64,000 nucleotides of DNA from Tetragonia tetragonoides (lineage: Eukaryota > Streptophyta > Magnoliopsida > Caryophyllales > Aizoaceae). The position numbers and the translations under genes are program-made. Under the pieces are notes generated by a model. That model was not told the DNA's origin. It saw nothing but the letters and a program-made list of their open reading frames with translations, and did not search any database. Positions 1 to 64,000 of the stretch are shown here, in pieces (the first letter of the stretch is position 1; the number at the start of each line of letters is the position of its first letter). The DNA is taken from NCBI GenBank assembly GCA_038025085.1, contig CM076147.1, positions 32,896,766 through 32,960,765 of the forward strand. Direction: 5' to 3'.

Positions 1-352
1 TAGCTACACTAACAATCTGTCACATTAGCAACAAGCTCATCACTTGTTATTGTATCATCCACCATCTCGTCCTGCCTGATGCACTTGCTCCTCAACCTCG
101 CCCCGTGACCATTATCAGTACTAGTAACAGTAGCTTCATGTTGCAATCTCTGTCACATTAGCAACAAGCTCATCACTTGTTATTGAATCCATCTCGTCAT
201 GCCTGATGCGCCGGCTGCTCGGCCTCACTCCATCAGTACTAGTAGTAGCTCCAGTAACAATCTCCGTCCCATTGGCAACAAGCTTATCACTTGTTATTGA
301 ATCCATCTCGTTGTGCCTGACTGACCAGTGATCACTACACCGAATCCAAGTC
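1..352. repeat. Tandem repeat of ~110-125 bp, about three copies
   Basis: Three degenerate copies of a unit containing 'aacaagctcatcacttgtta' lie near 13, 147 and 257, each followed by a 'cctgatgc'/'cctgactg' block and then an 'actagta' block. A fourth, shorter trace of the unit is at about 850-905. The copies differ by substitutions and small indels. Seen directly; the true period would need a self-alignment. Confidence 0.6.
136..352 (-). CDS. Possible terminal exon of an unrecognised gene, built of repeats
   Basis: On the minus strand the repeat reads open for 72 codons after an acceptor-like AATAG at 356-353 and ends at a TGA at 138-136. The translation repeats a unit containing the motif EMDSITSDxLVAN twice. 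The same frame continues in a third unit beyond the stop. Another unit (EIVNVATPSTS) reads open near 850-905. I do not recognise the family. It could be the 3' end of a gene, a pseudogene remnant or chance openness in a repeat. The window edge cuts the repeat, so its full extent is unknown. Confidence 0.25.
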
Positions 353-766
353 CTATTGACGAAAAAAGAGTGATAGAGAGAAATTGAAGCTAGGATAGAT
401 CATCCAGACAATACACTGGAGTCAGTTTTATGTATTGGTGTTGGAAAATGTGGTCTCGGCCGTGAATCTGTAGGAGTATTGCTAACTGCTACGAGGAAAT
501 CAGGAAGGGGAGTTTGGTACGTGGGGAGGGGTAGGAAAACAAAATTCATGTAATACATACTGCTAATTTATGGAGCTCATATTTTGTTATACTTGTTTCG
601 ACAGTAAAGTCGAATCTTATAAGAGTGAGAAAAAACTAGTTGTTAATGACTATGGCTATAGTCATCCAAACGATAAATTATAGTCTTGTTCTATGTTTCC
701 ACACTTGTTTTTCTCCACTCTGCTCCTCTTCCCCTTATAAAGGGATCTCATTACGAATAGATTTGA

Positions 767-797
<31 letters not shown>

Positions 798-910
798 GTC
801 GTATACTGCGAGGTCTACAACTCTGATCTACTAGACTGAAGTTGGTTTGCAGATGATCCTTACTAGTACTAGGAGTAGCTACATTCACGATCTCCATGAA
901 GTGATTACTA

Positions 911-2582
911 TGTAACGCGCTATTTTACAAAGTCTTAAGTAGAGTGGAAAAAGAAAGGAGGGAGAGGAGAGAGATGGGAAGAAAGGAGGGAGAGAAGAGA
1001 GATGGGAAGAAAGAGATTGATTATATCATCCAATATAATCACAAATGCTTAACTTTAATTCATGTAAAGATGATGATTACATTGGAGGATGTAATTAATT
1101 TCCCTTTTCTCATCTTTCTCCGTTCTTTCCTACCCACTTTAACTTTAAAAAGTGATTTATTATATTATAATCACCTTTTCTACCAAATAAATAGGAATGA
1201 CATAATAAATTTATAACCCAGCACAGGAAACCACGCATACACATTCCTTGAATTCAACACACAAGCAGGCAACAAAATGAAGATGAGTTGAACGAGCTTT
1301 TACAACGGAAAAGGCTACATGTACACTAAGTGTATGTAGCTAGATATACACAAAGCAACTGAATCTTATACTTGGCAAGCTATTTGAATATTGGGTGAAT
1401 CTCATTAAATGTGGGTAAAATTCTTTTTCAAATGAAATTTCAACATGATTTTGAAATTTTGGAATTGAAATTCAAATGTAAAAGCAAAAAACCATTTAAT
1501 ACTAACAGATTATAATTAATAATTTTTTAGACATTGGAAATTAATTGAATCACATGACTCTCCCCTCCCCCTTACATTTTTCCGGCGACCTTGCATCGGC
1601 ATTCACGAAGCCCCACTGTCTCACCCGTCCCCATCTCTCTCTCTCTCCAATCGACGCAACCCCTTCAAAAAAAATATCCCGGTAACATTAAAACAACGGG
1701 CTTATTTTCCGACAAAGATTATAAATTTTCAAAATCAGTGAAATATAGAATTTCCTAGTTGATTTAGACACCCACAAATATGCATGCTACAATCAGTCTA
1801 GATAGAAATGAGAAATCTTTTTTTTTTTTTTTTTTTTCCTGTGTTATGCCATTTTTTCCGACGAGTTGCGGTAAAGTATTAATTTGGAAAGGGTGTGATT
1901 TTGCTTGCAAAGTCTTCACTAACATTATATGGCCAAGTACTAACTATTTTACAATCAGGAATACATTTTGCTACCAAGGACTTTATTAATGTAAATACAG
2001 GTACAAACTAAATTTGCCACATAGTTGTCACATTCAATCCTGATAGCAAAATAATTGCAATTAACATTCGCTAACATTATTTTGCTACCAACTATGACAT
2101 TTAAAAGTTTGCATATGAAAATGTTTTTCTACCAATATATACACTAATCGCCTACTTTGACAATCATACGAAAAACAACTTTTCGACAAGAACGAAGATA
2201 ACTTTTCGATAAACACGAAGTTTCCTACCGGAAAAATAATTGGAAAAAATGGTGTAAGCTTTGCCGGAAAATATGGGTGGGAAAGAATTATCGTACGAAA
2301 TAATTATTAATCGATAACAAATGGGGTCCTTTTTATTTTAATAGACGTCGCTCGAAAAATAAACGGAGAAGTTGGAAGATGACCGGAAACAATGAAACTC
2401 GTTTAATTATTTTGTTTCTATTTTCTCTCTCATGTTTTTTTTGGCCATTCACATTAATTCCCTTTCCCTCTTTTTTTTTTTGCTCCAAATCTGATTTTTT
2501 TCCCCCTCCATTAGCCCTTCTATTTTCCCTCCACAAGCTAAAAAAGAGATTCTTAACTATAAACATGCGGATGACTAAGATT
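911..2582. other. AT-rich intergenic stretch
   Basis: No gene supported. It contains a purine-rich imperfect direct duplication at about 949-1014 (GGAGGGAGAG...GATGGGAAGAAAG twice), poly-T runs near 1818 and 2470, and an imperfect hairpin at about 2020-2099 in which 'tagcaaaataat' pairs with 'attattttgcta'. The hairpin may be a decayed small MITE. Confidence 0.5.
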
Positions 2583-2998
2583 ATTTTTTTTGGGTGCAAA
2601 GGAGGGCAAGCCCTAAAGTTTATTAATTAATAGCAATAACACGGGTCTTAGCTACCCCAATAATATCAGCATACAGAACATCATGGGCCTCTAAAGGAGG
2701 GCCATTAAAACTAATAAAATCTTCATTGGAAGTAAAGCTAAAATTAGCAAACCAATCCGCAGCCGCATTAGCTTCACGATAGACATGGCGAACACGCACC
2801 TCCCACGTCGTGTCCACGAGTAGAGTACGACACTGTAGGATAGTGAAGTAGTTTGGATTCCAAGGAGCAGGGTCTTGACGTAATGCAAGCAGTACCACCT
2901 CCGAATCAACCTCGAGGACTAGACGAGGGATGAGCATATCCTTGGCGATTAACAGTCCCTTGAGAGTGGCCATTAATTCAGCTTTGACAGATGAACAG
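2583..2998 (-). mobile_element. 5'-truncated LINE (L1-type) 3' end with RNase H domain
   Basis: Minus-strand reading 2973-2623, open further up to about 2990, encodes a plant LINE C-terminal RNase H-like domain. Visible motifs are AELMATLKGL, LEVDSEVVLLAL and VRHVYREANAAADWFA, the usual metal-binding and terminal His/Asp region of the RVT_3 type. A short 3' tail ends in a T8 run on the + strand (poly-A on the minus strand) at about 2584-2591. Reverse transcriptase and endonuclease are absent, so it is a dead 5'-truncated insertion. The tail CTTTGCACC-A(n) recurs on the opposite strand at about 30,270. No clear TSD was found. Confidence 0.8.
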
Positions 2999-3981
2999 TG
3001 TCCAGATTATTTGTATATATCTCCCCACATACATTTAGTGTATGTGTATCATGGTCCTCTTACAACCGATCCGTTCTCCAAATCCCCTCGAGTGACGTTC
3101 GAGGACCAATTCGACCCCCTTAATTTTGATGATTTTTGTTGTTTTTGAGAATTGAGACCATTAAACCAAACAATTCATTCTTTCACCGCCAAATCAATTT
3201 CCTTCAAAATAGGTATGTGAAAAGTTCATTACTTCATTAAGACCGAGTTCAGCTAGATACATACTTTTTTGACAAGAAAAGTTTTCTATTCTAGAAATTA
3301 TACAAATGTGTTTTTTTACTTTTATTGCTTTAGACAAACCCCACAAACAAACGGGCTGGATTTGGAATATCAAATATATCATGTACCTGAATAAATAAAT
3401 AAAAAAACTTGTAGAAAACGGTCTATCACCGTGAGACGACGGTTATATTTTGAACAAAAAGTAATTTTTAAAAATATTATTTTATTTTTAAACACTTTTG
3501 GCTGTCGAAAAAAGGGTTAGTTTTCACACAAAAATGTTGCATGTGGAATAAAAAGTAGAGTGATTAGTAGACCAGAACCAAAACTTACCCTCATATAGCA
3601 TAGTGAGCCAATCTTCTTTTCTGATTACAAAATTTACCAATGAAACAAAACCAAAACATTCTGGATTGGCGCAGAATGGTGCCTAACTCTGGATTGGCGC
3701 AGAAGAGTTTGAGCTGCTCCTGATTCGAATGTGTGTAAAGTGGTTTTATCATTCTTCCATAAAATTACAGTTTGAGGAAAATACAAGGATTGAAAGAGAT
3801 TCAATGGGACTGAGCTACAGTATATAGCATACTTGAATACCTATAAAGAAATTAAAAAAGGGCCTAATAACCCCACATCAGAAGTGGTATAAGACTGTAA
3901 GAGCACTGCAATTAGGCCTAACATTCACACATGTAATATTACCAGGGGACAAGGCAAATGCAAAAGACATATTAAGAGGCA
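2999..3981. other. Intergenic, no gene seen
   Basis: AT-rich sequence without a supported gene. At 3660-3710 the 17 bp string 'tctggattggcgcagaa' is directly repeated with a short spacer. A 'gtctatcaccgtgagacgacgg' block at 3421 looks like a dispersed plant repeat; a related 'gaggccgcctcat' block is near 26,270. Confidence 0.4.
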
Positions 3982-3986
3982 CCTTC

Positions 3987-4709
3987 TGTTAGAAAATACT
4001 ACTGTAAAGCCAAAATTAAACAAAGAAAACAAGAATGAATGTGGGCCGAATGATTTACTGTAAAATAAATTGTTGTGTCGTGGTACGAAGGCCACTGCTT
4101 AAGAAGCGATTTCGCCCGGACTAGTGTAGTCAGAACAAGGCGTCGCCCCTCAAGGTTAGCACAACGCTCCTCTATTCCGTGCACTCGGAATGGAAGAGAT
4201 GGAACTCTACAAAACAATACTGCTCAGTTGGTTTTTTTTGGTGGAAGAAAACCAGTTTTTTTTTTATATCAAACTGATACAACATTCAGCAAATAAATAA
4301 CCAAAGAAGAGGATTCTGTAACTGGTGTAATCAAGCCAATCATTAAACCATGGAGGAAATCAAGGGATGTCATTAAAACGAAATCGTAACGTTTTGTTTT
4401 GAACAACTGAAGAGTTGGATTCGTAACTGACGAATCTCATAAACCTGGATTCTCAGTTACGACCCGGCCCAAAAGAAGGCCCCACCACACCACACCGCGC
4501 ACATGTCACGAACACGAACTGAACCGACGGACGGCGGCGGCGGCGCGCGCGTGGGAGAGTCTCCTTTCCAACTCAACTAAACCATACTAAAACATTGGAG
4601 TATATAAACCAATGAACCTTTTGTAAAACTACCAATGTGGGACAAAATCTTTTACTCACAAAGAGAAACCCACTTGCAAATATCTTGAAGCTTGGCATTC
4701 TTTCCAACA
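3987..4709 (-). repeat. Copia 3' LTR (full length)
   Basis: Begins TGTTAGAAAATAC and ends CTTTCCAACA on the + strand. About 140 bp in the middle (roughly 4356-4495) are missing from the 5' LTR copy at 11199-11767. A GC-rich CGGCGGCGGCG block lies at about 4530-4550. Confidence 0.9.
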
Positions 4710-4724
4710 TTCCCCCACAAATGC
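4710..4724 (-). other. Polypurine tract of the Copia element
   Basis: Directly next to the 3' LTR the minus strand reads TTTGTGGGGGAA before TGTTGG, the expected primer for plus-strand DNA synthesis. The same string adjoins the related LTR at about 21,135. Confidence 0.75.
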
Positions 4725-5320
4725 AAAGGTAACTGAGCAGTAAAAGGTTTGACACTTAAGTGCTAGTACTTATGAAGTTTGAACTAACACATAGTGAATG
4801 GAGGGTAGTCTCTAATCTAGTGGAGTGAATTACTCTTGAACTCCCTAGATCAAAGAAATACCTGCAAACACATATCTTACCTTAGATTTATTTCGAGTTC
4901 CGCGATAAACACCAAAAGCGCATATAAGGCCATACGCTTCCTTGGGACGCTCATGAGTGCCTTAGAAAAGATAACCCAATATCTTTCATAGAAGGCGGCC
5001 ACACCTTCACACTCACGTAGGTGATTCCATCAAGTCTATCTCTAATAGACCATCCATAACCTGGACTATGAAATCATTAAGAGCAAGTAAATGCTCATCC
5101 TCCAATAAAGTCATGCGGTGAATCCATCAAGTCCATCTCAAAGGACCACCCAACAATACAGCTATAGATTCATTAAGAGCAATATGCTCAACCTCACGAA
5201 TGTACAACATATGCCATAGGGATGAGAACATGTACAAAAATATGAGTCTTTCCATGGCTTCGTTAGACCATAATTACTTGTGTGAACAAGATTAGGTGTC
5301 CACCATGAAGTCCTCAACCA
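4725..5320 (-). other. Copia 3' internal noncoding region with ~90 bp repeats
   Basis: Lies between the end of RNase H and the polypurine tract. A block with 'catcaagtc' ... 'cattaagagca' ... 'gctca' occurs at least twice (about 5023 and 5117), and the related truncated element at 20.6-21.85 kb has three or more such units. Function unknown; possibly a family-specific cis element. Confidence 0.55.
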
Positions 5321-8300
5321 ATGGGTTTTAGACCCATCCCCCTCGACGTGTCTAGGACCAATTTTCTATTGAGTCCTTTAGTTAATGGATCAGCCAAGTT
5401 CCTCTCGGACCTTATATACTCCATAGAGAGTACGCCAGTCTCAATCAAAAGTCTCACAGCATCATGCCTAATGCATATATGTCTTCTCTTACCATTATAT
5501 GCTTTATTCTTTGCAATACAAATTGCAGCCTGTGAGTCACAAAGTGAGAAACAGGAGGAGTAGGTTTACCCCAAAAAGGTAAATCAGCCAGTAGGACTCT
5601 CAACCACTCGGCCTCTTGTCCTGCCAAATCAAGAGCAATAAATTCCGATTCCATAGTGTATCGAGCAATAACGGATTGTTTAGTAGATTTCCATGATATG
5701 GCAGCACCACCTAGAGTGAATACATATCCACTAGTAGAACTTATTTCATCATTATCAGTTACCCAATTAGCATCACAATATCCCTCCAACACGGAAGGGA
5801 AACCAACATAATGCAAACCCAAGTCCATGGTACCTCTCAAGTACCTAAGTAAACGTCTAAGAGCAAACCAGTGCTCCCTACTTGGGTTATGGGTATATCT
5901 ACTAAGTCTACTAACTGCATATGCAATATCACGCCGAGTACAATTCATAAGAAACATTAAACTCCCAATTATCTTAGCATAATCAGATTGTGAAACACTT
6001 TCTTCTTTATTTTTCCTCAAAGTTATGCTAGCATCATAGGGAGTTCTTACTGGCGACACTTCAAAGCCATCAAATTTCTTCAAAATTTTCTCTACATAAT
6101 GTGATTGTGTTAAAATGAAACCCTTTTCAGTTTTATTAACCTTAACACCTAAAATCACATCAACTTCACCCAAATCCTTCATTTCAAAATGGGAGGAAAG
6201 GAAATTTTTAGTTTCATTAATGGCATTCATGTGTACTAAAAAGCAACATATCATCTACATATAAACAAATGATTACGCAATCAGAACCAAACAATTTAGT
6301 ATACACACATGTATCCGATCCATTAGGCACAAAACCAAACCCAAGCAAAGTTTTATGAAGTTTATCATACCACTGTTTTGGTGCTTGTTTAAGGCCATAT
6401 AAAGATTTCTTAAGTCTACACACTTTATGTTCTTGACGAGGAACAATAAAATCAGGAGGTTGTTCCATATAAATTTCTTCTTCTAAGTCGCCATGTAGAA
6501 AAGCCGTCTTTACATCCATTTGATGTACAAGTAAATTATGAATAGAGGCTAATGCAAACAAAGTGCGAATAGTGACGATCTTAGTGACAAATGAATATGT
6601 ATAAAAGAAATCTTCACCAAATTTCTGTTTAAACCCTTTAATCACAAGTCTAGCCTTAAACCTTTGAATTGAACCGTCAGCATTCAGTTTCTTAGTGAAA
6701 ACCCATTTACAACCAATGGAAGAAAGCCCTTTAGGTAGATTTACCAATTTCCAAGTGTGATTAGACATAATAGATTCTAATTCACTATTCATAGCATCTT
6801 TCCAGAAACTAGCATCAATTGATCCCACAGCTTCCTCATAAGTTTTGGGATACTCATCAATCATATAAGCATACAACAAAGGCTCACATAATTTATCCAA
6901 ATCCTGAATTTCAACAAGATGAGTAATAAAATCAGGACCAAAACTAGTTTCTATTATACGTCTTTTGCTAGTACGAATTACAGGTAATTCTGTTGTAACA
7001 GTAACAGCAGGCAAAGACATAGGAACAGAAGCAGGAACAACATGGGAAATATCATTTTTCTTCATAGGAAAAATATGCTCAAAAAAATCAGCATCTCTAG
7101 ATTCACATATAGTTCTATCACTCATATTCATGAATCTATAAGCAACACTATTAAGAGCATAACCAATAAACAAACAATCAATGGTTTTAGAACCAATATT
7201 AGTACGTTTAAAATCTGGTAGACCAACCTTAGCAAGACACCCCCACACTTTAAAGTATTTAAGGTTAGGCGCATAGCCTTTCCATAATTCATAAGGGGTT
7301 TTGTCTAATTTCTTATGAGGCACGCGATTAAGCAAATAATTAGAGGACAAAACGGCCTCCCCCCACATGCTCTCAGGTAACCCTGAACTTAAAAGCATAG
7401 CATTCATCATGTTCTTAAGGGTCCTATTCTTGCGCTTGGCAATCCCATTTTGTTGTGGGGTATAAGGAGTGGAGAGCTCATGTATGATACCATTTTTCTC
7501 ACAAACTTCCTTCAAGAAGGTTGTACCATACTCTCCACCCCTATCGGATCTTAATCGTTTTATTTTCCTATCTAACTGATTTTCTACTTCCGCTTTGTAA
7601 ATCAGAAATATTTTTTCAGCCTCATCTTTAGTCCTTAAAAGGTATACCTGGGTATATCTCGAATGGTCATCAACAAAAGTTATATAATATGTTTTGCCAC
7701 TTCTACTCTCAGTGTTTTTAAAGTCAGCTAAATCTGTATGAATTAATTCTAATAATTCAGTTACTCTCTCGGTTACAGATTTAAATGATTTTCTGGCATG
7801 TTTAGCTTCTACACAGATTTCACATTTAGAGAAACCATTGTCCACCAAATTAGGAATCAAGTTCATGCTTTTTAGCATTTTAACAGAATTGAGATTTACA
7901 TGTCCTAATCTAGCATGCCAAAGATCAATGGACTCAACAATATAAGCAGAAGTAGAAGCTTTATTAGTAACGTCCTCGATAACGACAGAGTCTAAAACAA
8001 ATAACCCCCCATTCAGATAGCCCTTCCCCACATATTCTCCATTACGGGTTAATACAAGTTTATCAGCATTAAAAGCTAACTTAACACCAGCTTTGTTAAG
8101 AAATGCACCCGAAATTAAGTTCCTGCGAAGAGAAGGCACATAAAGCACATTTTGTAAAGCTAAAGATTTTCCAGAAGTTAATTTCAGAAATATCTTCCCT
8201 TTACCAAGCACCTCGGAACTACTAGAGTTACTCATGAACACCTGTTCACCATCACCAGCATTCTGAAAATCAGAAAATAGGGTCCTGTTAGCACAAAAGT

Positions 8301-9351
8301 GCCTAGAGGCACCAGTGTCAACAATCCATTCAGTATTGTTACTGACCAGGTTCACCTCAGAAATGACAGCAGCAATGACATCTCCATTTTCAGCAATGTT
8401 GGCCTGGTTGCGGGGCTGGTCCTGGTTGTTCTGTCCATCTCTGCGTTTGAAGCATTGATGAGCTCTATGTCCAGGTTTTCCGCACACATAGCATAGGGGC
8501 CTAGGTTGTTGTTTCTGGATCTTGCCGTACTTCTTGAAAGGTCCAGACTTCTTGTTGTTGTGTGGTTTCTGTCCCTTCTTAGAGTTTCCAGCAGCATTAG
8601 ACCTGTCAAATTTAGCACCAGAAGATTCCACAAGGTTAGCCTTAACAGAAAGTTCATTGACAGAGGAAGAGGAACCCTTCTCCTTGAGGCGGTTTGCCTC
8701 CTCGATCTTCATATATCCGATTAATTCCTGCAAGGTCATATCTCTCTTCTTGTGTTTGAGATGAGCCCGGTAGTTTGTCCAAGATTTGGGCAGCTTATGA
8801 ATCAGGACATTAGCCTGCAGCACTTCACACATTTTCATCCCCTCAAGGAGGATATCAGCAACAAGGTTTTCATATTGATGAACTTGTGGCATGATAGGTT
8901 TGTCATCCACCAACTTGAACTCTAACCAGTCTCCAGTCACGTACTTCTTCTTCCCAGCATCATCAGCACCGTATTTCAACTCAAGTGTCTCCCATATAGA
9001 CTTAGCCGATTTGTTTTTGATGAACAGATCAAAAATCGGATTAGCCATATGAGATAACATATGTCCACGAGCCATCTTGTTGTCCTTATTATACTTCTCA
9101 ATGACCCCAGCATCATCCACCCTATCCTTGTCCTTCTTTTGCCCTGGAGAGGCATCAAGGACCACTGACGGAGTCACAGGAGTGGAAGGTTCAACAGCAG
9201 TAGTTTGAGTGGGAGCATCAGAAAATAGAACATAATCAACCTCCAACTGTTCAAGAAAAATCAAAACCTTTTGTGACCATCTCTTGTAATTAGAACCATC
9301 AAGAGCTTCGAGTTTGGAGAGATCAGGGATGAATTTCAAAAGAGAGGCCAT
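5321..9351 (-). pseudogene. Copia gag-pol polyprotein, broken
   Basis: Starts at an ATG at 9351. The first frame (to 6217, 1044 residues) holds gag, a CCHC knuckle at residues 287-300 (CYVCGKPGHRAHQC), protease motif DTGAS at about 345, a GAG-pre-integrase HHCC region around 478-520, an integrase core with D540 and D603, and reverse transcriptase ending just after YVDDML. A frame change at about 6217-6254 moves RT into the frame of 6254-5454, which carries the rest of RT and RNase H (TMESEFIAL). A second frame change near 5550 moves the tail into a third frame running to about 5320. The residue where integrase needs its catalytic Glu is Lys639 (NGIAKRKN). Domain order follows Copia; inactivity is inferred from two frame breaks and the Glu-to-Lys change. 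Confidence 0.9.
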
Positions 9352-9388
9352 TTGTGGTGGTAATACAGTAGATAAATCGCTTCTAAAT

Positions 9389-9756
9389 TGTTAGAAAATA
9401 CTACTGTAAAGCCAAAATTAAACAAAGAAAACAAGAATGAATGTGGGCCGAATGATTTACTGTAAAATAAATTGTTGTGTCGTGGTACGAAGGCCACTGC
9501 CTTAGAAGCGATTTCGCCCGGAATAGTGCAGTCAGAACAAGGCGTCGCCCCCCAAGGTTAGCACAACGCTCCTCTATTCCGTGCACTCGGAATGGAAGAG
9601 ATGGAACTCTACAAAACAATACTGCTCAGTTGGTTTTTTTTGGTGGAAGAAAATCGGTTTTTTTTTTTTGTATATCAAACTGATACAACATTCAGCAAAT
9701 AAATAACCAAAGAAGAGGATTCTGTAACTGGTGTAATCAAGCCAGTCATTAAACCA
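9389..9756 (-). repeat. Partial internal Copia LTR, copy 2
   Basis: Matches the first half of the 3' LTR from TGTTAGAAAATAC and stops abruptly at 'attaaacca', where it is fused through 'gagttc' to gag sequence. The copy at 10105-10470 has the same fusion point. Confidence 0.88.
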
Positions 9757-10067
9757 GAGTTCAAGAGGAACCCTTCTCCTTGAGGCGGTTTGCCTCCTCG
9801 ATCTTCATATGTCCGATTGATTCCTGCAAGGTCATATCTCTCTTCTTGTGTTTGAGATGAGCCCGGTAGTTTGTCCAAGATTCAGGCAGCTTATGAATCA
9901 GGACATTAGCCTGCAGCACTTCACACATTTTCATCCCCTCAAGGAGTTTGGAGAGCTTCGAGTTTGGAGAGATCAGAACCATCAAGAGCTTCGAGTTTGG
10001 AGAGATCAGAACCATCAAGAGCTTCGAGTTTGGAGAGATCAGGGATGAATTTCAAAAGAGAGGCCAT
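9757..10067 (-). pseudogene. Second gag 5' fragment, internally deleted
   Basis: Minus-strand gag from an ATG at 10067. After about 18 codons a 33 bp segment encoding LSKLEALDGSD-like sequence is repeated about 2.5 times (about 9950-10040). Sequence then jumps to the region encoding LLEGMKMCEVLQ and runs to KEKGSS before fusing to the partial LTR at 9756. Roughly 135 codons present in the other copies are missing. Confidence 0.85.
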
Positions 10068-10104
10068 TTGTGGTGGTAATACAGTAGATAAATCGCTTCT
10101 AAAT

Positions 10105-10470
10105 TGTTAGAAAATACTACTGTAAAGCCAAAATTAAACAAAGAAAACAAGAATGAATGTGGGCCGAATGATTTACTGTAAAATAAATTGTTGTGTCGTG
10201 GTACGAAGGCCACTGCCTTAGAAGCGATTTCGCCCGGACTAGTGCAGTCAGAACAAGGCGTCGCCCCCCAAGGTTAGCACAACGCTCCTCTATTCCGTGC
10301 ACTCGGAATGGAAGAGATGGAACTCTACAAAACAATACTGCTCAGTTGGTTTTTTTTGGTGGAAGAAAATCGGTTTTTTTTTTGTATATCAAACTGATAC
10401 AACATTCAGCAAATAAATAACCAAAGAAGAGGATTCTGTAACTGGTGTAATCAAGCCAGTCATTAAACCA
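10105..10470 (-). repeat. Partial internal Copia LTR, copy 3
   Basis: Nearly identical to 9389-9756 and truncated at the same base ('attaaacca' then 'gagttc'), showing both came from one rearranged unit. Confidence 0.88.
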
Positions 10471-10474
10471 GAGT

Positions 10475-11161
10475 TCAAGAGGAACCCTTCTCCTTGAGGC
10501 AGTTTGCCTCCTCGATCTTCATATGTCCGATTAATTCCTGCAAGGTCATATCTCTCTTCTTGTGTTTGAGATGAGCCCGGTAGTTTGTCCAAGATTCAGG
10601 CAGCTTATGAATCAGGACATTAGCCTGCAGCACTTCACACATTTTCATCCCCTCAAGGAGGATATCAGCAACAAGGTTTTCATATTGATGAACTTGTGGC
10701 ATGATAGGTTTGTCATCCACCAACTTGAACTCTAACCAGTCTCCAGTCACGTACTTCTTCTTCCCAGCATCATCAGCACCGTATTTCAACTCAAGTGTCT
10801 CCCATATAGACTTAGCCGATTTTTTTTTGATGAACAGATCAAAAATCGGATTAGCCATATATGATAACATATGTCCACGAGCCATCTTGTTGTCCTTATT
10901 ATACTTCTCAATGACCCCAGCATCATCCACCCTATCCTTGTCCTTCTTTTGCCCCGGAGAGGCATCAAGGACCACTGACGGAGTCACAGGAGTGGAAGGT
11001 TCAACAGCAGTAGTTTGAGTGGGAGCATCAGAAAATAGAACATAATCAACCTCCAACTGTTCAAGAAAAATCAGAACCTTTTGTGACCATCTCTTGTAAT
11101 TAGAACCATCAAGAGCTTCGAGTTTGGAGAGATCAGGGATGAATTTCGAAAGAGAGGCCAT
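10475..11161 (-). pseudogene. First gag 5' fragment (228 codons)
   Basis: Open on the minus strand from the ATG at 11161 and almost identical to the first ~228 residues of the main gag-pol. It ends at KEKGSS, where it fuses to the partial LTR at 10470. It lacks the zinc knuckle and everything downstream. Could be translated as a short capsid-like fragment, but no stop of its own is conserved. Confidence 0.85.
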
Positions 11162-11198
11162 TTGTGGTGGTAATACAGTAGATAAATTGCTTCTAAAT

Positions 11199-11767
11199 TG
11201 TTAGAAAATACTACTGTAAAGCCAAAATTAAACAAAGAAAAGAAGAATGAATGTGGGCCGAATGATTTACTGTAAAATAAATTGTTGTGTCGTGGTACGA
11301 AGGCCACTGCCTTAGAAGCGATTTCGCCCGGACTAGTGCAGTCAGAACAAGGCGTCGCCCCCCAAGGTTAGCACAACGCTCCTCTATTCCGTGCACTCGG
11401 AATGGAACTCTAGAAAACAATACTGCTCAGTTGGTTTTTTTTGGTGGAAGAAAATCGGTTTTTTTTTGTATATCAAACTGATACAACATTCAGCAAATAA
11501 ATAACCAAAGAAGAGGATTTTGTAACTGGTGTAATCAAGCCAGTCATTAAGCCATGGAACCGCGCACGTGTCACGAACCGACGGACGGACAGCGGCGGCG
11601 GCGCGCGCGTGGGAGAGTCTCCTTTCCAACTCAACTAAACCATACTAAAACATTGGAGTATATAAACCAATGAACCTTTTGTAAAACTACCAATGTGGGA
11701 CAAAACCTTTTACTCACAAAAAGAAACCCACTTGCAAATATCTTGAAGCTTGGCATTCTTTCCAACA
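11199..11767 (-). repeat. Copia 5' LTR (with ~140 bp deletion)
   Basis: The outer right LTR, ending CTTTCCAACA followed by TSD CCTTC. Relative to the left LTR it lacks the segment between 'gccatgga' and 'accgcgcac' and also 'agagatgga' near 11,400. Confidence 0.9.
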
Positions 11768-11772
11768 CCTTC

Positions 11773-12295
11773 TGAAACCTGGATAATACTCGTACCTAGT
11801 CAAAAACCAGCTTCATACTTCCTAACTTCAATGTCGAAGATAAGAGCTTGATCATCTTTCTAGCTCACGAGCTTAAAGATGCAAACACATCGATTTCTTC
11901 CAAGAAACTGTCGAGAGCATAAATTTCTTCCACCAAGTAAAACCTCCTGTAAACAGTAGTAGGCTGCATCACTGCAAGTCTGCAATGAAGCTCTTTTCAG
12001 TCTGTTCTTTGTGTGCCTATTGCAATACATTCTGTTTCTCTACATCAGTCACGTTCCTTCTGTTAGAGACGTATTGCTTGGCGACTGGCGTACCTCTCAA
12101 CTGAGTCTATGTTGTGGGAAAACAAGCAGGTTACAGTTAAACGGGATCTAACAATCAGCATTATCATATCCATCAATAGGTCAACAAAATTACATTCATG
12201 AATATACAAAATTCAACAAAAATAGACCAAACTTTTAACTTCACGAAAAAAAACATTCCTCTAAAGTCAGTATATGACCTGCCTACAAAATTGAT
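11773..12295. other. 3' flank / probable 3' UTR of the ALIS gene
   Basis: No coding region seen. It lies directly downstream of the minus-strand ALIS stop, so part is probably 3' UTR. The Copia element is inserted about 520 bp beyond the stop. Confidence 0.45.
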
Positions 12296-13348
12296 TTATG
12301 GCCCTCCTGGATTTCTATTCCAGGACAAATGGAAAGGATCCCCGAGTCGCCTAGGCTTGATAAGATATATAAGAGTGAATGTCATAGCCAAGAAGAAACA
12401 CAAGCCGCCTACAGTGAGGTAAGCAATGCCAAGGAAGACATTTTTCCCACCAAGCCAGCTAGTAGTCGAAAGTACCAACATCTTTTTTCCACCGAAGCTG
12501 TAGGTATTATATCTGTTCTGAAGAGTTACATTTAACACATCATTGACATCCAAATCCTGCTCTATCCTACCATACAATTTCCGAAAAGTAGGAAGTGCTG
12601 CAGTTTGCATCCATACAATCAAGTCCTCTTGCTCGCTAAGCGGGATAGATTCATCCAAATGAGCACCACCAATAAGGGTTCCATTCTGAAAGTTCTTTGG
12701 AAAAACATCCTTCCCAAATTTGTGCTCTCTATCACTTCTCCAAGAAATATTCTTCTTGTTGACAGTTAAGTTCTGGTATTTATTACCTATAGAAAAACTA
12801 TAGGTGTCATTGAACATGCTCCAAGCTATGAGACCGCATGGCACAATTGGCTTCCCATTAGCCATACCTTCCATTTTACAAGCACTAACTTGAGACTCAC
12901 TCTTTTTATGCCTCAACTGTATATCACTTCTGCTTTTCACATAAATTCTATGGTTCTGATAAAAGTGGTCAAGTTGATAGTAAATATAAATGGGTGCTTT
13001 CATAAACTTTGACACATTCAGTGACTTAATGCAGGTTTTATCCCCAGGACTTTTAATGATATCAACCCTCTCCTTGTTGCTCTTCCCCTTCAAGCAATCA
13101 TCATCGTATCGATAGACGATTTCGACGACTTCACGGGACGCAAACAGGGAAGCAACTCCAATAGGAATAAACACAATGCTGATAAGCATGAATGCAAAAA
13201 TTACCCATCGAGGTGTTAAGATTGGTTTGTATGCTGGTAGTTCTTGTTGAGTAAACTGTGAATACTTGGGTCTCCGCTTATCATTCCTTCTTATAGGAGA
13301 GTGATTGGCGGGTCCAGCAGAGCTTGATGTAGCAGGGTTTGAACTCAT
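12296..13348 (-). CDS. ALA-interacting subunit (ALIS), LEM3/CDC50 family
   Basis: An uninterrupted 350-residue CDC50 protein. CDC50/ALIS proteins are the non-catalytic beta subunits of P4-ATPase phospholipid flippases; they are needed for ER exit and activity of the ALA pump. Seen here: a cytosolic N-terminus, a transmembrane segment at about 48-70 (WVIFAFMLISIVFIPIG), a large luminal domain with paired cysteines and several N-glycosylation sequons (NVS, NDT, NLT, NIS, NGT, NVT), a second transmembrane segment at about 302-330, and the typical C-terminus KPRRLGDPFHLSWNRNPGG. Start chosen at MSSNPATSSS (13348); an in-frame ATG eight codons upstream is less likely. Length matches the family. 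The absence of introns may mean a retrocopy; that needs comparison with other family members. Which paralogue (1, 3 or 5) cannot be told. Confidence 0.93.
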   Translation of the reverse strand: MSSNPATSSSAGPANHSPIRRNDKRRPKYSQFTQQELPAYKPILTPRWVIFAFMLISIVFIPIGVASLFASREVVEIVYRYDDDCLKGKSNKERVDIIKSPGDKTCIKSLNVSKFMKAPIYIYYQLDHFYQNHRIYVKSRSDIQLRHKKSESQVSACKMEGMANGKPIVPCGLIAWSMFNDTYSFSIGNKYQNLTVNKKNISWRSDREHKFGKDVFPKNFQNGTLIGGAHLDESIPLSEQEDLIVWMQTAALPTFRKLYGRIEQDLDVNDVLNVTLQNRYNTYSFGGKKMLVLSTTSWLGGKNVFLGIAYLTVGGLCFFLAMTFTLIYLIKPRRLGDPFHLSWNRNPGGP

Positions 13349-13717
13349 CAGAAATAATGCTTCAATGAGCAAAATGATACCCAGGAAAAAATAAGAAAAA
13401 CCCAGATGAAATTAACCCAAAAGACTGCTTTTTTATCAAATCAAACCAACAAATATGGTGAAAAACAATGATGGGTAGCGAATTGAAGAAATAGATAGTT
13501 GGTTTGAGTGATTAGTTTAGGTTAATTGCGGTTTCTGATTTTTGGGTTTGGTAATAATCTTGTTGTTATTACCTTTTCTCTCTACTCTGAAAATTTGACA
13601 ATGTATAGCAGTATAGGAGAGAGAAATTGGGACACTAGAAGAAATAGAGAAGGGTTGAGGATTTAGTTTGGTTTTTAGGTTAATTGCGGATTTTTTTTGG
13701 GTTGGGGAGGCTTTCAA
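13349..13717 (-). promoter_or_regulatory. ALIS 5' UTR / proximal upstream region cut by a MULE
   Basis: AT-rich leader upstream of the ALIS start. The MULE is inserted 370 bp upstream of the ATG, so distal promoter sequence now lies beyond 20,048. No clear TATA box was assigned. Confidence 0.4.
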
Positions 13718-13726
13718 TTTTTTTAG

Positions 13727-13790
13727 GGTGTTACTAAATACCGCCCCTAAATTACCACCTACCGCCCCCCCCCCAAATTTCAATTTTGCC
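13727..13790 (+). repeat. MULE left terminal inverted repeat
   Basis: CTAAATACCGCCCC, then TACCACCTACCGCCCCCCCC and AAATTTCAATTTTGCCC; it pairs with the reverse complement of 19978-20038. Confidence 0.85.
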
Positions 13791-13969
13791 CTTTTATAAA
13801 TTTTGCACTCATCCTCTCCCTCTGTAACTCTCACACCACTCCCTCTCTAACACCCACTCTACCACCCACTCTCATAGCCAACCTTCATCAACATCGGATG
13901 TCTGCCGGCGACGAGGAAGTGCCGTCGACGGTGGCGGAGGTAAAAAAAAATTTTGCACATTTTTTTGCA

Positions 13970-14161
13970 CGGTCGTCTGCCGATCTCGACTCACCCTTGG
14001 GTGAGTCGTCTGCGATCGACGACCGACCCAAGGGTGAGTCGTCTGCTACAGGCGACTCACCCTTGGGCGAGTCGTCTGCTACAGGCGACTCACCCTTGGG
14101 TCGGTCGTCGGTCGCAGACGACTCACCCAAGGGTGAGTCGAGATCGGCAGACGACCGACAC
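13970..14161. repeat. Left subterminal array of five GC-rich palindromes
   Basis: Five ~20 bp near-palindromic cores of the type GACTCACCCTTGGGTGAGTC are spaced by GTCTGC(C)GATC or GTCTGCTACAGGC. The array sits inside the first intron of the transposase gene and is followed by A17 and (ATT)n. An inverted counterpart is at 19492-19683. Confidence 0.9.
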
Positions 14162-14177
14162 CGAAAAAAAAAAAAAA

Positions 14178-14185
14178 AATTATTA

Positions 14186-14242
<57 letters not shown>

Positions 14243-14244
14243 TA

Positions 14245-14342
<98 letters not shown>
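14178..14342. repeat. (ATT)n microsatellite, left
   Basis: About 165 bp of almost pure ATT repeats in the first intron of the transposase gene. The long Tyr/Ile reading frames over it are artefacts. Confidence 0.95.
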
Positions 14343-17092
14343 GTTTCTTCCATGGTCCAAACGGATTAACCTAACATTGTTTTCGTTGTTTTCGTTAGGT
14401 TTCTTTGGAGCGGTTCGGTGGTGATGGTGTTGATTACAGTACGCATTTTGTCACTGATGAGTTATTTGATAGTGATATAGATGCAATTAATTGGGCAAAA
14501 CAAATTGCCCTTACTATTGGGTTTGAGTTGATAATTTCGTCACACAAGAAGAATGGAAGCGTAAAATTGTTAAAATGCAATCGAGGTGAACGCTACAGAG
14601 GGGAATTAAGAGACTTAGATACTGCTGCTCGGAAGAAATCGAAAACAAAGGCTTGTAAATGTACGTTCCAGTTAAGAGCTCGGCAAGTGTATGGGTCCAG
14701 TAGTTGGATGATTGTCACATTGCCTGGGATTAGGGGTACGCACAACCATGACTTTGCTGTGTTTCCTGAGGGATATCGTCAGATGAGTGGTCTTAGTCCT
14801 GGGTCAAAGAAACTCGTTCGTGACATGACTTCGGCACAAACAAAGCCATGTGCTATCTTGGCCGCTATTAAGGAAAAATTTCCCGAGGACAATGCAACTA
14901 GACGGCATGTGTACAACCACAGAGATCGTATAAGGAAACTTGATTTTGAAGAGAGAGATGTCATTGGTCAGTTTCATCATTTAGCTGTGGAGAATAAGTA
15001 CGTACATTGGACAAGAGCCGACCGAGCTACTAATGAGGTAACTCACGTGTTCATGGCACACCCTACATCAATTCAGTTACTTCGGTCTTTTCGTTGGTTG
15101 ATTGACTTAGATTCCATGTACAAAACAAACAAGTATAAGATGTCGTTTCTTGAGATAGTGGGGATGACTCCAACCAATAAGAACTTCCTCATAGCTTATG
15201 CCATTATGAAGGATGAGACTCAGGCAAGCTATGCGTGGGTCTTAGATAAGTTGAGGATGCTTATTGGAAATGATGTACACCCAACAGCAATTGTGACCGA
15301 TCGTGAGCTAGGGTTGATGACACCTATTAGAGAGATATTTCCCGAGAGTGCCCATTTGCTCTGTACATGGCACATTAACAAAGTCGTTGAAGACAAAGTG
15401 TACAGACTTTGTGGAAAAGATAAGCTTGTCGCGCAGAGGTTCAAGAACGGGAGGTGAAAAATTATCATGGAAGCTTCCACAGAAGCTGTGTACGATAGAG
15501 CAGTGCGTACGATGAAGGTTAGTTGGAGGAATTACCCTCACGTGATATCCTATGTAGAGGAGACCTGGCTGAGATACAAAGAGATGTTTGTGGCTGCGTG
15601 GACGAATAAGGTGCTACACCTTGGCAACACTACGACTTGCAGGGTGGAGAGTGCACATGCCGCGCTAAAACAGTGGTTGAACTCCTCAACTGGAGCTTTG
15701 GACAATGTTTGGAACAAGGTCAACAAGTCAATCGAGTCACAAATAACTGAGATCAAGTACACACTTGAAGAGTGCAGAAGACGAAGAAGTGTGATGTACT
15801 CGGGTTTTCCATTCAACTATCTGACCGGGTATGTTTCCCATTACTGCTTACAAATATTATTGGCTGAGCTGAACAGGATGAGAGAATTGAGTCACCAAGT
15901 ATTTGATCGTTGCGGTTGTGTATTGAGATCCACTCATCAGATCCCGTGTGCATGTGAGTTGAAAACCGCCACGGATACGGGCACGCCAATTAGCTTGAAT
16001 AGTGTCCACAAATTTTGGCGAACACTCGTTATTAGTGATGCAGTGGAGATAGCTACGCTTGACATGACTGAGCATCCATCTAAGGACCATCGATACTTTC
16101 AGTCTCTGGTCGACGAGGTTAACTCAAGCGACCCGGCAGTTGTGCGCAACATATCTGTCCTTATGAATGAGCAGCTTCATCCTGAGGAAGCGAGTTACGT
16201 CGAGGCGGAAGCGAACACGACAGTCAGAGGTCGACCGAGAGGGAGTTCCTCTACCAGACGTGATCCTAGTTCATGGGAGTACTCCCAGAGGGGTCGTGGT
16301 CGCCCTAGGTCATCCAGTTCGAGCCGCGGGCGTGGTCGTACCTCATCCTCATCGAGTAACGTCGTGCGGAGTACTGGTATGAAAACCCATAATTTATTAA
16401 CATGTACATAATGTTGTTAATTACTTTCTGATAAGTACTATTAATGACTTTCTATTATATTGTCTTGCAGCTGGACACGGAATAGATATCACTGAATTCT
16501 ATCATGTTAACAAAATTCCGGGAATCATCATACCTTTCATTGAAGGATATCTCGATGTGGTTGGGGATGGTAATTGCGGTTTCCGTGTCATTGCGGACTA
16601 CGTTTTCGGAGACCAAGAGCAATGGCGATTGCAAGAGTTTGCATTGCAAACGAACTCTTAGCTAACCGACCATTGTACGAAACCCTATACGTTGAAGGGG
16701 TCGACGCTGGTTACCGCCGTATTATGTGGGACGGAGGTGCGTGTAACTATGATCACTGGATGATAGTAATTGAGGATTTGTTCCCGATTGCCAACCTCTT
16801 CAATGCAGCGATTATGTTATTCGGATACGGCAGCGGAAGGGGGTTATATTCTTGTTACACAGTGCTACCGTTGCAAGCACCTTCGACTGCTACACGTCCA
16901 AGTAGGGAAATTGTCATGTGTCATTTAGGTGATTCGTACATGCATTATATCCGTCTGGATTTAGCCCCAGATTTCCCTGTTCCTCCGATATGCGAAGCAT
17001 GGTTTACTTCCCGTTCTGATAGTGTCGCTGGTTGGGAGCAAATGTATGTTAGGCGAAGAGCACATTGGGATCATTTAGCGATGTCGACGTAA

Positions 17093-17320
17093 TTGAATGT
17101 TTTGCGTGATTGTTATACTTATATCATTGTCACATTTTTGTGTGATTGTTATATTTTGCATGTGGAGAGTGGTCGTGATTATTTGAGGTAAATAAAACAA
17201 CAAATTACAATAAAACAAAAAATGTAAATAAGAAACAACAAATTACAATAACACAAATAAATAACAATAACAATGAAACTCTTATATAAATATATAACAA
17301 ATTCATCTAGGGTCAATACA
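17093..17320. other. Short spacer between convergent MULE genes
   Basis: AT-rich 228 bp between the OTU stop and the PMD stop. It is rich in 'aacaataaca' strings and probably holds both 3' UTRs. Confidence 0.5.
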
Positions 17321-19315
17321 TCATTTGGCAGCCCGCCAATCTCTCATATACTCGTCCATTTGGGATCGAGAATCTTCCGCTTGCTCCGGAGGAATCAAAG
17401 TAATGGCCTGCTCATATAAGACGGCTAGACGATTCACCCACTGCAAAAAAGTAACAATGAGTGTGAGTTCAGAGATATGTAATACGTAAAAATATATATA
17501 TTTTAGTTAATCACTTACATAATCGTTGTTGGATCGTGGAGGAATCACAGGTGCTGCAGCGTCACGTATCAGCCGAGGGTGGGAGTGAAGGTAGTACCAT
17601 GCGAGGTAGTCATCCGTACATGCTGTGGGATCTGACGTGGATGCCTGAAACCCATGGAGACCAAGAATGTAAAATCCCGGGAACATACGCCAGGCATCAG
17701 ATGATATCCGTTCGGGGTAGACAACCTTGTACGAACGACTGCTCCATGACCTGATCGCTTTGTCTGGCCTAAAGATCGGGGAAGGGATACTCTGTACGTA
17801 CCCGATTTGTCGTAAACAACGACCAGGCATGTACGGTTCGATAATATCCCGATACCGTAGCCACCCCATGAATACAGTCCTCGGTACAGATACTGCCGGG
17901 TTAGAACCGTACGGCAGCCACACCACCTACGTAGAAATGTTGAAAGTTACGGTGAAGTAAAAAAAACATAGCAAACGACGAAATAAATCATGAACACCGA
18001 TAACTAAATGACGTACCTCTGACGCTCGCAGATGATCCAAGCGTCTACGTAAGGAGTGCAGTCGAACCACGTCCTTGCCCTCAGCCTGGGCACTCCATAC
18101 GTACGCACGGGGAGCCTCGTCGTCCCCGACAACCATCCGCTCCCGATGAGGTCGGAAGCAGGGAAAGTACTCGTATATCCATGCCTGGAGGAGAGTTAGG
18201 CATCCGCAGATGCCCTGAGAATCCCCGCGACTAGCTATACCGAGCTGACGATATAGGAAGGCGAGGGCAGCAGATCCCCAGGAGAAGTCATGCACCGTTT
18301 CGAAACCGTTGTCCATCACCTCCATCACGCAGGAGGGTCTAATACGGTTACCACTCTTGTCGACAAACAAGGTGGATCCAATAAGTAACCACATCCAAGC
18401 TGTCGCCTGGATGTCCTCCACTTGCTCACGGCAAAGCTCAAAAACCGACTCCGTGAGGACCGCACCGCCCTGCCAGTGGCTACACATCAGTTCATCTCGG
18501 GTGACCCCGAGAACCTCCATGGCCGCCATCTGCAGCTGCCCATCCCATCCCTCATTGGAAACGAGCTGTCCGTCTACAGGAATCCGAAGAATATGCCATA
18601 CATCGTGCAACATGATCGTCATCTCTCCGAACGGCATGTGGAACGAGTTCGTATCCGGCTGCCACCTTTCCACGAATGCAGATATCAGGGGGAAGTCAAT
18701 ATGTCTGAACATAATGTCTGCCAGGTGTGATAACCCAGTCCCCTCGATCTGGGCCCTCATCTCGGCCGACATCTCCGCTCGCCACTGACTCAGCCGCTGA
18801 CAGACACTGAATCGGTTCTGACACTTCAAGAGACCCCTCGTCTCTCCATTCCACATACGAGACGCTACGTGGCCCAGGAAGCTCGGTATGACGCTATCAT
18901 CCGCCGGCCCACCGGGCACAGGCTCTGTTACAAGCCACGTAGTGTCGTCCTCCGCTCTAGATCGTTTGCTAGTACTGGACGACCCAGTACTAACAAACCT
19001 ACCGCCTCTGCCCTTCACCACGCGCCAATCTGAGAATGATTCGACGCCAATCTGATCATCGTCCATGGACTGATCCTCGGAGTAGAACTCGCTACTTGCG
19101 TAATCGTCTTGCTCAGCAGTCATCTCCCTCATCCGAACTGCCTCTCTCTGTCTCCGTACAGAGGCATCAATCCCGCGCGTCCTTGTGTGACGCGGTCCTG
19201 AACCAGCTAGTTCACTAAATAACCTCGGCACCGATTTACCGGCTCCTCCCCATCTATCATTTCACATTTTTAATTAATTAAACAATAATCAATAATAATA
19301 ATAATAATAACGATA

Positions 19316-19377
<62 letters not shown>

Positions 19378-19409
19378 TAAAAATAAAAATAATAATAATA
19401 ATAACAATA

Positions 19410-19479
<70 letters not shown>

Positions 19480-19860
19480 TTTTTTTTTTTTTGTCGGTCG
19501 TCTGCGACCGGCGACTCGCCCAAGGGTGAGTCGTCGGCCGATCTCGACTCACAAAGGGTGAGTCGTCTGCGACCGGCGACTCACCCTTGGGCGAGTCGAG
19601 ATCGGCAGACGACTCACCCTTGGGTGAGTCGCCGGTCGCGGATGACTCACCCAAGGGTGAGTCGAGATCGGCAGACGATCGACAAAAAAAAAAAAAAAAA
19701 AATTCAACACAACTTCAATTCATAAGTTCGCGATTCAATTCAAGGCAAAAAAAATTCAATTCAAAAAAAAAAAAAAAAAAAATCGAAAAGTTAACCCCCC
19801 GCGATGCCGTCGGTCGCCGCCTCCCTCGCCGTCGAAGCCTCTGCCGCTAGCCCCTGACAT
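17321..19860 (-). CDS. Plant mobile domain (PMD) protein carried by the MULE
   Basis: Model with matching phases: exon 1 19860-19796, intron to 19254 (GT..ATAG), exon 2 19253-18017, intron 18016-17927 (GTACGT..CGTAG), exon 3 17926-17519, intron 17518-17441 (GTAAGT..TTGCAG), exon 4 17440-17321 ending TGA. Product 609 residues with no internal stop. The core matches the PMD (aminotransferase-like plant mobile domain) family: LSHLADIMFRHIDFPLISAFVERW, FHMPFGEMTIMLHDVWHILRIPVDG, then VVWLPYGSNPAV and CLRQIGYVQSIPSP. An acidic/charged N-terminus and short C-terminal tail flank it. PMD proteins such as MAIN/MAIL1 act in genome stability and silencing, and PMDs also ride on transposons. Role here unknown. 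Convergent with the transposase gene and in contrast to it intact, so it may still be expressed. Confidence 0.87.
19284..19482. repeat. (AAT)n microsatellite, right
   Basis: About 200 bp of AAT repeats (ATT on the minus strand) inside the first intron of the PMD gene, mirroring 14178-14342. Confidence 0.95.
19492..19683. repeat. Right subterminal array of five GC-rich palindromes
   Basis: Five cores of the GACTCACCC/GGGTGAGTC type, one shortened to GACTCACAAAGGGTGAGTC, lie in the first intron of the PMD gene. Read from the right TIR, the order array, poly-A, (ATT)n is the same as at the left end. Confidence 0.9.
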
Positions 19861-19977
19861 TCCGTTGTTCTTGGTGGTGGTGGTGGTGGTGGTGCCGCCG
19901 GTGTGATGGTGTGGTGGTGAGGATGAGTGAGAGTGAGTGAGGAAGAGAGGAAGGATGAGTGAGAGTGAGTGAGTGAG

Positions 19978-20038
19978 GGTAATATTGAAAATTGAGGGGG
20001 CGGTAGGTGGTAAAAAGGGGCGGTATTTAGCAATTCAC
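19978..20038 (-). repeat. MULE right terminal inverted repeat
   Basis: Reverse complement begins GTGAATTGCTAAATACCGCCCC and continues TACCACCTACCGCCCCC, matching 13727-13790 with a few mismatches. Confidence 0.85.
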
Positions 20039-20047
20039 TTTTTTTAA

Positions 20048-20644
20048 AGTTGATGAATTGGGGCAAAGAAGAGCCTAACACCACAGGACGTGGGTACAAT
20101 TTTCAACGGAAAGTAGAGAAGAGAGGGACTCAAATCACTCAAGAAAAATAAAGGGAGAGAATTAAGCAATTAAAAGAGTAGAAGAAAATCACTCAAAAAA
20201 AAAAAAGTGTAGAAAACTAACCTTACGTTACTGTTATGCTACGGCTATGGTGATTGGTGAATTAATGGTTACCGTGCTCCAATTCTTTGTTTTTTTTTTT
20301 GAGAAGATACGGTGCTCCAATTCTAGAAGCAATAGAGAGGTTTTTTTTTTTTCCTCTTTTGGTGACAGTTTTTGGGTTTAGTTTTTTTTTTTGTTTAATC
20401 ACACATTCACCTAATCTTTTTGGGCGAACACTAATTTTGTTCACATCAGGTTGGTCCACAAATAGATAAAGTATTCCATTAAATAGTTTATCTATTTACA
20501 AAATTTGAACCCTTAACCTTTCTTAAGGGATGAGAGTGCGAAGTGACTGCAAAACCACTCACTGCAACCCATTATTAGTATTTTTCAAAGTTTTGGGTTT
20601 AGTTTAGATTTTTTAATTGCGGATTTTTCGATTTTAGTCTAGCT
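20048..20644. other. Flank to the right of the MULE, no gene seen
   Basis: Contains several poly-T/A runs and a dispersed-repeat-like block at 20,460-20,580 ('atagataaagtattccatt...'). The first part was probably the upstream region of the ALIS gene before the MULE inserted. Confidence 0.35.
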
Positions 20645-21850
20645 ATGAAAATTTAAGTGAAATTGGTTGTAGGGAATATAGGTATTGATCAATAACAAAA
20701 CAATGTATAAAGGAGAAGAGCAGATGACTTATCAAATAATTGTTGCGCCGTGGTATGAAGGCCACTGCCTTGAAAGCGATTTTCGGTACGACTTTGGTGC
20801 AAATCGTCTCCGTCAGTCGCTCCCCAAGGTTAACACAACAACCCCCAAATAAGTGCACTCATTATTGGAGGTTTGAAACTTACACAAATACAATTGTTCG
20901 GAAACTAATCACACAATGAGATATGAGGAGAAGTGCTTGCTTTACATTTCTCTCTACCTCATACTTTAGTTGGAGATGGACACCCTATATATAAATGGAA
21001 AATGTAACCGCCCACCACCCATTAAAGTAGCTTTAATGGGTTTATTAGTGGCACATTATGGGATATGAATTACTCACAATAAATCATAAACGGTTACATA
21101 TTCCCTCATTAACTTTGGTGCCATTATTCCAACAATCCCCCACAAATGGTAACAAATGCCAAGTGACTTAATTTCTGGATAAAGGAAAAGATAGAATACT
21201 TAAGTACCAATGTCCGAAGGATTGAATTGATACGTAGTGAAGTGAGCGAGTGACCGGGCTAATTCAAAGAGTGAAATACTCTTGAACTCAATGAATTAAA
21301 CGTGGTCAATCAAGACCCCCACAACACATATTATACCTTAATTTACTGTAAATTCCGCGATAGAAAAATGTAAACGCAATTATATAGGCCATGCGTATAC
21401 CTTGGGTCTTATGAGTGCTCTAGAAAGATAGCCCAAAATCATTCATAAAAGGCGGCCAAACCTTTACACTCAAGTAAGTGATTTCATCACGTCCATCATA
21501 ACCAAGTCTACCCAACTCACATATGGGTTTGACCAATAAGCAACTGGACTAAAAAACCATTAAGAGCATATGATGCTCAACCTCTCATATATCAACGGTG
21601 AATCCATCAAGTCCGTCTCAATTGGGACCACCCAAAAAATAGGGATATGAAATCATTAAGAGTTAAAAGTTCAACCTCACAACAAGCGGTGAATCCATCA
21701 AGTCCGTCTCATAAGGACCACCATATCAAGGCTATGGATTCATTAAGAGCATGTGCTCAACCTCACAATAGCACCAAAAACACCATAAGGATGGAAAAAA
21801 CTGGGAAAAAGTATTCAAGTCCACCAAGTTCACCTCGCATACACATGATT
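20645..21850 (-). mobile_element. Truncated Copia relative: 3' LTR plus internal 3' region
   Basis: 20,645-21,134 resembles the LTR of the 4-11.8 kb Copia: 'gccgtggtatgaaggccactgcc', 'ccccaaggttaacacaac', 'gtgcactc', ending TTATTCCAACA. It is followed by the same polypurine-tract string ATCCCCCACAAATGG and by a 3' internal region matching 4725-5210 ('gaattactcttgaact...', 'ttccgcgata', 'aggcggcca'). Three or more ~90 bp units ('ggtgaatccatcaagtccgtctc...cattaagagcat') are visible at about 21,481, 21,597 and 21,685. The element breaks off at about 21,850; no coding part or second LTR is present. Confidence 0.75.
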
Positions 21851-23654
21851 GTAACAATTTATTTTGGACAGGTGCATACCCAAGAAATTGTTACATACTA
21901 CTCCCATGTTTTATATCCAAATTTTCATTTATGCCTTTACATTGAAAGCCATATAAAATTCATTCCATTTTTATTAATGTAGAGCTCGAATTGGATGACT
22001 TAATTAATATACAAGAGGAAAATATTTGAAATGAGTATGAGAACTAGACTCTCTTCTTCTAGTCTTATTTTTAGTTTAATTCACTTCGATTCAATTCTTT
22101 AACTTATTCGCAGATGCGGAGACAGGGGAATCAAGGGAAAATGTAGTCCCCCATGATTCTAAAAGTTAATAAATATTATGTCTCGCAGTTGTTGAGCATC
22201 ATTGGATTGGAGCTCAGTTGGTTAATGATGTAGATTGTAGCTTCCTCTCTCTTGCTCGAGGCTTAGCGCCTCTCTTTTCTTGATCATTTTACTAGTTTTA
22301 GCTTCTTTTCTTGCTTCACCATTTCCCGTTTTTAATTTCCACATTTGAGCTTGAGTAAACGTCCTATGAGATGCTTCACGAATATTTTTTTCTTCTTAAT
22401 TCGCCATTCTTTAATTTTTTTAAAAGGATTTTAAAACCTAGGTCTTGCATATAACTATTTACTAACTATAATTTGTTTTTTAATCAAGGAAAAGACATAA
22501 ATGACTATTTTTAGTTACAAATTCTGGCTCCCCCATAAAAAAAGTTCTGACTCCGCCCCTACTTATTCGTGGTAGCTTGTCACGTAAATAAATTTTTTAT
22601 TTGTAATACAATGATATATGTATTCTTACAAAGATTTTTAACGCATATACTCTTAGATGAGGCCAATATTAAAAGGGTTTTGACGAATTAAGAAGAAATG
22701 ACAAGTAATAAAAAAAAAATCGATTGTTTATCCATGTGATAAGAACAGAATCTAACTCTATTAAGACTATAACTTAGATGATTTTAAACTGGAAGTCTAT
22801 TTGTAGTGGGATGAGATGGAGTAAATATAATAAATTATATACATATTTCAATAATTCATGTATTTGTGACACACAGCAAAGCAGCAGTATTGATGTTCGT
22901 AATTGATCCCTATAAAAGATTTGAATAATTGAATTATACTAATGATGATGAATGGATAACATTTCTGAAACTGATGACTGTAGTCTGTAAGGTGTATTTG
23001 ACCTTTTTGCCCTTGGCACTATGGAATCATAACTGGGAAATGGGAAGGTAGTGCAGAGCTGTTATTATCCTTATATTCCTTTTTAACTCTCGTTTACAGT
23101 TTCTCAGCCCTTTGTTTTACATATGTATAGAAGATTCACAAATAAAAAAATGTATACTTGTAATAATTATTACTACTGTTTATGGGCGTCTGGAGCTCAA
23201 AATTGTCCAGCTGTAGGAAGTGACAAACAAAAAGGCATAAGATCTTCAGACAATTGCTACTTTATTATCAGCCATTAGTGATTTTGCCATATCCTTTAAC
23301 TCAAATAATAATAATAATCCACTCAGTTACTATGTATTTTAACAGAGTATTTAATTAGATAAAGAATATAAAAGTAATCACTTTTCTATTTCTATGGAAT
23401 ATATAATGAGTTTTATCGTGTATACCAGCAATATTACTACCAACTTGTTGTCATACAATATACGATAGGATGTTTTGGTAAAAATGCAATAAGCCTTTAG
23501 TTTGAGGGTTTACTATAGTCTAATAATCCATTCGCTTAGTTCTTCTTGTTAATCCATGATCTATTCCGTTTCGTAAATTAAATTTTGATCCGTTTGTGTA
23601 ACTTAGTTTTAGAAAAATAGTTGGGTGTTTTGTTTCTTAGGGTGTACTCTTTTT
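21851..23654. other. Intergenic, no gene seen
   Basis: AT-rich sequence without a supported open frame, splice pattern or complete transposon. Confidence 0.5.
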
Positions 23655-23930
23655 CATTTGTTAGACCTTACCTAATTAGTGAAATTCAGTGGCAATATCT
23701 TATCCAATCAGTGAAAATCAGTGGCAGGACCTAATTAAATTAGTGCACATCAGTGACAGAATCCACATTCATACTTATAGGATCAGTAGCAGGACCTTAC
23801 TTAATTAGTGAGGATAACTGGAAGAAACTTACCGAATCAGTGAAAATCAGCAGCAAGACTTTACCCAATCAGAAGGAATCATGACAAAACCTTACCCAAT
23901 CAATAAGAATCAGTAGAGATAACCGGATAA
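23655..23930. repeat. Degenerate ~34 bp minisatellite (ATCAGTGGCAGGACCTTA type)
   Basis: About eight diverged copies of a unit like 'caatcagtgaaaatcagtgg' followed by 'caggaccttac'. The same unit reappears at the right edge of the window (63,860-64,000). Confidence 0.75.
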
Positions 23931-24424
23931 GTGGAAAAGAACGTACCCTTATTTTTTTTTGTCAAAGGAATCAAACTTAACGGCGTAATTATGGGAAGAA
24001 AGAGTCAACTTTCTGTTCATAACCTTAAAAAACAACCTGTCATTATAAAACATTACCATAGTCAGGCACATTCAGGGGTGAAATAACTGATTAATGTAAA
24101 TAATATAAAATAGTACTAATACTAATATTAAATACTTAATATTAAATAATACTGATACTAGTAGCTGGTGATATGGTTAGTTACATCACCCATAGTTCAT
24201 AATTCAATTGGGCTAAAAACCACTGAAGCTTTGTGCCAATGGTCTTCCCATTCTACCGGCAAAAATTGGACACATTATATTTGTCTTATCCAAACACGGT
24301 CCTACACGTGCCCACTTATCTGGATCTGTTAAAACCCCCTTCCCTAAAAATCCTTTCTTTTTAAAAGCCTCTTTTCAGCTCAGATGCCCATTTCTCATTT
24401 CCTCCCAATTTCATCTCTTCAATC

Positions 24425-24459
<35 letters not shown>

Positions 24460-24780
24460 AAATCGCAAAATCCTCTGGTTTCATATTTTTTACCCATCAG
24501 AGAAATACCCTTGAAGAGAACGGTCTTCTTTTGGTGAGATTCTTAGCTATTTTTTATCATTATTAAGGTTTCTTGTGTCTGTCTACTATCTGTTTATATA
24601 AAAGCCTGAACCAGTACTATAATTTTCAGTACCCAGTACAGAGTTTCATCTGAAATTTAAGATTCAGAACAGTTCAGAGCTTTCGTTCAATAGTTATTAT
24701 ACAAGATTGATTGATTTCATTAATTTGATTATTATCCAAAAAGGGATTAGGTGGGGTTTCTCAAAGTGGGTAGAAAAAAG
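23931..24780 (+). promoter_or_regulatory. Upstream region and 5' leader of the carrier gene, with (CT)n
   Basis: A 32 bp CT microsatellite at 24,427-24,458 lies in the probable 5' UTR, a common feature of plant leaders. No intron is needed before the ATG. A 'tttttaaaagc' at about 24,358 is a weak TATA candidate. Confidence 0.4.
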
Positions 24781-25827
24781 ATGAGTCTAGGTACAGCTGA
24801 GGAAGAATCTAGGCAAATCAGGTTGCCAGCTGATGTTGATTGGGACATGCTTGACAAGTCCAGGTTCTTCTTTTTAGGAGCCGCCCTTTTCTCGGGCGTC
24901 TCGGGTGCTCTGTACCCTGGTGTCGTGTTGAAAACCCGACAGCAGGTACATCCTGCTCCGATACCATGTTTGAGAATGGCCTTCCTGATGTTTCGTCAGG
25001 AAGGCCACAAGGCTTTTTACAAAGGGTTCGGGACTTCGTTGATGGGCACGATCCCGGCACGTGCTCTATATATGACTGCCCTTGAGGTCACCAAGAGCAA
25101 TGTAGGAACTGCAAGCATAGGGCTTGGGTTTTCAGAGGCTTCTGCAACAACAATTGCAAATGCTGCTGCTGGTTTAACTGCTTCAATGGCAGCACAGCTT
25201 GTTTGGACCCCAGTTGATGTTGTTAGCCAGAGGCTTATGGTTCAAGGGACTAGTGCTAATAGAGGGTTTTCAAGCTTGCCCTCATCAAATTACTCAAATG
25301 GGTTTGATGCTTTTAGGAAGATTTTGAAAGTGGATGGGATTAGAGGGTTATACAGGGGATTTGGGATCTCCACTTTGACATATGCACCTTCTAGTGCTGT
25401 TTGGTGGGGTTGTTACTCAGTGGCTCATAGAGTGATTTGGGATGGGATTGGATGTTACAAATGCAAGTGGAAGAATGATACTAATAACTGTGAAGATGGA
25501 AAGATTTTGGAGCCAAATCCTTTGTGTTTGCTTGGTGTTCAAGGGGTTAGTGCAGCATTAGCTAGTGGAGCTTCAGCTTTGATCACCATGCCACTTGATA
25601 CTATCAAGACTAGATTGCAAGTGTTGGATGGTGAAAAGAACAGCCCAGGGCGAAGGCCGACCGTGGCGCAAACAGTGAGAGATTTGGTTAAAGAAGGAGG
25701 ATTAGCAGCTTGCTATAGAGGATTAGGGCCAAGATGGGCTTCAATGTCTATGTCTGCAGCTACCATGGTCACTACCTATGAAATGCTCAAGAGATTGTCT
25801 ACTAAACATCAAGGAAACTTGGCTTGA
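24781..25827 (+). CDS. Mitochondrial carrier protein, SLC25A44-like
   Basis: Intronless gene for a 348-residue mitochondrial carrier with three ~100-residue repeats. Signature motifs are PGVVLKTRQQ (about residue 46, degenerate), PVDVVSQRLM (about 144) and PLDTIKTRLQ (about 271), with conserved GxxxG-type helices (SGALYPG; ALASGASALITMP). It would sit in the inner mitochondrial membrane and exchange small metabolites. The plant proteins closest in form resemble human SLC25A44, a branched-chain amino-acid carrier; plant substrate is not shown by sequence. Start chosen at ATG 24781 (MSLGTAEEESRQIRLP), since the frame upstream opens only with GTG. A Lys/Cys-rich insertion (CYKCKWKNDTNNCEDG) lies before the third repeat. 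Downstream to about 26,335 is 3' UTR and flank. Confidence 0.93.
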   Translation: MSLGTAEEESRQIRLPADVDWDMLDKSRFFFLGAALFSGVSGALYPGVVLKTRQQVHPAPIPCLRMAFLMFRQEGHKAFYKGFGTSLMGTIPARALYMTALEVTKSNVGTASIGLGFSEASATTIANAAAGLTASMAAQLVWTPVDVVSQRLMVQGTSANRGFSSLPSSNYSNGFDAFRKILKVDGIRGLYRGFGISTLTYAPSSAVWWGCYSVAHRVIWDGIGCYKCKWKNDTNNCEDGKILEPNPLCLLGVQGVSAALASGASALITMPLDTIKTRLQVLDGEKNSPGRRPTVAQTVRDLVKEGGLAACYRGLGPRWASMSMSAATMVTTYEMLKRLSTKHQGNLA

Positions 25828-26337
25828 TTAGTTTAGAGTTAGTGAAAGCTTCATTTGTTAGTCCTTTTTCCCATTTCAAATGAATTAAACAGAGGAAAAA
25901 GGAATCAGAAGCCTAAGTTTGATAGCTTTTGAACTTGCTATCACTTAGGCTAGGCAGGCTACTATGTTAAACCAAGAGCTTGGATTAATGTAAATATGTT
26001 AATGCTGGTAGAGCAATAACTGTAATGTACATATGAGATGCAGCTTCTATCAGAGAATGAAGTACATGTTTCTTGTTCATTGTCCTGTGTTTTTCTTACA
26101 TGATTTTCCTAAGGTGTATTGGTTGATCAGAGTGATTTAAGAACTAATATGGGCAGCCAGTTTGAACATGAATGCATCAAGAAATTGGTATTTTGTGTTA
26201 AATGTGGAGATGATTAGGTCATTCTTGTCTTATGTAAATAGTTCATAATCAACGATAAGTCTCTTATGAGGCCGCCTCATACGAGTTTTTGTGCATAAGA
26301 AGAAAAAAAAAATTAAAAAAAAAAATATATATATATA
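25828..26337. other. 3' flank of the carrier gene
   Basis: Probable 3' UTR to roughly 26,070, then AT-rich DNA ending in a poly-A/(TA)n tract at 26,303-26,338. No other gene seen. Confidence 0.45.
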
Positions 26338-26339
26338 TA

Positions 26340-26595
26340 CTCCATCCGTCCCGTAATTACATTGTCAATTGCTTTTTAGAGGTTAAATTTTATAAACTTT
26401 GACCGTTATTTTATGAAAAAATATAAAGATTTACAATGTAAAATTTTTATTATTAGATTCATTTTTAAAAATACTTTTGAAAAATTATATTTTTATAATT
26501 TTTATATTCATAGATTTATAGTTATTTATGGTCAAAGTTGTGCCTTGAAGACCGCGATAAAGTAATTGACAACGTAATTATGGGACGGAGGGAGG
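26340..26595. mobile_element. Stowaway-type MITE
   Basis: Ends CTCCATCCGTCCCGTAATTAC and its inverted partner GTAATTATGGGACGGAGGGAG, next to TA. Internal AT-rich and noncoding. The CTCCCTCCGTCCC terminal motif is typical of Tc1/mariner-derived Stowaway MITEs. Confidence 0.85.
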
Positions 26596-27301
26596 ATATA
26601 AAAACTTTCAATTTCTGAGATCATCTGATTGTTACTTTATTGGAGACATGATCTTCGAAGTTGCTTACTTAATTAATTGATTACCACTTTACTTATATTT
26701 GATTACTTCCCCTCAAAAGAAAATTTACTTTAATTGATTACCACACAAACACGGACATTAAGCTTTAGTGAAAGAGTATTGATTATAACATGAACAGAGT
26801 CAGAGTACAACTATTGGTTTCTATCATTCTCAAAGAGATTCAAGTTAATGATATTTTTGGCATAAGAGACAGTCAATTCTATTAAAAATCCATTGCTTAC
26901 AACATGAAATTTGAAGAGGATTAGCTTAATTAAGGTGATGTAAAATCTTTCTTTAATAAATATTAGTCATAAATATGTACTTTTCAGTGTATAATGTATT
27001 TATATATTACTTTCCTTAGGAAGTGGAAAGAAGTATCTAAACGGTGGGAGGAGAGGAATCAAAGACAAGATTAGTAAAGATTCATGGGTCATGTAAAAGG
27101 GACAGGTAAGCATGATTCTACCCCTTGATGAATTGGAGAGACGCCATTGATAGACAGTGGCAGCTCGATAATTTGACTCATTTTCTGAAATCTATGTTTG
27201 CATATATTAATGGCAAGTTACTCTGAGGAATGAGGATCACTTAACAAGTAGCAAAGGATGAATGGATGATATATAGAGTGCTCTTTTTGTTTGACAGCAA
27301 C

Positions 27302-27340
<39 letters not shown>

Positions 27341-29126
27341 GGTTTCCTTTTAAAATAAAGGAATACATATTGTAAATGTTTTTTGGGTTTGGAACAAATT
27401 AATTTCTGTAGGTGTCTTCATGACTCATGAGCCTTGAATCCATGACCTAGTGTATAAGCTATACTCGTATTTATTTATTAATGACTCAATGTGTCAAACA
27501 TTTCTTGGATAAGGAATACATATCTGTTTAATCCTTAGTGTTGACCACCTTTGAGATTTATTCTAAAGGTCTCAAGTTCAAGTCCCCTTAGAAATACGAG
27601 AGGTTTTATTAATTGTTACTTCAAGCCCCATAAAATTAGTTAAACAAAACTTGGATATCTATATTATGTTATCAAACAAAAAAGTTCTTAATGTTGACCA
27701 TTTGAACCCAAGTATATGATATTAGCCCTCTCAAAACACACACACACACACAAAAGGTGTATGATATTAGACTTAAAGTTTATACTAGCTTTTGCACCAA
27801 AAAAAAAAAAAAGTTTATACTAGCTAAATAAGTTAGACAATAGACATTCATTAACTAGTTGCAAGGTTAACAAACGCTTTACCTTAAAAAATATTTGAAA
27901 AAAAATTAACACAAGATTTCTTTTTTATTTTATTTTAATTTTCTTGCTTCTGTAATATATAATTATACTATGCCATTTATCATACTTTCAATTTTTTTGA
28001 ATTAACGAAATTCGACAAAGCAAGTCTAGACCAACTCATACTAAAATAGGATCATTCAGTAAAAAAAACAGGGTCACTTATTCTGAATCGTGAGTCCTGC
28101 TTCACTAAAACGTAAGCCTCGTCTCATCGAAATTTACATTAAAACCTTCTGTTTGTAGTTAACATAGGAATCTTGGTCACTAATAAAGTTAAAGGTTTGC
28201 AATTAGATATTTAGATCCATTAACAATTGAAATGAAGATTGTATTTATGGTTTTACCACTCCTTTGGGCATTTGAAAGTTTGCCAATGGGCCAATTTCTT
28301 ACAAGTTAAAAAAGAAAATTTAAGGTTTAATAGTAATATTAGATCTATCAACGATTGAAATGAACTTCAAGATCTACGGGCTAGTAAAATGGGTTTCATT
28401 CAACCCAAACCGGGATCAATGATTCCAGGATTTGCTGTGTCGCAGAAGCATAAACAATTTTTTATAAGAAAATGATAGAAAACATATAAATAATTAATTA
28501 ATTAATTGTGTACATGCATTTGAGCCATTTGAGGGACCAAAAACTAGGGGCATTGAAGAGAACCCATTGGCTTCATCCGTTTTGTTGGCTACCAAAAACA
28601 GGGGCATTTCAAGCATTTACGCCTTTTGGGAGGAGCATAAACTTGAAGGGATGGACCAGATTCTGACGGAAAAAAAAGATAAGACAGTATCACGTGATGT
28701 TATTGCCTTGTCAATAAACACTATTGTTATGTTGTATATCTAAAGGCCGAGCTCTTTATATTTTCATAGATAATGTAAATGATTTGACAATGCGCTTTTA
28801 TAGTCTCATCATAACATTATCCATTCGTTAATCTATCTTAATAATTAGATAACCAGGTGGTAAAATTTGGTTTAATTTGGTTTTTCATATATAGTCAGGA
28901 TGGTCTAACTGAAAGGCCAAATTAGATTAGATGAACTTTGTCTTATAACATATATCATGCTAAAGTCGTACTTTAGTTTATGTCCCACCATAAATAACAT
29001 TTTGTTTTAGCAAGTTGGATTTTGCTGAACAGGGAAAACGGACCAGCCTCCTTTAATCATAAAAGGGACCAGAAAGGAACATCATAGTCGCCATTCATAA
29101 AAAGCAACTATTTTCCACGGCTCATA
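26596..29126. other. Long intergenic stretch, no gene seen
   Basis: AT-rich; holds a T35 homopolymer at 27,305-27,339, a short (CA)n at 27,740 and (TTAA)n near 28,495. I see no gene or complete transposon. Confidence 0.5.
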
Positions 29127-29381
29127 CTCCATCCGTTCCAAATTAAGCTTCTTGTTTCTTTTTACGCGGTTTATGAAATAACACTTTGACCATCAATAAC
29201 TATAATTATATTAATATCCAAATTATAAAAAGTTGATATTGTGAAAGTACAATTAAAAATGAATCTAAGAATACTATTTTGAAATTGTAAATATTTGTAT
29301 TTCTTTGACAAATCAAAAGTCAAATTTTGTAAAATTTGACTCAAAAAGTCCAACAAGAAGCTCAATTTGGAACGGAGGGAG
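29127..29381. mobile_element. Stowaway-type MITE, 255 bp
   Basis: Terminal repeats CTCCATCCGTTCCAAATTAAGCTTCTTGTT and inverted partner are flanked by TA at 29,125-29,126 and 29,382-29,383, exactly as expected for Stowaway. Noncoding; a 91-codon frame across it is chance. Confidence 0.9.
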
Positions 29382-29955
29382 TATATTTTAAGGCTGACAT
29401 TTTTTTTTTTTTTGAGGGTTGGATTAAGGCTGACCTTACTTCTCATTTCTCAAGGGTCGTGCGTAAATGATATTGGTCGAAAATCATCAAATAAATACTT
29501 TACTCGTAATAAACTAGGTTTGTGAAGAGAGTGATCATAATCTAAATAAGTTTTAATCCAAAATCAATTGGTTATGAGTAAAGTAATTCATTGTAGTTCT
29601 AAACACTCAAAACTCTCATTTTCTAGGAGTATCAAAATGGGACTTCCTACTTAACAAAATGCTTTAGTAGTTAATGAAGTAATAAGGATCTTTGATAGTT
29701 AGTGTTGTTGAGGATGAACTGTGCAAAGTGGCACAAGAAAATTATTAAAGGATTACAATTTTATTTTTAGCTTTTTGAGGGGTGAACGAGTAGAAACATA
29801 AACAATGACATCCTCGATCATCAAAAATATTACTTCCAATATTATTTCTAAGGCATATCGGATAAGGTTGGTAGGCGTAGCTGAGGCATTTTGTACACAT
29901 CATTTTCATACATCAGCCCAATTGTAGTGACTATCACCTTAACTTCACCTACACA
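29382..29955. other. Intergenic, no gene seen
   Basis: AT-rich; nothing supported. Confidence 0.4.
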
Positions 29956-30291
29956 TAACACATGAAGATAGTTAAGCGTCTTCGAGCTCTTGGAGAGGAT
30001 CCCAAGCCATGGAACCGCTCTATTTCCTTATACTACAATGTTGTACTCTACTTGTGAAGGACGATTGGATAGTTCTGATCCGTTATGTCCATCGTGAAGC
30101 TAATTTTGCATCAAATTGATTTGCTAATCATAATTTTAATAGTGTGGAGAATTTAAGCTTTTTAACTACCTGCATGTCGGTAGCTTTAATGTTTTGTATG
30201 AAGACCTGATAGGCGTGGCTCGCTCACGAACTATCCCAATTGCTAATTAAATTTAGGGCTTAGCCCTGCTTTGCACCAAAAAAAAAAGAAA
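29956..30291 (+). mobile_element. Degenerate LINE 3' end (RNase H remnant)
   Basis: On the + strand the decayed reading contains IRYVHREANFAS and FANHNFNS, equivalent to VRHVYREANAAADWFANFSF of the LINE at 2.6-3.0 kb. It ends with ATTTAGGGCTTAGCCCTGC, TTTGCACC and A10. Internal stops show it is dead. It is the same LINE family as 2583-2998, in the opposite orientation. Confidence 0.75.
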
Positions 30292-30740
30292 ATGATATTT
30301 ATATGTGCACGTCGTTACTAAGTTAAACTAGTGTTCATGCCCGTGCGATGCACGAGAAGCTTCAGCTTTTTTTGGTTTTTTTTTAAAAAAAATTTAATGA
30401 TTTTTGATGGATTGTCTTGCTTCTAACTTTGTTGTAATAATTTTCTTTTTCTTTTTTGGTGCTAATTTTATGATTAACTGGTAAATAAAACTAAAACAAC
30501 ACCAAGACGGGATTTGGAGAGGTTCATTCGCAACCTGACTCTTAATTTGTTTAGGGCAAATATTATAACGTTGGGTGAGGTACGCCCTCAATTCTTGGTA
30601 ATAGTCATTCACTGGCCGTGTATTAGCTTTTGACAAAAAAAAGAAAGAAAAGAAAAGTCATTCATTGGCTTGTGGTGCCTCTATAAAAGTTAGTGGTATC
30701 TACCCCTAAATGATATTGTTTGTTGCATTATAATTATACT
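30292..30740. other. Intergenic, no gene seen
   Basis: AT-rich; nothing beyond poly-A/T runs. Confidence 0.4.
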
Positions 30741-30749
30741 TATTATGAT

Positions 30750-31584
30750 GAGAATTTTTATGGTGTACCCCTGTAGTATGGACTAATTACTCGCGTATAC
30801 CAACGTTGCAGTTTATTTTATGTAGTACCCCTGAAATTTGAGAAAACTTCCAGCGTATACATAATGGTTAACTGTAATACCCCTCTATGTCTATTAAACT
30901 GATTGTCCTCCTCCCCAACGATCAATGGCTACATTTTTTATTTGTCCCAATTCCTCAAAAAAACTTTCCAAATAAAACTCTCACATTGCCTAATTTAAAA
31001 ATATATTTCATGTTTGCCATTTTTCATCTCCTCACGACTCTCTATATTTTACGTTCTGATTAAATAACCTTCCAAATTTTTGATGCAACGAGCTCAAATT
31101 CACAAATAAAAGGTTCCTCCTATATGATGCAATTGCAATCCTCCCAAGAAATGCAAAATTGTTCCATAAGACTCAGCTTCAAATACATATATGTCCTATA
31201 TTCTAATGGGGCAATCAAGTAGACAATTAATGTCCTAAAACAAGTTGTTTTACTCATGTCTTTACAAAAACCAACCTCCCACCATCAACAAGTAATGAAT
31301 TAAGTGATAAATTCTCCCATATAATAAGGAATTCATACGAATTCAGCAACATGATGCCAAGAAGATGGAAGCCCAAAAGATAGGAGCCAAAACAGTTCAA
31401 TCCGTTTAAAAGAGGGGTATTAGGGTCCAACAAATTTCTCCAGTGCCAAAAACTAACGACAGTTAGCCATTATGTATGCGCTGGAAGTTTTTTCAAACTT
31501 CAAGGGTACTGCGTAAAGTAAACTGCGACGCTGATATGCGTCAGTAATTAGTTCATACTACAGGGGTACACCATAAAAGTTCCC
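30750..31584. mobile_element. Non-autonomous MULE, 835 bp
   Basis: Long terminal inverted repeats of about 120-130 bp: GAGAATTTTTATGGTGTACC at the left and, reverse-complemented, GGGAACTTTTATGGTGTACC at the right. Similarity continues through 'tagtatg.actaattact' and 'aacttccagcg.atacataatgg'. A perfect 9 bp TSD, TATTATGAT, is at 30,741-30,749 and 31,585-31,593. The internal ~570 bp carries no recognisable gene. TIR length plus 9 bp TSD indicate a Mutator-like element. Confidence 0.9.
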
Positions 31585-31889
31585 TATTATGATCAGTCAT
31601 ACTATAAACTTTGATCTATATTTGACTGAGTGTTTAGAAAACGATTATTAGCCTTTTATCAACAAATTTGAGAATACTCTATTATAAAGTTCTTCTACCA
31701 AAGATTATCGTAGTAGATAATATGGATTGAAATGAACGAAGTACATCAGAAATTTATTGAAACAAAATCCGGTTGCCTATGTCCAAGTGCTCAGCGAGCC
31801 ATGTCCCATATCCCAGCACCCATGGGCCATGCCAACGCCCATGTCCCAAGTCCCATGTCCAATGAGGTGAAATAGGAATTTGGGGGCCC

Positions 31890-33030
31890 AAATTACCGTC
31901 GCGAAATACCGGAGGTCGTTTAGGGTGACGATAGACGACCCCACGGAGAAGTTGGACAAAACGGAAACTGGACCACGGGAAGCTGAAAATCAAAGGCTAT
32001 CATCCACGTTTTTTTTGGGTTTCTAAGAGGCCCCGTAACGAAGGAGGATATTTTCGCACCACATCGCACAGAACAACCTTAGGTAATATAAGAGGCCCCC
32101 GGGGTCCGTTATCGTGTCCCTGGCAATGTAAGGGCCGTAACACACAAAACATGGGTAATATCAAAGTTCGGGGATTCGAATGACCCTCCCGGAGCACCTA
32201 GAGTCCTCTAGGGTCATGATAAAGCGCCCGGAGAAGTTTGGACAAAAATGACACCCGGCCCCGGAAGCCGAAAACGAAAGCTATATATAATCCACGTTTT
32301 TTGGGCTTCCGGGAGGCCACGAAACGAAGGTGGATAGTTTTGCGCCAGATCACACGGAACTCCCCTAGGGAATATGGGAGGCCTTCGGGGTCGCTTATCC
32401 TGTCCCTGGTAGGGTTGGAAGGGCGTTTTAAGGGACACTAGTGTAAGAGTTGGAACACCAAAGGCATAAGTGATATCGAAGTTCGGGGATGCAGATGACC
32501 CTCATGGGGCACCGAGTGTCCTATAGGGTCATGATAGACGTCCCAAAAAAGTTTAGACAAAAATTACATCCGGGCCCCGGGAAGCCGAAAGTGAAGGCTA
32601 TAATCCACGTTTTTTGCTCTTTCTGGAGGCCCCGGAACAAATGTATATATTTTCGCACCACATCGCCCGAAATACCCCTAGGGGACATGGGAGGCCCTTG
32701 GGATTGCTTTTCCGATCCCTGATAGGTTTGGAAGGGCGTTTTATAGGACACTAGTGTAAGAGTCGGAAAACCAAAGGCATGGGTAATATCGAAGTTAGGG
32801 GATTCGGATGACCCTCACGGGATATTGAGGGTCCTCTAAGGTCATGGTACACCCCAAGGAGAAATTTGGGCAAAAATGACATCCAAGCCCCCGGAAGTCG
32901 AAAATGAAGACTATATAATCCATGTTTTTTTTAGCTTACGAGAGGCCTTGGAATGAAGATAGATATTTTCGCACTACATCGCACACAACACCCCTAGGGG
33001 ACATGAGAGACCCCCGTGGTAGGTTATGGG
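31890..33030. repeat. GC-rich tandem repeat, ~315 bp period, about four copies
   Basis: Equivalent strings 'gagaagtttggacaaaaatgac' start near 31,950, 32,230, 32,548 and 32,860. Each copy has 'ggtcatgata', 'ccggaagccgaaa', 'atccacgttttt', 'cgcaccacatcgcac', 'cccctaggg' and 'gggaggcc' blocks in the same order. Copies are 281-315 bp apart and diverged. Short frames across it are not coding. Confidence 0.85.
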
Positions 33031-33064
33031 GTGCTTGATACTGGACATCAGAGGCTAATTCACG

Positions 33065-33645
33065 GGTTTTGGGTACCAAGCATGACTCCCACCACCTCAT
33101 ACCGCCAAACCTACCCCAAGCTCTCTCTAATATCATAGTAAGGTGTCATAATTTCCATTTCTGAAGTGATTTCTAATTTATTTATTATTATATTCTTTCT
33201 ATTTTTCAGTGTATTTCTTTAATTCAAAATTAAAATAAATAGCTATAATTTGTGAAAAATAAAAACTAAAAAAATTCCATAACTTAATAATATATATACT
33301 TGATAAGTTTGACGTGCAACTTTGGGAAAATAATTCTCCAAACTCTCAAAATTCCGGTGTAAAAGTTATGCAATGGGCATGTCTACTACTGTTAGAGCCA
33401 CTAAACATAAGACTCTTTAGTGGGTAGTTGCTTGAGAGAGGGCTTGTGGGCGAAGCGACGCGACATGAAGCGCCTACCATTATGAAACTTATGCACTGTG
33501 CATGTCTACTCCACGATTTTTGGGTACCGAGCACGGCTCCACACCAGCTCGTGCCACTAAACCTACCCCAAGCTCTCTCTACAATTATAGTGACGTCTCA
33601 TAATTTTTCCCAATTTTTTTGAAGCGATTTCTAATTTTTTTTCTC
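33065..33645. repeat. Direct repeat of ~95 bp, ~450 bp apart
   Basis: 33,065-33,160 and 33,518-33,620 share 'gggtaccgagcacggctcc', 'cctaccccaagctctctct' and 'cataattt'. An additional pair, 'ttatgcaatgggcatgtctact' near 33,366 and 'ttatgcactgtgcatgtctact' near 33,489, lies between. Nature unknown. Confidence 0.6.
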
Positions 33646-34679
33646 TAAAATTTCTTTTCTATTTTTCAACGTAACTTTTTAATTAAAAATTATATTAAAT
33701 AGTTTTAAACATTTAAATAGTACAACTATTTTGAGAAAACAATGTAAAGCAATATATCTTACTACGTTTACTGAAGTTGGAGGAGTTATCTTGCAAAGAG
33801 AGGAGGTATAGATACCAAATGACTATTAGCAATCACAAAGAGAAATACGAAGAACCTTATCAAAATGGGAATTGGTTGTACACGATGCCGAAAAGATGGC
33901 GGACAACAGCGATGAGATCCAGATACTAGCTACTACAGAATGAAGAGAAGGGGATGAAAGAGTCATTAAAATTCATTACGTTTTTGTAACGTCCAATTGT
34001 TGCTACTTTCTCTTTTTTCTTTCTTTTTTCTTTTTTTTTTACTTGTCTTGAGTCCTCACATGACACGTCTTAAGTAAATTGACACATCATTCGACAATTC
34101 AACGGCTGATATAGCGAGCTCTGGTTTGTTCATTGCGTTTTAATCTAATTAAACGAAATGAGTTACTTATGAAGTGATCTTTATCAGGCCCTCCTTTTTT
34201 GCTGAAGGTAGCTCAATCCAGTTGACGGTAAAGAACCAAACTTACACTTTCAAACCTGTAACTTTCCTGCAAGAAATTGTTTACTAATCCTAGGACATCT
34301 CGATCTTTTCCTTGTTCTCACTCGTAATTCCTTCCGTTTCACAAGTTTTGATATTGTTCTATTTCATTTCATCTTGTAAATCCTTATGGTCATTTAACAG
34401 TGTATCTAACAAGGAATGAGTAACAACTATTAAAAGAATTGAGTTTCACTGAGGGGTGAGCCAAAGAATTGAGTTTCTAAGGAATGAGTATATGCAGGGT
34501 AGCCAAAAATGAAGAAAACAGTACTATGATCTATGTGGATAGCTCATTTCACAGAAGAACTGTCACTGTAGAAATATAGGACACTGATCACATCGATCGA
34601 TAATATGATCAACCTGAGCTGCCAAGCAAGAAGAAATTTAATCAGTTGCAGATTGCAGTGCTTCTTTGCTTGGGTGATG
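33646..34679. other. Intergenic, no gene seen
   Basis: AT-rich, nothing supported. It precedes the duplicated ALFIN-LIKE block. Confidence 0.45.
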
Positions 34680-36062
34680 GCCATTTTTTCAGAATCAGAT
34701 AATCATGACAGTGTTCACACATGAATTTTCTGGCAAATCATCACCAATATTTGCTTAATGCTTCAATTGTAAGTACAATTTAAGAGCCACGGGCCACCCA
34801 GAAATCTTGCAGCTCTATAATCCCGAAATTTTAGCAGAAATATATATGCATAAATAAGAATGTACCTATTCTAGAGTATCTTTCTCAGTTTTCCTAATCC
34901 AATAACCCTGACCACAGCACCCAGGCCTATTCTCACACTGGATTTCTACATTTGAGGAAAATGCTACTCCCCGCGCCTTCAGAACTCATAAGACCATCTC
35001 TCAGCACTCAGCAGCAAACCACCTTCTTATGCTACACATATGATGCCTTTGCTGGATGATGTGACTGAACATGTTGGCTTAATATAGCAGTAATAGTTCA
35101 ATGTATTGACAAACAGGAGGAAAAGTTTGTAGGGTTCTCGGTTGCAATTCTAATCATTCTATATATGCACAGATTTTGTCACCAGACATTTAATTACAGG
35201 GCAAACTACACAGTTAGTACAGTCATGATGATATACAAACGACAGGAACACCTTCCAGTAACTATCATTTCAGTGCTCTCAACTACTAGGATTCACAGTT
35301 GTACAGCTCTTTCAGGAGTGATCATACGTATGTACAGTCTTCCATTTCCGCTTGTGAATGAGTACGGGAAAATAGGCACCCATAAGGACACCGCTTTTTA
35401 GCAGAGGTGAAGGGGCAGTGTTTATTCAGATCAGGTATTCTCTTCTTCAGATCAGGTGGTCTCTGGGCACAAAGGTAACAAACGGAAGTTAGCAGTAAAC
35501 ATTATTATTGTCATACTCTCATTACGCATCAGCAAATACCATATGAACACAAAAAAGAATAAACAATACACATTATCAATCACCTGGGACTTGTAGGTCT
35601 CTAAGTCCATGCACATATTATCTCCAGCCCTTGCGACCTGTACATAGAGATTCGGGGATGACATGCATTCCTGTTAAGACATATAAGTATGTGCCTTGAT
35701 CATATAATCAATTCATGCAAGCAAGTGATATTAGTATGGAACTTCAAATAAAGAAGAATCAAGAGTCTGATCTTCTACTTTACACAAGTTTGCAAAACGA
35801 ATTACAAAATGGAGCATTATTGCCAAAGGATAGAATCAACTGATGAATTGGTCAGCCATAAAGATTATAATTGAGGTACAACATCATGAATAGTGACATC
35901 CCTAAGTATGCAAAGTGAAATTAGTGATTTTAGTTGTCATTTATGTTCAACCATGTTATATTTTTTTCCCCACGATTTCACTCATAATTCATGCAATTAC
36001 TTGTGTAGTAAAATGAATATCATTCACAGTGAAAGTAATGAAATAGAGATATCAACTACAAC

Positions 36063-36170
36063 CTCAGAGTTTCTTTCTATTTCGAGACTAGTTGATGACG
36101 ATGATGTTGAGGCTATCTCAGAGTTTCTTTCTATTTCGAGACTGGTTGATGACGATGATGTTGAGGCCAT
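36063..36170 (-). repeat. Tandem 54 bp duplication within exon 4 of copy A
   Basis: 36,063-36,116 and 36,117-36,170 differ at two positions. Each encodes the 18-residue ASTSSSSTSLEIERNSE-type block, present once in copy B. Confidence 0.95.
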
Positions 36171-36572
36171 CTCTTCGATTTCCTTCTTAGCTATATCCTC
36201 TCTGACAATCTCGGATAGAGTTGAAAGGTTGTTTATCAGCGTAAAAAGCTCTGCCCTGCACCATAAAATGCCAATGCAGCAATTTACTTAGTGGCAAAAG
36301 TAGCATGTTCATAATAAAGAACAGCTACTTATGTAGCCTATTACTATAGGTTAAAGTTTACTCCCAACAGTCCCAAGTGCGCGCTTTTGCAGGATGTTCA
36401 GCACAAGGTTCGAAACATCATAAGTAATACTCGTACTTCATGTTTTCACCAGGATGTTCAGCAACCAATAAAATTGAACTAGAAGCACTTGCAGCAAGGA
36501 ACAATTTATGATTCATGGTTTGTTTGTTCATGAAAATCTTTATTGAAAGAAAACAATAGTCTAGTCAGATTG

Positions 36573-37327
36573 TGTTGAGGTAACGCCCCAAATACCAAAT
36601 AATATTTAGTTGTGTTTTATTTTATTTTAGTTTTGTAAAGAAAATAAAATAGAACAAAAAGAAAAGAAAAACAAAAAGACAAAAAAAAAGGAAGTTGAAA
36701 GATGGGAAAACAAAAAGGTTTAAGCCTTTTGGTTTTCTTTAGTTGATGATTGGGAAACAAAAGGTCTTAGCCTTTTGGTCTTCTTTAGTGGTTGATGATT
36801 GAATATAAAAGGGACAAGCCCTTTGTTTTTGCAATAGCCAAGTGATTGAGTTTGGCAGTAAAAGGAAGCCCAAACAAAACGAAAGAAAGGAGAGCCAAGT
36901 GAGTGAGAGACAAACAAAGTGTGAGAGAAATTGAGTATTTCTCCAAAGAGGTTTGTTCCAGTTCACGGTTGATTCGGTTTGTTCGGGTGAAGGTAATCGC
37001 AGTATTCGGATCGGTCATCGACAGGTATTTGTGGGTGTATCTTTGGTTTTGTGGGAGTACCAAATTGAGTTAGAGTTTGTCAATTTGTACTAGTACCAAA
37101 GATAGATAGTCTACTTGTTGATTGATCTTGTGATTGTTGCCGATTGTACTCTTGATAATTATAGTGGATTATTGTTTAGTGCGTGGAGATCCGCACCGTG
37201 GTTTTTCCCCTAATTGAGAGGGGTTTTCCACGTAAAATTGTTTGTGTTGTTTTTTGGGTTCTTGCACTTTATTTTTCCGTTTATCTGTTGTTGTGATTGT
37301 GGGTAAATACCGTAGTTTTCCCCAACA
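36573..37327 (+). repeat. 5' LTR of the gag-pro element
   Basis: 755 bp, TG...CA. Differences from the 3' LTR were noticed near the 'aaaggTttaagcc', 'atagccAagtg', 'gtaatcgCagt' and 'cttgatAatta' strings. Confidence 0.95.
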
Positions 37328-37328
37328 G

Positions 37329-37340
37329 TGGTATCAGAGC
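37329..37340 (+). other. Primer-binding site (tRNA-iMet)
   Basis: TGGTATCAGAGC, one base after the LTR end; this is complementary to the 3' end of plant initiator tRNA-Met. Confidence 0.93.
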
Positions 37341-37411
37341 TTTTGGTTGTAGGATCGGTGGTGGGAAAATTACTGTATTTGTTGAAGGAGGAATTATTTT
37401 GTGCAAGTAAC

Positions 37412-38761
37412 ATGTCTGGTAGTGTGCCCAAATTTGAAATCCCTTTGTTTGATGGTAAAATTAATTTTACTGTGTGGAAGAGTACGGTTGAGGATTTGTT
37501 GGTTCAACAAAATTTAGATGAGGCTTTAGATGAGACAAAGCCTAGTGGGGTGACCGATGCCCAATGGACATCGAAAAAGAAGAAAGCTGTCAGTACTATT
37601 AGATTGGCTATGGCTCTGGAGATCAAGTATAATTACTTGACTGAGACAGATCCAAAGAAGTTGTTGGATAAGCTCCAGAGTGTATATGCATCAAAGTCAC
37701 TGACTAACAAGCTTTGTTTGAGATATGAGTTGTACCAGCTAAAGATGGAGCAAGGTACAGCGTTGCAGGACCACATTAACAGTTTTAACCAGCTAGTATG
37801 TCAGTTGAGAAATGCAGATGAGAAGATCTCCGATCAAGAGGAGGCATTGTTATTGTTGGCTTCACTACCCAAGTCCTACAGGCCAATTGTGCAGACATTA
37901 CTTGTAGGGAGGACAGAGATTACACTAGATGAAGCAATGACAGTGTTGAGAGAGAATGATCGGATGATGTTGCAGGTTGATGGTGTATCTCCTAGTGATG
38001 GAGGAGATAGAGTACTAGCTGCGGAGGTGTCCGAAAGAGGGAGGAATCATGAGAGAAGAGGAGGTGGCCCGAGAAAAAGATCGAAGTCGCGCGCGAGAGA
38101 CTTTAGTAACATAGAGTGTTACTATTGTGGTGAGAAGGGTCATATTCAGAGTCGTTGCCCAAAGATGAGAGATGATTTGAAGAGTTTCAAGCAGCTGCAA
38201 GAGAAGATGGGTAAGACCAAAATTGATGATGATAGCGGTTCCTCTAATGTAATTATGTCTTGTGATGGTAATAAGGAGTTGTTCTTGGCTAGTGACAATG
38301 AGGGGAAGGAAAGCCAAGAGAGTTGGGTGTTGGACTCCGGCGCTTCGGTTCACATTTGTAGAGACCATGCTATGTTTGATACTTTGTGCCAAGATGGAGA
38401 GTATGGTGACATCAACATGGGGAGTGGTAAGTTGAAGGTGAAAGGGATGGGTAGCATCCGAATTGAGCTCCATGGTGGTGTGACTAGAACTTTCCACAAT
38501 GTGAGGTATGTACCCGATGCTCGTGTTAACGTGATTTCGTTGGGTGAGTTGACATCGCAAGGGTGTAGATACATTGGTACGGGAAGATGGTGCAAAGTGT
38601 ATCGTGGTGCTACTTTGATTGTGCAAGGGAGGAAGGCGGAGAACAACTTGTGCTATGTTGAGGGTCATTGCGTAGGGAGGAGCAAGACCGTGAAGAAGAA
38701 GGTCTGTTTTTCGGACAAGGTGGAAGTATTTGGTGATTTGGGTCGAGGGAGGATTTGTTGA
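37412..38761 (+). CDS. Gag-protease protein of the non-autonomous LTR element
   Basis: Intact 449-residue frame from ATG 37412 (MSGSVPKFEIPLFDG); the frame is open further upstream but without an ATG. A Copia-type gag (UBN2-like, 'W.....L..SL...', LPKSYRPIVQTLL) is followed by an Arg-rich stretch, a CCHC knuckle at residues 236-249 (CYYCGEKGHIQSRC) and a protease active-site motif DSGAS at 308-312 with the downstream VRYVPDARVNVISLG block. After the protease a short basic stretch ends in a stop at the first bases of the 3' LTR. This is a clean loss of integrase-RT-RNase H, since the reading frame, primer site and polypurine tract are kept. It resembles gag-only non-autonomous elements of other plants in principle; family not identified. 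Confidence 0.9.
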   Translation: MSGSVPKFEIPLFDGKINFTVWKSTVEDLLVQQNLDEALDETKPSGVTDAQWTSKKKKAVSTIRLAMALEIKYNYLTETDPKKLLDKLQSVYASKSLTNKLCLRYELYQLKMEQGTALQDHINSFNQLVCQLRNADEKISDQEEALLLLASLPKSYRPIVQTLLVGRTEITLDEAMTVLRENDRMMLQVDGVSPSDGGDRVLAAEVSERGRNHERRGGGPRKRSKSRARDFSNIECYYCGEKGHIQSRCPKMRDDLKSFKQLQEKMGKTKIDDDSGSSNVIMSCDGNKELFLASDNEGKESQESWVLDSGASVHICRDHAMFDTLCQDGEYGDINMGSGKLKVKGMGSIRIELHGGVTRTFHNVRYVPDARVNVISLGELTSQGCRYIGTGRWCKVYRGATLIVQGRKAENNLCYVEGHCVGRSKTVKKKVCFSDKVEVFGDLGRGRIC

Positions 38762-39510
38762 GGTAACGCCCCAAATACCAAATAATATTTAGTTGTGTTT
38801 TATTTTATTTTAGTTTTGTAAAGAAAATAAAATAGAACAAAAAGAAAAGAAAAACAAAAAGACAAAAAAAAAGGAAGTTGAAAGATGGGAAAACAAAAAG
38901 GCTTAAGCCTTTTGGTTTTCTTTAGTTGATGATTGGGAAACAAAAGGTCTTAGCCTTTTGGTCTTCTTTAGTGGTTGATGATTGAATATAAAAGGGACAA
39001 GCCCTTTGTTTTTGCAATAGCCGAGTGATTGAGTTTGGCAGTAAAAGGAAGCCCAAACAAAACGAAAGAAAGGAGAGCCAAGTGAGTGAGAGACAAACAA
39101 AGTGTGAGAGAAATTGAGTATTTCTCCAAAGAGGTTTGTTCCAGTTCACGGTTGATTCGGTTTGTTCGGGTGAAGGTAATCGGAGTATTCGGATCGGTCA
39201 TCGACAGGTATTTGTGGGTGTATCTTTGGTTTTGTGGGAGTACCAAATTGAGTTAGAGTTTGTCAATTTGTACTAGTACCAAAGATAGATAGTCTACTTG
39301 TTGATTGATCTTGTGATTGTTGCCGATTGTACTCTTGATTATTATAGTGGATTATTGTTTAGTGCGTGGAGATCCGCACCGTGGTTTTTCCCCTAATTGA
39401 GAGGGGTTTTCCACGTAAAATTGTTTGTGTTGTTTTTTGGGTTCTTGCACTTTATTTTTCCGTTTATCTGTTGTTGTGATTGTGGGTAAATACCGTAGTT
39501 TTCCCCAACA
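38756..39510 (+). repeat. 3' LTR of the gag-pro element
   Basis: 755 bp, TG...CA; almost identical to the 5' LTR. A purine-rich GAGGGAGGATT tract precedes it. Confidence 0.95.
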
Positions 39511-40523
39511 GATTGATATTGGAAAGCTAGATGTTCTATTACCACCACAACTAGGGGAAATGTTAAATCTGTATTTGCCGCGACACTAATCAGATTGCCT
39601 TCGACCCATTGCTTGCAAACTTAGTCGAACTAAACATACAAGTTACAGCCTAATTCTCAAGATTAACACTTGTGTATATTCTATGAAAAGTGTACATCAT
39701 CAAAAAGCTTTACTAAACAAAATGAAAAACTGTAGCTCAAACAAAGATGCTTTGACAAATAAAAAAATGTTTACATTCTTAGGGATGGAAAGATTCTAAA
39801 CATAATCTTTTTCAAACAAAAATACTAATCAAGTTAACAATGATTTTATATTTCTGCTGTAACGAACTTCAGAAAAACTGTGAATTCAACCAAGAGCCAA
39901 AATTATATGACAGTAAATTCATGTTACCTTTGATCATTGTCAAATCCAGATCTAGCTGCAAAAAAGAATGCAAGCAGCAAGCAGCCACGCATCACTACGG
40001 TGAGCAACCTTAAGTAACCAATTATCCATGTTCGAGTCTTCTCTATCATAGTTGATGCCCGCCATAGGCTGTGGATGCTTTGTAGGCGGCACCCAAGCTG
40101 GCCGGACTGACCACGTCTCGTTAGGTAACCCAAATAGGCAAAGACTGAACATGCTTTCTATAGGTCCAGATACAGATAGTACAAAAGAAAGACAGAACAA
40201 AGCAAGAAAATGATCATTTTAGATTCAAGAATTACAGTTTCAACAAACAAAAGAAAAATCATCAGAAGGCCAAGAAAACCCAGAATGTATTTGAATTGAA
40301 ACCAAGAGATAAAAATTAGATACCTGGATCACAGTCCCCAAGAAAATCGTCACGCTCTACAAACAAATGAACTACACAAGTAAAATTTTACAACTAACAA
40401 CATTAACAGAGAGAGAGAAAGCTTAATACCTGTGGTTAAGGCTTTACGAATACCATTTCGTCTTCCGAGATAGTTCTTGAATATGTTATTCACTGTCTTC
40501 GGGTTCTCTTTTCCGTCAGCCAT

Positions 40524-41556
40524 CACAAAACAGAATGATAGAGTAGAGAGAGAAGCAAAAACAGAGAGAAAGGAAAATTAGAAGAAGCTAAGCTAAGGCA
40601 GAAAAAGAGAGGGAAAGAGTGCTAAAGGCAATAACAAACTATAACTAACAAACGGCAAGTAACCACTATAACAGAATCGGGTTTTTTTTTTTTTTTGGTT
40701 ATACTTATATATCCAGTAAGTGACCACTGACTAATGTAACATATGTTATCCAAATGGCATAAACAGAAATAGGGTACCAAACCAAGATTTTGAATATTAA
40801 TCATCCTTATTGAGATTATAGTGGGAAAGAATAATTGCGAGAAACGTTCGAGATCAAAACCATTTGATAAGAACTATAGTTGTTGATCCTGTGTGCTTGT
40901 CAATTTTTTGAAACCTAACACTTTCTTTTGGCAATAAGCATTTCTGCTTTGAGCCTATGTGGTTAACTGAGCCTTCCTTTAGTGATTTGGTGAATAATGA
41001 ATTGGTGAAGATGACTAACCGTGATATTATTGCTAAGCTTCAGTCCTTCCGCTTGGGTGTTGCAATATGTAAATCTTGAGATAAAAATCAAAAACATGAA
41101 AATGGCATTGCATAATGACATAATCAATTCAATTCACAAAATCAGGTGTTTGTCTATGTAACAAAACAAACCATTTTTGCCAGAATCAGATAGCAATCTT
41201 TTCAGTAGCAACTCGCAAGCCATCTTCTTATGCTTCACATATGCCTTTGCTGGATGATGTGGCAGAACACAGGACTGAATATAGCAGTAGTAGTTCAATA
41301 ATGTATTGACAAACAGGAAGAGTTCTTAGTTTCTCAGTTGCAATTCTAAGCATTATATGCGGAAATAAAAGGTCTATGCACAGATTTTGTCCAGCTAACA
41401 GAGTCATGGGATATACAACAGTCAGGAACGCCTTCCAGTAATTGTCATTTCAATGCTCTCTACTAAAACTAGGATTTGCATCTGTGCTTTTCGACATGGC
41501 CAGCTCATTCAGATGTGATCATACATGTACAGTTGCCATGGTCATATTTCTGGACA
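40524..41556. other. Upstream region of copy A and 3' flank of copy B
   Basis: Noncoding. GA-rich leader just upstream of copy A's ATG, T14 at 40,682-40,695, then the block homologous to 34.7-35.2 kb. Confidence 0.5.
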
Positions 41557-44500
41557 TCACTTCTGACTACATGATCCACTTGGTGCATCCTTATTCTCTT
41601 CGTCGAGTTTGTCTCCTAAATCCTCATCTTCCTCACCTGCTCCTTGTGTATCCCTGGAACCTTTGTCATCCTTGTCTTCCGTTCCCGGTTGCGCCAGTGC
41701 CAAACATTTACCCTTTTCTTCATTGACTCCCTGCTTTGCATAAATAATTTAACTTTGGTTATGCAATTACATGTGCATACAGGAGGAAGAAATAAAAGAA
41801 AAAGGAAACAGTTTTTGCACACAGCTTTGCTAAAATAGCGTTTACATGCTCCATTAGCTAGATGGAATCATGATTATTATCAGATGTAATCATGTAGGGT
41901 TGGACAGAACTGGTAATCATGATTCCTTCCCACAATGAGCTTGTGCCATCAGTGCATTAATGCAGAAAAATGGCCTCGAAGAACTGTGAAGCCCATACCT
42001 CAAGTTCAGGTTGCTTGAGAGCAGCATTTGGTTTCGGCATATTCTTCCAATGAAGATGTTGAACATCTTTCTTCATTACATTCACTTTAGAGTCCTTATG
42101 TCTTTTGAAGTTCCAGAGTTACTATCTACATGGGTACCAGAATAATTGCATCGTGACCCATAAGGACACCGCTTTTTAGCAGAGGTGAAGGGGCAATCTT
42201 TATTCAGATCAGGTAGTCTCCTCTTTCTTCTTTTCATCTTTAGATTGGGTGGTTTCTGGACACAAAGGTAACAAACAGCAATTAGCAGCAAACATTATTG
42301 TCATACTCCCATTATGCATCAACAACATACCATATGAACACGAAAAGAATAAACAATACACATTAAAATCACCTGGGACTCGTAGGTTTTCAAGTCAACA
42401 CACATATTATCTGTAGCTCTTACAACCTGTGGACTTGCTTTCGGGGGAGACTTGCTTTCCTGTTAAGACATTTATGTGCCTTGGTCATGTAATCAATTCA
42501 TGAAAGCAAGTGATATTTAGTATGGTAATTCAAATGAAAAATCAAGATTCTGATCTTCTACTTTATCAAAACTTTGCAAAACGAAATTTCTTCAGTCACA
42601 CCTTCTGCTTCTATTAAGCTAATTGTTGAACATACGTCATATTAACCTCCTCATTCGCACGAGCTCATTTTCCAAATCAATTACAAAATGGAGCATTATT
42701 GCCAAGGGATAGAATGAACTAATGAATTAGTTTAGTCATGAAGATTATAATTGAGGTCACAACATCAGATATTCAAATTGACATCCCTAAGTATGCAAGT
42801 GAAATTAGTGATATTTAATTGAGGTTACAACATCATATATTCAAATTGACATCCCTAAGTATGCAAGTGAAATTAGTGATATTTAGTTGCAACATGTTAT
42901 ACTTTTTACCAACAATTTCACTCATATAACTATCCATTTACATGCGCAGACAAGAGAGAAAAAAACCAAAAAAAAAAAAGAAACAGATTCTGCACACAGC
43001 TTTGCTAACATAGCATTTCAAAACAGTGCAGATACACTCCTCAGAAATGTGAAAAGAAAGACAAACTATCATTTCTATAGATTTGCATGATGATGCTCAT
43101 GACCGATTAGAGTGTTCCATATTTTACAGAGTAACTTTTCACTGTAAATATTTGACCTCACTATTAACACTTGTGTGGTAAAATGAATATCATGCTTCAC
43201 AGTGACAGGACTAAAATTAGAGACAACAAGAACAACCTCAGAATTTCTTTCTACTTCGAGGCTGGTTGATGACGATGATGTTGAGGCTTCATTTTTGGAT
43301 TGCTTCTTAGCTTGATCGTCTCTGACGATGTCGGATAGAGTTGAAAGACTGTTTATCATCGTAAAAAGCTCGTCCCTGCACCATAGATGCCAATGCAGCA
43401 ATTTACTTGGAGATAAAAATAGTGTGTTCATAATAAAGAATAGCTACTTATGTTATGCCTATAGCCTATTACTATAGCTTAAAGTTTACTCCCAAAAGCT
43501 TCTGCAGGATGTTCAGCCCAAAAAATCCAAACTCCATAAGTGACACTTCATGCTGTTACATGGACTAGAAGCACTGGCAGCAAGCTAATAAAAGAACTAG
43601 AGAAGAAATAGGCGATCATCAGGAACACTTTATAATCCATGGTTTGGTTTATTCATAAAAATCTTCTATCCCCTCGCACTTGGATATTATCATTTTCAAA
43701 AGAAAACAATAGTCTCATATTCCCCAATAGATACTGTATTTTCCGCCACACTAATCAGATTGCCTTTGACTCCTTGCTTGCAGTCTTAGTTTAAGTAAAC
43801 ATACAGGTTACAGCCTAAAATTCACAAGATTCACACTTTTATATTCTTTGAAAAGTATACATCATCAAAAAGTTTTACCAAACAGAATGAAAAACTGCAC
43901 CAATTCAAAAAGTGATTACATTCTCAAGATCTCAGGGCTGTATAACATTTCAAGAACTTGGATGGGCAGGTTCTGAACATAAACTTTTCAAGCAAAATAC
44001 TACTAATCAAGTTTTTAATTATGAATTGCAGAGCTAAATTTCTGATGTAACAAACTTCCAAAAACTGTGAATTCAACAGGAGTGAGTTTAGAGAATCACC
44101 AAGACTCCAAGAAGCCAATGCACATAAAGCTTATTACTAACGAGACTATAAATGTTAATGGAGATTTAGAGCCAAAATAAGATGACAGCAAAGTTAAATC
44201 ACCTTTATCTTTACCAAATCCAGCTGAAGCTGCGAAAGAGAATGCAAGCGCTAACAGCCACGCATCACTACGATTAGCAACATAAAGAAACCAATCATAC
44301 TCGTTGCAGTCCTCTCTATCAAAGTTGATGCCCACCATTGGCTGTGGAAGCAGACCATCGTCGAGGTCGTCTACAAAAGCTGACTCGAGTGACCACGTCT
44401 CCTTAGGTGACCCAAATAGGCAAAGATTCAAAGGGTTTTCTATAGGTCCAAATAGTGATACAAAACAAAGACAGAACAAAACAAAACAATGAAATTATTA

Positions 44501-44824
44501 GATTCAAGAATTACAGTTTCAACAAATAAACAAGAAAATCATAAGAAGGCCAAGAAGAGTAAAAACCCAGAATGTATTCGAACAGAAGAGATCAAATATA
44601 CCTGGATCACAGTCCTTCAATAACTTGCCACGCTCTGCAAGCAAAGGAACAACGCCATAAATATAATTACAACTAACAACGTTGAAAGAGAGAGGGAGAG
44701 TGGGAGAGAGAGAGAGAGAGAGAAAGAGTAAAAGCTTACCAGTTGTTATGGCTTTACGAATACCATTTCGTCTTCCGAGATAATCTCTGAATATGTTCGC
44801 CACTGTGTTCGGTTTCCCTGCCAT
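41557..44824 (-). pseudogene. ALFIN-LIKE-domain gene without PHD finger, copy B (probably broken)
   Basis: Exons (GT..AG): 44824-44740, 44634-44602, 44439-44203, 43375-43237, 42459-42373, 42255-41999, 41730-41557 (TGA). The N-terminus is a clear Alfin domain: NTVANIFRDYLGRRNGIRKA, KDCDP, NLCLFGSPKETW, MVGINFDREDCNEYDW, NRSDAWLLALAFSF. Then come a Ser-rich linker and a basic stretch (KMKRRKRRLPDLN). A CCCH-like motif CPFTSAKKRCPYGSRCNYSGTH (C-x8-C-x5-C-x5-H) stands where family members carry a PHD finger. The last exon is acidic (GAGEEDEDLGDKLDEEN). Compared with copy A a base is missing at the end of exon 3, and exon 6 changes frame by one base after the CCCH-like motif. Canonical nuclear reader function cannot be assumed; sequencing error is possible. 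Confidence 0.75.
42750..42886. repeat. 68 bp tandem duplication in an intron of copy B
   Basis: 'ttgaggtcacaacatca...attagtgatattta' occurs twice with few changes; unit A has one copy. Confidence 0.9.
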
Positions 44825-45609
44825 CTCAAAACAGAGAGAGAGAGGAGAGAAAGAAGCAAAGACAATTAGAGGAAAGAGAGGGAAAGGAAGCCAAGCAGTA
44901 ACAACTATAACTAACAAGTACCGAGTAACGTCTATTTACAGAATTGGAGTTTCTTTTTTTTCCTTTTTCCTTTTAAGTTTTATTCCAAAACTACGTCATT
45001 TTTGCAAAAGTCAAAAGTCAAAATTTAATTTTATTTTCCTACTTCTTTCTACCTCTAATTATATTTATAAACTATAGTCTAATTATATCCAAGTCAGAGA
45101 ACATTGACTAATAGTCACTACACATAAAGTTAGCTCTAAAAATTTCTGAATTTTAAATTGGAAAATGTCTGTTTAATGTAAAGAGAAAAACAAGGCAGAT
45201 GCCAGTTGAAATAGTTTGAGCTCTGTAATTTCTGCTAAACACAGTATACACAAATAGTGCACTTTTTTGTATCATATGAAGTCTACAAACACCATTTGAA
45301 GCATCTTTTTTTCCATAGTTGTTTTGCTTCACTTATCACCTGTTTTGCCCATCTACAAATGTTCATTTGCAAGCCCAGCCAGAGCATCATTCTATCCCAA
45401 ACTGCTAGCAAGAAAGTATTTCTTACACCAATCACAGTGGAATGAAACCTGCATTACTTTATCTCCTTGCTTATTGGAACTCTTAATGAGCAGGGGCGGG
45501 TGAAATCGATCATAGACCAAGTATGGAAACCTTTGACTCGCCTGGGAGGCGGATAATCAAACATGGTGACTAAACACCAGGAAGTTCATCATACTTCTTG
45601 GCAGTTTTC
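44825..45609. other. Intergenic between copy B and the PPR gene
   Basis: GA-rich leader of copy B at 44,830-44,880, then AT-rich DNA. The last ~150 bp are probably PPR 3' UTR. No gene seen. Confidence 0.45.
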
Positions 45610-47298
45610 TCACCTGTATCTACATATTCGCTCGTTCAAGATCGCCCTGTAGTTGTCTAGTTGAGCAACTTGACATACTTCAGACATTTGCTGGAAATGT
45701 TGTTCAGCCTCGGAAATCCTTCCTTTGGCACACACTTTCTCCATAAGTACTTCAAAGCTGTCAAGACTAATCATGTGTCCGGTGCTCAAAGCTTCATAGA
45801 AGACTTGAATGGCCATCTCAAGATCCCCACATTTGCTGTACATCTCAGTTAAGCAACTATATAGAGAAGTATCTTGCTTATGACCATTTTGGAGCATGGA
45901 TTGTAATAGTTCCTCGACCTCTTCCACCCATCCTTCGCTTTTACAAAGTCTGGAAATCACAGTGGAATATGACAAGAAGTTTGGAGCACAACCCATATCA
46001 GGCATCCATTTCAAGAGACTTACAGCTTCATTGAGTTCCCCTCTCGTTGTAAGAACTTTAAACACAGCATTGAAACTACTAACGCTAGGATTAATGCCTC
46101 TCAATTTCATCTCCTTTAAAAGAGAGATTGCCTCATTCGACTTCCCCAACTTGCAGCACTCATTCAAAACTACACCATATGTTTGCACATCAGGTGTTAT
46201 CCCTAAGCTGATCATCTCCCTTAGATGTTTAACAGCCTCATCTAATCTCCCCACAACACAAAACCCCTTGAGCAAACTCGTATGTGTTACAACATCATCC
46301 TTTACGCCACTCAACCTCATCTTGGTCATCATTCTCTGAGCCTCATCAACCTTACCACTTGAACAAAACCCATTGAAAATGGCATTATAAGTAGCCACAT
46401 TTGGCTGACAACCTTGCTTTACCATCTCATCCAAACAACACAACGCCTGCTCCATCTCATTGCCCTTGCAATACCCATTGATCAACATCGTATAAGTCAC
46501 TGAATCCGGTAAACAATCCTTGCTCAAGATCATCCTATCCACAATCTGACGCGCATTCACCATCATACCTTTCCTACACAACCCATCCACCATAGTATTA
46601 TAAGTAATCACATTACGCCTACACGGCATTTCATCAAACACCTTCTGTGCATCCCTAACCTTCCCTATTTTGCAATACCCTCTAATCATAGTAGTATAAG
46701 TAACAACATCAGGCCTCGTTACACCTTCCTTAACAATCTGATCAAATATGAAACAAGCTAAAATAAAGCGATTAGCCCTCACTAACACACCCAATATAGC
46801 ATTGCAAGAAAAAATACGATTACGATCACAATTTTTTTGGGCTCGATAAAACCAGTCAATTGCCCCTCTAATGTCACCACAATCCCCATAAGCTTTAATA
46901 AACTTACCAATCATGAAATTAGTGAGCTTTTTATGAGATTCAAGGAACTGGGTAGCAACGGTAAACAAGCCATGAGAGAGAAGTAAATCAACCATGGCAC
47001 CATAACAATGGTGTGTATGGTAATAATTATTGGGGTTAGAGGAATGTTTATAAGCCCAGTTGAAAAAGAAAAGAGCATGATAAGGGCTTGTTTGGTTCTT
47101 GATGACCTTGATGACTAAATCAGGGTTTAAGTGTGGGGAAAATTGGGAAAGAGGGGAGAAGTCTGGAGAGGTGTATATGGGAATAGTGGGGTGAAATTTG
47201 GGTTTAAGGGTTTGAAGGATTTTGGTTATGGAAGTTACCAATGAAGATTGGGAAGGATTTGAGGAGAGAGATTGATTGGTGAGAGCTCTAGAAGCCAT
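45610..47298 (-). CDS. P-class pentatricopeptide repeat (PPR) protein
   Basis: Intronless 562-residue gene, ATG at 47298. The N-terminus (MASRALTNQSLSSNPSQSS) is Ser/Thr-rich and low in acidic residues, which fits a mitochondrial or plastid transit peptide. From about residue 120 there are roughly eleven 35-residue PPR motifs, for example VVTYTTMIRGYCKIGKVRDA, SVTYTMLINGYCKGNEMEQA, VATYNAIFNGFCSSGKVDEA and VVTHTSLLKGFCVVGRLDEA. No E, DYW or SMR domain is seen, so it is P-class. P-class PPRs bind organellar RNA in sequence-specific fashion and affect its stability, splicing or translation. The RNA target cannot be given with confidence. The frame is intact. Confidence 0.95.
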   Translation of the reverse strand: MASRALTNQSLSSNPSQSSLVTSITKILQTLKPKFHPTIPIYTSPDFSPLSQFSPHLNPDLVIKVIKNQTSPYHALFFFNWAYKHSSNPNNYYHTHHCYGAMVDLLLSHGLFTVATQFLESHKKLTNFMIGKFIKAYGDCGDIRGAIDWFYRAQKNCDRNRIFSCNAILGVLVRANRFILACFIFDQIVKEGVTRPDVVTYTTMIRGYCKIGKVRDAQKVFDEMPCRRNVITYNTMVDGLCRKGMMVNARQIVDRMILSKDCLPDSVTYTMLINGYCKGNEMEQALCCLDEMVKQGCQPNVATYNAIFNGFCSSGKVDEAQRMMTKMRLSGVKDDVVTHTSLLKGFCVVGRLDEAVKHLREMISLGITPDVQTYGVVLNECCKLGKSNEAISLLKEMKLRGINPSVSSFNAVFKVLTTRGELNEAVSLLKWMPDMGCAPNFLSYSTVISRLCKSEGWVEEVEELLQSMLQNGHKQDTSLYSCLTEMYSKCGDLEMAIQVFYEALSTGHMISLDSFEVLMEKVCAKGRISEAEQHFQQMSEVCQVAQLDNYRAILNERICRYR

Positions 47299-48279
47299 AA
47301 TTGGCTGTTGTTTGAGCTGAATTGATAGAAGTGGGAAATGTGAGGGAGAGGAGTTAATAAGAAGCAGCCATGGCTACATAGGAGAGCTTATGAAATGCAT
47401 CACTTCAGTCTTCAGTATATGAGCCTTGTTGACTGGGACAATGATTCACAAATTTCACATATATGATGTGTTGTTGGCACCCACAAAAAAATATTTAAAC
47501 AAAAAAAAAAAAAGGAAAATTCTATATGGAGGAATTGGAGAATTTGTTTTTCAATTCTACACGGAGAGATTGTGTTTTCAATTTTCTCCATGGCAGAATA
47601 TTTGTATTTTTCACATTTATCAAACCATAAGCTTACCTTTATAAATGTTTTTTTTTCTTTTTTTTTCATGAAAATATCTTATTTAACTCAAGATGTATGA
47701 TTTAAAGTCTTAAATGACCTGGTTAAGTAAGAGTAATGACGAATTTGAAAACAAAATGTAGATTATTTTTGTTTTCATCCACATCACTCGGGTAAAACTA
47801 TCCACCAGGTAGATAAAGCATTCTCCCTCATAATGTGAGCTTTCTCAAACTCTCATTATCCCACATAATACTTAATACATCATCATTAGCATATCTATGC
47901 CTCGAGGTATGGATTTCATAGAATCCACTTAGGTGGACTTAGGCTTTCGCAAAAGCTAACATATACCCAAAGGACGCAAAATAAAAGTCAACAAATTACA
48001 ACGTAATTGATCCTTTATTACTTTTCACTTCTTTTCTCTCCTAACCAATTGCATCTTCATGTCATTTGTTCCTTTTCACCCAATTTTTTCGCCTACCACT
48101 TGTTGATAATAATATTGTAATTGTTGATAATGTTATGAGAAAGATACTCTATTTGATGAACTAATTTCTAGTTACGCAATTATAAGTCATAACGAAGCAG
48201 AGACGCGTGGAGTAATAAGCTGTTTTTCATTAATATTATCACCATACAATTTTGATTATATGAAAGTTATCAAATTATA
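47299..48279. other. Intergenic, no gene seen
   Basis: Probable PPR leader close to 47,298; AT-rich sequence beyond. No transposon boundary recognised. Confidence 0.45.
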
Positions 48280-50828
48280 TTACAATGTTCCAATACTTCC
48301 ACCAAGGATTGCATCTAATTGTTGTTGAAGATTACTTATTTCTATTTGCGCCCGCACTCTCACCTCAACTCTTTCCGCCGTCAAATATTTACCCAACAAT
48401 AATATCTTCCTCTTTATACTCTTTACCTACATTAAAAATAAAATTGTCAAGTGTCACAAAGAAAAATGACAAATCAAATCCAATAACTAAACTTAGACCA
48501 CTCAAATAAAGCACATTTTATGCCAACAAATTAGCTAAGCTAAAGAATAACATACACATTGAGAAGTTAAATATATCACCTTTCTATATGGCCAACGATC
48601 AACATTGAACGATCGAAGTTTCTTCTTTATAACTGTTGAACATACACGCATTTGTATCGCCGCAGTTTCAATAGGGACATCAAAATATTTAGCAAAATCG
48701 CCCATAGTCATATTCTTAACCCTCTCCCTCTGCGTTACTTGGTGCAAAAAACAAGACCAATAATTAGAATCATATCAGTCACATTTTAATTTTTAAGGAA
48801 AAAAAAGGAATAATGTAACCTGAATTGAAAGCTCAGATCTGGGCAATTCATCATTGGACGTTGCTGGTGCGTCCATTTCCTGATCAAGGTCATGTAAAAT
48901 ATCCATCTGAAAATTTGCATCCATTGGTGTGCTCACTGCTTGATTTGAAGTCTCTGCATGGTTGTACTGTGCATGTTGTTCTGCTACTAATAACCAAAAA
49001 AAAAAAAAAAATTAAAAAAAAATAGAAATTAAAAAAGAAAAAACTTGGTATTGAGTAATATATGTATTCCTATTACATTGCTTTAATACATCCAAAGGAA
49101 TGTGCGTCAATGATGCAAAGGAATGTGCGTCAATGATGCATGTATGTAAGTCTCTTGTGCGCTGGCCTTTATGTATAAGGTATCAATTTTTTGTATGGAG
49201 ATGTCACATTTTATATACAGTATTATCAACTTTTTTTACCTACAAGTATCACGTCTCATACATGAAGCCACCTCATCATATGAAAATTTGTGGTAGGTAT
49301 AATACAAGGACTTGTCAAAAATACCATTATACTATGTGCATTTGTAAAATCTCTACTTATACGACATGTTTCACATTGATATTTTGTTATAGTTGTGACA
49401 AAATTGGATCACTAACCTGATGAGAAGTTTCTTTGAAGAGTAGTAGGATCATGCCAATTAATGCCTACCCAATCATAACCAGTGCACAAGGCTTCATAAA
49501 AGAATGAAAGGGGTTCTTGCAACAAAGTGTATCCCTTTTGTCTATGTTCTTCGAAATACTGATTTATGTACCCTTTGACGTATTCAAAACTCTGCCTACA
49601 AAAACTAAATTCAAAAGTATAAATATAATCTCAAATATGATTGAATAAAACGAACAAAAACTTGGATAATTCGATCATCTAAATTACAATGTTACTTACT
49701 CAAACATTTGATAGTCTCGGATTGCAGGAGCTACACCATCTATGGAATTATAGTGATTTTCAAGAACAACATGAGCTACAAGTCCCACTCTTCCATGAAT
49801 TTCGAGCTTGGTTGTATGGATGCCTTGCAAATAACACAAACGCTAACATTAATTTGCACACCATTACAATAATATATTTAATCAGGCACTTAAAAGAATA
49901 TCACTTTAAAAAAAACCCAATAACGTATTCAAAATACCAAAAAGTTGTATAAACTAGGCAGACCTATAGAATAAAACCTCTTACATTTTCCCCGCATCTC
50001 TTATTTTCAGCCAAACCATATTTACCCATACATGATACATCATCCCCTGCATACTCAACCAATCCTCAATACAATTAAACAAGTAATCTTCTAAGGGTAA
50101 TAATTGAAGTGCCAAGTCAACATCCATTTACAAAACTTCATAAAAATTCAAGAAAAATCAATTCTTTAAAGCACTTTCATAAAAATATTTCTTAACAATA
50201 TAAATAAATATGGCACAAGAAAAATTAACAAGTGATTAGGATTATAATGTAAAATACCATTAGTATGTACAATTTCTCTAAGCACTTGACAACAAGCGCA
50301 AGGATAAGGAACCAATGATTGATTAGTATTAGCCAACACTTGCAATGGCGCCATTAATATTGCATTATTTTCTTCATCCATCCCATTGGTACCATCTCCA
50401 TCGTTGGAGGTTCCACCAAACTCATAATGATGATTATCAACCGTTTGATTATGTTGATCATCATGATCAACTTGGACCGTTGTTGTAACTGTTTCCCCTA
50501 ACACTATATTATCATGATGACCATTATTATTGTCAAAATTGAAATTATTATTATCAACACCGTCAAAAAGAGGGTCGCATTGGATCATGGTATCATCAGG
50601 ACCGTCCGTTGTTGTGATTAACCGTTCAATAAAGTCATCAATGGGAGAATCATGAACAACATCGTGATTATTGTTATTATTATTATAATAATCATTGTGG
50701 TGAGTGTTAAGTAATTGGTCTAAGAAAGATGATAAATCATCATGGTTCTGATCATGATGAGATGGGTTGTTGTCATCGAATGGAACGATAGCCACCGTTG
50801 GATCTGCCACTGGTGGCGCCAATCCTAG
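48280..50828 (-). CDS. RWP-RK domain transcription factor (RKD-like, divergent)
   Basis: Six exons with consistent phase: 50828-50258, 49823-49700, 49595-49417, 48983-48820, 48729-48580, 48426-48280 (TAA); 444 residues. Start at MLGLAPPVADPT; the frame upstream opens only with GTG. Exon 1 is rich in Asn, Asp and His, with a run of N, and ends in a Cys-rich PYPCACCQVLREIVHTNG block found in plant RWP-RK proteins. Exons 2-3 encode a conserved region of unknown role (KLEIHGRVGLVAHVVLEN; EQSFEYVKGYINQYFEE). Exon 5 is the RWP-RK domain (residues ~347-396): MGDFAKYFDVPIETAAIQM, then VIKKKLRSFNVDRWPYRK. Exon 6 adds a short coiled-coil-like tail (EISNLQQQLDAIL). RWP-RK factors bind DNA and act in nitrogen response or gametophyte development. 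No PB1 or GAF domain, so not a full NLP. Confidence 0.88.
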
Positions 50829-51072
50829 CATTTGGAGAGTGAGATTGGATGTAGAGGAGTGTGTCTTCTCAAGCACCGACGGTGCTTGAGAGAGAGAAGG
50901 GAAAAGAAAGAGAAAGACGGAGTCGGTGGGATGAGGGGTTTATAAACAAGAAGGGGGGTGGCAGTTATTACCGTTACCAATGGCTTCTTTGTCAATCGAT
51001 GCAATACTTTTTTCTTTTTTTTTTTTTTTGAGTAGAAAGAGGGGTTTTCATTCATTCATTCTTCATACATAC
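50829..51072 (-). promoter_or_regulatory. Upstream region of the RWP-RK gene
   Basis: GA-rich leader close to the ATG, then a poly-T tract at about 51,011-51,029. A hAT-type MITE lies about 245 bp upstream of the start. Confidence 0.4.
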
Positions 51073-51614
51073 TAGAGCTGTCAAAAGCTGACACGATACG
51101 ACAATACAACACGAACCGAACACGAATGTAGTGTGTTAGTGTTTAGAGGTTTCGACTCGTTTAATTAAATGGGTCGACACGAGTAACACGTTTAGTTAAA
51201 TGGGTTAGGTTGAGATTGAGATTTCTGACACGAAAATAACCTGCTTACGACACGTTTAATTTTAATTGTCAAATTTAAGTTCAATATAATTGTAACAAGT
51301 AAATAATGTAATAGAATCTCACCTATCTTGAGCATTTTAATAATTTTAATCTGTTGAATATACACTTATATGGTTAAAACTTTAAATTTGTAGGTAAAAT
51401 TTATGTTTTTTCTCATATTTCAATTAGTTTAGAATATAAGAAAAGATAGACAGGTTAACAGGTCATTAAACAGGTAACTCGATTATTAAACAGGTCAGGT
51501 GCAGGTCAAGGATTTTTGACACGATTAATAAATGGGTTAGGTTTGGGTCAAGGATTCTCGACACGTTTAACCTTGACACGAACACGACACAACCTGACCT
51601 ATTTGACAGCTCTA
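51073..51614. mobile_element. hAT-type MITE, 542 bp
   Basis: Inverted ends TAGAGCTGTCAAA and TTTGACAGCTCTA with an exact 8 bp TSD ATACATAC at 51,065-51,072 and 51,615-51,622. The interior has repeated 'gacacg'/'aacacg' and 'aaatgggt' strings near both ends. The 8 bp TSD points to the hAT superfamily. No transposase. Confidence 0.88.
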
Positions 51615-51622
51615 ATACATAC

Positions 51623-52716
51623 ATCAAAGGATTTGTTCTTTCCTTTCTTTTCTTTTTTTTTTCTTTTTTGAAGACTTTTTTTCCTTCTTCTTTTTGTTTA
51701 GGGTGACCCCCTAATAAAATCAATTTTTTTTTTTTTTTTTTGAGGGGACATAATTAAACTCTCAATTGGCTAATACATTTTCATTTTTCAGTTAATAGCA
51801 GATCCAGGAATTAATTCAAGTGGGTGCACATCCTTATAATTTTATAGGATATTTCTTAAAATTTATATAAAAAATACCATTTTATAAAGGAAAATTAAAA
51901 AAAAAATATGCAAGTGGGTTCCATAGAACCCACCCCCTTATATGTGCATCCGCTACTAGTTTCAGTCAGTTACTTGCCTGATTTCCTCTTTCATGAAATA
52001 CAACGACCCCTAATTCTCTCTCCTTCCCTTAAATCAAGTATCGTATACTCCATAACCAATAGACAACAATCTCAAACGTATGAATTCGATATTAACCCAA
52101 ACTAAATCACTTGATATATGATATTCCAAACTATTTCGACCCATACTCGAACTAACACGATCCATATTTGTGACTTGTGAGAAAACGTTAGCTGAATTAA
52201 AGTACAATTTGAAAAATAAACTCAACTAGAGTGAAAATGTAATGGTAGAGGTGTGTAGTAAAAAAATAAACTCATAATATTTACATAAAATCCAATCTCA
52301 CAATAAAGATCCCTTCAAAAAAAAATTGTCCTAGAATATGGCGACGTGCTATCATAAAATAAATAATAAAAATAAAAATAAAAACCTTTCATGACGTGCT
52401 ATCAAAAAAAAAAAAAAAAAAAAAAAACTTTTAAGATGTGCTATCATAATAAAAAAAGAAAAAAATCTAGACGATATTTCGAAAATCGTTTCTTTAATAG
52501 TCAACTAGTTAGTAATAAGGTTACATATATATGCACCTTACTAAACGGGATATTTAATGTGTTGTTGTTGACGTCGTTGATCCACTTGGAAAAAGAAGGT
52601 GAACCGGAATATCATAAGCAATTCCTAGTTTTATTTCTGTCCGCTTGTGCAATTAGTTTCTACTTTAGTACAAGCCGAAGAATGCTTACCAAAGAAACCA
52701 AAAATCACAAATTGAA
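51623..52716. other. Intergenic and upstream of the omega-amidase gene
   Basis: AT-rich with T and A runs at 51,725 and 52,405. No gene seen; the last ~100 bp are probably 5' UTR. Confidence 0.4.
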
Positions 52717-55700
52717 ATGAGCGTTGCAAGCAGAGCAATTTTCAAGACTAGTAATCTCAACTCCTCAATTCTTCTCTCTAAATTTCTTCATCATCAGGCA
52801 TCAACCCAGTTGAGAGCATCTTCTCTTTCTTCCATACACAGTGTCATCAGTCTTAATTCCTCAAAGTGGGTCAAACTCAATCGAAGGTTTTCAACAACAA
52901 TGGCATCCTCTTTCAAGCCTGAACAAGCTAGGGTTCCTTCTGCCCTTCAATCTCCCACTCCTCCCATCACAAAGGTACCGTCTTTCTCTCTCCGTGAGTT
53001 GGGTTGTGCAGTTATTATACTAACTCCTGATTGATTATTTATGTAAAATGGGGGTTTTGCTTTAATTTGTTGATGATTGTTATATCTTGTTTGTGATTGG
53101 ATTTTTGGTGGGCAGTTTAAAATTGCGCTTTGTCAGCTCTCTGTAACGGCTGACAAGGAGAGAAATATTGCACACGCTAGAAAAGCCATTGAAGAAGCTG
53201 CTCAAAAGGGTGCCAAGCTTGTTGTCTTACCTGTAAGTTTTGCAGTTATGCTGTAAAGGGTTTTATCTTTATGAGTTGATTTAGGCACAAGGTATTTTTT
53301 TCCTTTTTGTTGTTGTTGTTGTTGTGATTGGATAAATGTGTTTGTCGAGCATCTAGGAGAAAGTTGGTTTTGCCACTCAGATTGAAAATAATGAGTTTTA
53401 TGTTGGGGGTATATGTATGTGCTAATTGGCTAAATGGTTGAAGACTTGTAGTTAATTAGTTACTCTGAAACCTGAAACAGCATTTTCTAGGAGAAATTGG
53501 GTGATTATCATTCTTGATGTCGAGTATTTGAGTTATGGATATCGGGGTGTGTATGGTTGTGGCTCTACTGAAACCTCGTGCCTAAGAGAAAATTGGTGCA
53601 ATCTTTCTAGAATGTGGAGAGTTGAACATTTGGGTGCAAGTTGATACGTGATAGTGGCTGTGGTGAAATGGTATTCACGAGGAGACTTGTCTTTATTTAT
53701 ATACAGGTGAATTGTTGGCATAAGGGTGTATGCCTTAATGCATATTTGATGACATTCTTGCTGCTATGGTGAACTGCAATGCTCTTAGTGTAGGAATAGG
53801 TTGTACCATATAATTCTATTGATTTGTCGAACAGATATAGCTTGTACAGATATATTCAAAACTCTGTCCTACTCCCAATGAAGTTGAGGGGCTGCAACGC
53901 CAACATTGTATGGACTTTAATTTGAAACAAAACTTATTCAGTTGTTTTGAATGCTCATCCGAAGCCTTTGCCAAAGAAGGAGTTGAGTGATTCAGGACCT
54001 TAGGTGAATGGGAGCAGTCAATTCTCTAAAAAGTTTCATCTGTCAAAATTAATTTCTGTATCTTTATGGAATGATAAATGTGTATATTCTTATTTATCTA
54101 TGAGAAACAACTAAGTGCTTTTAGAAAGTCAAACTGCTGGTTCATAAATCAAGACGTAGCTTAAAGTGCCCCAACAATAATATGATGAACCAGCTATCAA
54201 CTAAGCACATTAAGTTGGAGGAGTTTATAGCATAAAGGCTCACCTCTAGCAAGGAAATGTTTATAACTACCCTTATGCCTTATCTGCAAGCTGTCTAGTA
54301 AGACACTCTGTATCTCATCTCTGTTATCATGCAACCATCTAATTACACTTCCCATTAAGTATGTCTTCGTTATCCCAGATCACATAAAAGTTTGGGAGTG
54401 TTTAAACCTCCTCTTTCCCCTGTGCATCCACTTCTGGGCCACCTTTGCCGGGATTACTGCTAGCTTCTGTCTCCTTCCAGGCTCCCATTCCTATACCTCT
54501 TTCTTGCTCCCTCCTTTCCCTCCCCCCCCCCCCCCCGGTTTATTGGAGTCACTGGACGCAGGATCCCTTTATCTGGAATTCTTTTCCAGCAGGAGTGTTT
54601 TCTTCTCATTACTTTTCACTATTTACCCTTCTCGAAACTTGCAGACAAGCCATTGTTATTTTATTTATCAATTAATACTCTTCATCTCCATGTTATGGTA
54701 TTTGTCCTGCAACTTGCAAGTGGATTTGGCAAACTTCCTAGATCCTAGCTACTTCCCAAAAAAAAACTTGGTGTATCTCTACGTGTTCTATGTTCTGATG
54801 TGTGAAGGAGAGAGGGGGAAAGAGAGGAGTAAGACTGAGAGGGCAGGGGAGGGACCCAGCTGCTGTTGATAAGCCTACCAGTGGTAGGCGAAACGCAATT
54901 GCTTGGCAGGCAGGAAGGGGGTTGATGAAGGCAATGGGCGGGGGAGTTGCATTTTTTTCTTTCAACTGGGCAGAATGGAAAATCGTATAAAATCTGATGG
55001 CAACTTAATGGAAAAATGTGGTCCATGATGATGGAGTTGAAGAAGAGGGTTGTCTCATGAACTGCTTCCACATGCCTATAGCAGGCCCCATCTTATGAAT
55101 GGTTTTATGCTTAGACTTCGATTTGGAGGATTACCAGACATGTATCAGTGCGGCCCCACTTTTGACTGTAATAGTTACGGTATTTATGCCCTTGGTTGGT
55201 TCTAGTGGTCATTGTATATGCACATACAGTTTAAACACTCTAATAGATTAGCATGTTTTGACATCACCCATGATTCTGTTTTAGAACTCCTTCCCTTGTC
55301 ACTCTTGTTTTATCCTATGATGTGTGGTGCAAAAGTTTTGTATGGGACTACTCGACTGTGATTTTGTCGTATTAAATGCGACTATTATGAATGCTTAAAT
55401 CTTAATCCATCCAAATTGGTCGTCATGAGCACAACATTTGAAGTGTTTACCTTATTGTGCCAATACTAACGCTAATATCTTTCCCGTATACTATGACCTG
55501 ATTCATCATGAGTGTGTCAAGTAATTTGGTCTGGATATATTCATATTCTCAAAAGACTATAAACATGAAGTGTGGGTTGTGAATCAATGGATAGTTTGCA
55601 TGGGTTTGTACTTTGTAGGTACTTTAAGAGATCTTACTGAGAAGCTTCTAAAGGTGAAAGAGACACATCCGGGAGACAAACACATGCCATATAGACAAGC

Positions 55701-58700
55701 TGAAAAGCAATATGGATCTGTATTTTGTCATGCATCTTTGTGCTTCAATGAAAGGTTTATGAGGTTGCAGGTGCGAGATACCACCTTATCTAGATTCTAG
55801 ACTAGTAGAGCCTTGCACCTACTCAGAAGACGATGAGAGGGGCCAGTCCATGTCAGATGAATTAAAATAGTAAAACTGTAGGTTACCCTCCTGTCAAACG
55901 CTAAAGAAGACACTTTAGATGTATTCATATGTTTGATTACCATGTGTTTTTTTTACTGGATATGGGATTTCCGCAACAAGCAATGGTATGATCGAGCATT
56001 AAGAATAGCAAGCAAAATAAAGGCATTGTAAGTGACCTGATCTCTGTTAATGCAGGAGATATGGAATGGCCCATATTCAAATGATAGTTTCCCGGTGTAT
56101 GCTGAAGATATCGATGCTGGTGGGGATGCATCTCCTTCGACCTCAATGCTATCGGAAGTCTCTCGTGCCTTGAAGATCACTATAGTTGGGGGCTCAATTC
56201 CAGAACGTTTTGGGGATAGGTTGTATAATACATGCTGTGTCTTTGATACTGAGGGAATGCTTATAGCTAGACACAGGAAGGTAAACATCAGATCCACCCT
56301 ATTTCTGGTGTTTGTACTCCACCTCCAATCCCCCCCCCCCTCCCCCTTCTTTGCTGTGTAGAATTTTGGATACTCCTTGTTTTGATCTGTGACTTTCCAG
56401 TCTTTCCTGACTGCAGATACACCTATTTGATATTGATATTCCCGGGAAGATTACCTTCAAGGAATCAAAGACCCTTACAGCAGGAGAATCTCCTACAGTT
56501 GTGGACACAGGTTTGATGTGAAACATGCCCTTTAAAGACAGATTTTACTGTAAGACTGTTGTAGTTGTGCAAATTGAGAGTTTGAAGTTCAATGATGCTT
56601 GGGTTTATTATTAGTAATTAGAGTGACTTCATCTTGTCAAATTAGTCTCGTAGATTTATTTATTTATGTCACAGAAAAAATGCTTTAGTTTGCTTTAGTA
56701 GGAGAGTTTGGAACTTTTAAGTAGGAGATGTCATGCTAAATGTGTTCCTCATGAATAGTTGGCATCGGACTATTATGCCTTCCAGCATTATATATTGCTG
56801 TTAATTTCTGTCTTGCTACATCTTTTATTTCCTGTATCCTGTATGTGCTTCCTTGTTATCTTTTACCTTGTACTCCTTCTGTTCGGAATTTGGAAATAAT
56901 AGTCACTCATGTGGTGTAAGTTGTACCTGAATTAATAATATGACTACTCATTCTGGGTAAGGGAGTAGGGTTCTTGATTCTATCTCCCCCTCCCCACCCA
57001 AAAAAAAAACTAAATAAAAATATTTCGAATAAAAACGAAAATATTGTTTGACACTGTCAAATTTTATGTGGTAGCAAGGGCAATTTGACTTCTTTATGAG
57101 TACGAGAGTTGAAGAATTTGTTGAAAACGGTCAATTCCCTGCTTCCCTCCAAAGCTTTATATCCTATTGAACAAACTTATCAAATGCCCTCTCTGGACTC
57201 TGGATTCTGTGATACAGAAAAGGGCAATAGATCTTTATCCTTAAAAAAGTTTATTAGTTAAATCTGTTAATCCTGCACCAATGATTTAAAGAAGGGGAGG
57301 GGAAAAAATAGAATAATAAAGATGAACGTGGTAGTATCTTGGAACAATTTTAGGATACTGTGGACCAACCCTGTGGTATAACTATGAATAGTAACATAAA
57401 AGTCATACTCATAGAGTTATTTTTATGTGATGTACGTTCTTGTTTGGGGGGGGGGGGGGTGGAGAACGGAGACTTAAACCAGAAGTTAATTTAAGTTATC
57501 TCCTCATTGGGGTTTCTTTTCTAGTATTTCATTTGATTCATGGCTTAACCTTTGAAGTTTATAGGTTATGCAAATTTTTATTATTTATGAACTTTTTAAA
57601 TATTATGCTTCTTGATTGGATCATACAATTCAATGGTAGGATATCCTTTATAGGATGATAGGATCCTTATCCCAACAACTTTGCTGGTAAATATTTCATT
57701 TATCATCGCAATGATTGCATTAGTCCTGTGTCTTAACTGTTTGGTGAAATTTGAAAATGTTTCAAGTGCTTTGGTTAATATTCCTATTTGTTCGTGCAGA
57801 GGTTGGTCGTATTGGTATAGGCATCTGTTATGACATCCGCTTTCAGGAATTGGCAATGTTATATGCAGCAAGAGGTACTTCCCTTCATAGTTTGTCGGAG
57901 TTTGTCCTTTTAATAGTTTAAATGTTCACTCTATTTTGTACTTGCAAATAATTCCTATATTTTTCTCTTGAAAGTTGTACTGTAAGTATGAACTTGTTAT
58001 ATTTTACATTTTGCATAGACCTAAATCTTTGGTTTTTCTCAAGTATTTCCCTCTGTTTACAAATTTTTTCATCCTAATGACCTAGGAAGTTGTGCTTTGA
58101 TGCTGTTTTCTGGTCCTTCTTTGAAGTGTCAATGTGAAATATGATCGTTTTACATCCCTCTTCCTCCTGGTGGTTTCTTTTTAGCCCTTCAGCATTCTCT
58201 AATTATTCTCGCTTACATATATGCCGTAGAGTATACCCCTTATTGTATAATAAACCAAAAGATTATTCTTTCAAATTTGTAGAATTATGCTGTACTCTAC
58301 AAGGTGATTTATGGTAACACCTCATTTCCTGGTCAGGTGCTCAGTTGCTGTGTTACCCTGGAGCATTTAACATGACTACTGGACCACTGCACTGGGAATT
58401 GCTTCAGAGGGCAAGGTAATGTGCACTCTCCATGGTTTCCAGTTGTAGATTCTTCTTTCTAGGTGATGCATTTATGATTGTAAACTTCAACGCCTCTGTC
58501 GAAACATATATCAGTCAAGTTGCTGTAAGAGATAATGACCCCCTTGGTTAGATTTTCTACTAAATTAACTGCGACTTTTTGCCCAAAACTGAGTTGTTAT
58601 TGCTAGTATGATCAAAAGCTTATGTCAACTGACTAGCTGAACTGCAGTGGTTTCCGTTCATGTCTCGAACTGGTATCTTCAATTTTTGTGGATGATATTG

Positions 58701-61700
58701 GTTGTTGATTGAGGATGTTATTTGGCTAAAACAACATGTATTTTCCAAGTGAACAGAACCCCAGGTTTAGGGCTCCTTAGGCGAGAGATGTGAGGAGCAA
58801 ATATTATTAAGTTTGTTAGATAATTTATTTCCATTTAGATGGAGATTAATTATTAATTTTATTACTCTTGGTATTGTTATTTATATATGTTTTAGTTTGC
58901 CTTTAACGCTTTGGAATTACCGCTGCCATGTTTTTATTAAATGGTCGGAAATTTCGGGGTGTTACATATATCCAAGTTACTATATTTACAAAATGGATTG
59001 CTAAAGATCTAAATGATATTGAAGATCCATGGTCGCATGTTTAAGCTGATGCAGACATGCAGTCATATAAATATGCTAGAAACTCCATTGCAATTTGTTC
59101 TTGTGTTATTTATTCATGGAATAAGGAGCAAAAAGATATGTATTTAGTTACTCTACCCCTTATCTATACAAATTCAGTCTATTGCTAGTAGGACAAATCT
59201 TCTATGATTGGACAATTGATAACATTCCTATAATCACTGCTTGTTCTCTTTCTAATAAATCTTAACTTCTTTTCTAGGCAATTGTTTTTCCTTCAGTTAC
59301 TGCTGATTGAGTAAATCATTAAATTTTTTTGTTAACTGAAGTGGAGGGTGCACTTTTTCCATACGATTTGTGCAAATTTTTCTTTGTTTTGAAGAAATAC
59401 AATGTGTTGACTTGATTCCTTGTTTCGTAATAACTGCTGCTACTCCCATATCTAATCAACATCATGCTTTGTCTGTCTCCCAGGTTTAGTGGATGGGATA
59501 TGCTTATTTGGCATGCATAATGTAGTTTTGCAAATTTATTTGATTGGTTTTTCTGGTGTTTGTTTTGCAGGGCTGTAGATAACCTGGTAACTTTCTGAGA
59601 CCTGGGTTTTTCAACAGAAACTGATACATGTGCTCTGCATCAATATGTTCTGAAAAATTCGTTTGTATAGAAGGGATGCAGCAGGGCCATCTAATGTCAT
59701 ACATTAACAATTGCCTAGCATTGAAAATTTTCTAATCTCGGGGGTAAATAAGATCAGAGTTTTGGACTTCCCTGGCTTTCTTGCATAATGTCAAGGGCGG
59801 TTTCCCAGCATACTCTGATGCTAAACTACTAGAACTTTTGGCATATGTCTGCTACAAACTTACAGATTCATCATTTCCTGTGACAGTTGTATGTAGCTAC
59901 TTGCTCACCTGCACGTGACGCTGGTGCTGGTTATGTCGCTTGGGGTCACTCCACGCTTATAGGACCAGTGAGTAATCTCATCCATATATTCATCCATTTG
60001 ATTTATTACAGTCCAAACAACCCCCAACCCCAAGCACCACAAAATGAAATTGTTATGAAGGAACAATGCCAAAAATCAACGAAGATCTTGAGGCTTGAGG
60101 CTCTAGAACAAGCTGAAAAGATTCCTAACAATGTAAAGAGGCAATCTATTTAAGAATTAGGAAGTGAAAGCACCAAAGCTAAACCAATCGCAAATTCGCA
60201 ACCATGCGTAGAGAGGTTGAACTCTCTTTACACTTTAGTGAGAGTGTCTGCCTAAAAATTTTCCTTTCTAACACATGCCTTATCTTGAAGTCCCTGATCT
60301 GGGGACAGAGACGTGTCTATCTGATTAAGAACATGCCAGAATTCGCACGGCCTTGTGTGCCTGTCTACAAAAGTCAAATTAAAACATTACAAGTCATTCA
60401 AATTAAATTTTGACCTATAGTCAGTGCGATATCAATATATCATATACGGAGTATGAAATATGAAGACAAGCCAATAACTCTGCCTCACTGGAGCTATTAA
60501 ATATACTTAAAAGAGAAGAAAGAATCCAACAAATTCATCATCCTGCCTTTGGATGGCCTCACATCCTGCAAGCTGTTGTTTACCAAGAGATGGCAATCAA
60601 GATTAGCTTTTAAATCAACCCATGATTGGAGGTTCACATGTAGCACTTATTTCGCACTCTTATTACTCGCAGTAGCAGAAAACTAAAAACACCCCCACTC
60701 CCCTCCCTCCCTCAAAATTGATGGGTTGCTGCATTCAGTACGGAAATCTTCCCCGACAAATCCGCTGTACTTCTCCTTGAGCCAGCATAAGGCTTTAACC
60801 CTTGTGACTTCCAGTATTTGGGCAATGAAGACCTGTTTCTGATTGAAAAAGTTCAGTCCTTTTCAGGCAGATGAACCAAATGGCTGATACAAGAATGATA
60901 CGCCATGCTTTACCAGTAACATAAACACAAGATTTTGGAAATTATTTCCCTCGAGCAATGAAATGGTCATTATTACAGCTTACTATTGTGTTTATTATGT
61001 TACCTTCAGAGAGTGCAATACACATTTTACCATCAGAGTTCTGCCCCATATTTCTAATACTTTTTTCCCTCCAGAAACAATAGTTACCCTTGTAGTGTAA
61101 GTTGAGCTAGTGATGTAACTATCAACTCCAGATAGAGTACAATTTGACACATGAAGAATATGTTTCCTGCATTTTGTTGCTTATATGCAATTCACATCCA
61201 TCTCTCAAAAACACCTCCATCGACCAGATCATACCTTAGTGGTACCTGTCAGAACCAAAACCTACTCAGCATCCTCTCCTATCCTTAGTGATCTTCACTA
61301 TGTGTAGTATCATAGAAACCAAATAATTAACAGATTAAACCTTATCTACCATCTTTCAGAACTAGTTTCATCAGTATCTTCCCTAAAATGGCAGCCATGC
61401 AGGATTTGAATAAGATTCTCCTTTTCCTTTTCTTCCCATGATTCCATTATCTATGATGCATAGACATGACTAGAAAATGCCATGTTGGGGATGTCTATGT
61501 AACCTAGCTCTCCATTGCCCCAAACCCATTTAAAAGTTTAGTTCCACGAACAAATGTTCCCTTCTTGACTGAGAATTTTATTTGGCAGTTTGGAGAAGTC
61601 TTGGCTACAACAGAACATGATGAAGAGATAATAATGGCCGAGATCGATTACTCATCGGTTGAACTTCGAAGGTGAAAATGTTTCCACCTTGGACGTCCTC

Positions 61701-61888
61701 TCTTTAGTAGTATCTAACTACTTTCCTCATAGATCATTTGATCTGTTGGTGGTTTAACATTTTATTTATCTCCTTGTTATTGGATTTTTCTTTTCCACCA
61801 CAAATACAGAACTAATCTCCCGCTGGAGAAGCAACGCCGAGGGGATCTTTACCAGCTGGTGGATGTGGAAAGATTGAAGTCTCAGTGA
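52717..61888 (+). CDS. Omega-amidase (nitrilase-like), probably chloroplastic
   Basis: Ten exons, phases all consistent: 52717-52974, 53116-53232, 56056-56280, 56417-56510, 57800-57874, 58337-58415, 59571-59586, 59887-59967, 61589-61671, 61810-61888; 368 residues. The first ~75 residues (many Ser, Leu, Arg; few acidic) look like a transit peptide, with an internal Met (MASSFKPEQ) as an alternative cytosolic start. The C-N hydrolase domain has the catalytic triad Glu126 (VVLPEIWN), Lys200 (RHRKIHLFDID) and Cys241 ([10 protein letters not shown]), plus [10 protein letters not shown] and WGHSTLIGP. The enzyme family hydrolyses omega-amides such as alpha-ketoglutaramate and alpha-ketosuccinamate, closing the glutamine/asparagine transaminase pathway. 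Length matches plant family members. Exon 7 is only 16 nt. Introns 2, 6 and 8 exceed 1 kb. Confidence 0.92.
58730..58966 (-). mobile_element. Possible LTR fragment inside intron 6 of the omega-amidase gene
   Basis: Read on the minus strand it starts TGTAACACCCCGAAATTTCC, a start common among plant LTRs, especially Gypsy. The other end and a TSD were not found, so this is a guess at a truncated LTR. Confidence 0.4.
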
Positions 61889-63038
61889 GTTGTGGAACAA
61901 AGAACGGTTAGTAAATTTAGCATATGTTACAGAATCAGAATGAGTACGTTAGGAAATTGTGAATATCTCTAAAAGGCACAGTATCACTGCAACCACAGAC
62001 GAGGGGGGGTCTGGGTTTAACGATTTCTTGTTCTCTTCAACTATTTTTTGATATGTAGCTTTAACTTGAAGAAAATGCACTCCTTTCGGATAGTCAACTG
62101 AAACATACCAAAGCAGATTGGAGAGCACAGGCGGAAATCACTTTTCTCGGGAAAATAATACGTGGAAAGTTGTGTTAAACAAGATAGTGGTAGAGACGCA
62201 ATGTTCCTATTCGAGTTGTATAATATTCCTTTAGGGAGTGTAAGAGATTGTATACCCCAAAGAGAAGATGATTAGGTTACTGAGACACAGAATTTTGTGT
62301 TGGATGATTATTGAGACAGTTCATCGTTGTTCAATTGAATCCTCCTTGCTCAATGCATCCTATGAAAGGCTTCTCAGTGAAGTACATAGAGTTCAAGTTG
62401 TTCTTTAATTGGTCGTACGCTTTACAACCATGATGTTGCAAAATTGTGATGTACATCTTAACATCTATCTACAGCTTTTAGCATTAATCACGAATGTCAT
62501 CATCAAGTGCTTGTGCTGCTTAAAACTTCTCTGATGCTAAAGTTATAGATTCAAGCTTGTTAATTTTACATGGTTTCTAAGTTTCTAACCATCAGGTGCT
62601 TTTGCTCTTCCACAAGCACTGTAATTGTGTTTTCCATTGGTTCATTTCAGTCATTTCTTAGCAAGGGCATTTTGGTCATAGTGTATAAATTTCTGCTACA
62701 TTTTCAATGCAGTGGAGTGATGGAGAGAGAAAAAGAATCATCATAAATTCATAATCAAACCCAGTCAGAGTCCACTAAAGTAGTACTAAAGCCCATACAT
62801 ATTGTAGGGCTAGGCCCATAGGGAGTAGGCCAAATAGCCAGCTAAAGTTGACTAAAACTTCATTAAAAAGAGAATGGGACAGCACGTGACAATTAAGAGC
62901 CCAAGAAAAAGCAAAGTGGGCATGAAACGCAGCGCACGTGGGTACGTACTCTCTCACTTCATATCACCAATACAAGAACAAGATGGCCAACACCGACAAA
63001 AATCCAACATCTGAACTTGTTTTTGTCAGAGGAGAGAT

Positions 63039-63039
<1 letters not shown>
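61889..63039. other. 3' UTR and downstream flank, no gene seen
   Basis: Probable 3' UTR for about 400 bp after the stop, then intergenic. Nothing else supported. Confidence 0.45.

Positions 63040-63087
<48 letters not shown>
63040..63087. repeat. (GA)n microsatellite
   Basis: About 24 GA units. A gene leader on the minus strand is possible, since CT-rich leaders are common, but no coding region follows. Confidence 0.95.
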
Positions 63088-63091
<4 letters not shown>

Positions 63092-63861
63092 AGAATAAAT
63101 AAATAAAAAAAGGAGAGACAAAAAATGCTGAAATGGGGTTTTAACTTTTACGTTTAGCTTTGTTGGGATAAGAGAAACAAAGCAATCTATATAGATCAAT
63201 AGATGCCCTGCCTTATGAATGAATATCGCCTTTACTAGCAACTCTTTACGTACACAAGTGATACTAATCTTTAATAATCTTTACTCATCTTTTGATCATT
63301 TTTGAGTTCCATGGCCTTCACCTTGCTTCTTGCTTTGGGATCGCCATTTCTCTATCTCTAGATAATACTTTTTCCTGTTTTAAAATATGAATTGGAGGTC
63401 GGGTTCTTCTTCCCTTATTTATTTAATAATTGGTTCAATTCACTTCAATTTAGTAGAATTTAATCCAATTTAGTTTAGTATTAGTGATCAACTTTTACTC
63501 TTACATATTGAGTAATATTCAGTTTAGTTTAGTGAAAAATAACACACTTATATAAATTTTTCATTTACTGCATAATTGGTAGACAATATTCCGAACATAG
63601 GAGCATCTTCATGTACAGAGAATAAGTCGAATGCTCCATTTTGTATGGTCGTTATGCGACATATAGAAAGATAAGATAAATACCTAAATGTGCTTTCGAA
63701 ATTTAGAAAATTTAGATGATTTACTACAATGAATTGAATAATAATACTAATAGTCTATACTGAGGAAATTCTTCGGCTTTTCTATGCATTGTGTGCTTAA
63801 GCCTTTGTTACGAAAAAAAAGGGAGGGGGGGAACAGAGAAAGGGTGTGGTCCTTAGTCAGC
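63088..63861. other. Intergenic, no gene seen
   Basis: AT-rich; 'caattcacttcaatttagtagaatttaatcc' is a short imperfect repeat. Confidence 0.4.
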
Positions 63862-64000
63862 AGTGAGAATCAGTGGCAAGACCTTATTGAATCAGTGAAA
63901 ATCAGTGGCAGAACCTTACTCAACTATTAAAAATCAGTGGGAGGGTCTTACTCAATCAGTGGGAATCAATTGGAGGACCTTAATCAATCAGTGAGAATCA
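63862..64000. repeat. Minisatellite, same family as 23.66-23.93 kb
   Basis: At least four copies of 'atcagtgaaaatcagtgg' plus 'gaccttactcaa' with a period of about 34 bp. It continues past the window edge. Confidence 0.75.

Follow-up and report, generated by a model that had tools for sequence, protein, structure and literature searches.

What role could a PMD gene play in a MULE whose two genes start just inside its opposite ends, each followed by an intron carrying palindromes? This question is raised by a locus within a 64,000-nucleotide window (the whole stretch of Tetragonia tetragonoides DNA analysed here), where a preliminary description had placed a transposase-OTU gene and a PMD gene at 13727-20038.

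Ends and features of the element

Judged from its sequence, the 6313 bp at 13726-20038 are a high-copy plant MULE with two convergent genes. Comparison with other copies moved the start by a single base, to 13726, and otherwise upheld the span first described. TIRs accompanied by a target duplication of 8-11 bp are typical of MULEs, and both were found here. Full-length reading covered 20 rows (the window and 19 copies), from which L053 and L067, having no recognised left end, were excluded to leave 18 two-ended copies. The features of the window copy are as follows (. denotes no strand):

13718..13725,., target-site duplication TTTTTTTA, left copy (from copy comparison)
13726..20038,., whole MULE, 6313 bp (ends set by comparison of the 18 two-ended copies)
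13726..13795, +, left TIR, starting GGGTGTTACTAAATACCGCCCC
13898..13939, +, predicted transposase leader exon (MSAGDEEVPSTVAE), recurring in other copies
13940..14398, +, predicted transposase intron 1
13970..14157,., left palindrome array (five units, spaced 33 bp apart)
14164..14342, +, left poly-A and (ATT)n
14399..16376, +, transposase main exon with the MULE domain (interrupted in the window copy by a TGA stop at 15455)
16377..16470, +, predicted intron preceding the OTU-like exon
16471..17092, +, OTU-like exon with DGNC motif (window copy frameshifted near 16632; fold predicted for a relative)
17321..17440, -, predicted PMD exon 4
17519..17926, -, predicted PMD exon 3
18017..19253, -, PMD exon 2, with the bulk of the domain
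19284..19489, -, (ATT)n and poly-A of the first PMD intron, as read on the - strand
19497..19690,., right palindrome array, four units (<=4 mismatches) and degenerate sequence
19796..19860, -, predicted PMD leader exon (MSGASGRGF...), recurring in other copies
19971..20038, -, right TIR, starting GTGAATTGCTAAATACCGCCCC on the - strand
20039..20046,., target-site duplication TTTTTTTA, right copy (from copy comparison)

Across the 18 copies the TIR alignment covers ~67 nt at a mean identity of 83%, and in the window copy the two TIRs align with a score of 67 against a shuffle maximum of 33. The 8-bp target duplication is perfect in 12 of the 18 copies, has one mismatch (8 or 9 bp) in five and is absent from one. 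In L057, L059, L061, L068 and L071 its sixth base is G on the right and A or T on the left, a pattern that covers all five one-mismatch duplications. The TIR pattern also matches 22 stretches in viral contigs, in which the palindrome pattern has 0 matches.

Two convergent genes

A Pfam scan found the MULE transposase domain PF10551 on the + strand (E=4e-25, above the cut-off) and the PMD domain PF10536 on the - strand (E=2.3e-44), in agreement with the convergent arrangement first proposed. The suggested leader exons, MSAGDEEVP... and MSGASGRGF..., also held up, as both are predicted to join in frame through GT/AG sites and both recur in other copies.

The GT/AG sites of the transposase leader are conserved in all 16 rows (window and 15 copies). 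The window copy of this gene is broken, by the stop and by the frameshift in its OTU-like exon. Among 15 other whole-gene copies, a count that omits L053, L054, L067 and L071, the frame is open over 880 residues in six, is free of stops over the part examined in one and meets an early stop in eight. A CGC...PCAC motif is visible by eye in the transposase; Pfam reports no SWIM domain at E up to 1. The predicted structure of a relative has an OTU fold, while Pfam scans found no OTU family in the window pieces (E<=1) or in ten relatives (E<=0.01), eight of these transposase-side (P0127 lies outside this set). DGNC and a later His can be seen by eye in relatives, and we take this Cys and His to be the OTU catalytic residues. 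P0153 of Mercurialis annua, which is related to one part of the transposase (60% over 30% of the query), bears a Ulp1 protease domain.

The PMD gene of the window has four predicted exons and an open frame of 609 residues. It was compared with 39 other copies, the resulting 40 being the best scoring of 1382 candidates, so that the set leans to intact copies. Exons 2-4 total 1764 nt in all 39 and are open in 25, and 38 retain the splice dinucleotides at both downstream introns. Relative to these copies, the window copy has an altered leader donor and, where exon 2 begins, one added base; the two changes jointly leave the frame open. Within the family purifying selection on PMD was not seen (dN/dS 0.97, 39 copies).

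A pattern search of the 39 copies gave PMD leaders of 72 nt in 26 and 71 nt in six, with single copies at 45, 66, 75, 78 and 94 nt; the pattern was missed in two, one of which, L057, has a leader of 51 nt by alignment. Length changes are mostly frame-preserving; those of 71 and 94 nt, seven of the 39, are out of frame, which argues against the leader frame being strictly required. In most copies the first codon of exon 2 is ATG. It is lacking in L054, L057 and L069, where exon 2 starts RGGAGKS, and in L071, where it starts IGGAGKS; initiation in these four would therefore need the leader, and that of L069, as measured, is out of frame.

A high-copy family with a probable recent burst

Exact tags searched in the same genome were found 1068 times for the right end, 1031 for PMD, 902 for the transposase and 6235 for the palindrome, against 0 for each reversed control, which points to roughly a thousand copies. 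Contig C1 carries 59 PMD tags, of which 48 are paired with a transposase tag at a distance of 1.2-4 kb (2.09-2.17 kb in 44 of these pairs) on the expected side and strand, and 34 of the 59 have an exact right end where expected; 37 of 71 right ends lack an exact PMD tag, which we put down to mutation or deletion. The tag pairing excludes, for this family, that PMD is an unrelated nested insertion, and bears out the two-gene MULE of the preliminary description, with PMD as an integral part. The mean synonymous difference of 0.021 between 39 PMD copies was read as a recent burst.

Separate from these copies, two clusters of 12 PMD matches each lie at C9:42.07-42.32 Mb and C15:4.41-4.61 Mb. Of the 24 matches, 21 have no stop, and most hold a near whole domain in one exon; they may be arrays of host PMD genes, or a different element.

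The highest identity among named relatives of the element was found in Orobanche (PMD 64% over 85%, transposase 70% over 49%). Mercurialis is the best named transposase match by E-value (58% over 98%), with an identity below that of Orobanche, as is also the case for the Spinacia and Chenopodium relatives. The adjoining gene at 12299-13411 belongs to the CDC50/ALIS family; its best named match by E-value is from Olea (63% over 89%), and its top identities among named matches are with Amaranthus, Saponaria and Gypsophila (78-79% over 89-94%). Among named relatives, the element proteins are thus nearest to those of Orobanche (Lamiales; relatives P0001 and P0135), whereas the host gene looks Caryophyllales, and patchy descent or horizontal transfer of the element is possible. 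The insertion is upstream of the CDC50/ALIS gene by a few hundred bases, likely in its promoter, and the gene reads away from the element. Elsewhere in the window, pieces of Copia-type retrotransposons and a tandem repeat of 313 bp occur at 5457-11200, 32155-33013 and 37316-38758.

Palindrome arrays at both ends

The array unit is GACTCACCC(WW)GGGTGAGTC, with a spacing of mostly 33 bp. Matches to the palindrome number 16 in the window, spread over 9 places, whereas 100 shuffles gave 0. Both first introns had been reported to contain palindromes, poly-A and (ATT)n, as we also find: array units occur in both in all 18 two-ended copies (none mid-element), (ATT)n at both ends in all 18 and poly-A of at least 8 at both ends in 16. 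The number of five palindromes per intron applies to the left one only; the right has four (<=4 mismatches for both), and the other copies have 1-7 per end. The right array is retained in all 40 PMD copies (<=4 mismatches), and among the palindromes listed genome-wide 47 of the first 50 have a family tag within 7 kb. A variant array at C1:256477-256628, with the core CCCATGGG and a 66-bp spacing, has a PMD tag (257800) ~1.2 kb away and may represent a sister family whose target has changed.

The homology between the two ends proved less extensive than the single mirrored block of 620-750 bp initially suggested. In the window copy the arrays align left to right with a score of 171 (maximum 32 in 300 shuffles), as the TIRs do, whereas the leader stretch scores 29 against a maximum of 27; none of the 300 shuffles reaches 29, so that homology there is marginal. 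Moreover, mean 12-mer overlap in the 18 copies is 0.35 left to left and 0.33 right to right, compared with 0.21 left to right, which indicates that each end has its own history. With leaders at best marginally alike and no extra likeness between a copy's two ends, the idea of one promoter-leader-intron module carrying swapped cargoes was not borne out. Nor did the two arrays within a copy show concerted homogenisation, as 1888 of 2000 shuffled pairings were equally or more alike (18 copies).

Possible function of the PMD protein and the arrays

The predicted structure of the PMD protein has a VANC fold, by its match to VANC21 (PDB 9lnj). The superposition is loose, and a sequence comparison with VANC21, at E up to 10, found 0 matches. 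VANC21 binds short motifs in the non-coding tandem repeats of VANDAL21, located in introns and terminal regions, and causes methylation loss; these repeats grow and shrink fast, and RdDM targets similar regions, according to the available text of PMC5735166 and PMC10398659.

Given a second gene with a predicted VANC fold, arrays nearly confined to the family and their intron placement by presumed promoters, we infer an anti-silencing role. The PMD protein would bind the palindrome arrays inside both ends, binding would relieve DNA methylation, and the promoters of the element would thereby stay clear of host silencing. With targets in promoter-adjacent introns, as in VANDAL21, one protein could open both genes and spare unrelated host sequence. 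The OTU domain, for its part, may strip ubiquitin and so stabilise the transposase or partner proteins. We give about even chances to this reading, in which a MULE with an OTU-like transposase and a VANC-fold PMD protein keeps its own promoters unsilenced through both arrays. Against it, a fold is not a function, the superposition is loose and no constraint on PMD was seen within the family; moreover, binding of the arrays by the transposase would be an equally simple use.

In that case the arrays would be subterminal transposase binding sites and PMD a helper of integration or expression, as mudrB in MuDR, which we consider rather unlikely. The terminal position of the arrays at both ends (18/18) speaks for such sites, and mudrB is apparently needed for integration (PMC6446971, available text). 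Contig C1 also has two compact loci (near 978.1-979.0 kb and 2274.6-2275.4 kb) at which pattern matches give an exact TIR and palindromes and no PMD tag, which fits a need in cis for mobilisation. However, several copies are down to one unit at an end, the fold match to VANC21 would go unused, and MURA binds a ~32-bp motif in the TIR (PMC3310237, available text), and a TIR is present here as well.

That the arrays are intronic hairpins yielding small RNAs, as a silencing mark or decoy with no protein reader, seems improbable to us. Folded as RNA (221 nt), both do form long hairpins, with raw energies of -198.6 and -165.2 kcal/mol, but palindrome arrays fold well regardless of function, and why the element also has a VANC-fold gene would go unexplained. 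Functionless satellites, spread by slippage and hitch-hiking in introns, would account for the variable unit number and the variable length of the adjoining (ATT)n; yet at least one unit persists at both ends in 18/18 copies and the right array in 40/40, although these copies are young and were chosen by PMD similarity, and we hold this account to be very improbable. Returning to anti-silencing, a broader proposal is that PMD and VANC form one family of transposon-born DNA-reading domains, that PMD-bearing MULEs unsilence themselves by binding arrays of their own making in the first introns of both genes, and that the plant silencing factors MAIN and MAIL1 are host members with the opposite output; this we put forward tentatively, at somewhat less than even chances.

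Comparison with known systems

The second gene of MuDR is mudrB, whereas that of the window MULE is PMD. To our knowledge, mudrB is unrelated to PMD. In maize MuDR, as in the window MULE, the two genes converge and each begins just inside a TIR, and in MuDR the TIRs drive them; arrays and leader introns, unlike here, are not described for it in the available text (PMC3310237). PMD antisense to the MULE transposase is listed for several plant groups, and MUDR, MUDRAVI2, MULE-Solanaceae_1 and others (Dupeyron et al. 2019, PMC6446971) share the MULE transposase, TIRs, short target duplication and opposite-strand PMD. Compared by description, and within the text available, no OTU domain or terminal palindrome array is named for these groups, unlike the window MULE. 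The cnidarian MULE MuDR-6_HM (PMC6446971, same text) shares the OTU domain and belongs to another MULE group in an animal host.

Ikeda et al. 2017 (PMC5418596, available text) described MULE-captured PMD-C fused with the transposase in grasses and Amborella, and speculated on anti-silencing by MULE-borne PMD. The window MULE differs in its separate, convergent PMD gene, eudicot host, candidate target sequence and fold match. A review, in the part available, pairs VANC21 and, speculatively, TE-made PMD as counter-silencing strategies (PMC8616336); a candidate PMD target and the fold match are absent from the text on counter-silencing seen of both papers. Neither a two-gene MULE that combines OTU and PMD with mirrored arrays nor a structural likeness of PMD to VANC was found in the literature searched, so far as its text was available; the VANC21 structure paper may already state the latter.

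VANDAL21/Hiun with VANC21 (PMC5735166, PMC10398659, available text; PDB 9lnj) shares the predicted fold and the tandem intron and terminal arrays. The window MULE has palindromic units at 33-bp spacing where VANDAL21 has directional 9-bp motifs, and its PMD is without detectable sequence similarity to VANC21. PMD is called a domain of unknown function (PMC8616336), yet numerous MULEs of plants have it (PMC6446971), as do silencing factors of the host (PMC5418596), according to the available text of each. A predicted VANC fold and a candidate target in about a thousand young copies turn the question of its function into a simple binding test and, if the proposed role is true, sequence-specific anti-silencing would reach past the Arabidopsis VANDALs.
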